Positions 1-64,000 of a stretch of DNA of 64,000 bases are shown here, one piece after another. The DNA lies in NCBI GenBank assembly GCA_001599595.1, contig BCHH01000002.1, forward strand, positions 3,622,077 through 3,686,076. Reading direction: 5' to 3'. Source of the DNA: Beverwykella pulmonaria (Eukaryota; Ascomycota; Dothideomycetes; Pleosporales; Melanommataceae). The notes below the pieces were generated by a model. That model had not been told where the DNA came from and did no database searches. It saw only the letters and a program-made list of their open reading frames with translations. The position numbers and the translations under genes are program-made. The number at the start of each line of letters is the position of its first letter. The stretch's first letter is position 1.

Positions 1-472
1 CTCAGGTCGGTCAACGAAGTCAGGGTCTGCGGCGAACGGGACGGTGGAGAACGGTTCGCGCTTTCGCCTTCGCCCTGATATAATTAGCTGCGCAGCAGTT
101 GGTAGCAGGAGTCTAGCGCGCCGTCTGCTTGGGCGGATCCAAAGTTAAAGTTCATTATTCCGCCAGGCCCACATTGCGGAGCAGGAATAGCGACGTAGGC
201 GTCAATGGGTCCATGGAATTCGCTGGCCATCCTCGCATTAGGATCGTAGCTCCCGCAGGATCGTGCAAGTGTGGAGGGGAAGAGTGCAGAATGTTAAGGT
301 CTTCCCTAGCTGCGCAAATCACGAGAACGCCAAGGCGTTGTCTCAGTCCTGGGCGCTTAGATTCCCGCCGTTCATCACACTTCTGCAACCTAGCTGTTCA
401 GCAAAATATCACTCTATCAAGATTTAATTCTTGCTTAGCTTTCTCAGCGCGCGCCTTCTGGAACGCAAAGAC
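1..472. other. No intact gene seen at left edge
   Basis: Both strands hold only short open frames with no recognisable domain. The stretch ends where a decayed HET-domain fragment begins. Confidence 0.4.
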
Positions 473-590
473 GACGGCGACTTCAGCCTGACCTGGTGTG
501 TTGGCAACAGCATCTCGCGCTAAGCCATCCTCTCCTACCCAGGGAGCAGATCAAGAAGAGGCTACCTACAAAGATCTTTACACAAAGTAG
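473..590 (+). pseudogene. HET-domain N-terminal relic
   Basis: The frame starting at 473 reads Asp-Gly-Asp-Phe-Ser-Leu, then a degraded version of the 'AILSHTW' start of the fungal heterokaryon-incompatibility (HET) domain. A stop codon interrupts it near 511. After a frame change it reads EEATYKDLYTK, a piece typical of the same domain (family knowledge). The DNA is visibly related to the start of the larger HET relic near 47,745: both share 'ggcgacttcagcctg' followed by 'gtgttggcaaca'. Nothing downstream to 1064 continues the domain, so this is a broken fragment. Which of the two copies is closer to a functional parent cannot be told from this window. Confidence 0.5.
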
Positions 591-1064
591 CACGTTGTTG
601 TGGACCGGGTCAAGGAGAACAACGGAAGTTCTACCTCAACAACTGCGACTTTGCAGACCACGTTCGCCGGGCCAATCGTGCGTGCGCTGACCTCACACCA
701 ACCCACACCTTGGATATCTGCACTATCTTTACAAAAGCGAAGCTGTAGCGCCGTTTTCGTTGCATCGATTGCCGGATCCAGACGCATAGGCGTGAAGATG
801 TCAAAGTATTTCTTACCTTTGGTAATCGCGTTCATTTCCGCTATCTTATACTGGCTAGGGCGATGTTCAGCCCAACGTCCTACTGGAGGATATACACGTG
901 CTAACCGAAGGCCTCTAGGCGGTGTGGTAAGAATGTGGGCTGAATATATCAAAGCACTATGAACTCGAACCACTATACAATATCAGACATGCACCCACTG
1001 CCCAAAAACTCTACCAGGGAAAGGTGGCAAACAAAGGAAAACATAATAAAGCAAAAGGCCACAA
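591..1064. other. Intergenic, nothing recognised
   Basis: Overlapping short frames on both strands, none with a recognisable motif. It lies between the HET fragment and the 3' end of the T5orf172-domain gene. Confidence 0.4.
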
Positions 1065-3890
1065 CTATGATAACGCAACTAACTCAACATCTGGAGCCAC
1101 CTCCCTCTCCATTACCTTAACTCCATCTGATCCGCTCTCAACCTTAGTTGCTACCTCGGTAAAAGCAACGTTAGCAAGCTTATCAATAATCTTTAAAGCC
1201 GCCATCTCCAAAGCCAAAGGCGCCTGGGTGTCGACTAGCGTTTCCTCCTCAGCCCACTCTACCACGCTAGACTCTGCTTCCTGTTCCACAATCGTGGTCT
1301 CATCGTCCTCCTGAGACTTCAGCTCTCGCTCGTGTGTTTGTAAGATCTGTTTGACATGCTCGCTTTGCGGCTTCACTTTGTCCTTGCTATTCGGCTTTAC
1401 TTCTTTTTCTTCCACCTGACATTCTGGAATCGAGGTTTTTGGCGGGTCTAAGCTTTCTTCTTGTTCGTCAAGATGTAAGTTGACCAACGCATCCGAGATA
1501 TCCGTTCCCCATGGCGCTGATGTATCTTGATCACCATCCGTAGCTTCGATAATTGGTGAAGGAGGCAACAGTATCTGCGCAGGCAGTAATTCCTCGTCAA
1601 CTGACGCGCTCTTCGAAGACGACAACGCCGCCGCCTTTCCACGTGGTGGTTCATTCTCGGGCAGCGTTTGATTCTCAAGAACCAACCGCGTTTGGAGCAG
1701 CGATTGGAAAGACGAGGGCCCAGTCTTCGTCAAGGGCCCAGATTTAGACGATGAAACTGCTTCAAAGACGAAATCAGTTTTGGGGAATGCACTAGTATTG
1801 AAGAGCGTCTTTGGTAGTGAATCTGATTTGAGGAGCGGTTCGCTCTTTGGTAATAGATCCTTTTTGAAGAGTGACTGTGTCTTAAATAGTGGCTCTTTAG
1901 TAGACGGCTTGGATATATTCAACAATCGTTCGGCCTGAGAATGCGGCTTAGCCCCAACAATGGACGGTGTTTTTGATTGCGCCCCGGTGCCACAGGGTGG
2001 TTTGGTATCTAGTGACGAATCCCATTTGAACAACGACTGTGTTCCCAAAAGTGATGCTTTTTTAGCTGATAGCTCTTTCGTAAACAATGACTCCGTCGTA
2101 TGCGGTGCCTGTTTCGTGAACGAAGACCCACTAAACGAGAAGGGCTGAACTTTGGACGCTGATCCGAAGTTAAAGACGTGTGGGTTTTTGGATAGTACTC
2201 CGTTATTGTTTGTTAATTCACTCCTGAGTGGTTGGGTCGCTTTAGATTGCGAGTCGCTCTTGGGTAGTAGCTCGGTCTTAAACAGCGACTGTGCCTTGGT
2301 CAGTGGTTCTTTGACTGAAAGTGGTCCACCACTCGACGACGGCTCAATATTAGATGAAGACCCAGCCGAGAAGACAAACAGTCCTTTAGACGATGCTTTA
2401 GAGACTATTTCAGGCTTTAGTAGTGGCCTCGCGTTGACTTGCGGGTCCGCCTTGGACAGTTTGTCCACTTTGGGGAGGGAGACTCCAGCCATTGGTATCT
2501 GAATTTTCGGTTTGCTTGGTGTCTCTGGCTCAGCCCGTATCGAGGGTAGGCTGTCCCAAATTTCCTCACAGCTCATTGGCTCCTTAAATTTCGGTTTGCA
2601 TGGAATGCGTCCCTGCTCCTCAATCTTCAATGTAGTTTTCACACCTACCGGCTCTTTCTTGACCGCTGCCTTTTCTTTGATAGAAGCCTCGTAATGCTCC
2701 AGTAATTTCGCTGACGTGACAATTTCACCATTCACAACCATCATTCGTACAACATTCTTCCACTCAATCTTTAGAGACCCATTCCACTCATAAGGATTAG
2801 CCTTCTTGAAGAAATTTGCCCAGTTGTCCAGCACTTGTATCGCTTTGTCTTGGCTGACTTCAAACCACTCCTGGTGACTCACTTGACAATGCTCGGCCTT
2901 ACACCTCCGCTCTCGGCGCCACTCCTTAATCAGCTCATGGTGCGTGAGGGTCTCAGCCCGCTGCGCATTTGGAACATTATCCACGCTAAACAATTTATTG
3001 GGTATATATCCACACTTCGACCAACCCTTGAGACGGGTCTCAACGGAACCTGCTGTCCAACCTATTTTCACGTGGCCTGGAGAAGAAGCCCGGTTGAAGA
3101 CATAAACCGATCCAGTCTCAATGTCTCGCTCGTATAGAGGTTCGCAGATTTTCCATGAGACGGCGTCCTTAGGAGAGGGTTCTTGTATGTGGGGTTGGAA
3201 TTCGGATAGGGAGGCCTGGGAGTAAAGCGCGGTAAGTCTCGAGATAGGGGACGCAGAGAAGTTTACTTCGGAGGAGCGGAGGTTGTAGCGCGTTTCGCTT
3301 CCCAAAGGTTGCAATCCGATTTGCGTGGTGTTTGAAATTATGAGAGCGGTACGTGGGGCGGGTGTTGGGCTCGCGTCAAGTTTCGAAGGTGTTGACGATT
3401 GGTTACTCGACCGGTAGTAGGATGTATTAGTCAAAGGGGTTTCGATCGTCGTATTACGACTAGGAGTTGATGTAGCAGAGGTGGCGTAGGTACTAGAAGC
3501 TGGACTACTAGCCCACAATGTCGACGTGGAAGTTGTAGGAGTGGTCGGTTCGGCAGCTTGTCTCTGGATCTCCTCTAACTGTCGTTGGGCTAGAATCTCA
3601 TCTAACCATCGCTCACTTAATGGTATCAAGAGTCCGATGTTCACAATGCGATCTCTGTGCTGCGCTCTACCTTCTCTGCAACAATTGCATAAGATATACT
3701 CTATGATATCATCGATAAGGATGTTCTCGCTTTGAGTGATACGTCGATGAAGTTCAATTGCCTGATTGTTGTCTCGGCAAAACCATCGACATCTTAGGCC
3801 TTGCTTGGTGAAAAAAATGCATTGGTCTTGCGCAACAGGGTCGAGATCGTTAAATCGGACAAAGAAATCTACACCTAGATTAGAAGACAT
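1065..3890 (-). CDS. T5orf172 (GIY-YIG-like) domain protein with low-complexity tail
   Basis: A single open frame of 941 residues. Residues about 258-358 match the T5orf172/DUF1766 domain: a 'VYVFNRASSPGHVKIGWT' strand with the Tyr-Val...Lys-Ile-Gly pattern, then Arg-Leu-Lys-Gly-Trp, an 'ETLTHHEL' helix, a Cys/His pair, and 'QEWFEVS'. In fungi this domain occurs in nuclear proteins of unclear role, such as the S. pombe Mug113 type; it is related to GIY-YIG nucleases, but activity is not assured. Residues about 440-740 are rich in imperfect 'SLFKTELLPKS'-like repeats, probably disordered. The C-terminal 200 residues are strongly acidic. The N-terminus (residues 1-110) has a Cys-containing region that I cannot assign. 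Neighbours give no functional clue. The domain call is fairly secure; the molecular role is unknown. Confidence 0.75.
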   Translation of the reverse strand: MSSNLGVDFFVRFNDLDPVAQDQCIFFTKQGLRCRWFCRDNNQAIELHRRITQSENILIDDIIEYILCNCCREGRAQHRDRIVNIGLLIPLSERWLDEILAQRQLEEIQRQAAEPTTPTTSTSTLWASSPASSTYATSATSTPSRNTTIETPLTNTSYYRSSNQSSTPSKLDASPTPAPRTALIISNTTQIGLQPLGSETRYNLRSSEVNFSASPISRLTALYSQASLSEFQPHIQEPSPKDAVSWKICEPLYERDIETGSVYVFNRASSPGHVKIGWTAGSVETRLKGWSKCGYIPNKLFSVDNVPNAQRAETLTHHELIKEWRRERRCKAEHCQVSHQEWFEVSQDKAIQVLDNWANFFKKANPYEWNGSLKIEWKNVVRMMVVNGEIVTSAKLLEHYEASIKEKAAVKKEPVGVKTTLKIEEQGRIPCKPKFKEPMSCEEIWDSLPSIRAEPETPSKPKIQIPMAGVSLPKVDKLSKADPQVNARPLLKPEIVSKASSKGLFVFSAGSSSNIEPSSSGGPLSVKEPLTKAQSLFKTELLPKSDSQSKATQPLRSELTNNNGVLSKNPHVFNFGSASKVQPFSFSGSSFTKQAPHTTESLFTKELSAKKASLLGTQSLFKWDSSLDTKPPCGTGAQSKTPSIVGAKPHSQAERLLNISKPSTKEPLFKTQSLFKKDLLPKSEPLLKSDSLPKTLFNTSAFPKTDFVFEAVSSSKSGPLTKTGPSSFQSLLQTRLVLENQTLPENEPPRGKAAALSSSKSASVDEELLPAQILLPPSPIIEATDGDQDTSAPWGTDISDALVNLHLDEQEESLDPPKTSIPECQVEEKEVKPNSKDKVKPQSEHVKQILQTHERELKSQEDDETTIVEQEAESSVVEWAEEETLVDTQAPLALEMAALKIIDKLANVAFTEVATKVESGSDGVKVMEREVAPDVELVALS

Positions 3891-4241
3891 CGCTAGGCAT
3901 GCGAATTACAGCTCCATCTTAGATCGTAGGGGCAAACGGGATTTATGTGTATCACTGGACCAGCTCGCATGGAGTGATGCGAGGCTGGGGAAACGCCTAT
4001 CGTTGCCTAACTCTCGAGTTGGGCTGGTGTGACCTGCTTTCAGCGCTAATTGTAGGGACGAAACTGATATCCTAGCCCCGAGGCATTCTCGACGGCCATA
4101 CAGAATAGACCTTTTAACCAGGGTTAGCGAACTCCAGGGCATCCCGCTCAACCATGCAAGTGACTCCAAAAGCGGCGATAGAAACCCTCCAAAAAGGAGT
4201 CAAAATTCCCCGGACATAGAGTTACTTTAGTAAAGTCCGTA
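3891..4241. other. Intergenic between T5orf172 gene and pogo relic
   Basis: Presumed 5' flank of the leftward T5orf172 gene. No regulatory motif was singled out. It ends at the TA target-site dinucleotide (4240-4241) of the pogo-family element. Confidence 0.4.
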
Positions 4242-5834
4242 CAGTCAACTCGTGTTTATACGATCTCCGATTGGCCGATATTTTCGCTTAACTGATAGCG
4301 CGCCTTATCTGATCACCAATATATTGGCTGGTTTCATCAATTTATCGCTCGAATGAGTACTCCTAAACAGGCCCGCAGGCCTATTTTTAATGCTAGGAGA
4401 CAAGCCATTCGACGATACTATGCCAATATGACCCCTACGCCAAAACAGAGAGAAATTGTTGCGTGGTTGCTTTAGTTCCTACTACTGTTGAAGCTGTGAT
4501 GGGCATCCTCTGCGCAATTACAAGGTATTACGTGGCGCCTTACCTCTACAATATAGATAAAACAGGCCTGTACTGGTGCTACTCAATGTCCTAAGGGCTC
4601 TCTACAGGCAGTCTCCCTCGCACCAAAAAAGACAAGGCTTAGATCTCTCTTACCCTTTGCAGCAATGGTGAGGGCACTGATAAGTTGCCACCTTGGCTTA
4701 TTGGCAAGGCAAAGCTCCCACACGCGCTCTGGGGGTCAGCACCTCTGCCCTTAGGATAGAGTGGCGATCCTCTAAGAAGTCCTGGATGAATAGTAATATT
4801 ATGGTAGACTGGCTTACAAGTTTCTATCGATACATTGGCAATGAGGTTGAAGTAATCCTGCTTATGGATAACTTCTCTACCTCCCTTAAACGTACGCATT
4901 GAGTTCCTCCTAAAATAGCACCTCAAATATTAGCCGCTTAATTAAGGGGTTATTGCTAACTTTAAGCACTACTACAAGCGCCAGTGGCTGCGCTTTTGTA
5001 TCAACTCCTACGAGCAAAAGGAAGATCCTGTTGTTACACTCTGCAATACTCTCTAGTGGACCTTAATTGCATGGAAGGACCTTATAAGCAGAGAGACTAT
5101 CTAAAACTGCTAGGCAAAGTCAACGATACTTAATCAAGACAATATGTGACGACCCCGTCACATGACCTCTGTGACTATCCTGTCACATGCCCTCGCTTAT
5201 TCTGTGTATATAACCACGCTGCCGAGTTACCTCATCCCGGCACCTGGTTACCTTGTAATACAACCCGCTTTCAGCTCTCCGCTCAAATAGCTGCCCGTCA
5301 CATAATACACTAGAGGACCCTCAGCCGCCTGATGATCTCCTATAACTACTGCGCGAGGCTCAGGATATTGCAGAAGTTGGCGAGGACGCTATAGATCTCC
5401 GAACATTCATATCCCCTGAGGATGAGGATGATGAGCCAAAAGAGCAAGAGGTAGCCTTTGAGGATATAATTAATCACTACACTGAGAAGGCTAGTCTTGA
5501 AGTGCCACCTGAGGAAGCTACGTTGCCACCGCTCCTAGCGCCTCTCAGAGGCTTGTAAAGTATTGGCGGCCCTGCGGTCCTATATGGAAGCACAGGACGA
5601 CTTTAAGATAGATGAAATGAAGGCTCTTAACGCGTTAGATCGAAGGCTTAACCTCCAGGCCATCTCTCAGCGCAAGCAGACTCCAATTTACGCCTATTTC
5701 GAGTCCGTGCGTGCGTCATTAGATGTCTTTGGGATATGTTAGATTAATTTTGTCAGCATCTCGATAGTCCGATAATTCAGATATCCGATCAAAATCGCGT
5801 GCCAAGATTTTATCGTATAACTGAGAGTTGACTG
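4242..5834 (+). mobile_element. Decayed pogo/Fot-family (Tc1-mariner) DNA transposon
   Basis: The element is bounded by TA dinucleotides (4240-4241 and 5835-5836). It has imperfect terminal inverted repeats: 'cagtcaactc' starts at 4242 and its complement 'gagttgactg' ends at 5834, with 'tatacgat' further in on both sides. Broken frames between them read as a CENP-B/pogo-type DDE transposase: an N-terminal 'PKQARRPIFNARRQAIRR' segment near 4360, 'IDKTGLYW' near 4555, 'PPWLIGKAKLPHAL' near 4690, 'ILLMDNFS' near 4860 and a C-terminal acidic tail near 5400-5560. Several stops and frame changes make it non-functional. It is also interrupted by the LTR-like insertion at 5145-5302. Family assignment rests on motif order and TA target sites; the subfamily (Fot, Tan or other) is not resolved. 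Confidence 0.8.
5145..5302. repeat. Solo LTR-like insertion nested in the pogo relic
   Basis: A 158-bp block starts with TGTGACG and ends with CGTCACA, the inverted ends expected of an LTR. It contains a TATA-like 'gtatataa' near 5207 and a 'ttgtaatacaa' stretch near 5253 resembling an LTR polyadenylation region. The flanks CAATA (5140-5144) and TAATA (5303-5307) match at 4 of 5 bases, consistent with a 5-bp target-site duplication with one C-to-T change. The transposase reading resumes after it. No internal retrotransposon sequence is present, so a solo LTR fits best; a small TIR element is the alternative. Confidence 0.65.
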
Positions 5835-5836
5835 TA

Positions 5837-6075
5837 CTCCTTGGCGCAACTTCGATCGCCTTGCGTATTACACTTGTACGTGGATGCATCGAAACAGTAA
5901 GTTCAGTTTGGTCAGTGTATTTTGTGATACCTAGCCCGATAGTAGTCTAACCTCTGCCGGGTGGAAACCGCGTGCCCTCTATGCAGAAACGAAGTGCCGG
6001 ACACTACTATTAAAAGCTACGTAAAGCGTAACATTAGCATCACACGATAAAGATAAGTGTATACAAAGCGCTCTA
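5837..6075. other. Short intergenic region downstream of CHAT gene
   Basis: The 3' flank of the leftward TPR-CHAT gene, adjoining the pogo element. Nothing recognised. Confidence 0.3.
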
Positions 6076-9000
6076 CTAGAGTCCAAAATGCACAAACGAA
6101 GCCCAAGCAAGCACATCCGAGGGCGGCCAAGATGGCTTCATCTCGCCGGGTACACCTTTCCGCCTCACTTCACTGACAGCATCTTGTAAGGCATAAGCTA
6201 TACGATCTTCATCGAAGTCTCCACCATCAGACGCGAATTGCACCTGCAGTAAGCTGGCGTAGAACTTCTTCGCAACCAACACTGCCGCCTTGTTGTTTGC
6301 CGGCCACAACGTTGCAACAACATGGGCAAACCCCAGAAGCTGGAACCCGCTAGCTAGATGTATCACCTCATCGAGCAACTTTCCTGAAGCATTCTCTGCC
6401 GTTGAGCATGCGGATAGATATGCCAGCTTGGCTCTTCCTGCAGTCATGCCCAGTTCAGCCAGCTCTGCCATAGGAAGCGCTTCCACTTGAATTGCATTGG
6501 CTGAGCCGAGATACAGTGCACTTTGAGAGGGATCGTTAGCCGATGACTCGCCATGACATGCAAAATGTGCAAGTGTGCACTTTGCCAAAGCCAACTTGAC
6601 CTCCGCCTTCGAGGGCTGTGTCTTTATCGTACCCTCTGAAGATGGCAACGCATTACGGGATGTATTGTAGGCGTTGATCAAAGTCTGTACCGCTGCAGTC
6701 TCCTCCTCGGCGAGTAGTTCTGTCTTTCCAGGAGTTTTCGGCATAGACACAATCAACGGCTGCATCCACGGTGATGAAGGCTGCTTCGAAGCCGCATCGC
6801 GATTGCGAACTGCCGACTTCAATGTTGTAACATACGAAGAGACTACATACTTCGCAGTAAAGTCCTTCGACCTAGGCTTGTATATGCCGGCTGCATGGAC
6901 CGGCATTTGGCTCAATAACCCACATGGCATCCAAGAAATTCGGGGTAGCGTCGAGTTAAAAGGCATTAAGGTTAGCAAGCCAAGAGATTCCAGCACCGGA
7001 CGAACCGCCATATCCCATAGAAATTCCACAAGCCTGTTCAGCGATTCATTCGTGGTCTTGTACGATGTGATGTCGACCTTAGCGACGTCAAGAAAGGCTG
7101 TTGCCTCCTTTTCAAGGCGTTGGTACGATAGTGTCTCCAGTGGACAAATGCGAATATCGCTGCTGGTGATTAGGATTGCGTGACTTCCGAGCTCAGTCGC
7201 ATTGAGACAGACAATGGCGCCACATTTCGAAATTGACTTGATGTCTTCCATGCTAGGCGCGAGCAAAAAGCTCCTAAAGTCATCCAAGCTTCTGATCTTC
7301 TCCAAGAGCCGTTCGAATTGCTCATTCTGATCCCGAGATGCCTCCAACGTTGAATTCTGAGAACTCGATTCCATGGCCATCTTCATGCGCAGATCCTGAA
7401 ACTCCCGATAAATATCTGGGTATTTCTGCTTCAATCGATCAAAATCGTTGTCTGTGTACATGGCAAGTCCGGATATGATGCCGCGACCGGTTTCGAGGAT
7501 CTCCAAGCATACCTCAGGAGTTTGTCCAGCAGATATTGCAGCAGAGCACGCCAAGCACGATATTCCGGATAAATGAGAGAGGCTGTCTTGTTGATCTCCT
7601 CGAGAGATTGATCTTGGACTTAGTCTTGGGAACATTCTGACACTTTGCTCCAAAACTTTCCATGATTTGGCCCAGTCCTTATCTTCACCGTAGAGGATAC
7701 CTGCGGCTCGACCAGCTTCAATGCGAATGGTTGGCATGGCATTTTCTTGATGGAACGCCATAAGAAACGTATCCCTCGACTCATTCCTATCCTCAATATG
7801 GCCTTCCAGGTTGTATTTTTCGTTGAGCATATTGCCCATGTTGTTGCAAGCCAATGCCCTATTGGGGTGGTTCACTTCGTAGGCCTGGACACCTAGTCTT
7901 GCATACTCCACAGCCCGCTCGAGTGCGTCCACTTCCTGGAGCTTCTGGTATCTGCTCCAATACCGTGCGCTTTGATTGGTGTAGGAAGAGCCTCTTGCCG
8001 GGTTAGAAATACCTCTCGCAGCTATTGCAGATTCTCCGAGCTCCAGGGCCCGATCGCTGAAGCTGATTTCTCCAGTTTCCAGAAACAGATCGTCATAGGA
8101 ATTTGCAAGGTTATCCATGTACATGGCTCTGTTACTGCTATCTGAACTGGTGGAAGAAAGACATTGTTTTTGAATTGTAATTGCCTCCTTAATGACGTCA
8201 GCGTCCTTTGTTCTGGCATAGAGCTCCTTTAGATGCTTAGCCAGATTTGATCTCATGACATTGTAAGAGATGTGATGAGGGTCCGTTAGGTCGATAGCCT
8301 CCCGCATATGCCGAATGGCTTCTTGAACATCTGCCAAAGCATTTTGCGCAAGATATCTACGCATAAGCGATGACGCAAGAACCGTCAAGAACGCTGGTCT
8401 GTCGCGGTCGCCTGGCTCCGTTCTGTTGATCAACCGAAAGCTGGTACGAACAGCTTCATCAAGATCATCCGGGTTTCCCAGTTCATTGAAGCTCGAATTA
8501 AGCAAGGAAACAAGATTTTGACTGAACACTTGAATGTCTCCGTTGCCCTGACCCAAGTTCACCGCGCGTTTTGCAAGAGAAACTGCCTCTTTAAGAGTGA
8601 TAAGATCCCCGTCTTGCGTATACTTGTCGTCAAGCCGGTTACTGAGATTGTTCAGCACTGTCGCCTGATCAACCCCCTTTGAAAAGCCTTCTTCGTAGTA
8701 GGATACAGCTTGTCGTGCACGATGGATTCCATCTGTCAAATCTCTTTCGACACCTTTAGCTGAGAAGCGGGCAGCAAGGGCTCGACTTGAAACCAAACAC
8801 CATCGGGCCAGATTTGGGTCGTTCTGCGGAGCGCCTTGTAGAGCTGACTCGCCGTGCTCCACAGCTTCGTTGATGTCCGACTGGTTGCTGCTTGCTTGGA
8901 ACTTCTGAAAGTACAGATTGGAAAGGTTGAAATGACAACTTCTGTGAGTCTCCGAAGGCATCTCAGGGTCATTAAGACAACCCTTACCTGCGGATATTGC

Positions 9001-9555
9001 CTTATTCACGTCGGGCTCGGAGCGGCTCTTTGTTAATGCAAACATCTTGGTGTAGAATGTAAACAAGTCGTACCATATGGTTCCGTTCTTGCGATCTTCT
9101 GGGGAGTGCGAGACAATGAACTGCGCTATTTCAATTCCATGTTCCAGGTCTTGCAAAGAAACAGACGTGACGAGTCTGGACTTGATGGCCTCCAGAAATG
9201 TTCTCCCATAATCGATTCGTTCAGTCCTTGATTCGGAAAGCAGCTCCATCCCCTTCTGGAAACTTGTGGTTGCGTCGGACAGCATTGTTGCTGTTCGTGA
9301 TTCTCGATATGCAAGATACCGCACAGTACCAAGATGTAGCAAGGCTATTGCATGCTCCTGATCTTCCAAACCACTTGACGTTGCAGCACGCTTTGCAAAA
9401 TCCATTGCAGCTGCGAGGTCCTCATCAAGACGAACTTCACACCATTTCCGCAAATAGAGATTGCTCAATTTCAAGTCTTCCGCACAATCAAAAACAGCGG
9501 GGGAATCAGTTTGTGACGGGCGATCAAGTCTCCCTTGGTCAGACTCGCTATCCAT
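6076..9555 (-). CDS. TPR-CHAT protease (caspase-like)
   Basis: A single exon of 1159 residues. Residues about 25-640 are helical, TPR-like repeats with patterns such as 'ALELGESAIAARG' and 'ALACNNMGNMLNEKY'. The C-terminal 300 residues form a CHAT domain, a clan CD caspase relative. The expected catalytic dyad is visible: His about 1001 in 'LAHFACHGES' and Cys about 1050 in 'LAYLSACSTAEN', followed by 'ASGFQLLGFAHVVATLWP'. In bacteria, TPR-CHAT proteases cleave partner proteins, including gasdermins and Csx30; in fungi, CHAT genes are reported next to gasdermin genes (family knowledge). Here the gene is divergent from a gasdermin-like gene 708 bp away, so that protein is the inferred substrate. 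The start at 9555 is the first ATG of the frame and gives a conserved-looking N-terminus. Both catalytic residues are intact and no break is seen. Confidence 0.88.
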   Translation of the reverse strand: MDSESDQGRLDRPSQTDSPAVFDCAEDLKLSNLYLRKWCEVRLDEDLAAAMDFAKRAATSSGLEDQEHAIALLHLGTVRYLAYRESRTATMLSDATTSFQKGMELLSESRTERIDYGRTFLEAIKSRLVTSVSLQDLEHGIEIAQFIVSHSPEDRKNGTIWYDLFTFYTKMFALTKSRSEPDVNKAISAGKGCLNDPEMPSETHRSCHFNLSNLYFQKFQASSNQSDINEAVEHGESALQGAPQNDPNLARWCLVSSRALAARFSAKGVERDLTDGIHRARQAVSYYEEGFSKGVDQATVLNNLSNRLDDKYTQDGDLITLKEAVSLAKRAVNLGQGNGDIQVFSQNLVSLLNSSFNELGNPDDLDEAVRTSFRLINRTEPGDRDRPAFLTVLASSLMRRYLAQNALADVQEAIRHMREAIDLTDPHHISYNVMRSNLAKHLKELYARTKDADVIKEAITIQKQCLSSTSSDSSNRAMYMDNLANSYDDLFLETGEISFSDRALELGESAIAARGISNPARGSSYTNQSARYWSRYQKLQEVDALERAVEYARLGVQAYEVNHPNRALACNNMGNMLNEKYNLEGHIEDRNESRDTFLMAFHQENAMPTIRIEAGRAAGILYGEDKDWAKSWKVLEQSVRMFPRLSPRSISRGDQQDSLSHLSGISCLACSAAISAGQTPEVCLEILETGRGIISGLAMYTDNDFDRLKQKYPDIYREFQDLRMKMAMESSSQNSTLEASRDQNEQFERLLEKIRSLDDFRSFLLAPSMEDIKSISKCGAIVCLNATELGSHAILITSSDIRICPLETLSYQRLEKEATAFLDVAKVDITSYKTTNESLNRLVEFLWDMAVRPVLESLGLLTLMPFNSTLPRISWMPCGLLSQMPVHAAGIYKPRSKDFTAKYVVSSYVTTLKSAVRNRDAASKQPSSPWMQPLIVSMPKTPGKTELLAEEETAAVQTLINAYNTSRNALPSSEGTIKTQPSKAEVKLALAKCTLAHFACHGESSANDPSQSALYLGSANAIQVEALPMAELAELGMTAGRAKLAYLSACSTAENASGKLLDEVIHLASGFQLLGFAHVVATLWPANNKAAVLVAKKFYASLLQVQFASDGGDFDEDRIAYALQDAVSEVRRKGVPGEMKPSWPPSDVLAWASFVHFGL

Positions 9556-10263
9556 GGTTGAGATCTGTTGTCGTCGTGGTTGTAGAAAGACACTTCCAGG
9601 CTGTGTCTTTGCACTTCCAAAGTAGGGTGAGCATCAAAGGCAGCGCTTTTACACTCCTAGAGTGGGCTGAGTATCAGCCCAGAGAGCAGCTCAGCCCACC
9701 CTTTTTGGCGCCAAACCCCACCCATTAAACTCCTATCAGCCCATACACGCCAATTTGCACGAGCAGCTACCCGTATTGCACAACACATGGGGTTATTCAC
9801 CGGAGTTAACGATATGGTTTGTTTTCGCTATCATTGCCTGAATTTCGGGCTTAATTGCGTATTCAAATAAGACAACAATCCCATCTCAGGATAAAATCAG
9901 TGGGATAGAATATCAATAGATAAAATACAGGCTAGAAATAAAAAGTTATCGCAAAATAATCAACTTTGTTATGGTCGTGATGCCTTGTCGTCCTGATACC
10001 TGCACCGCCATCATTCAGTACAAGTGTGATTGGCTCCACTATCGTGTTCGTGATACGATGCGTGGTAGGACACTAGCACGACGTGCGAGATCGCTGGTGA
10101 GTCCATGGCGTGAAGAGCTCTCAAAGGTGGTGTGACCGCGCAGTCTCTCTTATCCGTTGATTATGTTAATTCGAGGTCATGTTCGTTTTATACATGACAG
10201 CTGCAATAGCCTAAAGGCCGATTTCAAAGATGAGATATCCTGAATCTCTCTGATAAGACCACA
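9556..10263. promoter_or_regulatory. Shared divergent promoter of CHAT and gasdermin-like genes
   Basis: A 708-bp interval between two outward-facing start codons. It contains a perfect 10-bp inverted repeat, 'gtgggctgag' at 9662-9671 and 'ctcagcccac' at 9690-9699, with a smaller palindrome 'ggctga-gta-tcagcc' inside (9665-9679), and another 'atcagccca' copy near 9735. These lie about 110-145 bp upstream of the CHAT start. Whether they are operator sites, a hairpin or a mobile-element remnant is unknown. The middle (about 9830-9960) is AT-rich. Confidence 0.45.
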
Positions 10264-11136
10264 ATGCCGAAAGATCTGATATTCACTCCCATTCCCTACG
10301 CAACTTCGGAGGTTCCAATAGCGAGTATAGTCTCCAATCTTCTGCGGCCAAAAGAAGACCTGTGCTCCGCGATAAAGGCATCCCCCGATGACTACGAAAC
10401 TCGTCCACTTTCAGACTATGACGGGACACTGAAGGCAGATGTCGCGAAAGGGTTCTTTGCTCAAATCTCCAGACTGTTACAGCTCTCAGGAGAAACCGCA
10501 CAGAATGTCAGCTTACACATATGTGCCGAACGGGGAAAACACTACGAATTGAATTCGCCAAAGGCTGTTTGGGAAATTCTTGTTGCCCAAGAAGAGGCCA
10601 GGAAATTCTTGAGTGGTGCCATCAAACACGAAAGAGACTGTTGGTTCGTAACCGCCATACGAACTTTCATTGATGCTAAGGTCGAGGTAGAAAACGGACG
10701 GGGTAGAAGTTGGACAATCAAAGCTGATGTTCCAACTGGAGAAATCATCAAAGGCGTTACCGGAGCTACAATTGGGACATTAGGTGACATTGGTGGAGGT
10801 GTAAACAGGAGGTGGGAGTCAGATAGCAAGGAGTCATTCAAGGTGGAGGGTGAACGAATATTTGCTCTCGAGTTCCGGAAGATCATCATCATGGAGAAAA
10901 GCAAGCCTGCTTCTGCAGCAATTGCGAATGGGGTAACAATGAGGACGCTGGCGGATTTCCGTGGTTCAGCAGCGCTAGAAACGGAATTCGTACTCGGGTT
11001 TGAAAACACTAGCGAGTCGCTGAGTGCTTACAAAGATGTACTGGGTGAGCTGGAGAAAGTAAACAGCGTGGATTCCGGAGAAAGTTCTCACTATATTGTT
11101 CCGGAGTTGGCGGATATTAGTGAGGAGGACTACTAG
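10264..11136 (+). CDS. Fungal gasdermin-like protein (probable HET-Q1/RCD-1-type)
   Basis: A single exon of 290 residues. There is no classical signal peptide and no long hydrophobic segment. Residues about 115-215 carry the layout I associate with fungal gasdermin homologues: an amphipathic strand 'CWFVTAIRTFIDAKVEVE', a Gly-rich loop region 'GVTGATIGTLGDIGGG', then 'FKVEGERIFALEFRKIII'. Gasdermin N-terminal domains oligomerise and form membrane pores after a protease removes an inhibitory C-terminal part; fungal members are about 250-290 residues with a short tail (family knowledge). The acidic tail after about residue 235, ending 'VPELADISEEDY', would be the removable piece (inference). 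The divergent CHAT gene supports this reading. The assignment comes from pattern memory and context, not a search; a fungal protein of unknown fold remains possible. Confidence 0.6.
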   Translation: MPKDLIFTPIPYATSEVPIASIVSNLLRPKEDLCSAIKASPDDYETRPLSDYDGTLKADVAKGFFAQISRLLQLSGETAQNVSLHICAERGKHYELNSPKAVWEILVAQEEARKFLSGAIKHERDCWFVTAIRTFIDAKVEVENGRGRSWTIKADVPTGEIIKGVTGATIGTLGDIGGGVNRRWESDSKESFKVEGERIFALEFRKIIIMEKSKPASAAIANGVTMRTLADFRGSAALETEFVLGFENTSESLSAYKDVLGELEKVNSVDSGESSHYIVPELADISEEDY

Positions 11137-12180
11137 TAGTTACGCCGGAAGCAGGATATACATTGTAGTACAGCAAATGCAGACGTAATCTGAATCAACT
11201 TGTCTACAAGCTGATCTTTCCTTTTTAACGCTTGGCTTTTTGATAGGCACCAGCGCCATCACCCGCTTTACTATGAGCCACCTTTCTTTTAACGCTTCTC
11301 GCACTCTTGTCTTCTTTAGACTTAAGTGGGATCCTGCATTTCTGGAATCCTATTCTACTGGCTTTCTGGTTGAATGCACCTTCTGCCACAGTAAGTGGTG
11401 GTCTATATCCGTAGATTATAGCGGTTGACGTTGCTGGGTTGTAAGATGGACTATGGGCATATTTTTGGGCTGAACAAGGTGGGCTGGTTGAAGCTAACTG
11501 GTCAAAAAGTTATGACGACGGAGTTAAATGTTGGGGGGTGGGGTTTGCCCATACCAGACGCCGCCAAAGTTGCAGCTAGATGAGGCGCTCGGGATGCGGA
11601 GTGGGAGCTGGGGGATGGATGACGATTTGATTGTGAGATATTGGAACCTTATGCCTTTGTTATGCGACTTTGTTAGGCGAGCCCGAACGCGTTCTTTATG
11701 TTGGCTTTGCCATTGCTCTTGTACTAGGCCTTGTTGCATGGTGGAGTCTACTCTGTTTCTTCTATGTATTTAGTTATTTTGCTTGACTATCTCTGCGATT
11801 TTGGAGGTTATGAAGTGAAGGAGAGACTTATCTGCTGCTTCCGCGATGTTAGTAACTAGATTAAGTAATACACCCACCAAAAATTAGCCTTGCACGTAGG
11901 TACAAAATATGGGCTTACTGCAACACGTGTGTATTGATGGATTAGATGTGCTCGTCTCCTCTGTGATATACAACACAATCGTATGTGTTTGGAGTGAAAA
12001 TACCTTCACCGTATGCCCCATTCGTAATAGATCCCCAGATATAGTTCTTTCCTCATATTCCACGCAATATTCATCCACACATCATATCCAGCCATATATC
12101 CATCTCCTACTTTCCATTCTAGCCATCCCACAATGGCCATACACACAGAGACCATCCAGATATCATCAAAAATCTTGATG
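11137..12180. other. Intergenic, no supported gene
   Basis: Convergent 3' region between the gasdermin-like gene and the orphan gene. Small frames occur on both strands (for example 11,240-11,428 +, and a Lys-rich frame on the complement of 11,222-11,420) without recognisable domains. Confidence 0.4.
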
Positions 12181-13425
12181 TCAAACCTCCTTGCACTCCT
12201 CTCGGCACACCAAGTGCTCGCAACATTGGCAAATAGCAAGGCCGCACTCCTTAGTGCTGACGTAACCGCATTGGCAACACAGATACCCGGTACCCTCACC
12301 CCAGGGGACTTGTAGATCTTCAGTGCCAACAAGCGGTTCATCCTCATGTGTCCAAGATTGCAAAAAGTTGACAAGCGTATCGGTATTGGCGGCAAATGGA
12401 TCACGCAAGCCGATTTGCAACATTTGGGGTATCATGAATGGCATGAACTGGTCGGCAAGGGCATCGGCGTTAGCAAAAAATGGGTCATATGCCTCGATCT
12501 GCGGGACTTGGGATGTCATGTCTGGCATGAACGGCTCCAAAGGGGCATCGAAGTCAAACGATGCTCCTCGTGTTGGGTCCATCTGAGAGAACTTAGAGAA
12601 CCGAGAGATATGGGATATCATGTCAGGCATGAACCAGTTGTCAGGGGCACGGGAAGCGAGCGAAGCTCCCAGGGTTGAGTCCATTTGAGAGACTTGAGGT
12701 AGCTGAGAGAGTTGTGGTATTATATATAGCATTTCCTGAGGGGCAATTTTGGATGACTCGAACGGCGAATATGCATCAGAGCCAACTAAGAAGTCCCGAT
12801 GGTTGATATCATTGTGCGAGATGGTCATGTGCGCTTCGGTAGGTCGCTCGGGGTGCTCATCACCGTCAACTGCAGTTGGTGGTGAGTGCTGTCCCTCTGA
12901 ACTTGAACCGGCGCCGCTGATGATCCGATTCGAGTAGAATTGAACTGCTTGCTGTGGACATTGAAGAAATTCTTGACCAATGAGAAGATCTGCCGTAAGA
13001 GGGGCTTTCTTCATCTCCCGTTCAAGCCAGATGATATGATCGACGATGTCTGATTTCTCCCAGTGCTGAAACTCAACTGGATTGCCTCCGTAGCGGGAAA
13101 GCAACTCCTCGACTAACGGGCGTTGCTTTTTTATGAGATGCTCTCGCGAAAAGACTCGAGTCCTCGGTCTTTCGTTTCCCCAAGGTTCGTGCAGACTTTT
13201 TAGGGCAGTGCTCACCACTAGCGGTCTCAGGCTCTTCACCCAGTATTCGCGAGGAAGCCTATCCCGGTGACCAGGTGTTGAAGGTGGTGCAGTTGAGTGT
13301 TGCTGTTCCTCGTGGGCTGGAGATAGGGCCCGCTGCGGGCTCGTCGGTGGGATCGAAATCGTAGACGAAAGAGGACTCGAGAATCGCTGCTGGAACAGCG
13401 TGTCGGCTCTCACTGACTCTGCCAT
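12181..13425 (-). CDS. Orphan protein with C-terminal Cys-rich zinc-ribbon-like tail
   Basis: I place the start at 13425 (N-terminus 'MAESVRADTLFQQRF'), giving 414 residues. The frame is open further upstream to 13707, but that part looks non-coding. Residues about 1-60 are Ser/Pro-rich. Residues about 60-150 are basic and helical ('DRLPREYWVKSLRPLVVS'). Residues about 240-375 contain four imperfect repeats with the pattern 'FMPDMxSxxxxF' and 'DPFxANxDxL'. The last 30 residues hold eight or more Cys in CxxC pairs ('LCCQCGYVSTKECGLAICQCC'), suggesting a zinc ribbon. No family is recognised. It may be a fast-evolving accessory gene. Confidence 0.5.
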   Translation of the reverse strand: MAESVRADTLFQQRFSSPLSSTISIPPTSPQRALSPAHEEQQHSTAPPSTPGHRDRLPREYWVKSLRPLVVSTALKSLHEPWGNERPRTRVFSREHLIKKQRPLVEELLSRYGGNPVEFQHWEKSDIVDHIIWLEREMKKAPLTADLLIGQEFLQCPQQAVQFYSNRIISGAGSSSEGQHSPPTAVDGDEHPERPTEAHMTISHNDINHRDFLVGSDAYSPFESSKIAPQEMLYIIPQLSQLPQVSQMDSTLGASLASRAPDNWFMPDMISHISRFSKFSQMDPTRGASFDFDAPLEPFMPDMTSQVPQIEAYDPFFANADALADQFMPFMIPQMLQIGLRDPFAANTDTLVNFLQSWTHEDEPLVGTEDLQVPWGEGTGYLCCQCGYVSTKECGLAICQCCEHLVCREECKEV

Positions 13426-14413
13426 GATGGACAAGAGAAGAACTGCACATATAGTATAGTAGGACAGACAAATAGGGAGAAAGCACCGCGACTGATATCG
13501 CGTGCACCTGAAGTAACAATAGACAGAAGTGAGGGTTGAGGCAGACGCGAGACGCGAGCGTGAGGTTGCTGATTTAAAGTAGAAGGGGGGACTAGCCAGC
13601 TTATGAACGGGGCTTGAGGGTGGTGAAAGAAATGGTGAAAGTGAAAGACAGCACGCAGACCGAGCTGCGTGGTGACAGATGAGATATGAAGAGCAATAGA
13701 CTAGCACACTGAGACTTCAAAGTTGCACCTACCGGGACTGTCTTCTGAATGACCCAGTGTGCTTCAAAGAGTCCGCTCTTTTCAACATACAGATGATAGT
13801 GCTTGGCTCTTTCCCATGACTTCGGGTTCATATGACTAGAATTTTCGTAAAATTTCAAAGACGATGAATACGACAAGAAAGAAGCGAATTCAAGTCGCGA
13901 GAAGTTACCCAGCTTAATATTGTGATCAAATTTAGCACAGACGCAGGCCATCAGATATCGCTCTCATATTGAGCTTCTGAATTTCAAGAACATACCTGCT
14001 ATTGTGTATAGGCTCCTAAATATAATACTGTATTCCAGAGGTGCCGCATATATTCGGTTCCTATAACATGGCTACCTTCAATCCGGGTAATTTGCGATGA
14101 GACAAAATAATTATTTCTCACTAGCGTATACCTGACGCCGTGACATGATGTTCGCCTAGATCAAAAATTCCCTAATCAAGGTAGTGAGGCACAGTATCAG
14201 CCTATCACTTGTTGATCCCTAGTGGAGTCGCTCGGCCGCTTAGGTCCGCCCGCAGCTAACCCGAGATACTTTCCGTTTGCGGTGAACGCCGAATTGGATC
14301 CGGCAATAGGCATCGCCCCTCCACTTTTGTTCGGAAAGATAAAGGCCCAGAGGACCAGCTTCCCTCCTGCAAGCACACTTTCCCATATCCCAAGTCTTGA
14401 GCATAATTTCGAG
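13426..14413. other. Divergent intergenic region
   Basis: Upstream of both the leftward orphan gene and the rightward DUF1479 gene. Pyrimidine/purine-rich stretches near 13,600-13,650 look like 5' untranslated DNA. No further gene is supported. Confidence 0.4.
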
Positions 14414-15899
14414 ATGCCTTCCACAGTGCAGGTCCAGCTGCTCGAGGAGACTACAGTGCAGTTAGTCTGGCACTACTTCAGTCAAGATGGCCTAAACTAA
14501 TAGCGTCTTGTTCCAGGGTCCCATTGCTTGAGCCGAGATTCGCCGATCTGAAGAAAGCGCTGGTCAAGCCGGAGCACAAGCAAAAGGTCATTGATTCATA
14601 CGAACAGTTGTGTAAGGTCCTTGAAAATGAAGCCGACTTCATTGCCAAACATGGCCCGTCAATGGTTCCTGAAATTGACTTCGGTGAGGTACAAAAGAAT
14701 GGTATGCTTCGCGTCATCGTTTAGGGGGTTTAGGCACATGATTGACTTGCTCTTCAGGCGGCAAACTTCCAGAGGACTTCGCAGACTTGGTCAGAGATCG
14801 CGGATGCGTAATCTTGCGAAATGTAGTTCCAGAAGAGCAGGCCGTGAGATGGGAGCACGAGCTCATTGAATACACCAAACGACATCCCGATGTTGGGGGC
14901 ATCCCAATTCACAACCCTCAGAATTGGAGTCTTTGGTGGACGCCGGCCCAGGTGCAGATTCGAAGCCACCCTCGCGTTTTGGAAGCCATGGGGTGTGTAA
15001 GCCAGCTGTGGAAAGTCAATGATCCTACGTTACCTGTGGATTTGAGCAGTCAGGTCGCGTACCCGGATCGGTTTCGCATTCGAAATCCCTCCAAGGACGC
15101 AGAGTACACTCTGCCCTATCATCTTGATAGCGGAGCCATCGAACGATGGGAAGATCCAATAAACAGGTCCAACTATCGTGCCATCTTTGAAGGCGACTGG
15201 AAGAATTGGGATGGCTGGGTAGCCGACCAGAGAATTGAGGCAAAGTCCGACCTCTATCATATAGGCAATAGTTGTTCGTGCTGGAGATCGTTGCAAGGTT
15301 GGTTATCTCTAGCTCACTGCAACACTGGTGAGGGAACACTCCGAGTGCTTCCCAATCTGAAGGCTTCTGTGGCCTACATGATGCTTCAACCGCTTTTCCA
15401 TTCTGGACAGTTTGACAACACACAGCCTACTTTTCCTGGTGCTGTCCCTGGCAACACTCAATTCAAACCAACAACTGACTTCCATCCTCATTTGGCCATG
15501 GAGAAATCCGTTGTGGGCATTCCTCCTGTTCGACCCGGAGATTACGTTTACTGGCACTGCGATCTCATCCACGAAGTGGACAGGTTCAACTGGGGAACAC
15601 GCAACTCAAGCGCCGTGTATAACGCCTGCAATCCGCTGACGCCATATAATATTGACTCTATATTATCAATCCGGGACGATTTCAACCAATGCCGTGTGCC
15701 ACGCGACTTTGCCGGCTCGCCCGCTCTCAAAGGGCTGGAGTCAGACCACGCTGATCATGGCGCGCGGCTTGAGAACATATTGAGTGAGGAAGGACTGAGA
15801 GCCATGGGGTTGAAGAAATTGGACGTCGATGAGGAGGGCTTAACCGATGGTCAACGAGAAGTGCGTCGGCTGGCAAATGCAAAGTTGGGCTTTGTTTGA
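14414..15899 (+). CDS. DUF1479 (YbiU-like) putative Fe(II)/2-oxoglutarate dioxygenase
   Basis: Three exons: 14414-14460, 14517-14701 and 14758-15899. Both introns are 56 nt with GT-AG ends, and the frame is kept across both. The product is about 457 residues. Family features are 'GCVILRNVVPEEQAVRWEHE' near residue 90, 'NPQNWSLWWTPAQVQIRSHP', 'YHLDSGAIERWED' (candidate metal ligands His/Asp), 'GEGTLRVLPNLK' and 'YWHCDLIHEVD' (second candidate ligand His). DUF1479 proteins belong to the cupin-like/phytanoyl dioxygenase group and are usually single-gene cytosolic enzymes of unknown substrate in fungi. The initial ATG gives 'MPSTVQVQLLEE' and reads straight into the conserved part after splicing. 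The family is confident; the substrate is unknown. Confidence 0.85.
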
Positions 15900-16917
15900 A
15901 AGTGGACTTGAGAGGGCGGAGTTATTTTTAGATACTAAGTGTTCTTTCCAACCATTTGTTTGTTGGTACTTCCTTTGGTATCCGAGATTTCGATGTAGTC
16001 CAGAAGGGGGCGGGGTATTCGGCTGTGTCTGTACAAGGAGCAGCTAGACTTTACAGTAACTCTGGATAGATAGAACGTCTTAGCATTTTCAACACGGGCA
16101 CTTCATGCTACATGCTATACGTCTCGCCTTGTAAGCATAGTAACTGCTTCCGTCGATTTAGGTGCGGAGATATCCGCCTATGGGAGCAACAGGGACGAAA
16201 CACCGATTTCATCGAAGCTGTGGGCTGATTGATATCGTGAGATTAAACACGCGGTGAAAAGAAGTTGTGGCGGGCTTTGGATGGTATTCACTACTAGAAG
16301 GGAAAGAAAGGATGGGGAAAGAATGTGACAGCCAGGGAGAGTTTGGAGTCCTCTCCTGTGCTACAGTGTTAGCGGCTTAGCAATTATCGGCTCTACTGCG
16401 ACATTTCATGCGTCAATTCGCCTAGCGCTCAAGATCCAGCACCTCAACATCATTCTGCTCAACATGCGCCGCCTCATGATGAATATTAACCCATACGCTT
16501 GAGCTCAGGATGATGGGCCCAGCTTCGTTAGGTTTCCTGGACAGGTCGCCCAGCCAAATGGTAGATCTGAAAGCCCCCAATCATACTCACATATCTCCTA
16601 CCTGGCTTAGTACCATTCCCCTCTCTCTATCAATCTGAAACAAGCATTGGTGTAGCGGAACGTTCGTGTCGCAATGTTTTCTTAATGTCCATTCATTCAA
16701 GGAGAATTTGTGTTCGTTCTATCGACGTGAGGATGCTCGCATTTCAGCAATATATCACGCGAATGACAGCACGAAAGAAGCCCAAACTCCACACCAATCT
16801 TGACGAGCTTGCAAAGATGTGCACGGACAGAGATCTTGATAGATGAAGCAGATTGCAGAGAAAGGAAAAAAAAAGGCTTGCACCCCCCATTCCAGATCAA
16901 CCGCATCTTGGAATTCC
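15900..16917. other. Convergent intergenic region with a small unassigned frame
   Basis: Lies between the convergent DUF1479 and SDR genes. On the minus strand, 16422-16570 reads a clean 48-codon frame ('TIWLGDLSRKPNEAG' ... 'AHVEQNDVEVLDLER') ending in TAG at 16422. It looks protein-like, but I could not find an upstream exon joined by a believable intron, so it is not called as a gene. Confidence 0.3.
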
Positions 16918-18041
16918 CTACTTGGCGAGGCTCTTCGGGGGCTCCGTGGGAGGCCCCTCGGGGGTGATGTAGCACTTAGTCATGCCGCCGTCGACCACAA
17001 AGTCGGTACCGTTGACGAAGCTGCTCTCGTCGCTGGCAAGGAAGAGCACGGCTTGTGCCTGCTCGACTGCCTCGCCGAATCGGCCGGTCGGGAAGTGGAT
17101 CTCGCGGCGCGCGCGCTTGGCTGCATCGTCGCCGAGCCAGTCCTGAAGAAGGGGGGTGCTGCTGATGTCGGTCTCAACCCATAGCGAATACTATACAAAG
17201 GAACTCACTTTAGTGGAGCCGGACAGAGCGAGTTGAACCTGAAGCCCTCCCTCGCGTGGGTGATGGCCAGCTCCCTCGTCAGCGCCATCACAGCACCCTT
17301 ACTCGCCGTATACGCAAGCTGGGGCGTCGCACTGCCCACGATCGCCACCACACTTGCAGTATTGATGACGCTTGCAGTCTTCTTCGCATGCTTCCTGAAG
17401 CTCAGCACGGCATGCTTGCTGCCGAACCACACGCCTTTGACGTTGATCGCCTGCGTCAGATCCCAGATCTTTTCGGGGGTGTCGATGGCATCGGCGTCAT
17501 CAGCGTGCATGATTCCGGCATTGTTGAAGATGACGTCGAGGCCGCCCCAGGAATCCACGTGCTCGACCATAGCCTTGACGTCGGCTTCCTTGGACACATC
17601 GGTGATTTTGGTCTCTACCTTCTTGGCTTCTGGGACCACTTCTTTCAGTTTGGCGGCGGCTTTTACAAGGGCTGGGCCGGAGATGTCGGCCATGAGCACG
17701 TTGGCGCCTTCTCGGGAGAAGAGAATGCATGTCTCCAGGCCGATACCGCTGTCATGGAGTTAGTGGTGATGGGATGGTAAACGTTTGTGGGATAATCTAA
17801 GAAAAGAGTGGAGTCATCTTGTAGTCTTAGAAATGGATATCAGAGGGGTATCAACGGTTCGGCGAGCTTTCCACCCAAAGTAGGACTGAGCGATGGATGA
17901 ACTAAGGGTAAGATAGATTTTGCATGAAAATTGAGAGCAGGTATGAAATTCTCCAAAGCTCGAACACGAAGTGATATGATAGCGAGATGCTTACCCTGCT
18001 GCTCCCGTGACGACGCAGTTCTTGCCTTCGAGACGGCCCAT
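16918..18041 (-). CDS. Short-chain dehydrogenase/reductase (classical SDR)
   Basis: Three exons on the complement: 18041-17995, 17748-17209 and 17161-16918, giving 276 residues. Junctions are GTAAG...CAG and GTGAGT...CAG and keep the frame; the second intron is only 47 nt. Motifs in order are 'VVTGAAGGIG' (split by intron 1; dinucleotide binding), 'NNAG' near residue 92, a Ser-containing 'VINTASVVAI' strand, 'YTASKGAVMALTRE' (catalytic Tyr-x3-Lys), 'FNSLCPAPL' and a C-terminal 'NGTDFVVDGG'. These are the hallmarks of classical NAD(P)-dependent SDRs. The start gives 'MGRLEGKNCVVTG', a typical N-terminus. The gene is divergent from the glutamine-synthetase-like gene across a shared region with GATA motifs, suggesting joint nitrogen control (inference). 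The substrate is unknown. Confidence 0.9.
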
Positions 18042-18984
18042 GTTTGAATGGATTGGTTTTGGAAGTCGAAAATTGGTGCAGGTCGAGACCCTGTTTCCAG
18101 GTCAGGAAGACAAGCCAAGGTCTTGAGGTCGCTATAGGAGGAGAATGGCAAAGTATGACTAATATTAACTGCAGTGTATTATCCCGTGCATCTGAAGAAT
18201 GAAGAACGGGAATCAAGCACAGAACCACTTACCGTTACCAAGATGAAGCAAGAAGAGCAAGAAGAGAGATGTCGCAGTTAGGTGAGAAAGAGCAGACGTT
18301 GAAGCGTTGGAGTACGGAAGCTGTGGTGAGGAATGTCCGGGTAGGTTCGCCGGTGGGAGTCCATCGCAGTCACGCGTCCCGATAATCGGCCCAAAGTGGA
18401 TTGTGTTAGATAAGAGTTAGATCCAATGGCGGCCCCATTTGCTGAACCTATCATGTTGATCTTGGGCGGTGTGTTCGCGAAGAAGGTGTGACATGTCGTT
18501 AACCATGGCGACGACGGCTACGATGCGAACTCTAAGACGCGTGATGCTTTTAAGTCAGGCCCGTGGAGCGGCGACAACGTTGCGGGAGACGGACCCCGCC
18601 AATCAATATAAGGCGGGGTCGTCGCTGGCACACGTTCAATTTGAAGGGCGACGAGGCAATAAGGCCGGACTTCTTCTTTACTGGGACATCTGCCCTATAG
18701 CGTGTGTTTTCGTCCATTCCTTGTGTGTATATATACCGTACCACTACCGCCCCAGATATCGCGAATCATCCCCAATTCAGGTATGACCTCATCCATGTCT
18801 CAATGCCAAGGCCGCTCCAAAGCGCACCCCTCATTGGCCCGAGCTTGCCTATCTCACAAACCTGCTTGCCTGCTAGGGAAGCTCGATGCGGCTACAAACA
18901 CACTTATCTTCATCTTAATCCGACCTCCATCCTGCCTTTGGAGAGCTACCTCTTTCGCCAATTCCACCTCAGGCCTCGCCCACA
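18042..18984. promoter_or_regulatory. Shared SDR / glutamine-synthetase-like promoter with GATA sites
   Basis: A 943-bp divergent interval. Two HGATAR-type motifs lie close together (cGATAA near 18,380 and aGATAA near 18,408), the core recognised by fungal nitrogen GATA factors such as AreA (family knowledge). A pyrimidine-rich tract and a possible 5'-untranslated intron precede the rightward gene. Confidence 0.4.
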
Positions 18985-20631
18985 ATGCCCGACCAGATCG
19001 ACCCCTCCACGATAACCGTCGAATCGCTCCCGGAGCTCCTCAAAAATGACAAGGCCGTCAAAGTCGCCGGCATTGACGTCGACGGCGTGCTGCGCGGCAA
19101 GCTCATGGCGAAGAAGAAGTTCCTGTCTATAGCGCAGGATGGCTTCGGCTTCTGCTCCGTCGTCTTCGGCTGGGACATGCACGACCAGACGTACTTCAAA
19201 GAGCTAGCCATCAGCAACAAGGAGAACGGGTACCGCGACTTGATTGCCGTACCGGACCTCAGCTCCTTTCGACGTATACCATGGGAAAACAACGTCCCGT
19301 TCTTTCTCATCTCGTTCTCGGACCCGGATACAAAATCGAGCTTGAGCGCGTGTCCGAGAAGCTTGCTGAAGCGCACGGTGGATAAGCTGAAGGAGAACGG
19401 ATATGGGGCTATGGCTGGAGGTGAGTACACATATCCCATCCCTTCACCACCACCACCACTCCCTGTGTTCTCAGTCTGAGAAATCAGCCAGGTCTACTCC
19501 CAGGAGCATCAGCTAACCACCTTGCTCTCACCACGTAGCTGAATACGAATTCTACCAATTCCGAGCACCCCAGGCACACGATGGTCCAACGGCGGAACGC
19601 AACTCCTCCTCGACGGCTTCCTTCCTGCGCGAGAACCCCGTGAACTCCCTGCCGAGTCTCACAGAGGGCATGTTCGGATACAGCATAACGCGGCCGGTGC
19701 ACAATCAAGACTACTACTACGGCATCTTCGATGCTTGTATAGACTTCAATTGCGGGATCGAGGGATGGCATACGGAGAGCGGACCTGGTGTGTTTGAAGC
19801 TGTAAGCACGCCGTACCTTCCGTGCTTTCAAGGCAGAGCTGACTGATGTCCTTGCAGGCCCTTGAATTCGGCGAAATAACCGCCATGGCCGATAAAGCCT
19901 CCCTCTTCAAGCTGGTCGTCAAATCCCTCGGCTCCAAATACGGCATTACACCCTGCTTCATGGCGAAGCCTCGCGAAGGCCTGCCCGGCAACTCGGGACA
20001 CATGCACGTTTCCATCGTCGACGACGCTGGCAAGAACCTCTTCTTCCGCGAAACGCCTGACGAGGAGCACAAATGGCAGGACCTAAAACACCTCTCCGAC
20101 TTGGGTAGACACTTCCTCGCAGGGCTGATAGATGGACTTCCGGATATTATGCCGATTCTCGCGCCCAACGTAAATAGTTACAAGAGGCTGGTAGAAAACT
20201 TCTGGGCCCCAGTGACAGTATCTTGGGGCCTGGAGCATCGCGCCGCCTCCATCCGGCTTATTTCCCCGCCCACCTCTTCGCCCAAAGCAACCCGCTTCGA
20301 AGTCCGTGTCCCTGGCGCAGACACAAACCCGCACTTCGTGCTCTCGGCAATCCTGGCCCTCGGCTGGCGCGGCATCACTAAGAAAATGGAGATTGGGGTT
20401 CCGCCGCTGGGTAAAGGGGAAGACGTAGGCGGGAAAGCAGACCAGGGGGTGCGGTTGGCCAAGAGTCTGAAGGAGGCGACGGAGCGGTTTATGAGGAAGG
20501 AGAGTGTGGCGAGGGAGGTGTTTGGGGATGAGTTTGTGGAGCACTTTGGCGGCACGAGACAGCATGAGATTAAGTTGTGGGATGAGGCGGTTACGGATTG
20601 GGAGGTCAGACGGTATATTGAGACGGTTTAG
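18985..20631 (+). CDS. Type-I-like glutamine synthetase family protein (FluG C-terminal/PuuA-like)
   Basis: Three exons: 18985-19420, 19539-19801 and 19858-20631, giving 490 residues with GT-AG introns that keep the frame. The N-terminal beta-grasp part holds 'VAGIDVDGVLRGKLM' and 'GWDMHD'. The catalytic barrel holds 'NSGHMHVSI', 'LAPNVNSYKRL', 'GLEHRAASIRL' and 'ATRFEVRVPGADTNPH', matching ATP/metal- and glutamate-binding segments of type I glutamine synthetases. It lacks the amidohydrolase domain of FluG, so it is a stand-alone synthetase. Proteins of this sort ligate glutamate to amines; gamma-glutamylpolyamine synthesis is one known reaction. The divergent SDR and the convergent aldehyde dehydrogenase would suit amine catabolism, but this is inference only. 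The primary nitrogen-assimilation enzyme of fungi is the different type II form. Confidence 0.85.
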
Positions 20632-20826
20632 GCCGTGACTGATAGATTTGTGCGTTTGGAATTTTGGCCTCATTAGCATGTCTTTGATACCTCTCACACT
20701 TTTTGGAAATTCGATTGTTCTACGCAATATGTGGATTGCTCTTCGTGGCATTATGAGTATTGTATATTCCCATGTCCGAAGAGAATGCTAGGGGAAAGGG
20801 GATCAACTTTGCCTGCTAAACCCTCG

Positions 20827-22814
20827 TCATAGTCCAATAACCCCTTTCAATCCCCTAACCTTGCCCCTCCCATTCCCATACCCCAACCACACGACCCCCT
20901 GCGCCATCCTCCACGCCCTCTCCGCAGCTCCCGTCCCCTTCAACGGTAAATCCATCGGGGGCGGAATGCTCGTCTTGACTCCAGGCCACCTATCTCTCGT
21001 AATGGCCTTCTGATTACATACGCCCCTCAGTCCCTCCTTGCCAGCAAACCGCCCGTACCCACTGCCCTTCACGCCTCCAAAGGGTAGCTGCACCATGTAC
21101 GTGACTGCGAAGTCGTTGACCGCCACCATGCCGGCGTGTACTTCTCGGACTACCTTCTCGAGGTCCGCGGTGCGGGAACCGTAGACGCTTGCCCCTAGGG
21201 CGTAGGGTGTGGAGTTCGCGATCGATATAGCGTCGTCTACATTCTTGGCGCGCATGAGTAAGAAGACAGGGGCGAAGAGCTCGGTTTGGGCGATTCGCAT
21301 TGTGGGCGTAACGTCGGCGATAAAGGTGGGCTGGAAGTAGTGGCCGCGGGGGAAGTCAGGGTTGTGATATTGCTTTCCGCCAGCGAGGAGACGCGCGCCC
21401 TGGGCCACGGCATCCTGGATTAGCGCTTCGAGGTTGGGGAAGTTGGCGGCGGAAATGGATGCCCCGATATCAATGGGGGTGTCCGTGGAGGCGTGCAGGA
21501 TGGAGCCTGGGCGGAGGGCGGATATTAAGGGAGTGAGATGTGTAATGAGACGTTCGTAGACGTTTGGGAGGGCGATGACGCGTTCAAGGCCAATACAGTT
21601 CTGGCCTGCGGATTGGAAGGTGCCGCGCATGAGAATACTGCAGACGCGTTTGAAATTACTGTTGGAGAGATCATCAAGGATAATGGCGGGGTCTTTGCCC
21701 CCGAGCTCGACACATACAGGTGTTAAGGCTTTCGCTGCTGATGCGCAGACATGGTGAGCAACGGGGCGTGAGCCGATGAATGTGATGTGTGCTATATCCG
21801 GGTGGGAGGTCAAGTGCTCGGCGACGTTGGGCCAGCAATTGACAGATTGGACGATGTGGGGCGAGTGGCCGCACGCGGTGAGGGCTGAGGTCGCGATGGA
21901 GGCGAAGTAGCTGCTTGACCAGGCGGTGGCTTCAGATCCTTTGACAATGATGGCGTTGCCGGCGAAAATGGAAGCGATGACGGGGGAGATGAGGTTGTGG
22001 AACTAGCGGTATTTAGATTGAGATTCAACCTCCCACCAGGGAGCATATAAATGAGCTTACGGGATAACTAGAAATGTCAGACAAAATGGTCGAGTAAAGC
22101 GAAGGGGTAGGAGACTCACTTCCAGCTCACACAAGCCGCCACAACCCCCAACGGCTGCCAAATGACCTCATTCTTCTTGTACATCATCAAGAAATTGGTC
22201 GGCCGCTTCTCCGGCCTCAATGCCTCCTCCCCATGATCAATCGTCCACTTCAATTTCTCAGCCGTAACCAGTATCTCTCCTAAACTCGCATCCACCATGG
22301 TCTTCCCGGAATCGAGACACGCGACGCGTGCGATCGTCTCTTGGTTCTCCAGCACAAATCTAGGCCCATGTTACCACAGCATTCGTAGCTTGTAGGGTTG
22401 ATGGATGTACTTGAGCATAGTCTTGAGGACCCTCCTCCGCTCCGCGAATGTGGTCTTCATCCATTGGACCTGGGCTTCCTTTGCTTTGGCGATTGCGCGG
22501 TCGATGCTGTCTGCGGTGGAAGGGTTGACGCGTCCTAGAGACTCGCCTGTTGCGGGACAGTAGCATTGGATGAGAGAGGATCCCGAAACCTATGCATCCA
22601 GTCAGCCAGATGCCATAATGTAGCTTTAGAGGAGGAACACCACCTTCAGGGACGGCGCTTCGAGGACCTCGCCCTTCCAGCCCGGCTGAGCTTGCGCGGG
22701 TGGGGTGACATGGTAGGGCACACCAGCTTCTGGGTCGGTACGGAGGAAGTAGTAAGAAAAGATGAGCGCCGCGAGACTGATTGCGCCGAGGATGTAGGAG
22801 CGATACTCCTCCAT
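20827..22814 (-). CDS. MSC7-like aldehyde dehydrogenase with N-terminal membrane anchor
   Basis: Five exons on the complement: 22814-22644, 22589-22411, 22359-22120, a 7-nt micro-exon 22067-22061, and 22002-20827, giving 590 residues. The N-terminus 'MEEYRSYILGAISLAALI' is a membrane anchor like that of yeast Msc7, and 'PGWKGEVLEAPS' follows. Aldehyde dehydrogenase motifs are the 'SWNYPFHN' oxyanion segment (assembled from three exons), 'TFIGSRPVAHHV', 'VELGGKDP' (general-base Glu) and 'GQNCIG' (catalytic Cys). The C-terminus ends near 'GLKGVIGL'. Msc7 orthologues are ER-associated and poorly characterised; deletion affects meiotic sister-chromatid recombination in yeast (family knowledge). 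The ATG at 22814 was chosen because the anchor starts there. The gene is convergent with the glutamine-synthetase-like gene, 195 bp apart. Confidence 0.88.
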
Positions 22815-23155
22815 GGCGCGCGCAATTGGGACGTTGATGGCTTGAACTTTGGACTGGACCGACCACACAAATGATTTTGAAGCTACGGGCGGAACTGTTT
22901 CCGGAAGGGGCTAGTACCCTATTTGATCTACTGTATAATAAGAACGGTATACACCATCACTCCCCTAAGGGGGAAAGGAAGCATGCCACAAACTCCACGC
23001 ATTTACTGAGCTACACTTTCTATACACAGGTTCGCCATGCAGGCGATAGACGATATCTTAAAGCATACCCAAACGCCAAGTCATCCATATATAAACACCA
23101 ATACCATGCGTCCAATGCCAAAATATCTACCCCACCCACTCCACCCTTTCGCCTT
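22815..23155. other. Short intergenic region
   Basis: The 5' flank of the MSC7-like gene and 3' flank of the next leftward gene. Nothing recognised. Confidence 0.3.
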
Positions 23156-25096
23156 CTATAACCTATCCGTCCACCTCAGACCCCCACCTCCAGGTTTAAC
23201 CCCCGATTTCCTCTCTGAGCCCGCGAACTTTTTCTCGTCCTCTTCCCACTTCTTACGCTGGACTCTCCTCCTGGCCGAAAAGGCTCTGGCGAACTTCCAC
23301 ACCTCAGTATCAGCCAGGTTCCACTTCTCCACCATATCGATGATGTTCTTCATCTGCTGCGCTTTGCTTTTGATCGCTTCCCGCGCCTTCTGCAGGCGCT
23401 CTTCTTCGTTTTTGATCCACTTGTCTTCCGGCACTTCAACGCCTGGCAGCGGCTCTGGCATGCCGGATCGCGGGGACACGATGAGCTCGGATCTCGCGTT
23501 GGGGGAGACGGTTTCGTTGTCCTCGGATGCGAACTGCGGGAGGTTGAAGCCCAAGACGTAGTCCAGGTCATCGTGCGAGAGTCGCTCGGCTGTCAGCCAG
23601 AGCGACCTAGCTGCAGACTCGGGCGTAGCGACCGCGTCCTTGAAGTGGATGATGCGCTCTTCTTCGCTGACTTCTTCGCCGAGGATTTCCTTGGTCGTCT
23701 CGAACAGCCACAGGTTGCGCTTTGCTGACCTGCGCAGGAACTCCTGATCCAGCGTGTCGCGTGTGTAGTGGAGAGATGTCAAGGTGTAAGGGTGCGGGAC
23801 GGTGCCAACGGTGTAGAGTGTCGATGCGTTCTTGTACGAGGGAATAAGCTGGAGTTTCATCGGCTTCGCTGGATTGCAGGAGGTGCACTTCGGCCGGTTT
23901 GGCGGGCACGATTTCGGGATCGGGGTTGTGGGGCATTGAGTGAGGTTGCGGGCTATGTCAATGGCTTTGTACATCAGGGCCGTGGTGTGCTCCGGCAGGG
24001 GTTTGATAACAGCGACTCCGTCCGTGAAGGTCTCCTGGAAGGTAAGGTGGAGGTGCGAGTTGATCAGGTGCCGGAGCAGATCGAGTCCTTCCGCCATGGT
24101 GGTGTTGGTAAGCTTGTCCGCAACGGTTTTGTACTGGTCCTGAATGATATCGGTAGAATAGTAAGCAATGCCATCGGCCTTTTTATCCTCCTTGATATCC
24201 TCCTTGGGAAGCGTGTGGATCATGACGCCGCCCTCGAGCTTGCTCAGCACTTCGATTTTGTCCTTGTTCGCAGTCATGTTCTTGAAAAGCGGGTCCTCGA
24301 CGAACTTCTTGACTGCGTCGTTGACTGCGGCTCCCTCGCCAAAGAAGACACCGTTCTTCAGCGTGCCGATCCAGGACAGCTGGGGATACCGGTTCTTCCG
24401 GAGGAAAGCCAGCATGGGGTTATCGCGCTGGGCCATGGGAAGGGCCAGCCAATTGGCCAGGATTCCGCTACCCATATGCCCCCAAGCCATCCACCGCATG
24501 ATCTCCAGCTCCATCTTGGGGTCGAGCTTCAACCGCTGCACGAGCTCGTACTGTGGGTGCTTCATGGCGTCTGCGCGAGACAGCACCTGTGGGCGGAAGC
24601 CCTGGCCCCACCAGGCTCTCCGCCATGTCAGAATCAGCCTGTTCTCCGCCTTGGACACGGCTTTGTCCTGCTTGCTCGGGGCATCGTAGTAGGTGTAGAT
24701 GGGAGGCCGTTCCAGGAGGGGCGGGAGCACGGCGCGGTTCTCGTCGAGCGTGGTGGAGTAGGAGAAGGGGCTGCGCCACTTGAAGTCGTTGAACCACTCG
24801 ATGGCTCGGTACGAACTGGAAACCGTGGTATTTGGCTGCACGGGCGGCTTGTGCGCGGACGGCCCAAAGGGATTGGGGACAGAGGGCAGGCTGGGCAGGT
24901 CTGGTATGCTCGGGATGTGAGGGTTCTTGATGTGGTCTACCACGTCGTCGTAGGTGGGTATGTCCTCGGAGGTAGGCGTCCCAAAGAGCCCCAGCGTGAG
25001 TATGACAAAGGCGACCACAGCCAGAAGCAGCTGGAACCTCCTCGGGGGCGTCTGGAGCCGTATGGGGTACCCGAACAGGGTGCGTTGCACTGGCAT
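23156..25096 (-). CDS. Conserved type II membrane protein, function unknown
   Basis: Single exon, 646 residues from the ATG at 25096; the frame is open upstream, but that part has Arg/Pro-rich non-conserved content. Residues about 20-42 ('FQLLLAVVAFVILTLGLFG') form a signal anchor, followed by a Pro-rich stalk and a large domain with the luminal look of Golgi/ER proteins: N-glycosylation sequons (NTT, NMT, NTT, NAS, NLT, NET), a Cys cluster 'CPPNRPKCTSC', and conserved-looking 'WRRAWWGQGFRPQVL' and 'GGVMIHTLPKED'. The C-terminal 120 residues are charged and probably coiled-coil. I recall similar proteins as uncharacterised across filamentous ascomycetes. A glycosylation-related role is possible, but no catalytic motif was identified. 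Confidence 0.75.
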   Translation of the reverse strand: MPVQRTLFGYPIRLQTPPRRFQLLLAVVAFVILTLGLFGTPTSEDIPTYDDVVDHIKNPHIPSIPDLPSLPSVPNPFGPSAHKPPVQPNTTVSSSYRAIEWFNDFKWRSPFSYSTTLDENRAVLPPLLERPPIYTYYDAPSKQDKAVSKAENRLILTWRRAWWGQGFRPQVLSRADAMKHPQYELVQRLKLDPKMELEIMRWMAWGHMGSGILANWLALPMAQRDNPMLAFLRKNRYPQLSWIGTLKNGVFFGEGAAVNDAVKKFVEDPLFKNMTANKDKIEVLSKLEGGVMIHTLPKEDIKEDKKADGIAYYSTDIIQDQYKTVADKLTNTTMAEGLDLLRHLINSHLHLTFQETFTDGVAVIKPLPEHTTALMYKAIDIARNLTQCPTTPIPKSCPPNRPKCTSCNPAKPMKLQLIPSYKNASTLYTVGTVPHPYTLTSLHYTRDTLDQEFLRRSAKRNLWLFETTKEILGEEVSEEERIIHFKDAVATPESAARSLWLTAERLSHDDLDYVLGFNLPQFASEDNETVSPNARSELIVSPRSGMPEPLPGVEVPEDKWIKNEEERLQKAREAIKSKAQQMKNIIDMVEKWNLADTEVWKFARAFSARRRVQRKKWEEDEKKFAGSERKSGVKPGGGGLRWTDRL

Positions 25097-25682
25097 TTTG
25101 GAAGGGCGGACGGGTGAACCGACGTGAGAGAAGGGACGGTTTATCACGACATTGGCGCGAGAGAGAACCCCTGAACCGACCTGGGGCCAAGTAGCAGGGG
25201 AGGGAGCCCGCCAGCTGGGCGAAGACGGGACACGGCAGCCAGTGCAAGGAAGCGCAAAAGCGCAGAGTCGTGCGTCTTGCACGCACACGCGTCACGGGAA
25301 GACGGCGCCGTGGGTGTCCATGCGACGCGACTACGCCGGCTCAACCGCCGGAGCTACCATCAGGGCCGAAGCTACCATCAGGGCAGGGCTGAGGCGCTGG
25401 CGAACTGTGCCCCGGGAATTTTTGGGCTCGGTCCGATATCGCACTCACCCGAGAGAGTGCCATGCGTCACATTTTCTTCGTGCGCGTGTTTACCACACGA
25501 CCACCTAAGGAAGTCACGACAGGATGAAAACTCTTTCTCCACGGTAGCCTCTTCGCTTCCTCCTATACCTCAGCAATCGCCTTTGTCGGGCAAGAGAGAG
25601 AGTAGCTTCCACCACCTCACATGCGACCCCACCACCACCACACCACTACCCACCCACCCGCAGACATCAATTGACCGCAACC
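25097..25682. promoter_or_regulatory. Divergent region upstream of LYS2
   Basis: A 586-bp interval between the outward-facing membrane-protein and LYS2 genes. A short tandem duplication ('gctaccatcagggc' twice, about 25,353-25,385) and a CCACC-rich leader just before the LYS2 ATG are visible. No defined binding site was recognised. Confidence 0.35.
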
Positions 25683-28600
25683 ATGGCCTCAGAGCCTGTC
25701 CCCGACATCCCAGATCCCACAGCCGACCTGCATTGGTCCGACTTCAAGGGCCCCATCCACGAGATATTCGCCGCGAACGCCAAAAAGCACCCCGACCGAG
25801 CATGCATCGTCGAAACTGCCACAACCACCCATGCAGAGCGCACATTCACATACAGGCACATCTTTGAGGCCACATCGGTGCTGTCCCATCACTTTGTCCA
25901 GCATGGCATCCAGAGGGGGGAGGTGGTCATGATCTTTGCCCATCGTGGCGTCGATCTCGTCGTGGCTATCATGGCCGTGCTTGCCGCCGGCGCCACCTTT
26001 TCAGTGCTAGATCCACTGTGAGAAAGTCGGAGAGTTTTCTCCTTGCCGCATGCTAACGCCAGACGTAGATACCCACCAGACCGCCAGTGCATCTACCTGG
26101 AAGTCTCTCAGCCCCGCGCCCTCGTTGTCATCGACAAGGCCACGAGAGAAGCAGGACCCATCTCAGACCAAGTGCGAAACTACATATCGGAAAATCTCGA
26201 TCTAAGAACCGAGGTGCCGGCCTTGCAGCTGAGAGATGATGGCTCCCTCGTCGGAGGGCTCAAGGGCGGCAAGGACTGTCTGGACGAACAACAGAAGCAG
26301 AAGGCGGACCTCCCAGGCGTACTAGTAGGGCCCGACTCAACGCCTACGCTGTCGTTTACTTCCGGGTCCGAGGGAAAGCCCAAGGGCGTCAAGGGGCGAC
26401 ACTTCTCATTGACCCACTACTTCCCCTGGATGGCAGAGACCTTTGGACTGTCAGACAAAGACAAGTTCACCATGCTGTCGGGAATTGCACACGACCCGAT
26501 CCAGCGAGACATATTCACTCCCTTGTTTCTGGGCGCACAACTGCTGGTTCCCAGCAAAGAGGACATCCAGCACGAGAAGCTGGCAGAGTGGATGCGCAAG
26601 TACGGCGCGACAGTGACACACCTGACCCCGGCCATGGGTCAGATTTTGGTCGGAGGCGCATCCGCCGTTTTCCCAAGCCTGCACCACTCCTTCTTCGTCG
26701 GCGATCTCTTGATCAAGAGAGATTGTAGGAGGCTGCAGGACCTCGCTCCCAATGTTCGCATTGTCAACATGTACGGCACTACCGAAACACAGCGAGCCGT
26801 GAGCTTCTACGAAATCAAGAGCAGGAATGAAGAACCCGACTTCCTCGACAATCTGGGAGAAGTCATCCCCGCGGGGCGAGGCATGAACAATGTGCAATTA
26901 CTCGTCGTAGATCGCGAAGATCGGAACAAAATCTGTGAACCCGGCCAGAGCGGCGAAATCTACGTCCGAGCAGGTGGGCTAGCCGAGGAGTATCTGGGGC
27001 TACCCGACCAAACCACTTCCAAATTCGTCGCGAACTGGTTCGTCGACCCCAACACATGGGTCGAGGCAGACAAAAAGACGGTCGAGAGTCAATCCGAGCC
27101 TGAGCCGTGGAGGCAGTTCTACAAGGGACCGCGGGACAGGCTCTATCGGTCTGGCGATCTAGGCCACTACGGAGTCGATGGAAACGTGCACTGTACTGGG
27201 CGAGTAGATTCGCAAGTGAAGATTCGAGGATTCCGGATTGAGCTCGGAGAGATCGACTCTCACCTAGCCACCCATCCTCTGGTTCGCGAGAGCGTCACAT
27301 TACTGAAGCGTGATGCGTACGAGGAGCCCACACTTGTTAGTAAGTAAAAAGCATGGGCATGAAACATACATACACCTAGCTAACTCCAAAAAAAAAGGCT
27401 ACATCGTGCCTGAAATGAGGCGTTGGCAATTATGGCTGGAAGAGCGAAAGACCAAAGATAGCTTGACGGAAGATACGAGCATGGTGGCCATGTTGAAGAG
27501 GTTCAAGTATCTTCGGGATGATGTGCGAGAACATCTGAAGAAGAAACTCCCAGCATACGCTGTTCCATCCGTCTTGGTACCACTCATTCGATTCCCACTG
27601 AACCCGAACGGCAAAATCGACCGCCCCGCGCTACCTTTCCCTGAGCCGCAACAGCTAGCCGCAGCTGGAGCGAGGCGGCCTTCACAGCTTGGCGCAGCAC
27701 TCACTTCGACAGAAAAGACGCTAGCCGGCATCTGGGCAGATCTCCTAGGTGACCGTGGTGTCACCGCCGATAGCATAAGCGGCAGCGACTCATTTTTCGA
27801 CCTCGGTGGCCACAGTATCATCGCTCAGCAATTGTTCCTTAAGATACGACAACAGTGGAAAGACATCGATGTGCCCATGAACACCATCTTCCAATATCCC
27901 ACTTTACGAGGCTTTTCCGCAAACATTGACCAGGCCCTGGACCCAATTGGTCTCCGATTGGACACTGGAGAAGCAATCGAAGATGACCAAGAAGACGAGG
28001 CCTACTCCCTAGATGCGCGCGAGCTCTCGAAGCAGCTGAGTGACTTCAAGACGAGAGAGCCCCTGAAACCGGGAGAAGAAGTCCACACGTTCTTGACTGG
28101 CGCCACAGGCTTTCTAGGCGCATACATATTGCGGGATCTTCTCTCACGTCCTGGGAAAGTCTCTGCCCTGGTGCGAGCGGACAACGCAGAGGCAGCACTG
28201 GGTCGCATACGGCAAACCTGTCAAGCCTACGGTCTTTGGGAAGACAGCTGGCAATCTCGCGTGGAAGCCCTGGTTGGTGATCTTGCATCCAAGCAGCCCA
28301 ACTTTGGATTATCACCAGATGTCTGGAACGGCCTGGCTGATTCCGTCGACGTCGTCATCCACAACGGTGCATTGGTGCACTGGGTGCTCCCCTACTCAAG
28401 TCTCCGCAAGCCGAACGTCCTCTCCACAATCTCCGCTCTCCAACTCTGCTCCATCGGCAAAGCAAAGAACTTTGCCCTTGTTAGCTCCACATCCGTCCTC
28501 GACACGGAGCACTACGTCGAGCTTTCAGAAACGAGTGTGTCCGAAGGCGGGCCCGGCGTCCCCGAATCCGATGACCTAGAGGGCGCCCGCAAAGGGCTCG

Positions 28601-29349
28601 GCACCGGCTACGGGCAGAGCAAATGGGCCGCCGAATACCTCACGCGGCACGCCGGCAAGAGGGGACTCAGCGGCTGCGTGATCCGCCCGGGCTACGTAAC
28701 CGGCGACCCTGTCTCCGGCACGACCAATACGGACGACTTCCTCGTCCGCATGCTGAAAGGCAGCATCCAGCTTTCATCCCGGCCATCGATCCCCAATACC
28801 ATTAACATGGTCCCGGTGACGCACGTCTCGCGCGTAGTCGTAGCGTCCGCCTTCTCGCCGCCCGTCTCGCCCCTCGGCGTAGCACAGATAACATCGCATC
28901 CACGCATCACATTCAACCGCTTCCTCGGCGCGCTCGAACTGTACGGCTACGAAGTCCCCGAAATCACATACCCCTCCTGGAAGAAGAAAATGCAATCCTA
29001 CGTCTCGGCCCAAACGGGCGCATCCTCGACCGCAAAGACGGAAGAACATGCCCTTCTCCCCTTATATCATTTCGTGACCGGGGACTTACCCGCCGACACA
29101 AAGGCCCCCGAGCTCGATGACAAGAATGCGAGGGAAGCGTTGAGGAGAGATATAGAGTGGACGGGCCAGGATTGGACGGCTGGGGGCGCGGTCAGAGAGG
29201 ACACGATTGGTGTGTATTTGAGTTATTTGATCGAGTTGGGATTTATGCCGAGACCTGAGGGGACGGCGCTATGGAAGTTACCCGAGTGTAAGGTTAGTGC
29301 AGCGCAGAGGGAGGGCATGGTGAAGGTTGGCGGGCGTAGGGGTGTTTGA
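25683..29349 (+). CDS. LYS2: L-2-aminoadipate reductase (lysine biosynthesis)
   Basis: Three exons: 25683-26017, 26069-27339 and 27398-29349, giving 1185 residues. The enzyme adenylates alpha-aminoadipate, loads it on a phosphopantetheine arm and reduces it to the semialdehyde with NADPH. The adenylation domain (about 1-560) has '[16 protein letters not shown]', '[13 protein letters not shown]', 'YRSGDLGHY' and '[19 protein letters not shown]'. The carrier-domain Ser lies in '[12 protein letters not shown]' (about 675) and would be primed by Lys5. The reductase domain has '[14 protein letters not shown]' (about 768) and the Tyr-x3-Lys motif '[11 protein letters not shown]' (about 939). Intron 2 ends in a 9-A run plus AG. 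Many fungal Lys2 proteins are about 1390-1420 residues with an extra N-terminal condensation-like segment; that segment is absent here. Confidence 0.95.
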
Positions 29350-29571
29350 TTTTGTTCCGTCCTTGATTTCTTTTTTTGGGAAAGAGTTATAGGGGGGATA
29401 TACATGTCCAAGGCTAGATAAAAGTAAAATGGTCTGGTTACATAGGTTTCATGTCAGCTAGAAATACGACGGCGTTAAGACTGTGTGGTTGCGAAGGTCG
29501 ATTCAATCCTGTTTAGAAAATGTTCTGGCAATACTACTATATGCCTACCAATACCAAGCCCCATATCTCTC

Positions 29572-32500
29572 TCACATCCGGTCATTCCCTTCATCAGTGA
29601 CCTTCTTGACCAAAATTTCCGCCTCCTTCAGCACATCCGTCCCGACCCTCCACGTCCTTAACACAACGCCCTTATTCTTGAGCACCTGCTCCGCCCTCGC
29701 CCACCGCTGCCGCCACAATACCTCCCTCTTGCTCATTTCCGGGGGGTACTCTCCGTTTCCATTCCCACCTCCGCCTGACGTCGAACTTGTATTCGACCGA
29801 TTGAGGAATTGTGTTGGCGCCGTCGTGGAGTAAGTAGCACCTGGCCGCGTTGACGGATACGGAACGGATGGCGCGTGTTGCCACGCCGAGGACGCTTTCG
29901 TGCCGACATAGCTAGCGGCAGCGAGCGGGTATGTAGTTATCCCTCGCTCTTTCTCGCGGCGCGGTGGCGGAGGGGGAGGGGGCGTCTGTTTGGTCGAGCC
30001 GCCGGAAGAGGTTTGGCCTGGTTCGGGGGAGGTCCAGTAGAGAGAGGAGGCGGCAGGGAGTTGGTTGTATGCGGAGAGGAGCTTGTCGCGGGCCATGCCT
30101 GCGTAGGTCTTTTCGGAAGAATAGGGCTGAGACTGGGGTTTGGGCCTTGGTTGGGGGTTTGAGGATGGAGTGGAGGATTGTTGGGTTAGAGGGCTGGGCT
30201 GGTAGATGTTGGAGGAGGGGCGGCGGGGACCGGGTGGCGGCGGTACTTTAAAGGGCGTTGTCGATGGTATCGGGGGGTCGCTTGAGGTGCTTCGTAGTGT
30301 GATGGGCTTTTTAGGGGGTATTGGAGGTGCGGATTTTGTGCTGGTTGTGGAGACGATCGAGCCACGCGATCTTCCTGTTTCTAGTTTCGTGTCTGTATTA
30401 GTGCGGCGAAGAGCAGGGTCAGTCTTAGGCCCATCATCGTCTGATGAGAAGTCTATTAGGTTTGCAACCGGCTCTGGGGGCGCTGGTTGAGTCCTTCGAG
30501 GAGGCAGCTTTGGCCTTAGCCCGGGGTGGTCCTGGTCGACTTCAGGGAATATCGACTTTGATCGCCTCTGCTCATCTTCCTCCATGTGACGCAGCGAAGC
30601 CTCCATGGCAGCTTTCAGTTCTGGATCATCATCTTGAGTGTCTCCTGGAGAGCCTGAGAATCGACTGGGCGTACTTCCGGATCCGCGCTGCGATGGTGAA
30701 GAGGACCTGTCGCCTGTCTTCGAGCCGAAAGAAGAGTCAAAGAACCCGCCTCCCTCTTCTGTTGTCGTGACATCTCGAATGAAGACCGCAATCACTCGGC
30801 CAGGGTTCTCCAGGACGAAATCGGTATACACTTCGAGATCCGCTTCGCCGCTATCTCCCACTAGCATAAATCGTCTATCAGGAAAGTCGCGAGCAATCTT
30901 GTCCAGTGTGCTCTTCTTCCGCTCTGCAACAGGCTCGAAGATACCTTGGAGCATGCCACTATACTGCTTGAGATGGAACGACCCGGGAGGAAGCCCGGCC
31001 ATTTGGAAGTACTTCGAGATGACTGGATAGAGTTGCCAGGGCGCATTTGAGACGTAGTGGAATTTCACACCCATCTCTGCCATCCGGTTGTACCAGTCTT
31101 TCACGCCATCAATCGTGAGGTCGCCCAGGTCCCTGATGAATGCATTCCGGAAAATCTCGCGCGCGCCACTGCTGATTGCAGAATGTTTAATCGTATCATC
31201 GATATCACTGATCACGCTGACTCCATGTGATTCTGTGATGATGATCTCCTCCGTTGCGGACAACTTGTCTGATGCGAGAATGCGGACATGTGTGGGTACA
31301 AAATCTAACGCCGCGCTAATGCTGAAATGACCCGAAGGGTTGGTATATACGGTTCGCTGTTTGGAGATCTCGTCGTTGTAGAAAAAAACGCTGATAGGGG
31401 TGTTCGCCATGGGGATTGCGAGGAAGTGTCGCAGTCTCGCCATCAAACGCTGATTCGCTTCCGCAAGCTCCGCTGGACTCATGTCGGATGGCTGGTTCCA
31501 TGACTCTCTTTTCTGCAACAGCTTGATGCCATCATCGCTTCTCAGAGAATTGTTAGAGGGAGTATGGGCGAGCTGGTGGGGGCGCAGGTTGCCTTTCGAG
31601 TCTGTAGTGCGGACGCTTTCTCGACTCTGCGCACGGTACGTTTCTGTAAAGTCATCGTCTGGGGCAGGTTTCTCGCTATAAGCCCCCTTCGCTGCCGTCT
31701 CCGCCTCCTTCTCGCCTTTCCTTAGAATCTCTTGGGCTTCCTTGGCAGCTAGTTCCTCGTCGCGTTGCGCTTGTCGCATGTGCGCTCGTTCTCGAAGACC
31801 AGTGTGGCCTGGGCTTGGCTCCCTGCTACTTATGGGGCTTACAGATGAGCTTGAGGGCTTTGCGCCAGCGGGTGGTGCCTGAATTCCCACCAGCTGTCGT
31901 GCAAGACCGATAAATAGCCTCTGCTTTCTCGACATTTGCCCTTTGTGCGGCGAGTAGATCCATCCTCGGATATCCACATCTACAACAGCGTTGTCGTCCT
32001 CGTAGTTGTTCCACTGCTGCTTCCAGAATTCGGCGTCTCCAGCTCCGGCCGAATCTCGCACGTCGCGGCCGTCGCCAGGGGCTTCTTGTACGGTGCCTGG
32101 TTCTGCTTCGGGCTTTGGGGGTCAGATAGAGAAGGTTTTTAGAGTAGATGTCATGCTTGCCTTTCGCTTGACATGCTTCCGTGCGTAGCTCGGAAACAGT
32201 ATCATCTCCTCCTCCCCACTCCGCACAATGGCTGCGTCCGAAAAGCTTCCCGGTGTATCGTCGTCATATTCATACGCAGCGTCCCTTCTGCTGAAGCCAG
32301 GCGCATACTGTTCCGTGTACGACTGTCTCATTTCGTTGGCCGCTTTAAGGTACCCCGCCAGCTTCCTCCTTCTAGCACCTGGCTGTCTGCCCGCATCGCT
32401 GTCCTGATAACTCATCGCTGTCTTGTTGGATCCGACTGCACCGGGGTTCTGCGTCAGCTTCTGCCGTCGCAGGCGAGCCTCATTTTCAAGGTAATGGGTG

Positions 32501-32751
32501 CCTAATAGCTTCCTCGTACTGCCGCGTAATCGCTGGAGAATGCCCGGCTTCCTAGCGAGTTTGAGGGCCTGCCTATAGACAATGTACTTGTATATACGCG
32601 CTTGTGACCGGCGCTTGAGGGAGGGTAGCGTCTCGTGGCGGAAACGGAAAAGCTGATCGTGTGTCCGCTTACTGGTGTGGGGGAAGAGGTAGCGGAGGAA
32701 TGACGAGGTGCTGTGGGCGGAGGGCTTTCGGCGGAAGGGATACTTGGGCAT
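29572..32751 (-). CDS. APP1: App1-like Mg-dependent phosphatidate phosphatase (DUF2183)
   Basis: Two exons on the complement, 32751-32161 and 32112-29572, joined by a 48-nt intron with a GC donor (GCAAGC...AAAG|) in phase 0; 1043 residues. The N-terminal third is basic ('MPKYPFRRKPSAHSTS'), then 'VDVDIRGWIYSPHKG'. The DUF2183 catalytic domain carries the haloacid-dehalogenase-type motif 'VISDIDDTIKHSAISSGA' (about residue 500) and 'FMLVGDSGEADLEVYTDF'. The C-terminal 350 residues are Pro/Ser-rich with polyproline tracts, typical of SH3-binding tails. Yeast App1 is a cortical-actin-patch phosphatidate phosphatase linking lipid signalling to endocytosis (family knowledge). The start gives the usual basic N-terminus. 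Confidence 0.9.
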
Positions 32752-33092
32752 CCAGGTGGATGCTCACGATATGTCCTGATCGCAAAGGTTAATTGGGGGA
32801 AGAAGAGAATGGCAGTGTGACATGGCAAAGCTGGAATCCCGCCGCAACGTCATTGCCGCTCGCTAATTCACGTGTGCGCACGAGCCATGCGTTTCCTCTT
32901 AGACAGGCAAGCTTGAAATCTACAAACCTCGCGAAAAATTGGAACTTATAGTATATGAAATTTTATACATGGAACTACGAAAAGATTCTATCCCAAATCA
33001 TATTACTATGGTCTGTTGATTGTCTAGAATTTTGTCTGGACCCTCTATTCTACCAATCCCTTACAGATTCTCCGAATGTATCGCCCGCTACC
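32752..33092. other. Short AT-rich intergenic region
   Basis: The 5' flank of the App1 gene and 3' flank of the next leftward SDR gene. No feature recognised. Confidence 0.3.
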
Positions 33093-34103
33093 TCACCTAA
33101 AGCTTGTAGCTAATCTGAGTGCCTCTGTCACAGCTGGAACATTCTTCTCTAACACTTCTATGATCTCGTTCCAGACCCGGAGAGCAATTTTTTTATTCAC
33201 TTCCCCTGCAAGACTGGGTGCAATAGGCTGAACAATATCACTTTTCCAGAAACGACCATGGACTCGCTCGCCCTCAGTTGTTGCGCTGACAAGAGTTCGT
33301 GATCCTTGTTCTGGCGTGCGCATCATGATCGCCGCAATTATGGCAAGGATGAGTTTGACCCCAGGAAACTGCGTCTCACGGGCAAGATCCGTTTTGACGA
33401 AACCTGGGCAGGTAGAAGTGATGATAACATCCTGTGATGAGACCATTTCAGCGAGCCTATTGGTAGCGTACATCAGGAAGAGTTTTGTGATGGTGTATTG
33501 CGAGTCGGGGTTGAAGTTCTCGGCTTGGTTGTAGGCTTGGAGGAGGCTGGGTTCCTGGAGGAGTGGGGTGAGAATTTTGGCATTCATGATGAGACCGGAG
33601 TTGACGAATTCCAGGACTGGTATCTTGCCAGTCAATGATTTCGACGCCTTGAGCTTGGGAAGCAGTAAGATCCCGAGTAGCATACTGGACAGGACATGGA
33701 CTTGCAGATCCTCTTCCCAACCAAGCTTCGACTGCACAAATTTGACCTTGCGAACTCCGGCGTTCAGGACGGCAACGTTAAGATGATCAAGGCCTTCCGC
33801 ACGCTTCAAAAAAGCTACAACGCTGTCGTAAGAGTTCATGTCCAGTTGCCAGACCTCCAGCTGATCCTTCTTTCCAATCCTGGTCTCGATGGCGGCCTTT
33901 GCTGCATCGCCCTTCTGCGGATCTCGAACAGCCAAGATGACTTTCGAGGCTCCCAGGGCAGCAAACTTGGAAGCCGCTTCAAACCCGATGCCAGAGTTGG
34001 CGCCCGTAACGACAACATTCTGACCAGCAAACGACTCGCTAACGACTTTCCCTGGGCTGATCCATTTCCCTTTGAGAACATTGAACAAAAATGATGCAGC
34101 CAT
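33093..34103 (-). CDS. Short-chain dehydrogenase (retinol-dehydrogenase-like)
   Basis: Single exon, 336 residues. The Rossmann fold begins with 'NVVVTGANSGIGFEAASKF' (TGxxxGIG nucleotide motif, residues about 28-47). It continues with 'LDMNSYDSV' (Asp adjacent to adenine), 'NVAVLNAGV' (NAG), a Ser in 'VLEFVNSGLIM' and the catalytic 'YTITKLFLMY' (Tyr-x3-Lys). 'TSTCPGFVKTDLARE' follows, as in many extended fungal SDRs of the retinol dehydrogenase/WW-domain oxidoreductase type, which are often tied to secondary metabolism. No biosynthetic cluster surrounds this copy. The N-terminal 'MAASFLFNVLKGKW' is hydrophobic and may associate with membranes. The substrate is unknown. Confidence 0.9.
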   Translation of the reverse strand: MAASFLFNVLKGKWISPGKVVSESFAGQNVVVTGANSGIGFEAASKFAALGASKVILAVRDPQKGDAAKAAIETRIGKKDQLEVWQLDMNSYDSVVAFLKRAEGLDHLNVAVLNAGVRKVKFVQSKLGWEEDLQVHVLSSMLLGILLLPKLKASKSLTGKIPVLEFVNSGLIMNAKILTPLLQEPSLLQAYNQAENFNPDSQYTITKLFLMYATNRLAEMVSSQDVIITSTCPGFVKTDLARETQFPGVKLILAIIAAIMMRTPEQGSRTLVSATTEGERVHGRFWKSDIVQPIAPSLAGEVNKKIALRVWNEIIEVLEKNVPAVTEALRLATSFR

Positions 34104-34968
34104 AGGGGTCCACGAAAGGTTAATGCTGTTCGTCCTGGTTGAGAAGATAAAGTAGAGAGATAGAAAAAGGTTCTACCACTCTAGAGATGTGGAATTGGAG
34201 AATTGCTTGTTTGATGCATGAATGGTGCAAGACCAATGCAGATGTGAGGAAAAGAGAAGCGCTTCAGAGACTTGGAACGGGAATGAAATGATCAAGAAAG
34301 AAATTTAGGAATCAGACATATTTATATACTTAGCATCTCCTCATTAGTACATCCGAATATGTTTCTGCTTCTCATGGTCGTTGATGTACTGTAATCGTAA
34401 ATTCTGATGATGTTATGTGAAATCTCTAATACCGAAGAGGAAGCGGTAACAACGGGCAGGATGCCGTCCATTTGCTCAAAAAGTGTAAATTCTCAGTGTC
34501 CACGTCCCAATCTAGGAATGGTGGTTTTGTTTACGGAAACCGTATTCCTTTCTGACGCCCCTCCCTAATCATCAAAAGTAGTCTCATAGATCGCGGGGAC
34601 GGATTGCGGGTTTCGTCCGAACTCAAGGGATGATTTGTAAGATTACTGTCTTGATACAAATGAAGACCCGTGGCTAAGTCTGGTAGCGTCTCGCCGACGG
34701 TAATAGAAAATAGACTGATCGGAGGTGGTGGTGATAAAAAGGAGAGGGAGGGGAGAGAGAATGCGCTAACCTTTAAATGTGCAAGCGCCTTGGCACAAAA
34801 TTGGCTGTGATGTCGACCTTGACATGTTGACAGTAACACGCGTATCCAGGTGAAGGCAGACGGAAACGCCCACCCCTCACCATGCTTGCTCTATCTACAC
34901 CCACCCCTCGAAGCCGCTAAACTCCCTCCTAATCCATCGAGGACACCACGTTTGGAGAGTCATCAAGC
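34104..34968. other. Divergent intergenic region upstream of LSM1 and SDR
   Basis: An 865-bp region between outward-facing genes. A purine/pyrimidine-rich block lies near 34,730-34,760. No gene or motif recognised. Confidence 0.35.
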
Positions 34969-35841
34969 ATGTCTTTCAACCCAAACCAGCCCCACGGCAG
35001 GCCCCCCGCTGGAGCTCCTCCAAACATGGCTGCCAGCTTCAACGCGATGCTGCAGCGCTCTCTCCAAGATCAAGGGCCATCTGAACCTGTTGTTGAGGCC
35101 CCTAGTAACCCACCGACCGCCATTGGTGAGATTCTGGCCCGTTCATCCTTTTTTCGAGATTATCATTGCTAAATCATTTGACCGCAGGATACGGAGGTGT
35201 ATATAATGCCACGCCGCCCGCACAATTCGCCTCTCCGAACGTTCTCGGTGGCGCCAGAGGCCAGGCGCCTCAGCAGATACTCCCCGTAGATCTACCACCG
35301 CAAGCGTTCCTCACCTCTGCTATGCTCTTGGATATGGTTGACAGTACGGATACTTACTACATGGACATTTGGCTAGAAACACATTGTTGACGCGCTAGCA
35401 GAGAAAGTCGATGTTTTGCTCCGCGATGAAAAAGAGTACATTGGGATACTGCGGTCCTACGACCAGTTTGGTAGATTCTCCCATCACCTCGACTGCCCCA
35501 CATTATAACTAACGCTGCTAGCAAACCTCGTGCTCACCGAATGCTACGAGCGCATAGCCGCCCGCAACCCCGAAGCCATCGAAGACCCCACGATCCCCAA
35601 GTGGTTAATATGCGACGTCAAACTCCCTGGCGTCATGACAATTCGCGGCGAAAACGTCACCATTTGCGCTACCGTAGATCTCGACCGGGAAGACAGCCCT
35701 AGGGGAGTTACAGTTGCATCTGAAAAGGACGTGAGGGCCCTTGCAGCAGCACAGAAGGCGGAAAAGAGTACTTCGGATGCCCGAAAAGCGACGGCACTGA
35801 AAAAAGCTGGCATAGAACCAGGCTTTGGAATGCAGGGCTAG
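34969..35841 (+). CDS. LSM1: LSM1, Sm-like subunit of the cytoplasmic mRNA-decay ring
   Basis: Four exons: 34969-35125, 35188-35343, 35402-35470 and 35522-35841, giving 233 residues; all three introns are GT-AG and keep the frame. The Sm fold reads 'LDMVDKKVDVLLRDEKEYIG' then 'ILRSYDQFANLVLTECYERI' (Sm1), and 'GVMTIRGENVTICATVDLD' (Sm2, with the RGEN signature of Lsm1). Lsm1-7 with Pat1 binds oligoadenylated 3' ends and promotes decapping (family knowledge). The protein is longer than yeast Lsm1 because of a Pro/Gln-rich N-terminus and an insertion between the Sm motifs ('NPEAIEDPTIPKWLICD'). The last 45 residues are Lys/Ala-rich helix. The start was chosen for the ATG giving 'MSFNPNQPHG'. 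Confidence 0.88.
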
Positions 35842-38800
35842 AGATGTTCATGAACATGCATTGGTGGCTCAGACTACTACTATCTATGATTACACGAAGC
35901 TGTGCAAAGCTGGTTTGGCTCACGAGGACATGACGATCAGGATGTACGCCTGATATATCAATAATACCAGGACACCAAAGAGTCAGTTAGAAATGATCTC
36001 GCAGTGAAACTGGAATATATTGAGGGCTTTCAGGTGAAGCCATACTCGGAATAGCGACAGGACAACCAGTGCGAAGCAAGCTCAGTCTATATTCGAAGAC
36101 AAGCCTTGTAGGACACACACAATTGTAGGAGCCTGCCACAATGTTATTCTGATAGGTGTTTCCTTGTTATTCAAAGCGCGGAATAATGTGGCTATGGAAG
36201 ACGAAGATCTAGGCAATATCCACATAATTAGTCCCATTGGGTGAAACGGAATGAATTTGAGAGCTATGTATTGTAAAGGAGTGAGATGTGAATGATTCGG
36301 TAGAAAATGGAAGACTTGAGCGAGGTGATAAGATCCAAAAGAGGGCATACTGTTTCCGAGTGCAAGGTGCCCTTGCTCGCTGTGTCCTGTGCCTAGATTT
36401 GCGTCCTGGGGCGTCCAGGGGGACGTGGCATACTAGAGTATGTCCTTGTAAATGAAGGTGTGCAGGAGGTGTATACTGGTGAGCCAAGCAATGTGTAGAC
36501 CTGAAAATATCGACGCACCTAGGATGGTATTGGGACTAAGGGTTCTTCGCAAAAAAGAAGTGTATGGACATGATAGCTTTTTGCAATATACAGAGTCTCG
36601 AGGGGTTGTTTCAGATACAGATCAAGTCTTCCCGGGATATTTTTGGGCGGATTATTGGCGACCTGGCCCTCGCTTCGAGCAGTGAGGCCGATTACGTCCA
36701 TTGTAAGTTCCCGAAGAGAATCTGTATTATGATGTATTCACGCCAGGTACGGCCTAGACACTTCAAGTATCTTCACTCTAGTCCTCGGTAAGAGTATTCG
36801 TGTATGTTTGGGTTGTTATAATGTGTAGACATAGGTTCATTGACTTTCGGGTGTCTCCGGACCTCTCGGGCTCCCAAGAGACACATAACGGACCTTTACG
36901 GAAGCCAGTGTTTTAGACAGCTTCGAAATGGTACCGTTCGGATTGGGGGTCATCGAGACCGAGCAGTACCGGCCGCTGACGAGTTGTCGGACAGCAACGC
37001 ACAGCACCACTATGAAGCCAGGGGTCAGATTTGACATTCTTGAATATTTTCTTTTCTTGTACCCAGTTGTGCTCACCACTGGCTTCAAAGGATGATCTCA
37101 GTACAGGCAAGGCCCTCTCTAGTAAGCGGCCGAAAGTGCCACTCTGAGTTGTATCGCCGCGGCGAGCACGCACACCTGTACCGTATAGAGTATGAGGCAA
37201 CCGATGTGGCCGAGTGGTAGTCTTCGCTGGAAGGACTCTACTATTCGAGAACGAAGCCAAGGTCACTTTGTGGCTAGTGTGTGGTCGATTCACGCCGCTT
37301 TCTGTTCGTGGAGATGATGCAGGATGCGGTGTTGTATAGATCTACTCCTAGCTCTCAGCCATCTCCAAGAACGGTCTGATACGTGGGAGGGGGTATAGGT
37401 ACCCTCTGTGCCCATGGACGTTCGGAAGGGACCGTTCTTCCTCGTGTTGAGAGGGCTGAGGGCTACGGCGACGCGGTGTGGGTCGAAGACCGGCGTGGTC
37501 TGGAACAGTGCCTAACCTCGCGCCTTAGTTTCTATGGAGGAGCTGTGTCTCTCTACGACGGAAACGAGATAGCTGAAGTGGATGGGAAGGTGAGTGCTCT
37601 CTTGAATCCGCTCGCTGCTTACTTGCGTCCAAAATTCGAGTCTAGCATCTTGATGCTTGGATCTCACTGGGAGCTGCAAGGACTAGAGCTGTGAGGGTAG
37701 TAGTTAGCAAGGTCGATTCGATACTAACCTTCAGATCATCTCGAAGTGAACAGATGTTGGAGAGTGTTGAGTCTGTTGTGGCTGGGATGGGACAGGAGCT
37801 AAGGGAACTAGCTTCTTAGGTGAGGACGTCCAGCTTAAACGTCACATCAAGCCAACATTTCTCTCCTTCGCCCTCACCATCTCTACACAATTGCGACGAC
37901 ATCCTTACCCAGAGTCAACAAAAGAGAACAATTGAGACAGTACAATTCAAAGAGACGCTCAAAAGTTGGAAAAAAAAGATCGACCACTCCGGAAAGGGGA
38001 CTACACCCGGCAGCGGCGCGGAGATACCATCAATTAACACCAAAGAGAAAAGAATTGATTAGATTGAACAACACTGGGGTTCATTATGACCATACAAGAG
38101 TTGGACTTTGAAGGCTCTTGTGGGACGCACCAGCTACGCACCAGCAGTCATTCGGCTCCCCCTGTTATGACATTTCCTCTTCGTGTGCAGCAGAACGGGA
38201 CTTGCACCTCTCTTTCTGTATCTTCCTTTCTTCATCAGAGCCGACCCTTATTCTGCTGGCCGTTGGGTGTCCAAGGGTATGGTCTACAGGTCGTCAGATC
38301 GAACTGACACCTTCGCCGTGCACCATACGTACCTCCACTCCGACGTATGTCCTGCTTTGGCTTCCATCTCTTGGTTCATCCTTCTCTTGGGTATATGGTT
38401 CATGTCGTGCGCAAACCAGACGTATCCAATCGTCCTCAGAAAATAAAGGCGCTCAACAGCAAAGTTCCTCCCGTGTTTACGAAGTCTTTCCTGGATTTAT
38501 ACATCCCGTATCGGGTCATATGGCCGCGATTCCGTTGGCGAATGATCCGATGATTGAGGACTTTCTGGTGACCTGACGTCAACCCTCCGCAGTCCTGCAT
38601 TTTGATTCTGGGATCCGGCTTTTAACGGCAACCCTGACAGCATGCTACCTTCGGCTAAACATCGATATTATTAGCTACCTATACATCCATGTCCATATGC
38701 TACCCTGTCAGGGTTTACATATCGAAATGGGTACACACAACATACCATACTTTCGCTGGATATCCCGCAGCAACTGCGACATTCTCCACTTCAAAATAAT

Positions 38801-40619
38801 CATCTCCACAGCGGGTATGCCCTCTGCCACCAGCCGACCGTTTATGCGCTCTAGCATCGTGTCTTTTTCGTTCGCGGGGATAAGGATCCATCTCGTCCAG
38901 TCTGTATGCGCTTCCGACAACTGTTTGGCTTCGTCTTTGGTTATGAACTACCTCTTGTTAGCCTAGCCCGCTCCTTCCTAGTCATCTCAACTCACATAGA
39001 ACCGGTCCCATTGCTCCTTATTGTGGCCTGCAGCCATCCGGGCCTCATTGACTGTTGCGTTTATGCGAATACTCATCTTCTACTGAATGGGCCGGGAGCA
39101 AAATGGATGTTTGAAGGTAGATCGAGCAGGCTCTGGGATTCCGAGAAGCGTGAGGTTTTAGGGCACAGCGGTACTCCCCGCTTTGGCCTAGCTTGGCACT
39201 ACCCTAGGTATTATTTTGTTTTTGGGAGGCTGAGATGTACAAGCACTGACCAGAAGAAATCGGGAAATCGACGGTGGCTGGAACTGCTCGTGCGTTACTG
39301 TCGGATAGGATCATTGGCGGGCAGCAATCAGGGTGAGAACCACAATATCTACTCTGTATTATTTTATCCATGTTTCTCATGCCGGAGTATGTAGCTCGTG
39401 TCATATTGGTCTCGTGGTAAGCTGTCAACACTATCACCCCAGCTGTCGGAGTTGGACTGACTGTCGTGACACCAGTTTTACCTCGACCGCCCCAAGCACG
39501 GACATCGGAGGCAAGTACTACATCATTCCGGAGTATATCAAAGTCTCTTTTTCCAATAGTGTCTACTGATCGATCAGTTCTGTGGCACAAATGCTGTAGC
39601 ATTGCGGCTTTCTCGGGCAGGTTGAAACAAATTCCGGATTGGCGGTCTCGGACGCCTTGCTTCCACCTAAGACCAACATTAAGGCGTTCGTTAGGAGCAA
39701 TCCCCAGAGTGCTACTCTAAGCGGATGGTATATTCTCTATCTTATGCCTATATGCGCTGTTGTCGGGCGATTGGGATTCCAACTGATCAAGCGACCTCGT
39801 CGATCAACTAATGGTGGCCTTCACCATGTGTCCCACCACTGAGCACGGCCCGATTCCAACGCTTACAGGAGTGTCAAGGAAGGCCGATGAGGATCGTGCA
39901 ATCAGAGGCTGCTTTCGGCTTGCAGATTGTTGAGATGGTACACAAACATTATTTTATTCGATTGTTTGCCCCAGTCGAATCTTCCCCCCTTCTTTCATGT
40001 CTCCTCTCACAGACCGTAGGAATTCTTTTTTTTTTGATCTGCCTTCGCCTTCGTAGAAGATTCATCCTTACCCGGATAGGAAGGGAAAAGAATCAGAACA
40101 TGACCTTTGCGTTGCATTCGGCATGAGAGCGGCAATTTCGGCGATATCATCGAAGTACAAGCTCTTCAAAACGAGGACACGTAGCGCGCGACGCATATTA
40201 AACCTTAAAAGAGGACTGTAAAGAGACTTTAAGCTAACCTACCTGTTGGCTAAGCCCTATCAAGATCGACGGCTGTGCGTCTTGGTTTTGAGGAGGTTGC
40301 ATTGGTTTGCAGCCTTATTTGCCTGTGAGGTGCTCAGTTCACGGCGACGATCCTCATCAGTTGTTATTCCCAGGAGCCAAGGTGGCCATCGCCATTTTTG
40401 TGTAGAACGCCACTTGTGCGCCATACTTCCTTGCCCACGCGACGCCATCAGCCCCAAACTCGGTTTTCTTAGGATCCGGGGCCAAAAACTAGGCGCCGCC
40501 GATCGATGTTCCACAACGTTGATCCGCGATGTCCGCAGGATCCCATGGTCATGCCTCAGTTGGCGCGGCTCGTTCCGGGCGATGCCGCTCCCTTCTGCAA
40601 CGAACTCCCGGGTCGGTGT
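35842..40619. other. Gene-poor stretch, nothing supported
   Basis: About 4.8 kb with many short overlapping frames on both strands, all interrupted and without recognisable domains. A tRNA-like box A ('tggccgagtggt') occurs near 37,208 but has no matching arms. The appearance is decayed, formerly partly coding DNA. Confidence 0.4.
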
Positions 40620-40880
40620 TGTATCCCAACAAATGAGGCTCTGGCCCGATTTCGCGTTGTGGAAGCTGGCATGCGCTGCCGCGCCTCCGGTGGTCGTCAT
40701 CGGAGCTGGATCATCCAGCGTCCGACTTCTTGTGCAACTTGGTGCTGCAAACTGTATGCTTTGTATCGGTAGACCGGGCACCAGTAGCCGGAAGGCGGCA
40801 GGCGGCCCTAGCGTCGATATGCCTCAGCCACGGGACGCATCATGCGAATGTGGTACACGGACGGTGTTGGGCTTTTGTAA
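40620..40880 (+). pseudogene. Possible medium-chain reductase fragment (very degraded)
   Basis: One frame reads 'AAPPVVVIGAGSSSVRLL' followed by 'VQLGAANCMLCIG', which resembles the nucleotide-binding turn of zinc-type alcohol dehydrogenase/trans-enoyl reductase proteins ('GGSSSVGxxxxQLA'). Flanking frames are broken and nothing else of the family is convincing. This could be chance. Confidence 0.25.
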
Positions 40881-43043
40881 AACAGTACAGGTGTCCTGAG
40901 GGTGTGCACATCTTCCTCAAAGCACACGCCCAAGTCAGGGGTAATAGACTCCTTTAAGCATTCGTGGGCATGACGAAGAACAAGAATCAGCAGCTGTGGG
41001 TGAGCATTTCTATTTGGAGGACTAAGCTGAGCGGCGTGTACGACGTATGACACCACCCTTTTTCATGCTCGCGGACACACTTTTGGTCAGATACAGCTTA
41101 CTGGGAGCAATACCCCTTGCAGATGTCTTAGATGGAAGAGTTGTTCACCGCATTCTGGAGGCAGCGTGGTATGTTGATCCAAGGAGGATCATCGTTATTG
41201 TTTGACTTTCGCTCTCATTCCGTGAACTTTGCCCACGAATCTTCCTGTATCCACTTCTTTTCTTGGCTTCAAGCATGGCGTTCCCTGTCAAGATGCCAGC
41301 ACTCATGTCGTTCATATGTGAACGGTTTCAGAACTCCGAGCCAGCACTTAAACTCGTACGACGTGTACCGAAGGTTTTTATTTCTTTCCGCATGCTGCAT
41401 ACTTGTTGTCTTGATTCTACACCGCTCATGAAAGGTACGTCGCATCTTGTGAGACATGTGATGGTAGAGCGCCAATTTGGGGGGCGTGTGTCTTTGGAGA
41501 TGTGTGTAAGAAGAGTCCAGGGTGGAAGGAGGAGAAGAGGGTTCATATGTAGCCTTCTATGTCCTTACTGGTTAGTGGAATCAACTTGGCGTACTCACCT
41601 CGTCGCCGGCCCTCAATTTTCATCTCTGCGGTAATCGTTACCGGATTTTCCCCCCCGGTGGGTATGTAACCCCCGTCCATCGGCTTTGGAACCTGCACAA
41701 TCACATTTTAGGGCTTAATCTCTCTAAAGGTTGCCGCGACGTTGATGATAGACTCTCAAAGGACAACGAACCCGACTTAATGTGGTTGGAGGAGAAAATC
41801 TAGAAGTCAAATCCCCAAAGGGCAATGAGAACGGAAAAGCCTGTTGGAAAAGCATATCGAACGACAAGAATAGCACGCCATCCAGTCGCCGTCGATCATA
41901 CCGGGAAGGCCAGCTTGAAAACGATAGTAGGCTTTACCGAGCAACGAAGATAAACACAACTGCTATTCGATCGACATGGTGTTGTATGTGCAATTTACAC
42001 GTACGGGTAAGCCCCTGCACCCCGTTAAGTGGCCATTACTTCGTTCTCTACTTCCTCTAGGTCTACCGTACCACTCTCGTGATTTTAAAAGCCGTTCCAA
42101 GGCCCATGAATCGCGGATACGAATACTTGTGTTCACTTTCCAGTCGTGTGCCTATTCTCAAAGAAAAGACACATAGGGAAATGAGGTCAGTACTTTAAAG
42201 CGTCTCTCATGACGCGTTCTCTGAAGGCTTTTCATTTACCGGTTGGAAATGGATGATGGAGAGCGTTTGGCAGATAAGGTGATAGGGTTTTGTGCCTTCG
42301 CGTTATGCCTCGAAGAGGACTGATGGTAGGTGTGGATCTTAGCCGTGGTTTTATAACGCAAAGCGACCCTCTTATAACCTTATGTTCATCATCAATTTTC
42401 TCCATTCTATGTCGTCTTCCATCATCCTTCTCCCCCCTTCTACTCAGACAACTCGCATCCTCAAACCATCCACTACCTTTATTTCCCTCGCCAACATCCT
42501 GCACTCACGAATGGTTCTATTCCACCATTTTCCTCTCTAAGGCTGTGATTATCTTAAATTTATACGCGTCTAGTGGTCGTGAGCCCATGGGGCTTTTTCC
42601 TGTATTTTAAGACATCTCCAACTCTCAGAGCATAAAACGTCACTGTCTAGAACATAATCATATTGAGGTTTGCATGTTGTTTGAGGGGGTGCTATTGCTC
42701 TATAATAGAGAGAGGCCAGAGATAGAAGAATGGAGGGTTTATATATCCACTGGATGGTATGGGATGACCGATCAAGTTGAACGTTTGAAGTCTGGTTGAT
42801 CATTAGGGCGCTGCTATTGTGTATGGTAGACTATGGTGTTTCATGTTGTTGTCGACACAAGGCGCCATTTGAATGAATGTGATCACGTCTCGTCTTCAGC
42901 CCTTTCCTATTGGGTGGCAATTTGCAATGCTAACCTTCATTGTCTGTTTAGGTATATACAGATAGCTACGCCCCTTTTAGCCCTTCATCTTTGCACACCT
43001 TCCATCGACAACCTTTGCTAGACAAATCGATATACATGCACTG
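40881..43043. other. Gene-poor stretch, nothing supported
   Basis: Short frames only. No RNA gene, transposon terminus or conserved domain was recognised on either strand. Confidence 0.35.
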
Positions 43044-43600
43044 ATGTTGGAATATCAATCACTCAGGGAGGATATACGGTCGAAGAGCATGAGGCTAGGA
43101 TCAACCACCGAAACGCAAGAGTATATAAGTCAAGCGCTTGAATCAATAACAAGCGAAAACGCACCAGTTGAGGATACGTACTGTACTACAAACAGGTTAA
43201 AACTCTACATAATAGTGAGCTTGAATTTATACAGTAAGTTAACGGACTCATCAAACAATTCACCTCTTTCATCAAGGAGGGTCAATTGCCCAAAAAAAAA
43301 GGCTTTATAGGAGAAGGAAACCCTCAAGGAGATCCGGGATGTCAGTCTGAAACTATTCACCCCTTAGGTAAAAGCAATCGTGAAGAGTGATTCAGAGATC
43401 GCGAGGCTTTACAAAGAACTTACAAAGCTTGAGGAAGACGTATAACTACTGAAGGAGCAAGACAGAGGCTATGCAGCTGAAAGACGAAATTGCAAAGCTC
43501 AAAGGAGATGCATTTTGTACTGGAAGAGCGCAATCCGGAGCTATCTGAGGCATAAAGGGTGTAGAAGAAGAAAAGGAGAGAGGAAAGAAGAATTAGTGCT
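43044..43600 (+). pseudogene. Coiled-coil protein relic
   Basis: Successive frames, broken by at least three stops or shifts, read charged heptad-like segments: 'LREDIRSKSMRLGSTTETQE', 'YISQALESITSENAP', 'FTSFIKEGQLPKKK', 'KAIVKSDSEIARLYKELTKL' and 'MQLKDEIAKLKGDA'. The segments follow one another in order, which is why I read them as one former coiled-coil gene rather than noise. The family is not identified. Confidence 0.4.
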
Positions 43601-43759
43601 TAGCATTCAGGCATATGCTACCAAAAACACTGACCCTTGTGGGCGGCACGTAATGCAGCCTCTAACATTTCCCTCTTCAATCGTTCATGTACATTTTTGG
43701 ACCCATATCTGAGTAAATCTTGATGCTATGTGCGTTCACTTCCTCACCGATGGCAATCC

Positions 43760-44208
43760 CTAACGGATAACCCCGTCCTTAGCCTCCCTCTCTTTCGCCT
43801 CCCTCGCCAACTGCTCCTCCGTCTTCCGATTCCCACGCTCAATTAGCTTTTCGAGGAAACTGCCCTTCTTCGGTGCGCCGGTCTTCTCGGCTTCTTCTAG
43901 GTCTTTGATGTAGGCGTCGCGCTCAGCGGGGCTCATGGCGGCGACTTCGGAGTCGATGCTAGCTCGAATATCTGCGACCAAAACCAGTAAGTATTGACGT
44001 GCAGACTGCGATAGCGAAGTGAATGTAGCATTAAAATTCGCTTAGGGTAGGAGTGATTTCGGCAGTGTATGTTGGACGGCCTAGGTAGGAATATGGGATA
44101 TGGAGATGAGGCTGGGTAGTGTTGCGTCATACCTGCTTCCTCTGCTGTGGGCTGCTGCTCGACCTTGGACTTGCTGCGGATGTGAAAGGCTCTTTTGACG
44201 GACTCCAT
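43760..44208 (-). CDS. Small conserved charged protein
   Basis: Two exons on the complement, 44208-44133 and 43971-43760, separated by a 161-nt GT-AG intron in phase 1; 95 residues. The product starts 'MESVKRAFHIRSKSKVEQQP' and continues 'IRASIDSEVAAMSPAERDAY' and 'SFLEKLIERGNRKTEEQLAR', a soluble, highly charged helical protein. I recall comparable short proteins in many filamentous ascomycetes without known function. The intact splice joint and absence of breaks argue that it is real, in contrast to the decayed DNA to its left. Confidence 0.7.
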
Positions 44209-45223
44209 TGTATTATTCTTATGATTGACGAAGATTTAGAAATGGATGTTGATTTCGTTGCGAGTAGGTTTGGGGCGGAGAAGATGAAGTGCTTAAAGCG
44301 AGGTGATGAGGGCCAAAATGCACTTGTACGTCATAATGTGCGGGCCCGCCATTTATGGAGTATAAGCAAGCGAGGTTTGCAGTTTGTTCTTGGGTTTGCT
44401 TGTTATTGATGATGTTTGGATGCGAAGAGAAAATGTGAAGCTATCTGTAACGTCCTGAGTCAGGATCTTAGTGCAATGGTGCTCTAGGACATGACTATTT
44501 CCTCAAGAAGTGTAGAGATTGAGCTCGTCACAAGAAACTTGCAATAGCATGCTGAAGCCGAAGTATTTTTAACAGACATACGTTTTCTAGAGCAGAATGT
44601 GGAAATTTCTGTTGATCTGAACAATAAACAGTGCTGTCGGCGCGAGTCGGCCCTTGGTTGGACATTGATGTTGAAGATATTGGAGTTTTCGGGACAGCTC
44701 GGCGGGCTCTTCGGAAGAGAGCTCACGCTAGCTCAAACGTCAGTATCCGTCAGTATCCAGCCTGCAGCAGCTCTCGTTCAACACCACTCCTGGGATATCC
44801 GGCGCCATCCACGCTCATTTCAAAGCTGCATCGGAGGGCTATGTAGTGACTGAGACTTTGGTGAGGATTTGCAGAATTCATGAGTCTCCAATGTTCCATT
44901 TTCGCGAAGTTCCGGAAAAGCTGTTCTCATCGGGAACCTGTCCCCGCATTGCAAGCTAGTCTTGGCGGCTCACAAGCCGATAGCCATAGCTTCACGTCCC
45001 CTCTGCCCGGCCCTGGGCTACCACTCATGGCAGCCGGCCTAGCCTGGGCTTGATGCAACCAAAGAAGATCAGATCCTCGGTCCAGGCGAGGATGGGTGAC
45101 GTCCTCAGGTCCCTCTGTATAAATAATAATTCCCCGTCTTCTCCTCATCTCCGCACTCTGACCTCATAGCATTCCTATCCCCCATACCTCCATAGCGATA
45201 GCTACCTCTTCACCACACTCACA
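44209..45223. promoter_or_regulatory. Divergent region with malate synthase promoter
   Basis: A 1015-bp divergent interval. A TATA box (tataaata, 45118-45125) lies about 100 bp before the malate synthase ATG. A CRE-like TGACGTC (45098-45104) is just upstream and a CT-rich leader follows. The left half holds only short frames. Confidence 0.55.
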
Positions 45224-47010
45224 ATGGCAGCCAACCCAGACGCTATTCTCCGCGAGGTCAACATCCTCGGTGCATTGAATGACCAGAACCGCAAGATTCT
45301 GAGTCGCGACGCCGCCGTCTTCCTCGCTCTCCTCCATCGCACATTCAACGAGCGCCGGAAAGCCCTGCTCCAGCGACGCATTGTCCGACAGGCCGAGCTC
45401 GATAAGGGCAATCTCCTCGACTTCCTCCCAGAGACTCGACACATCCGTGAGAACGAGACATGGAAGGGTGCTCCCCCAGCCCCCGGGCTTGTGGACAGAC
45501 GTGTGGAGATCACAGGGCCGACCGACAGAAAGATGGTTGTCAATGCATTGAACTCTGACGTGTGGACATACATGGCCGACTTCGAAGGTGAGACTTTGTC
45601 GAACGTGATATGCAGTGTGCTCAGGAAGCTCACAACCCAATAGACTCATCCGCTCCGACGTGGGACAACATGGTCAACGGCCAGCTCAACCTCTACGATG
45701 CCATCCGCAGGCAGGTCGACTTCAAGCAGGGTGAGAAGGAATACAAGCTGCGCACCGACCGGACACTCCCCACACTCATTGCCCGCGCCCGAGGCTGGCA
45801 TCTGGAGGAGAAGCACTTCACTGTTGACGGTGAGCCCATCTCTGGATCCCTGTTCGACTTTGGCCTGTACTTCTTCAACAACGCCGAGGAGCTCGTAAAG
45901 CGGGGGTTCGGCCCATACTTTTACCTGCCGAAGATGGAGTCCCATCTCGAGGCCAGGCTGTGGAATGACGTGTTCAATCTTGCACAGGACTACATTGGCA
46001 TGCGACGGGGCACCATCCGAGCTACTGTCCTGATCGAGACCATTACGGCTGCTTTCGAGATGGACGAGATCATCTACGAGCTCCGTGACCATTCCTCCGG
46101 CCTCAACTGCGGCCGTTGGGACTACATCTTCAACACCATCAAGCGCTTCCGCCAGAATCCTAGCTTCATCCTTCCCGACCGAGCCGCTGTGACTATGACA
46201 GTTCCCTTCATGGACGCGTATGTGAAGCTGCTCATCAAGACCTGCCACAAGCGAGGTGTGCATGCCATGGTAAGTCCACTATCCGACCACCTGATCAAAC
46301 TCAATTGACATGGCCTAGGGCGGTATGGCCGCGCAAATTCCCATCAAGAACGACCCCGCCGCGAACGACGCAGCTATGGCCAATGTCCGCGCCGATAAGC
46401 TCCGTGAAGTGCGTGCAGGCCATGACGGAACCTGGGTTGCTCACCCAGCCCTTGCGTCTATCGCCTCAGATGTTTTCAACACACACATGCCAGCACCTAA
46501 CCAGTTGTATGTGCGTCGCGAAGACGTACACATTACTGCCAACGACCTCCTCAACATGAACGTGCCTGGCAAGATCACTGAGGAAGGCATCCGCAAGAAC
46601 CTCGACATTGGTCTTGCTTACATGGAAGCCTGGGTCCGAGGCGTTGGATGTGTGCCCATAAACTACCTCATGGAGGACGCTGCCACTGCTGAAGTGTCAC
46701 GCAGCCAGCTCTGGCAATGGGCCAAGCACAACGTGCAGACTGCTGAGGGCCAGACAGTGACCAAAGACTTTGCGACCAAGTTGCTCAGAGAACAAGCAGC
46801 GAAGCTCGCTGCGAAAGCACCCAAGGGGAACAAGTTTGCCTTGGCTTCGAAGTACTTTGAGAGCCAGGTCACGGGCGAGGACTATGCCGAGTTCTTGACG
46901 TCGTACGTTTTTCAATCCTCCGTACGCATTGAAATATACTAACGTGCGGTAGACTGCTATACAACGAAATCACAAATGTAGGTCCCGCCAAAGGTGCTTC
47001 AAAGCTATAG
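45224..47010 (+). CDS. acuE: Malate synthase, glyoxysomal/peroxisomal
   Basis: Four exons: 45224-45587, 45644-46269, 46319-46902 and 46953-47010, giving 543 residues; the three introns are 49-56 nt, GT-AG and frame-keeping. The enzyme condenses glyoxylate with acetyl-CoA to malate in the glyoxylate cycle, needed on acetate or fatty acids. Signatures are '[16 protein letters not shown]', '[20 protein letters not shown]' (spanning intron 1), '[20 protein letters not shown]', '[20 protein letters not shown]', '[15 protein letters not shown]' and '[11 protein letters not shown]'. The product ends in Ser-Lys-Leu, a type 1 peroxisomal targeting signal encoded by the tiny last exon. Length and exon pattern fit fungal AcuE proteins. 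Confidence 0.96.
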
Positions 47011-47740
47011 CTTTCCATCTCTCGTATCCCATACCCTTGTATCACTCTTAAATCAAAAGAATATCTTTGCGGGCGCATGGGCAGACTGTATTCTACGCAA
47101 TTTAAAAAGATGAATGTCGTTTGAAAGTACCTTGTATTGTTACCATCGTACATGTAATAATTACCATGTGAAAGACCATTGGCTAACATATGCGTGTTTG
47201 ATAGGCCCAGTCCCCCGTTGCGGCGAGCAAGCTTTGAGCGAACCGAGGTCGATCTGGGATTGTGGTGTATTGCGGGGATGAGTCGGCCAGTGTGGCGTGG
47301 TGTGGAATGTGGGATGCACGTGGGAATGCGGAGTGCGTGGCATGTGAAAGCGAGTGAAAGATCACGCGAATCATGAGGATACGAGATGATAGAAACTTGG
47401 CATAAGCTTGTACAGGTCGGTAGCGAAACCGGCTTCACCTCGGACGTCAGGCTTTCATTAGCCTAGACACGTGATTCACCACTGTACAAGAAGTATTTGT
47501 GTCACAGCTTGAGCTGACGACCTTATGGCCAGTGCGGGTCAGCCTGCTAGTGGTGGCGATATGACGGGTCTCATGAAGTCCAGCTTTAGCTACTGAAATA
47601 CGCCAACGCGGCCACGTGATATTGAATACTTGCAGCTCATCTATAATACTGATAGACACCGTTCTTCGACTGTTCCACCTGTGCACATCTTACTTACATT
47701 GATATCTTACGCAATCCCCCTTATGCGACTCTTGCAGATT
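47011..47740. other. Intergenic, nothing recognised
   Basis: The 3' flank of malate synthase and the boundary to the decayed NLR-like locus. Only chance frames. Confidence 0.35.
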
Positions 47741-49540
47741 AACGATGGCGGCGACTTCAGCCTGGTCTAGCGTGTTGGCAACAAACATCCCACAGTTGCT
47801 ATCCTTTCTCGCACTCGGGAAGAGATGAGGAGGAGGCTACCTTCAAAACCTAGAGAATGGTACAGGCAAAACAAAGGTCGGCCATTACAAGATTCGCTTC
47901 TGCGGCAAGCAATCTGCTAAGGACGACCTCCATTTTTTCTGGGTAGAATCGACATGTCAAGTAGCGCCGGGCTTTCAGAAGCTATCAACTCTATGTTACG
48001 TGTATCTGTCTCACGTTCTAGACAGTATCTCTAATAGAGGAAACCGGTTATCTCAAAGATGGACGTCGGCATTTAGGGAGAGCGGATGGTTCACCCGGGG
48101 CTGGACTCTTCAAGAGCTTACCGCTCCGGTATCAGTTGAAATTTTCTCAAAGGGGAGACGCTTCTTGGAGACAAACGATCGCTGGAACAGATTCTCCATG
48201 AGACAACAAAAATCACTGCCAAAGCCCTTCAAGGATGTCCTTTATCCCAGTTCAGCATCGATGTACGATTCCCTTGGGCCGCAAAACGCCAGACAAAACG
48301 CGAAGAGAATGCAGTATATTCTCTGCTAGGTATATTCCATACTCATATACCGTTGAGCTATGGAGAGGGTCGGGACAAGGCGTTCGCCCGGCTTCGGAAG
48401 GAAATTAAAATGTCTTCTAGCCTATTGAGGCGGCAGGGGCCCACGGGCTAGGTGGTGCAGGTAAGACTCAGTTACAGGTCGAATTTGCTCGACGTCACCA
48501 ACACAATATCTCGTCGGTGTTATAGCATTACGGTAGCAACAAGAGCAACCTCAAGCAAAAAATCGCCGATTGTGCGAGCCGCGTACTAGTAGGGCAGCTC
48601 GCCGAGACCAGCAGAACATGCGCTTATGGCCAGGGAGAAAACGAGGAAGGAGAGGAAGAGGAGAGGTAAATACTATGGGTGATTCATATATTAGCAATTG
48701 TATATGCGCAAAGGGGAAAGCTAGATCATGCAGAGAAGATGTACATGCGGGCGATGGAAGGGTATAATAATGCACTAGGAGCGGAGGATCTGTTAGCACT
48801 CTGCACAGTCAACAAGTTAGGCATTTTCTACTTCGATCAGGACAGATTAGACAAGGCAGAGGAGAGGTATACGCGGGCGCTAAAAGGACACAAAAAGGCA
48901 CTTGGAATGAAGCGCAAGCCAACACTCACCACAGTCAATAACCTAGGCCTTCTCTACTTCAAACGCGGAAAGCTAAAAGGGAGAGCAGATGTACTCACAG
49001 GCGCTAGAAGGAAGAGTGAAGGCACTTTGTGCAGAGAGTCTGTCAACACTTAAAACAGTCCACAACTTAGGCAGCCTCTACAAGGAACCGGGGCAAGCTA
49101 GACAAGGCAAAGAAGATGTACATTCGCGCACTGGACGGAAGGGAGAATGCACTAGGAGCAGGGTACACGTCAACACTTGACACAGTCCACAACTTAGGCA
49201 GCCTCTACAAGGACCAGGGTAAGCTAGACAAGGCAGAGAAGATGTACATGTGCGCACTGCCTGGATACGAGGAGGCGATTGGTTCCGAAAGCATCTCCAC
49301 CTACATTCCAGCGCTACATACCATGAGCGCCCATGCTCCCCTCTTTGAAACTCAAGGTTGTGTAGATGGTTCCAGAATCTGGTACTCAAGGGCGCTCTCG
49401 GGCTGCTCAAAGGTGCTTTGGGAAGGTCCATTAGAAGTGCTAAGCTCTGCGCAACAGCCTCGCTAGAGACAGCAGCAATGCTTCGATCGACAGAGTGTTG
49501 GCGCAAGAATATGCCGACGTCGAAGCCAATATTGATTTAT
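47741..49540 (+). pseudogene. Decayed HET-NB-ARC-TPR (NLR-like) gene
   Basis: Three modules of a fungal STAND receptor can be read in order through many stops and frame changes. The HET domain (47,745-48,420) reads 'SSSAGLSEAINSML', 'ESGWFTRGWTLQELTAP', 'GDKRSLEQILHETTKI', 'WAAKRQTKREENAVYSLLG' and 'LSYGEGRDKAFARLRKEIK'. A Walker A loop follows at about 48,448-48,480 ('GLGGAGKTQLQVEFARRH'), but most of the NTPase domain after it is missing. Kinesin-light-chain-type TPRs (48,690-49,310) then repeat every 126 bp with the pattern 'GKLDHAEKMYMRAMEGYNNA' and 'LTTVNNLGLLYFKRGK'. Intact relatives act in heterokaryon incompatibility and cell death (family knowledge). The large NB-ARC deletion makes this copy non-functional. 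Confidence 0.8.
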
Positions 49541-49542
49541 TG

Positions 49543-49913
49543 CGCTTAGAGGAGGGGGAGGATAGCTGCGCGCAGCCTCTTTGAGGATCCATTCGACAAG
49601 GAATTGCTCTTGGTTTGGGTGTAATCCCTGCTGGTGCTTATAAGCTTGTACACGATTTATCACACCCTTAAGGCGGTTGCCTAGCATCAACTCAGGCATT
49701 GCCGCGAAGCTACCATCTGCTGGATTATGGCTGAACGCCTCTAAGTCAGAATCCATGCCAGAAAGGGGTGAATTCCGCATACACATTGAAGTCGGATACG
49801 AATAGGCCCTTGGCCCAGAACTCCGTACGCCTCGGCGGCAGCTCGTTTAGGTGGAAAACACCGGGCTTAAAAGCATTAATAGCTTGCTCTATCGCATGCT
49901 CACGAGGATCCAT
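49543..49913 (-). mobile_element. Pogo-family transposase N-terminal fragment
   Basis: The complement reads 'MDPREHAIEQAINAFKPGVF' from 49913, then, after a frame change, 'KRAAAEAYGV', and in a third frame 'QAYKHQQGLHPNQEQFLVEW' with 'ILKEAARSYPP'. This is the order of the Psq-type helix-turn-helix and CENP-B-like N-terminus of fungal pogo/Fot transposases. The DDE domain is absent, so it is a truncated relic, abutting the end of the NLR-like pseudogene. A repeated 'tgcgcagcttcccc' (about 49,977 and 49,997) beyond its 5' side may be left from the terminus. Confidence 0.6.
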
Positions 49914-50977
49914 AGTAAATTGTATGGGGGTGGATGAAAACACAATATTTTGATTGGGTGGTGTTTTGACACGGGTGCGCAGCTTCCCCCCCGTATGCGC
50001 AGCTTCCCCGTAGCCGAGCTTATCACTGCGTCCTAATTAAGACAACAGCGTTTAGCCTCTTTCTCTTTCTTGCGAGAACTAGGTCTACTGAGCAACAGTA
50101 TACTTAGACTCTCATCTTGGGTGGTCACATTGGCTAATTGGGCCATGTGATAATACAGGTATTTTCGGACAAGTTATCAGCGAGATTTGAGCCGATAGCC
50201 AGGATGATAAAAAAGAGTATCCGCAAAAGGGATTATAGACGGTTATACTACCACAATGCGGGCGCCAACTTTACACTTCTCGCCACCACCGGGAGCAGTA
50301 GTGACCACAGCACGGGGTCGATCATCAACCAACCCAACTTAAAGACTCTTCTTATTCCATCTCCGACGAGGGGGAAGCAGCACCTCAAGAGCCGCTTTAC
50401 ATCTTCAAGACTCAAGTGCAGCATGAGCTGATGAGCCAATCTTCTTGCCGTCCCGCACGACGCAAAAGCTCATACGACTGATCACGTCATGCACACAGCC
50501 ATATGAATAGAGACAGCTGATGGATCTGAGGCAATAGAATGGCGCACTTTAACCGGTCAACAAGTGCAACCCTCTCCTACAGTCAAACAAAAGGACACCG
50601 TTCGAGAGATGCTGTACATACCTGTAGTGAATTTACTCAGACCGTGTCCAAGATCTCGGCATAGAGTACAGACAGCGACCTGCTCTGACCGATCACAATT
50701 GCGATCCAATTTTGCCACTACTCAAACGCCTTCCGATAAAAACGAGGCTTGACGAGCTGAAGATTGATGCAACGCCCCTTCCTGTTCTTGCCCACAATTG
50801 GCTCGTTGGTTGACCTCTTCGAGACGCAGAGCGCCTCAATGTGCTTTTCCCTTCCCTCATGGCGATATCGATGAGCAGCCACAATTTAAGACGCTGTATA
50901 CCCCAATGACGCTGTAGGCCACTATCAGTTTTTCCTCTCTTAATCTTTCGTTGTGTTGCGCAGAAACCTGAACGACG
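49914..50977. other. Intergenic upstream of the kinase-HET gene
   Basis: A presumed promoter region of the kinase-HET gene plus the flank of the pogo fragment. No gene recognised. Confidence 0.35.
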
Positions 50978-52582
50978 ATGGACAGTTCGCAAGCGCCAGA
51001 AAGGGCGTCGAAGGCAAAAGAGCCCTCGCGACTCAGAAAATGGGCAACTGCAATAGTCCGAATTTCCAAGAGGGAGGAGCATACTTTTCGGTCCGAGCCG
51101 CTTTCCTCTTCACAGAGCCCATTGCATCATAATCGAGATCGTGACTCGAACATCCAAAGTAGTGCCCAACCCGAACTTCAAACTTCTCAATCAAAGTGTG
51201 CACGTATCGACATTGTAAAAGACGGCGCCTCCGTCCCGGCCCGCTCAATCAATACCACCAATGTAAAGGCAATCACTCACCATTCTTCAAGTGAGCTTCT
51301 TCCTGCAAGTCCACCATTTGTTAAAGACGCTGTTGCTGGATACACTCCGCCAATTGATGGAGCACGGAACGTTTCACCTGGATCTATCGACGTCAAACCA
51401 AATCCTCATGCATCATTATCGCGCGAAACCGACCTCTCATCCGTCAAGGCACTCGGCAATGAGATTTCGAAGATACTGGAAAGTCATGAAATTGGACTGG
51501 ACGGTCCGAAATTACACTTCCCAGACTCGGAATACTCACTTTTGTTCACACGCGACAGAATCGAGGAAGTCCTCCCGAATGCATCCCCCGAACTTATTAG
51601 CTTCATCTGTGACAAGGCGACCAAGCTATTTGCGATTACTGTATTGTCAAATCAACCAGAACTACTTCCCGCAATGAAGGCATTCTGCCGCCACAATGTG
51701 ACTGACGCAAAATGTCTCCCCATCCAGCGGAAACTCACTGCAGAGGACGAATGTGACCACTTGGGCGAAGTATCAGAATGTTCGGATGAGTGCATTGGTA
51801 CAGAGCCTAGGCACTGCAAGCACGATGCATGGCTGGACGTCTTCCACCACAAGATCTGGGACAGACTCAGTTTCAGTAACTTTTACGACAAGCAGTGGTC
51901 ATTTGTGCTCCATAGCTTTCACCACGACACCTTCACGTACAGCCTGCATGACTGGTGTATTTTGCCGTTCAAGAAAACGATCGAGAAGGATGGCAAGATT
52001 GGGCCGGGTCATTTCAGCACCGTGACCCAAGCATCGATGCTTGCGGGATTTCAAGATACAATTGATTCAGTCAGTATACATGAATCACGTTCGAGATCTC
52101 GTCCTTCCACTAACATTAGTATTCTCAATAGAGAGGACGTGATACAGTCAAAGTTGCAATAAAAACCTTGCGCCCGCTTGAAGAAAAGGGGTACAACATC
52201 GTTGATGAATGGAACTCAGAAGCCAATGCACATAAAACACTTGATCGTCTGCAAAATGAGCATATAACTCGTGGTATTGCAGCTTATTGCCAGCATGGGA
52301 AGTACAACATCGTCTTAGAATGGGCGGATGGTGGCAGCCTCAGATCCTTCTGGAATGAGAACCCCAACCCTAAACTGTCAAAAGAGAGAATCATGGAGCT
52401 CTTGAGACAGCTTTATGGTCTAGCTGATGCTCTTGCTTCTATGCACCATACGTCAGTGTCCTCTTCAAGAGGCGACACTAGAAGTAGGGGCAGCTCCGTT
52501 AGCTCTGCCTCTGGAGTTCATACCAGAGATTTCCAAAGAACAGGATATTCCAAGAACAAGCCGATTGAGATCGAGGTTGATA

Positions 52583-52590
52583 GTTCCGAG
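52583..52590. repeat. Left 8-bp target-site duplication of hAT element
   Basis: gttccgag, identical to 55583-55590. Eight base pairs is the target-site duplication length of hAT transposons. Confidence 0.9.
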
Positions 52591-55582
52591 CAGACTTGGC
52601 AACAAACAAGCTCAACAAGCTAGCTTGATTGGCTTGATTGTTACTAACAAACAAGCCAAACAAGCTGAGGAGTCGCTCCCTAACAATCAATCAAGCTGAG
52701 ATTCGTCAGCTTGTTTGGCTTGTTTGTTACTTTTGTAAGTGTTGAGGCTGTAGAGATGTACGTAAAGTACGTATATCATTGATTTTCATAGTGTTGATAT
52801 TCAATTGCCCCTATATCTATGGCCTCTAATTGGCTTACTAAGCGAGACGCTAGTACTAACTAAGTAAGGTTGCAATTTCTTTGACACGCCAACCATCTCC
52901 GTCAACATCAACTGCACCTACCTGCCCTCACCTATTACACCACTTTTACAGCAATTACCGCCGTCCTATCACTGCTAAAGACCTTACTAGGCATAAACGC
53001 TAACCTCTCGCAAGTATTCTTACAGCAGATTGAAAACGCGGGCTCACAGTTACCCTCCAACAGTGACGCAACTAATTACGCGACCAATGCGCCCTCCAAG
53101 CTCAATGCAATTAAATATCCACCTACTATAACACCTATACTGTTAGATAATTCTATATACAAAGGCATTAACTAGAAGTGTATTCCACAGCTTTAAAAGC
53201 CTCTATATAACCCAAAGCAAAGCTATTAGAGCTAGGTTTGGTAGTATAGTTACCAAGTTTACCATTGCAAGCATCACCAACTCTACTAGCTCTGCAAATA
53301 TTGCCACACCCATAAGGCCCCTAGAGGCCTATATAGGGCTAATTACTCTACAAGCTCTATTGCCAGGCATCTTGCTAAGCAGCAGAGAGGCTACAGAGTC
53401 AAAAAAGCTAGCTAAATTAACTTTCAGAAACTATTAGGTCAGCCCTTAGTGCTGGCCTAGATCCAGCAGCAACATAATATAGAGATTTGTCAAGACGTTG
53501 CCAATACGTTGGCCAATGCTTTTAAAAAGGAGTTATTTTAGCAGGCAGTTATTAACTTTGTAGTTTCCAATAATCAAGCTCTCTAAGTTATTAAGGCCCC
53601 AGCTTTTTAAGAGATAATTTAGCAGGCTAATCCTCTAGCTAAACACTACTTATAGAGGAGCCACAACACCCTCTAGGACTACATTATTGCCAAATATAAG
53701 GCCTACTTGCCTTTAGTTATTAATTACCTCAGCCAGTCACGCTTGCTAATACATATATTATTTAATAATTAGACATCAACTAGCAGTAAACGCGCTCTCA
53801 CAGGGATCTACGTACATTATCTAGACGCTGCTAGAGTGTTACAAGACTACGTTCTTAGGTTGCCCTCACTCCTGGGTCAACACTCTAGCAATAATATTGC
53901 TAGTGTAGTTAAAAAGACGCTTTAAACTTTTAGGATAACTCCAAAACGCCTTAGTTACTTTGTCCTTGACAATGCCCTAAATAACAACACTACAATAGAA
54001 GCCTTGGCCTTAGTGTACAACTTTAATCCCCAACACTAACAACTACACTATTTATGCTATATCCTTAACCTAGGGGCGCAGCAAATTATATTTAGGAAGG
54101 ACAGAGAGGCGTATAATAACTTAGACAAGAATATACTAGATAAGGAGCAGTTTATAGAGGAGTAGCAGAGGACTAGCCCCTTAGGTGTCCTACTTAACGT
54201 TATCACCTCTATATGTACTCCACAAGCCCGTTAGCTTCTTAAGGGCTTTTAAATTAATTACAACAACTACTTAGAAGACTCAAGATCCTTATTAGAGCCT
54301 ATTAAGCCTGTTAAGACTTGCTAGAACTCCTTCTGCTTATGTTTTAAGCGCGCTGTTAAATTACGCAACCCAATTAATAACTACATTTAGTACAAGACTA
54401 ATAAATACAACTAAGAGCTAGCAAAGCGTTGCAACTAGCTAGGAAATGTCCCAAAGAAGCCAAGGCTCTTTATTAAGGAGGGCGGCCTTACTGCTAAGGA
54501 CTAGGCTACAATATTAGAGTACATACAAATATTGGCGCTGTTTAAAGAAGCTACCCAAGAGCTTAAAGGCAGAGGCAAGGCTGGCTTATCTAGAGCCATA
54601 TAGGAAGTTATCCCAACATTTAATTGGCTTATTAATTAGCTCTAGGACACTATTAAGAGGCTTAATAACGCAAAGTTTAATAATATTAACAGACTAGAGG
54701 ACCACCTACTTATCAATTGCAAAGCAGCTCTTAAGAAGCTATTGGAGTACTACAATAAACTTTACAGTACCCCAGCGTACTATGCTGCCTGTAGGCTCCA
54801 TCTATAGTACAAGAACTACCTAGAAGAAGCCTAGCGTGTACCTAAGGATTACAATAAGCAGCTCTACAGCGCTAAACACCTATACAAGGGCTGGCTTAAA
54901 GAAAGCTACTGTTAATTTTAACTGCTCTAGAAGGCCTTCAAGGACTCTGCTAGGCCTTTAAGTGCTTCTTAAGCACCTCTACCAAAGAAAGTTTGCCTTA
55001 GTTACTCTACTAGTAGAGCTAACTTTATAAGGGCTACACTTAAGAGCGCTGAGAGCTCTTAGGAGAGTGATGATAAGTTTAATTACTAGAAGGCTGAGTT
55101 GCCTCTTAGCAAGAGCAAGTCATTGGCCAAGGACCTAATAAAGTACTGGCTTACAAAGGCTGAGCAGTATCCCTTGCTCTTACGCTTCGCCCTTAATATA
55201 TTAAGTATACCTGCTGCAGCCACAGACTGTGAGAGGACCTTCTCAGAGCTTGGAGACTTACTAGAAGTACAACAACTCCGCATGAAGCCTAACTTGCTCT
55301 TAGCGCTCCAGAGTCTCCAGAGTTGGAAGCGCATTAGCTTGAAGCCTCAGAAAAATCAATCAGGAGTCACCTCCAAGGTCCCCATCCAGATAGATACAAT
55401 ATACACGATTGATGATGTGCTCACGTGACTGGGCAATTCACTTCCTAATAAATAAACAAGCCAAACAAGCCGCCAGGCAAATATTTTCCTAACAAACAAG
55501 CCAAACAAGCCAGCCCCTTGATTGCTAACAAACAAGCAAGCCGGAGGGGCCAGCTTGTTTGGCTTGTTTGTTGCCAACTCTG
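52591..55582 (+). mobile_element. hAT-family DNA transposon, 2992 bp, decayed transposase
   Basis: The terminal inverted repeats start CAGACTTGGCAACAAACAAG at 52591 and, on the complement of the right end, CAGAGTTGGCAACAAACAAG; they differ at one of the first 20 bases. An 8-bp target-site duplication flanks the element. Subterminal DNA is packed with AACAAGCC-like motifs, including a perfect 24-bp inverted repeat (52645-52668 with 52706-52729). The interior reads as a hAT transposase with many in-frame TAG/TAA where TGG/CAA is expected. The C-terminal dimerisation domain is the clearest part: 'LIKYWLTKAEQYPLLLRFAL', 'ILSIPAAATDCERTFSELGD' and 'MKPNLLLALQSLQSWKRI' (55,126-55,345). The stop pattern resembles RIP. 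The transposase as read is non-functional. Confidence 0.92.
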
Positions 55583-55590
55583 GTTCCGAG
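55583..55590. repeat. Right 8-bp target-site duplication of hAT element
   Basis: gttccgag, identical to the left copy. Both copies sit in the same reading frame of the host exon (Ser-Glu codons TCC GAG). Confidence 0.9.
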
Positions 55591-58500
55591 GGAAAGAGCC
55601 TCGAGCCGGTGGAAATTCAGTCCCCTCATATCGTCATCACAAACGACCCAGTCCAGAACGATACCAATCATGACAATCTAATCATTCGACCACTGTCACG
55701 ACAATCAACGAACAGTAAAGAGAATTGGCGTCATGGAGACATCAAGCCAGAAAACATACTTCGATTCGAAGCTGATGGCACTTGGCTAGGGACCCTCAAG
55801 CTTGCAGACCTTGGTAGAGCTAAACAACGCTACCTTGCCACCCGGGAACTGCCTGACAAGGAAATCGACCGCTGGCGTACCAAGCCATACGAAGCTCCGG
55901 ACATCTGGATCAGCAAAGGGCAAGAGTCGATGTCACGGTTGTATGACTGCTGGGCTATGGGCTGTGTATTTTTCGAAGCAATTGTTTGGATGCTCTATGG
56001 CCAGCAAGCGATCTGGAATTTCGATGTGACGACGGCCAAGGCTCAGAAGGAGGGTACTCCTTATTGGTCAAGAGTGGGCGAATCGGGTGCCGAAGTCAGT
56101 GTGCTAGCAAGAGGCTGGATGGACTACATCTTGGAGAAAGATCCAGAATGTAATCCAAAAGCAGGGACCGTGTTGGGCGATCTCATGAGACTGGTGAAAG
56201 GGAAACTCCTCCAAATTCACCTACCCTTCAACTCTGATGTCTATGAGCAGGGGTATCGTACAAATGCCGAAGACATGCGCGAAGATATTGCAGCTATACT
56301 TGACAGAGCGGAAGCCGAAGAAAACGGCAAAACAGACGATCGATACATATTCACCGGGTCAGATCGGGAAAAGGTCCACCATCCCTCCATTGACCCTGAC
56401 TCTACACCAGCCCAAGAACCAAAGAACGCGTCGAACTTCCTTGCTTTACCTCATGCCCGTCAAAAGAACTCGCTCGCTGTGCCATCCCCGAAAGGAGGCG
56501 GTGGAGCGTTGACCACACGCAGCCAAAACCAATACACCCACTCCCTCAATGACGTGTGGAAATATGTGGACGATGATCAATTTGCTATCTCGGTCCTGCA
56601 ACGCAACAAATTTCCCTTCTCAACCCTGTTCTCAGAGGCCACATCCACCATTTGCAATCCTTGCCAGGAAGTCGGGCGTCATTTCCAACACTTCACCTTT
56701 GATCGATCAATGCGAGACTTGAGGAAAGCTGTGACAACTAAGTCCTGCGATCTCTGCTCATTGCTCTACTACACGGCGAAGAATTCCAAGATTGCAAGCA
56801 TAGCAATAGTAACATTCTCTACGTCTCTAGCAGGGGTGAGAATAAATGAGAATGGCAAAGACAATTTGGTCTTGAGGTTCTGCCGGTCTTGGGGTAAGTG
56901 TCCTTGCACAAGTCACCTTTGATTTATTGCCCGTCTTTTTTGATTTCTCAACCACATGAGACGATCCTCAATATCTCAATCGGCAAAATCTTACACTGCA
57001 CCCCAGTGATTCCCATTGCAGAGTCACTGTATATGCGACTAATAGCTGACCTATCTTGCAGATTTGCCAGCCAGCATGATTAAAGCACCATATCCCCCAA
57101 TTGGTCTCCCAAGATTACCAAATGCTGGAAGTAAACAACACGTAAAAATTCTTCGCGCATGGTTGAAAGATTGCGACGAACGTCATGAGTGTGGCCGGGC
57201 CGATTCAGGTCGATATTGTCCTAAACGGTTGTTGGCTGTTGGTTCGGAGCAAGAACATCCTCGATTGGTGGAGACTGCGCAGCTTGCTGAGAACGAACGA
57301 GAAGACATGAGGTATGTAGCGCTATCACACCCCTGGGGAGATCCGACCCGTCACGAACACTTTCGTACTACCACGGACACGATATCGGACTACCTGGACT
57401 CAGTGATATTGGACGACCTGCCACAGACCTTCAAGGATGCAGTCAAAATCACGAGGGATCTGAAAATTAAATACATCTGGATTGATTCCATCTGCATCCA
57501 TCAAGGGGAAGATGGGGACTTCAACGAACAGGCGCCATTCATGCAAGACATATTTGGCTCTGCCTACTGTGTGCTTGCTGCGAGCAGTGCCGAGGGAATG
57601 ACCTCGGGATTCTTAAAAGATGTAGAAGCTAAGGCAGTAGCTATCCGAGCGCAATTCGATCCGACTCCGGGCACACTATTCATTTCTCAATCAGTCGATG
57701 ATTTCCAGAAAGATGTGCTCGAGAGTTGTCTCAATAAACGTGGCTGGGTCTTCCAGGAAAGAGCTCTTGCACGTCGGACAATATTCTTCGCAAAGACTCA
57801 AACTTATTTCGAATGTGCAAATGGTGTTCGATGCGAATCTTTTAGCAAATTAGAAAAGTAAGTCTCTTCTATGGCATCTTACGACGGCAAAATTTGCTTG
57901 CTAATCATGATAACAGCTCGGAGGAAGCCTTTCTCGGCGATTCAGACTTTCCGAGATACGTAAAGCAAGAGAAGAACAAAGGTGCTCAACAATACCTTTT
58001 CGAAAGCTTGTACCGGAAATACTCTCGTCTAGAATTCTCAGAACATACTGACAAACCCATTGCAATCTCTGGGTTGGAACAAAGGCTATTGAAAGCGTTT
58101 GAAGACCGTGGTGGTGCAGGCATCTTTGAGAAGTACTGGGGCCGATGTCTACTATGGAAGAGAGCATCCAAGGATCACCCACTCGAGCGGATCAATTTCC
58201 AGCCTCCGACCGACAAAGAAACTTCAAAATCTGGCACGAAGAAACCCAGAACAACCTACAAATTGAGGCCTCCTCCATCGTGGTCTTGGATGTCCTATAT
58301 CGGCAGCATAGACTATGTTGAGCCTCCTCGTGCAGGTGTTGTTTGGAATGTTGAGGAAGTCCAACTTCACTACACCGGAGACCGGACGACGGCCTGGCTT
58401 TCTGCTACTGAAAACATGATTATAACTGCTATAGCGAGAGACTTCACTATTGGAGAGGATACTCATGAAAATGAGACGATGCTGACATATGACGATCAGG

Positions 58501-58694
58501 CATGGGAAAAACGAGCGAACAAAAAGTGCATCATCATTGGGTCGATGAAAACTACAACCGTGCACTATGTCCTCATCGTTAGTCCAATGGAGTCTGTGGA
58601 TAGATTTGCGTATGAACGTATTGGTGTTGGATATCTACCCGAAAAGTTTATCAGTGCACTGAAAGAGCAGGGTGAGACTGTGACTGTTCTATAG

Positions 58695-59415
58695 TTAGAA
58701 ATATACCTTGATGACTCTGTGCGTCGTCCTGGATCGCGCCCTTCTCATTTTTGTGGTAAATAACTTTAGCTTGTACAATAGAAGGATGCTAGTACTCATG
58801 ATGGGTAAAGATTTGAATGCGGCCTTGTCTCTTTTCTTGGTAAATTACGCGCTCTCAATCTTAATGAAAACTGAATACAAGAACAGTATCTCTACGCCCA
58901 CGAAACTCGCACTTTACATAGCAAATATTATTGAAATGGGGCGTCTCTGAGAATTTTCTTGTGCGTTGGTTTTGAAGTTTTTTTGATAATTATTTCAGCT
59001 TGTTGCCTTCCTTAGCTAGTTCAATTTCTTTGCTTGTTTACTTTTATGGTTTACTTTCTTAGTTCATTCACTATCTTAGTGTATTAACTTTCTTAGCTCA
59101 TATTCTTGCTGCGCTTTTTCTTCTTTTTTTCCGGCTTGTTTGTCTTCTTGGCTCGTGCAATTTTTAGCTTATTTACGTTACTTCTACTTTCTAGCTTGTC
59201 CTTATTCGCTTTCTCGGATTTCCATTCACTTCCTTGGCTCGTTTCTTTTCACTTTCTTGACCAGGCGTGTAAATGGCGTAAAATAAGATGAATCCTCTTA
59301 TGCAGTAGTTAGGCTGCAGAAATCTTTCAATTATAGGTAAGAATATTCCCTACATCAACAATTGCCTCGTTGTGCTTCGAAATCCTATCTACCTGCCCTC
59401 GATTTCACCCTTCAA
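58695..59415. other. Convergent intergenic region with degenerate T-rich repeats
   Basis: Lies between the kinase-HET gene and the leftward UstYa-type gene. At about 59,000-59,250 the plus strand is pyrimidine-rich, with loosely repeated 'actttcttagctcatt'-like units. No gene is supported. Confidence 0.4.
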
Positions 59416-60438
59416 TCAGTAGATGAGATCCCTATCCCAATCCCCGTCATTCAAATTCCTCTCCCTAGCCCAGGCTTGGATCGCTTCGAAATTACGACAC
59501 ACATGCGTCGACCCCATATTGATAAAGTTAATGCCAGGTTTACCTTGTGGCAATGTGAAGGAGAGCTCTGTAGCATCCTTCCAGTTCCAGTGCAAGGTCG
59601 CCACATCAGAATAACACATTATGCCCTGGCGAATGCGGTCGATGCAATGCTCTACACTTATCAGTCGTCGTACCTTCAAAAGAGGGGACCTCTCACAGGC
59701 AGGATACATACCAAAGTGAAGGACGGCGGCTCGATCGGCGGTTCCATTTGCGTCCATAATCCCCCCGTCGGGAAAACGATCAGGGTACAAACTTTTGCGA
59801 AGAGTATTCTTTAAAGGTTAGTGGATGCAAAACTCTTGCACGCGAAATCGTACGTACAAGACAATGGAGCTGGTGAAAGACTTCAAGCTGTACCATGTAC
59901 TTCCCCGCGTGTTTTCCACTCTCTAGTTTCACTGTTTGGTTGGGGAGTCTTTTGGCGGACGTTTCGTCTAGGAGTGTTCTCGCCGTTCCTGGTATCATTA
60001 TTGAGAGGCTAATCTTGTGGAAGAGGACGATTTCATACCAGCGTACAAGTCATCCCACAACTGGTCCAATTCATCCGTCGGTGTGCCCTGGTAAGGTGAG
60101 AAATTCCACTGGCCATCGGAAAAGACTTTGACTGAGTGTTCTACGATATCGTTCGCTGGAGCTGTGTATATGATTAAAAACATTTTGAACAACAAAGACG
60201 TCCAGAACTTACAGAACACAATTTTCACAATGTTTTGAGGATAGTTGAACGCAGCGAAGAGGAGAAAGAGGACAACAAAAGCATTGAGAAGGTATGATAG
60301 GATGTTGACAATTCCATACATCTTCAACCACCTATCTTCTCTCTCCAACTCCAACTGCAACATACTGTGAGTCTCGACACCGTTCAGCAACCCTACACGG
60401 CTCTCGTCGTGAGCGGGGGCTTCTGTACTTTTTCCCAT
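59416..60438 (-). CDS. UstYa-type oxidase (DUF3328), first of a divergent pair
   Basis: Five exons on the complement: 60438-60213, 60161-60039, 59988-59858, 59808-59712 and 59651-59416, giving 270 residues; all joints are GT-AG and frame-keeping. A membrane segment ('ILSYLLNAFVVLFLLFAAF') lies near residues 46-66. The two family signatures are 'LEVFHQLHCLNTLRKSLYPD' (HxxHC, spliced) and 'EHCIDRIRQGIMCYSDVATL' (HCxDxxR), followed by Trp-containing 'HWNWKD'. UstYa homologues are membrane-bound copper-type oxidases that cross-link Tyr-containing cores of ustiloxin-type RiPPs and also act in other pathways (family knowledge). The next gene is a second UstYa homologue, divergent across 742 bp. The ATG at 60438 is the one leading directly into the short cytosolic part before the membrane segment; an earlier in-frame ATG exists at 60546. 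Confidence 0.88.
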
Positions 60439-61180
60439 GGTGAAATTGCATCCAACAAAAGAGTGTTGGAAATTGACAGATTCAAATTGTTTGCAGCGCT
60501 CATCTACAGAACAATCTGCAGGTTGTTGATATTGGTAAATACCCAAAGATTTGTCGTTACATTGTAAACACTGTTATCAACGTTACGGATTGCTTTTCGC
60601 CAGGGATCACGCAGTAGTGACCAAGCACACAAACCTGCATATATTTTCTATCCTTGGCGTTAGACCTTAGTTCCAATCCTACAGAAACTACCGATCACAA
60701 GCCGGCGGAGGGTACTTAGGAATGGTCGAATGATCTCCATCTGTACAAGTGATTGGTAAGTTCTGAGAGTCATAGTAGCATAAATGCCCGACGAAGTAAC
60801 CCTGGTACATCCTTAGAACCTGATAACCTGCAGAAAATTATGCATTATTACTTACTAAATTGAGGAAATGCGAACCCCAAATGCAGTCGGGTCCTACCTA
60901 CTTTCCTTTGGCGGGGTACTCAGAACCTTAGCTTCACATAAAGATTGAGTATCCTTGAGCGGGTGCCCATATACTTGTCTTGGTTAGACATACAAAGGAG
61001 CTCATTTGCAGTGATGCACCAATGCGGTGCACAGGCCACCTAGGTCGGTGCAACACTAAAAAGAGCACCTTCGTAGGCCAACATCACAAGATAAGGCCAA
61101 GTATCGAGAGAAACAACATATTCTGGGCATTTTTCCATAGTGCATCGATTCCCTCATCTTTTAAAAAGTCAAGATTCAAG
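60439..61180. promoter_or_regulatory. Shared promoter region of the UstYa pair
   Basis: A 742-bp interval between outward-facing starts. No conserved cluster-specific palindrome was recognised by eye. Confidence 0.35.
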
Positions 61181-62141
61181 ATGGTAATCATGTTCTCAGT
61201 ATTTTCTAGAGTGGATCCAATATATAGACTTCTATCTCAACTCGAAAGTGATGAAGAGGGCAAAGAAGATGTCACACATCCAGTTCGGCCGCTCATATCT
61301 CGTTCATCGTGGCACTTTCATGGGCTACTTCTCCTAGTATCTTCGTCCCTCTTCATCTCAAGTCTTTTCAATTACAAATCACCCTCGATTTACGGTATCG
61401 AGATAGCTACTGCAAAATGGTGTAGGTGAAAAACCTGTCAATCCTCTTTATAATTTAATGACCACGAGTAAAGCAAGATCACTCTCCTCCCTCTCCACCC
61501 ACCCGACCAAATTCCGCGGCTCCTTTCTCGCCCCTTCAAAATTTCGAGGTTCCTTACCGGAAGCCAACAAGGAATGGGAGCGGTTCACCTTCAATCCTTA
61601 CATCGATGGTACCGCGATAGTCCTCGGTGTTACCAAGGAGGATATCCGTAAGAGCAACAAGATGGCCGATGACGACTGGTTTAACTCTACAGTCGTACTC
61701 AACGAAGGAAACAACAAAGAAGAGAGAAGGTATATGGCCACACTCGAAATCTTCCATCAAATGCATTGTCTTGATATGCTTCGTAAGTCGACATTCGGGG
61801 AGAAATACAAAGACGATGTGTCCCGAAAACACGGCCAGACACAGTTGCAGAGCCATTTGGGTAAGTCTCGTATATTCTTCTTCCTACAATCCCCCCCCTA
61901 AATTTTCTCGACAGACCACTGTATCGAAATTATCAGACAAGTCATCATGTGCAATAGCGATCCAGGACTTATCACTTTCCACTGGGTCAAGGATAATCCT
62001 GTTCCGTATCCGGACTTCAACACCTGGCATCAGTGTCGAGATGCGGATGCTACGTTGGAGTGGGGACGGAGGAATGCGTGGCCTTTGAAAGACTTCGTTC
62101 GGAAGAACAGGCTTGTGGTGGAGATGCCTGACGCGCCTTAG
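61181..62141 (+). CDS. UstYa-type oxidase (DUF3328), second of a divergent pair
   Basis: Three exons: 61181-61425, 61478-61860 and 61915-62141, giving 284 residues. Introns of 52 and 54 nt have GT-AG ends and keep the frame. A membrane segment ('WHFHGLLLLVSSSLFISSLF') lies near residues 45-65. 'WERFTFNPYIDGTAIVLGVT' follows, then the signatures 'LEIFHQMHCLDMLRKSTFGE' and 'DHCIEIIRQVIMCNSDPGLI' (the latter created by splicing), and 'FHWVKDNPVPYPDFNTWHQC'. It is the same family as the divergent neighbour but clearly distinct in sequence. Pairs of UstYa genes (a/b) are usual in dikaritin clusters. The precursor-peptide gene lies 1 kb downstream on the same strand. The first intron is placed by frame and is the least certain joint; an alternative start lies three codons downstream. 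Confidence 0.88.
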
Positions 62142-63134
62142 AAATAGATTTCAATAGCGAACAATGGTGCTAAGGTAATTTGATCTAGGTTTACGTATGT
62201 CTGCGGCTCCTAACGGCTTTTGACGTGTTACACATTTTAGATGTCACAGTTATGGATGATTGAGAATGGATTCTAAGTGTATCATTTCAGACGAAGCAGG
62301 TCTTTTGGCGAATAATGCATCGAATGCTCAACTGCCGACGTGCCGCTCTGTTCGAAAAAGGCTCCCAACCCAGGCAAGATCAAATGTTCTAGACTTTCAT
62401 CTTTACAACGGGGACAAGTTGCGATTTCACACACCCAGCGCTGCAAGCCAATATAGGGATGGGTTGGAGATTGGTCTAGGCTTAAAGAGGTAGGTAGACC
62501 ATCACGCCCAGTGGATACCAGCGACTACCCAGCGAACATCTGTGAGCCCCCAGGGAACACTAGTATATGCCAAGCAACCACCAGTGAACGAACAGTCTGT
62601 TGATAGAATGTCAATGGTTACTTTCGAGCTCAACGGCACATCGTTGATGTAACAACACAATGCCATAGTATACTTTCTTGCATTCCCTTATCTTCTTTCA
62701 CTCTCCTCATTAGGAAAATGGCGTGTTATCTGCTGTTACACGGCCATGTGATACATCTTCGGTCAATGGCTGATCGTGTTGATCTGCAGCTACCCAACGT
62801 TGTGATTCAAGCTTCAAAATTTGCAATGTTCTAGGATATCCTGTACTAGCGAACACCTAGGACGGTGAAAGATAAGCTGACGTGCATCTTCACCATGTCA
62901 ATCACTGCACTCCGAATCCTACCATGCGGATATCATGATTCTCGAATTCTCGGATACTGCCCCACTTACTTGCTCTGTTATATTCCCTCTCCTATAACCC
63001 CGCATAAAACAAATGTGCCAGTGTCCCATCCTTCATATAAAGCCATTCAACCATCCTATCCCATTCCCAAGCACCCTCCATCTTATTCCTCTTAGCATCT
63101 ACCCTTTACCTCACAAAATCCCGCCTCTTCCACC
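62142..63134. promoter_or_regulatory. Region upstream of the RiPP-precursor gene
   Basis: A 993-bp interval with no supported gene. A TATA-like tataaag (63,036-63,042) lies about 95 bp before the precursor ATG, followed by a C/T-rich leader, the arrangement of a strongly expressed small secreted-protein gene. Confidence 0.45.
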
Positions 63135-63453
63135 ATGAAGCTCCACAACAGTCTCAGCCTCATCCTGGCTGCTCTCACCTGTAGCACACTCGCGGCACCA
63201 ATCAGTGACAAATCCCCATTTCCCCCCATCACCACTACCCGCCTGCTAACCCAGTTCAATAGCAGCTGCCAACGACGTTGATGCTCTAGAGACTCGTATC
63301 TACTACAAAACTACCGACAGTTTTGAGAAGCGAGACAACGACGTTGACGCTCTCGAGACTCGCATCTACTACAAAACCACCAACGACGTTGAGAAACGTG
63401 ATAACGACGTCGACACTCTTGAGACGAGAATCTACTACAAATCGGAGAAGTGA
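63135..63453 (+). CDS. Ustiloxin-type (dikaritin) RiPP precursor with three Kex2-spaced repeats
   Basis: Two exons, 63135-63204 and 63263-63453, with a 58-nt intron (branch-like CTAAC, acceptor AG at 63262); 86 residues. Residues 1-20 ('MKLHNSLSLILAALTCSTLA') are a signal peptide. Then come three copies of a 22-residue (66-bp) unit: 'NDVDALETRIYYKTT...EKR', 'DNDVDALETRIYYKTT...EKR' and 'DNDVDTLETRIYYKSEK'. The first two end in Lys-Arg, a Kex2/KexB site. Repeated short cores containing Tyr, separated by KR and next to UstYa oxidase genes, define ustiloxin/asperipin/phomopsin-type precursors (family knowledge). 'RIYYK' is invariant in all three and is the likely core (inference). A second acceptor at 63265 would shorten the product by one Ala. 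The stop TGA overlaps a donor-like GTGAGT, so a further 3' exon cannot be excluded, but no fourth repeat is seen. Confidence 0.85.
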
Positions 63454-64000
63454 GTGAAATAGATCATTACGCTGGGTACGGGTCCGTGGAAGGTCGTGAC
63501 ATGGCTGGTGAGCGAGCAAGCAAGGTCTGGCGTCAATGTGAAGGGCTTTGGATATGTTCTTCGCAAGAAGATGTAGAAAAGACTCGCGCGTAGGCTGAAT
63601 ACATAAACTTGAGATGTTTGCAGGTGCATGTGCCAATGTTGCTATTGAATCTTGAAGAAACGCTACTATGGAGTACAAACATGCTAAGATGGCAAAGAAG
63701 CCAAGAATCTGAGTGGGATAAGCAACGAACGAGAGCAAGCAAGAAGGTGAAAAGATGCGTTGCACTAAGACCTTTCAAATGCAGACGTTGAAAACCGTAG
63801 ATAAGCGTAGTATTCTATTATTTTAGCTAAATATATCTTTCAAACACAAAAATATGTCTCAAAGGAGGAAGGATAGAAGGTATGCACGATAAAACACAGC
63901 AACAAGTACAAGAAAGCACAGAAGCGCAGAGAGGCCAACTGTCTTACACCGCCCAGGAGACAAGAGTACGGCCCCTGTAACGTTCTGGAAGATATAGAAC
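63454..64000. other. Right edge, nothing further recognised
   Basis: The 3' flank of the RiPP-precursor gene. No methyltransferase, peptidase, tyrosinase or other UstRiPP tailoring gene begins before the window ends; such genes may lie beyond. Confidence 0.4.

Follow-up and report, generated by a model that had tools for sequence, protein, structure and literature searches.

Do two divergently arranged DUF3328/UstYa genes and the short repeat-bearing gene beside them work together in Beverwykella pulmonaria to build a cyclic peptide? The three neighbouring genes, UstYa-A on the minus strand, UstYa-B on the plus strand and a spliced precursor gene, lie in a 64,000-nucleotide stretch of contig BCHH01000002.1 (the window), whose numbering is used throughout. 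Most likely, the trio turns a short repeated template into a ring-shaped peptide. The locus is probably a compact, tyrosinase-free member of the dikaritin (ustiloxin) type, in which Kex2 would release the repeat units, whose Ile-Tyr-Tyr-Lys centre the UstYa pair would oxidise; the cyclisation, the borders of the core and any cross-link are what we infer.

The spliced model of UstYa-A encodes a DUF3328/UstYa oxidase of 270 aa in five exons on the minus strand, from 60438 down to 59416 (60438-60213, 60161-60039, 59988-59858, 59808-59712 and 59651-59416). The protein matches the Pfam UstYa family with 158.3 bits (cut-off 25), carries the motifs HQLHC (155) and HFEHC (191), and has a hydrophobic segment at residues 46-64 by hydropathy. 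UstYa-B is encoded on the plus strand at 61181-62141 by three exons (61181-61425, 61478-61860 and 61915-62141) and is a 284-aa oxidase of the same family (150.2 bits, same cut-off) with HQMHC (175) and HLDHC (208). Its hydrophobic segment, residues 45-63, is weaker, the best window reaching 1.53, below the membrane-segment threshold of 1.6 that was used. By the gene model coordinates, the divergent intergenic region between the two genes is 742 bp long (60439-61180). With these Pfam scores and both HxxHC motifs present in each protein after correct splicing, the initial annotation was right to call two genuine UstYa genes.

UstYa-A was for a time regarded as a degenerate partner, with an apparent SVEHC as its second motif. 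This motif was an artefact of a 60-bp intron kept in frame in a 290-aa model: the alignment with relatives showed an insert, removal of the intron gave HFEHC, and the idea was therefore dropped. The search for relatives and the alignment were made with the 290-aa version, and the Pfam, motif, hydropathy and tree analyses with the 270-aa version. The nearest named relatives of UstYa-A were found in Dendryphion and Melanomma, both members of the Pleosporales. In the UstYa tree, UstYa-A fell in no strongly supported set, and UstYa-B fell within a 10-row clade with support of 100/99. UstYa-A and UstYa-B both have relatives in Thozetella sp. PMI_491 that are numbered consecutively (GQ53DRAFT_825741 and 825742) and whose contigs are equal in length, which suggests that they adjoin each other there as well; on the A side, the tree groups the Thozetella relative with weak support (68/89). 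The predicted model of a UstYa-B relative, P0002 (51% identical), places the two motifs within helices (174-189 and 205-224), at a moderate quality (mean pLDDT 73.6). A fold search with this model gave nothing at E 0.001 or better, and the search of solved structures returned a chance match only (E 0.91).

The precursor gene (63135-63453, plus strand) encodes 86 aa in two exons, 63135-63204 and 63263-63453. Its 58-bp intron (63205-63262) is bounded by a GTGACA donor and a TAG acceptor, with CTAAC as the branch site, and an alternative acceptor 3 bp downstream would lose one Ala. A possible TATA box, TATAAA at 63036-63041, lies 99 bp 5' of the ATG on the plus strand and is a consensus match only. 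No k-mers beyond chance were common to the precursor promoter and the UstYa intergenic region. The N-terminus is hydrophobic over residues 9-21 (mean hydropathy 2.09), and from this feature alone the precursor is predicted to be secreted. The short, spliced, Kex2-type repeat precursor that had been proposed next to the UstYa pair was found again, at 993 bp from UstYa-B.

The repeat itself required some correction. Three units of 22 residues split by Lys-Arg had been described; the units are nearly identical and Lys-Arg does separate them, but only two are full, unit 1 (NDVDALETRIYYKTTDSFEKRD, 63271-63336) and unit 2 (NDVDALETRIYYKTTNDVEKRD, 63337-63402), whereas unit 3 (NDVDTLETRIYYKSEK, 63403-63453, all on the plus strand) runs for 16 residues to the stop with no Lys-Arg after it. 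The array is small, with two Lys-Arg sites and 2.6 units; TRF counted 2.6 copies of a 66-bp repeat at 63270-63441. The RIYYK centre is invariant as stated, but it belongs to a longer block kept in all units, NDVD[A/T]LETRIYYK.

The shortened array, its last unit lacking Lys-Arg, raises the question of whether the gene is a decaying remnant of a longer array that no longer gives a product, and another array of the same genome (L028) does change frame. Over the 13 shared codons, summed for the three unit pairs, we counted 12.0 synonymous differences in 24.0 sites and 4.0 nonsynonymous differences in 93.0. When the differences were placed at random, pairs 1-2, 2-3 and 1-3 showed equally few amino-acid changes in 6, 33 and 7 of 20000 trials respectively, the first pair being tested over 22 codons and the other two over 13, and the pairs not being independent. 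Since the differences between units are mostly synonymous, the units look selected as peptide, and exchange between units could be another cause of their likeness. This excess of synonymous over nonsynonymous differences, together with the open frame, the clean splice sites and the TATA-like box, speaks against a remnant, which we consider very improbable.

A second question is whether the enzymes and the precursor are neighbours by accident, the UstYa pair serving an unlinked pathway. The genome holds 58 UstYa matches, which were grouped into 31 loci, so that one of them might sit next to some unrelated small gene; the Pfam matches in the flanking frames are also ordinary (HET, kinase, malate synthase and PIP5K). 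In control sequence, however, frames with Lys-Arg repeats are rare: the repeat detector found none in 2.62 Mb simulated with an order-2 Markov model, and none in the 97.5 kb of real sequence that flank the trio locus. The Lys-Arg repeat at the trio locus exceeds chance, with the flanks of that same locus as the real-sequence control. The closeness of the genes also fits a published survey, in the portion consulted, where DUF3328 genes lie within 15 genes of 1758 of 7878 Kex2 repeat precursors and the adjacent position is the commonest (PMC7329392). An accidental neighbourhood is thus highly unlikely.

The repeat scan covered 24 of the 31 grouped UstYa loci. Lys-Arg repeat frames were present at six of the 24, the trio included (five of the 23 others), and no array was accepted at the remaining 18. 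Matches at L026 were discarded as Arg-rich low complexity. Two further frames were set aside, one running on the opposite strand to the L021 array and one out of frame with the L035 array; two frames at L028, where the array shifts frame, were counted as one. Six of 24 UstYa blocks against none of about 10 control blocks is only suggestive of a link between the arrays and UstYa genes.

To describe the neighbourhood, 38 kb past the window were taken in. For the first 18 kb of this a list of reading frames was drawn up, and 11 of these frames were submitted to Pfam; L011 and L012 were covered by the repeat scan only. In all, 20 surrounding frames picked by eye were run against Pfam: eight from 36-59 kb of the window, one between UstYa-B and the precursor, six of 43 in L009 and five of seven in L010. 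No methyltransferase, transporter or peptidase was recognised among these 20, a scan that spliced or smaller genes could escape. The KexB, methyltransferase or tyrosinase gene for which a rightward search had been proposed did not appear, as no peptidase, methyltransferase or tyrosinase was among the 11 frames scanned beyond the window. The sole scanned frame that resembles a reductase encodes a short-chain dehydrogenase and lies about 10 kb past the window (L010:2089-2967). The genome has 38 tyrosinase matches, none of them on the contig of the locus (C2), and one kexin-type gene, a single P-domain match on another contig.

Among known loci, the best reading is that asperipin-2a of Aspergillus flavus (aprA/aprY/aprT/aprR) is the nearest in make-up. 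As far as its description in PMC6514808 was compared, it is likewise a small cluster with a precursor and a UstYa-type oxidase, and its four genes include no tyrosinase, just as the trio has none on its contig. Differences exist nonetheless: asperipin-2a has one UstYa gene and the trio two, and it has a transporter and a reductase, whereas neither a transporter nor an AprR-like reductase was recognised among the 20 frames at the trio. The cores, FYYTGY and IYYK, share a Tyr-Tyr pair and are otherwise unrelated (PMC6514808). The trio therefore matches the asperipin-2a type in combining a UstYa oxidase with a repeat precursor, with no tyrosinase on the contig, and lacks the reductase and transporter in these scans.

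The ustiloxin B cluster (ustA, ustYa, ustYb, ustQ and others) resembles the trio in that a pair of UstYa genes adjoins a precursor with a leader and Kex2 sites, but by the same partial comparison it requires the tyrosinase UstQ and contains many tailoring genes (PMC6514808), none of which was recognised at the trio. The phomopsins (phomA), the original dikaritins, likewise have repeated cores separated by Lys-Arg and DUF3328 genes; unlike the trio, their cluster is described with a tyrosinase, a methyltransferase, five DUF3328 genes and eight repeats (PMC7329392, PMC6514808), and the passages compared give 16 peptides for UstA and eight repeats for PhomA (PMC6514808), numbers beside which the two Lys-Arg sites and 2.6 units of the trio are few and speak somewhat against the dikaritin reading. 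A ring of the ustiloxin kind, joining Tyr and Ile, had been thought chemically suited to the IYYK core. The analogy is weak, the residues standing in the opposite order: in YAIG the Tyr stands two places before the Ile, whereas in IYY the Ile stands two places before the second Tyr, so that the trio has I-Y-Y-K and not the Y-x-I core with a Tyr-Ile ring of the ustiloxin/phomopsin type. Moreover, a tyrosinase is reported to be needed for ustiloxin and phomopsin cyclisation (PMC7329392, as consulted), and the contig has none. Under the 2021 definition of dikaritins, in which a DUF3328 protein defines the class (quoted in PMC12048977), the trio has the UstYa proteins bearing two HXXHC motifs and a nearby precursor with Kex2-separated repeats; a signal peptide, for which the hydrophobic N-terminus of the precursor is a candidate, and an oxidatively cyclised product also belong to that definition. 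An older definition by Ding et al., quoted in the same source, names five genes and calls for a tyrosinase, a methyltransferase, and a transporter or peptidase in the cluster, and the trio has no tyrosinase on its contig.

How might such a locus work? The hydrophobic leader would take the precursor into the secretory pathway, and Kex2 cleavage after the two Lys-Arg pairs that are present would yield three peptides, all containing the conserved block. Judging from the family, UstYa-A and UstYa-B would be membrane-bound, their catalytic domains facing the lumen of the Golgi or endosome. In CctR, a UstYa member, binuclear copper, O2 dependence and a requirement for the HxxHC motifs are described (PMC12435403, in the part compared). 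The paired motifs of the trio enzymes would likewise form a two-copper centre, and the pair would oxidise the Ile-Tyr-Tyr-Lys centre. CctR and the other cyclochlorotine DUF3328 enzymes share the family and the double HxxHC copper site, but they act on a non-ribosomal peptide and CctR hydroxylates without closing a ring, unlike the role proposed here (PMC12435403, same part). The ether links of asperipin-2a join Tyr side chains to beta-carbons (PMC6514808, as compared), and a bond of this fashion, Tyr oxygen to beta-carbon, would be the likeliest ring closure. The acidic flanks may serve as recognition or leader sequence, later trimmed by unlinked peptidases, and neither tyrosinase nor methyltransferase would be involved, judging by the locus.

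Kex2 cutting alone could instead release linear secreted peptides, such as a signal, a pheromone-like factor or an effector, with the UstYa enzymes acting elsewhere. In the published survey, so far as consulted, most Kex2 repeat precursors (6120 of 7878) lack a neighbouring DUF3328 gene, and several of the known ones function in linear form (PMC7329392); in the protein search made, no relative ties the repeat to a ring, and no product does. Against this, the precursor adjoins UstYa-B and every unit has a Tyr-Tyr pair, Tyr being commoner in DUF3328-linked repeats (65.6% vs 38.2%; PMC7329392, same portion). Linear products are therefore unlikely, and we retain the cyclic peptide as the preferred reading. 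A further proposal, which we put forward tentatively and regard as doubtful, is that the two deeply divergent UstYa enzymes cooperate, as a heterodimer or sequentially, on the tyrosinase-free core. They would form an undescribed ring, either with a bond from Tyr oxygen to the beta-carbon of the Ile before it or as a bicycle that involves both Tyr residues, with the acidic NDVDALET as recognition tag.

The trio is a further example of a kind already known in many fungi, and the kind itself is not new. Kex2-processed repeat proteins (KEPs) in general, as far as compared, have the same leader followed by near-identical repeats split by Lys-Arg; those linked to DUF3328 have 1.7 DUF3328 genes each on average, and 2560 of the 7878 repeat precursors are without homologue, stand-alone precursors being common (PMC7329392, in the portion consulted). 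Both this commonness, including the 1758 with DUF3328 neighbours, and the five other arrays in the genome place the trio in a known kind. Newness of the repeat means that its core sequence was absent from the searches made, and nothing beyond that. A search of the precursor against 5.8 billion proteins, which reaches only proteins of similar length with short exact words in common, yielded 250 candidates, none of which reached E 1. The genome has no second copy, the single match being the precursor itself, and a full-text literature search for IYYK gave no title on fungal RiPPs among the matches listed. The repeat is also absent from the main text of the KEP survey (PMC7329392), to which the comparison was confined, its type tables being in the supplements. 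The candidate new core of the initial annotation thus stands, without a match in protein, genome or literature searches, but as a new core sequence only.

Unless confirmed, the trio is one extra sequence in a large, already mapped class. If confirmed, its core with Ile before Tyr-Tyr would probe which residue orders UstYa enzymes accept, and this very small peptide locus with two UstYa genes would offer a clear-cut setting in which to test how paired UstYa enzymes divide their work without a tyrosinase, now that copper dependence is known for one member of the family.

UstYa-A (270 aa), UstYa-B (284 aa) and the precursor lie close to the right-hand edge of the window, which spans C2:3622077-3686076 in a genome of 45.6 Mb in 31 contigs. 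The three gene models were rebuilt by splice sites and place UstYa-A at 60438 to 59416 (minus strand), UstYa-B at 61181 to 62141 (plus strand) and the precursor at 63135 to 63453 (plus strand), the last with the 86 residues of the initial annotation. Both enzymes scored far above the Pfam UstYa cut-off of 25 (158.3 bits for UstYa-A, 150.2 bits for UstYa-B). UstYa-B carries the HxxHC motifs HQMHC and HLDHC, and UstYa-A carries HQLHC and HFEHC, the second of which is visible only once the fourth intron is removed; both motifs are present in 29/32 relatives. A hydrophobic segment is clear in UstYa-A and weaker in UstYa-B (best window 1.53). The DUF3328 enzyme CctR is described as a homodimer bound to the membrane, each monomer carrying two coppers at HxxHC...HxxHC; it reportedly requires O2 and electrons and loses all activity when motif residues are changed (PMC12435403). 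In the structure model of a UstYa-B relative (51% identical), both motifs are predicted on helices, as in CctR, with moderate confidence.

The precursor was taken to hold three 22-residue units; two are indeed complete, and the third has only 16 residues (66-base unit, 2.6 copies by Tandem Repeats Finder). All units share NDVD[A/T]LETRIYYK, and two Lys-Arg pairs stand between them. Over the 13 shared codons, summed for three unit pairs, we counted 12.0 synonymous differences in 24.0 sites and 4.0 nonsynonymous differences in 93.0 sites. When the observed change count of each pair was placed at random in 20000 trials, as few amino-acid changes arose in 6/20000 for units 1-2 (22 codons), 33/20000 for units 2-3 and 7/20000 for units 1-3 (13 codons each), the three pairs not being independent and exchange between units being able to raise their likeness as well. 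Despite this, the mostly synonymous differences between units point to a peptide that is translated and under selection. A search of 5.8 billion proteins gave 250 candidate relatives of the precursor, none of them at E 1 or better, and a second copy was not found in the genome.

The relatives of UstYa-B form a well-supported clade (10 rows, 100/99) with members from Zarea, Xylariaceae, Thozetella and Purpureocillium and an environmental sequence (64% identical). The nearest relatives of UstYa-A are from Dendryphion nanum (56%) and Melanomma pulvis-pyrius (47%). In other fungi, too, enzymes of the A type and B type may have stayed paired, since the B-type and A-type relatives of Thozetella sp. 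PMI_491 are numbered consecutively (825741 and 825742) and both come from contigs 725705 long, consecutive numbers not proving adjacency; the A-side grouping of the Thozetella relative is weak (68/89). No close paralogue of either enzyme was found in the genome, where paralogue fragments are 29-50% identical.

To the left of the trio lie a malate synthase (45592-46939), a kinase-like frame (55522-56919), a heterokaryon incompatibility (HET) domain frame recognised by Pfam (57046-57858), a frame without Pfam match (57846-58691) and, in a T-rich stretch that separates the HET frame from UstYa-A, a degenerate 17-bp tandem repeat (59053-59101). The first gene-like frame to the right judged worth Pfam scanning is short, has a leader-like beginning and matched nothing in Pfam (L009:3085-3735, beyond the window, ~1.6 kb from the precursor); further right follow a PIP5K gene and others including a Rix1-complex component in stretch L010. 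Extension rightwards had been proposed to look for KexB, methyltransferase or tyrosinase genes, but no tyrosinase, methyltransferase, peptidase or transporter was recognised by Pfam in 20 surrounding frames, a selection from which spliced genes may escape. None of the 38 genome-wide tyrosinase matches is on the contig of the trio, and the single P-domain kexin-type match is on a different contig. Elsewhere, tyrosinase and UstYa matches lie ~0.5 kb apart at C3:4549360-4551225 and ~3.2 kb apart at C20:10504-14549, pairings that resemble ustiloxin-type clusters; the repeat scan of L036, which surrounds the C3 pairing, detected no Lys-Arg repeat.

Because it lacks a tyrosinase, the trio locus falls outside the older five-gene definition of dikaritins, and it qualifies as a candidate under the newer one, quoted in PMC12048977, in which a DUF3328 protein marks a dikaritin. 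The closest precedent is asperipin-2a, described with an FYYTGY core, one UstYa enzyme, four genes without tyrosinase, and ethers linking Tyr side chains to beta-carbons (PMC6514808). The ustiloxin analogy drawn earlier is weaker, because there Tyr stands two places ahead of Ile and a tyrosinase is required.

To see whether such repeats accompany UstYa genes by chance, in-frame repeats at Lys-Arg sites were scanned around UstYa matches. All 58 matches in the genome fell into 31 loci, of which 24 were scanned (the trio locus, L014-L033 and L034-L036). Arrays were accepted at 6/24 loci (the trio locus, L014, L017, L021, L028 and L035); a seventh candidate, at L026, was set aside because it is low-complexity sequence rich in Arg. 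No array was found in 97.5 kb of control sequence, all flanking the trio locus (window 1-59000, L009 from 1501, L010-L012), or in 2.62 Mb of Markov simulated sequence. A tie between arrays and UstYa loci is thus suggestive, 6/24 against 0/~10 control 10-kb blocks being short of proof. Much stronger evidence for the precursor-UstYa link comes from the published survey, which reports DUF3328 genes within 15 genes of 1758/7878 Kex2 repeat precursors, with a peak at the neighbouring gene, and Tyr in 65.6% of DUF3328-linked repeats vs 38.2% elsewhere (PMC7329392).

The other arrays differ in their units. L014:5415-6026 (C4 ~335-336 kb), with a leader-like N-terminus and two UstYa matches nearby, has three near-identical 41-residue copies and a divergent first stretch. 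L017:6617-6991 (C17 ~318 kb), with two UstYa matches alongside, has five copies of a 23-residue unit with IVYPDTGLYAE. L021:1843-2412 (C3 ~345 kb), near UstYa genes, has AYPESYKR 14 times, mostly within a 13-residue unit (NDEAIAYPESYKR); its start at L021:2532 (minus strand) resembles a leader. The QFGYNVPAG array near a UstYa gene at L028:2080-2341 (C15 ~849 kb) contains one frame change and may therefore be decaying or spliced. From ~6313 in L035 (C2 ~703 kb), near UstYa matches, a 34-residue repeat ends in LLAPRIGYKR, faintly like the RIYYK centre of the trio precursor.

We propose that Kex2 would release the units in the Golgi, where UstYa-A and UstYa-B, facing the lumen, would abstract hydrogen from an Ile or Tyr beta-carbon and bond that carbon to a Tyr oxygen. 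The acidic flanks would be trimmed afterwards by peptidases encoded outside the locus.

The core sequence was not found in the published texts searched, in keeping with the first impression that it is unfamiliar. The trio nevertheless belongs to an already known kind of locus, and what is new is this member, since lone precursors and such clusters are already common in print: no homologue was reported for 2560/7878 Kex2 repeat precursors, more than 40 precursor types were reported in 20 Aspergillus strains (PMC7329392), and nine such clusters in Venturia inaequalis alone (PMC9632046). The significance of the trio is modest unless its chemistry reveals a new ring type.
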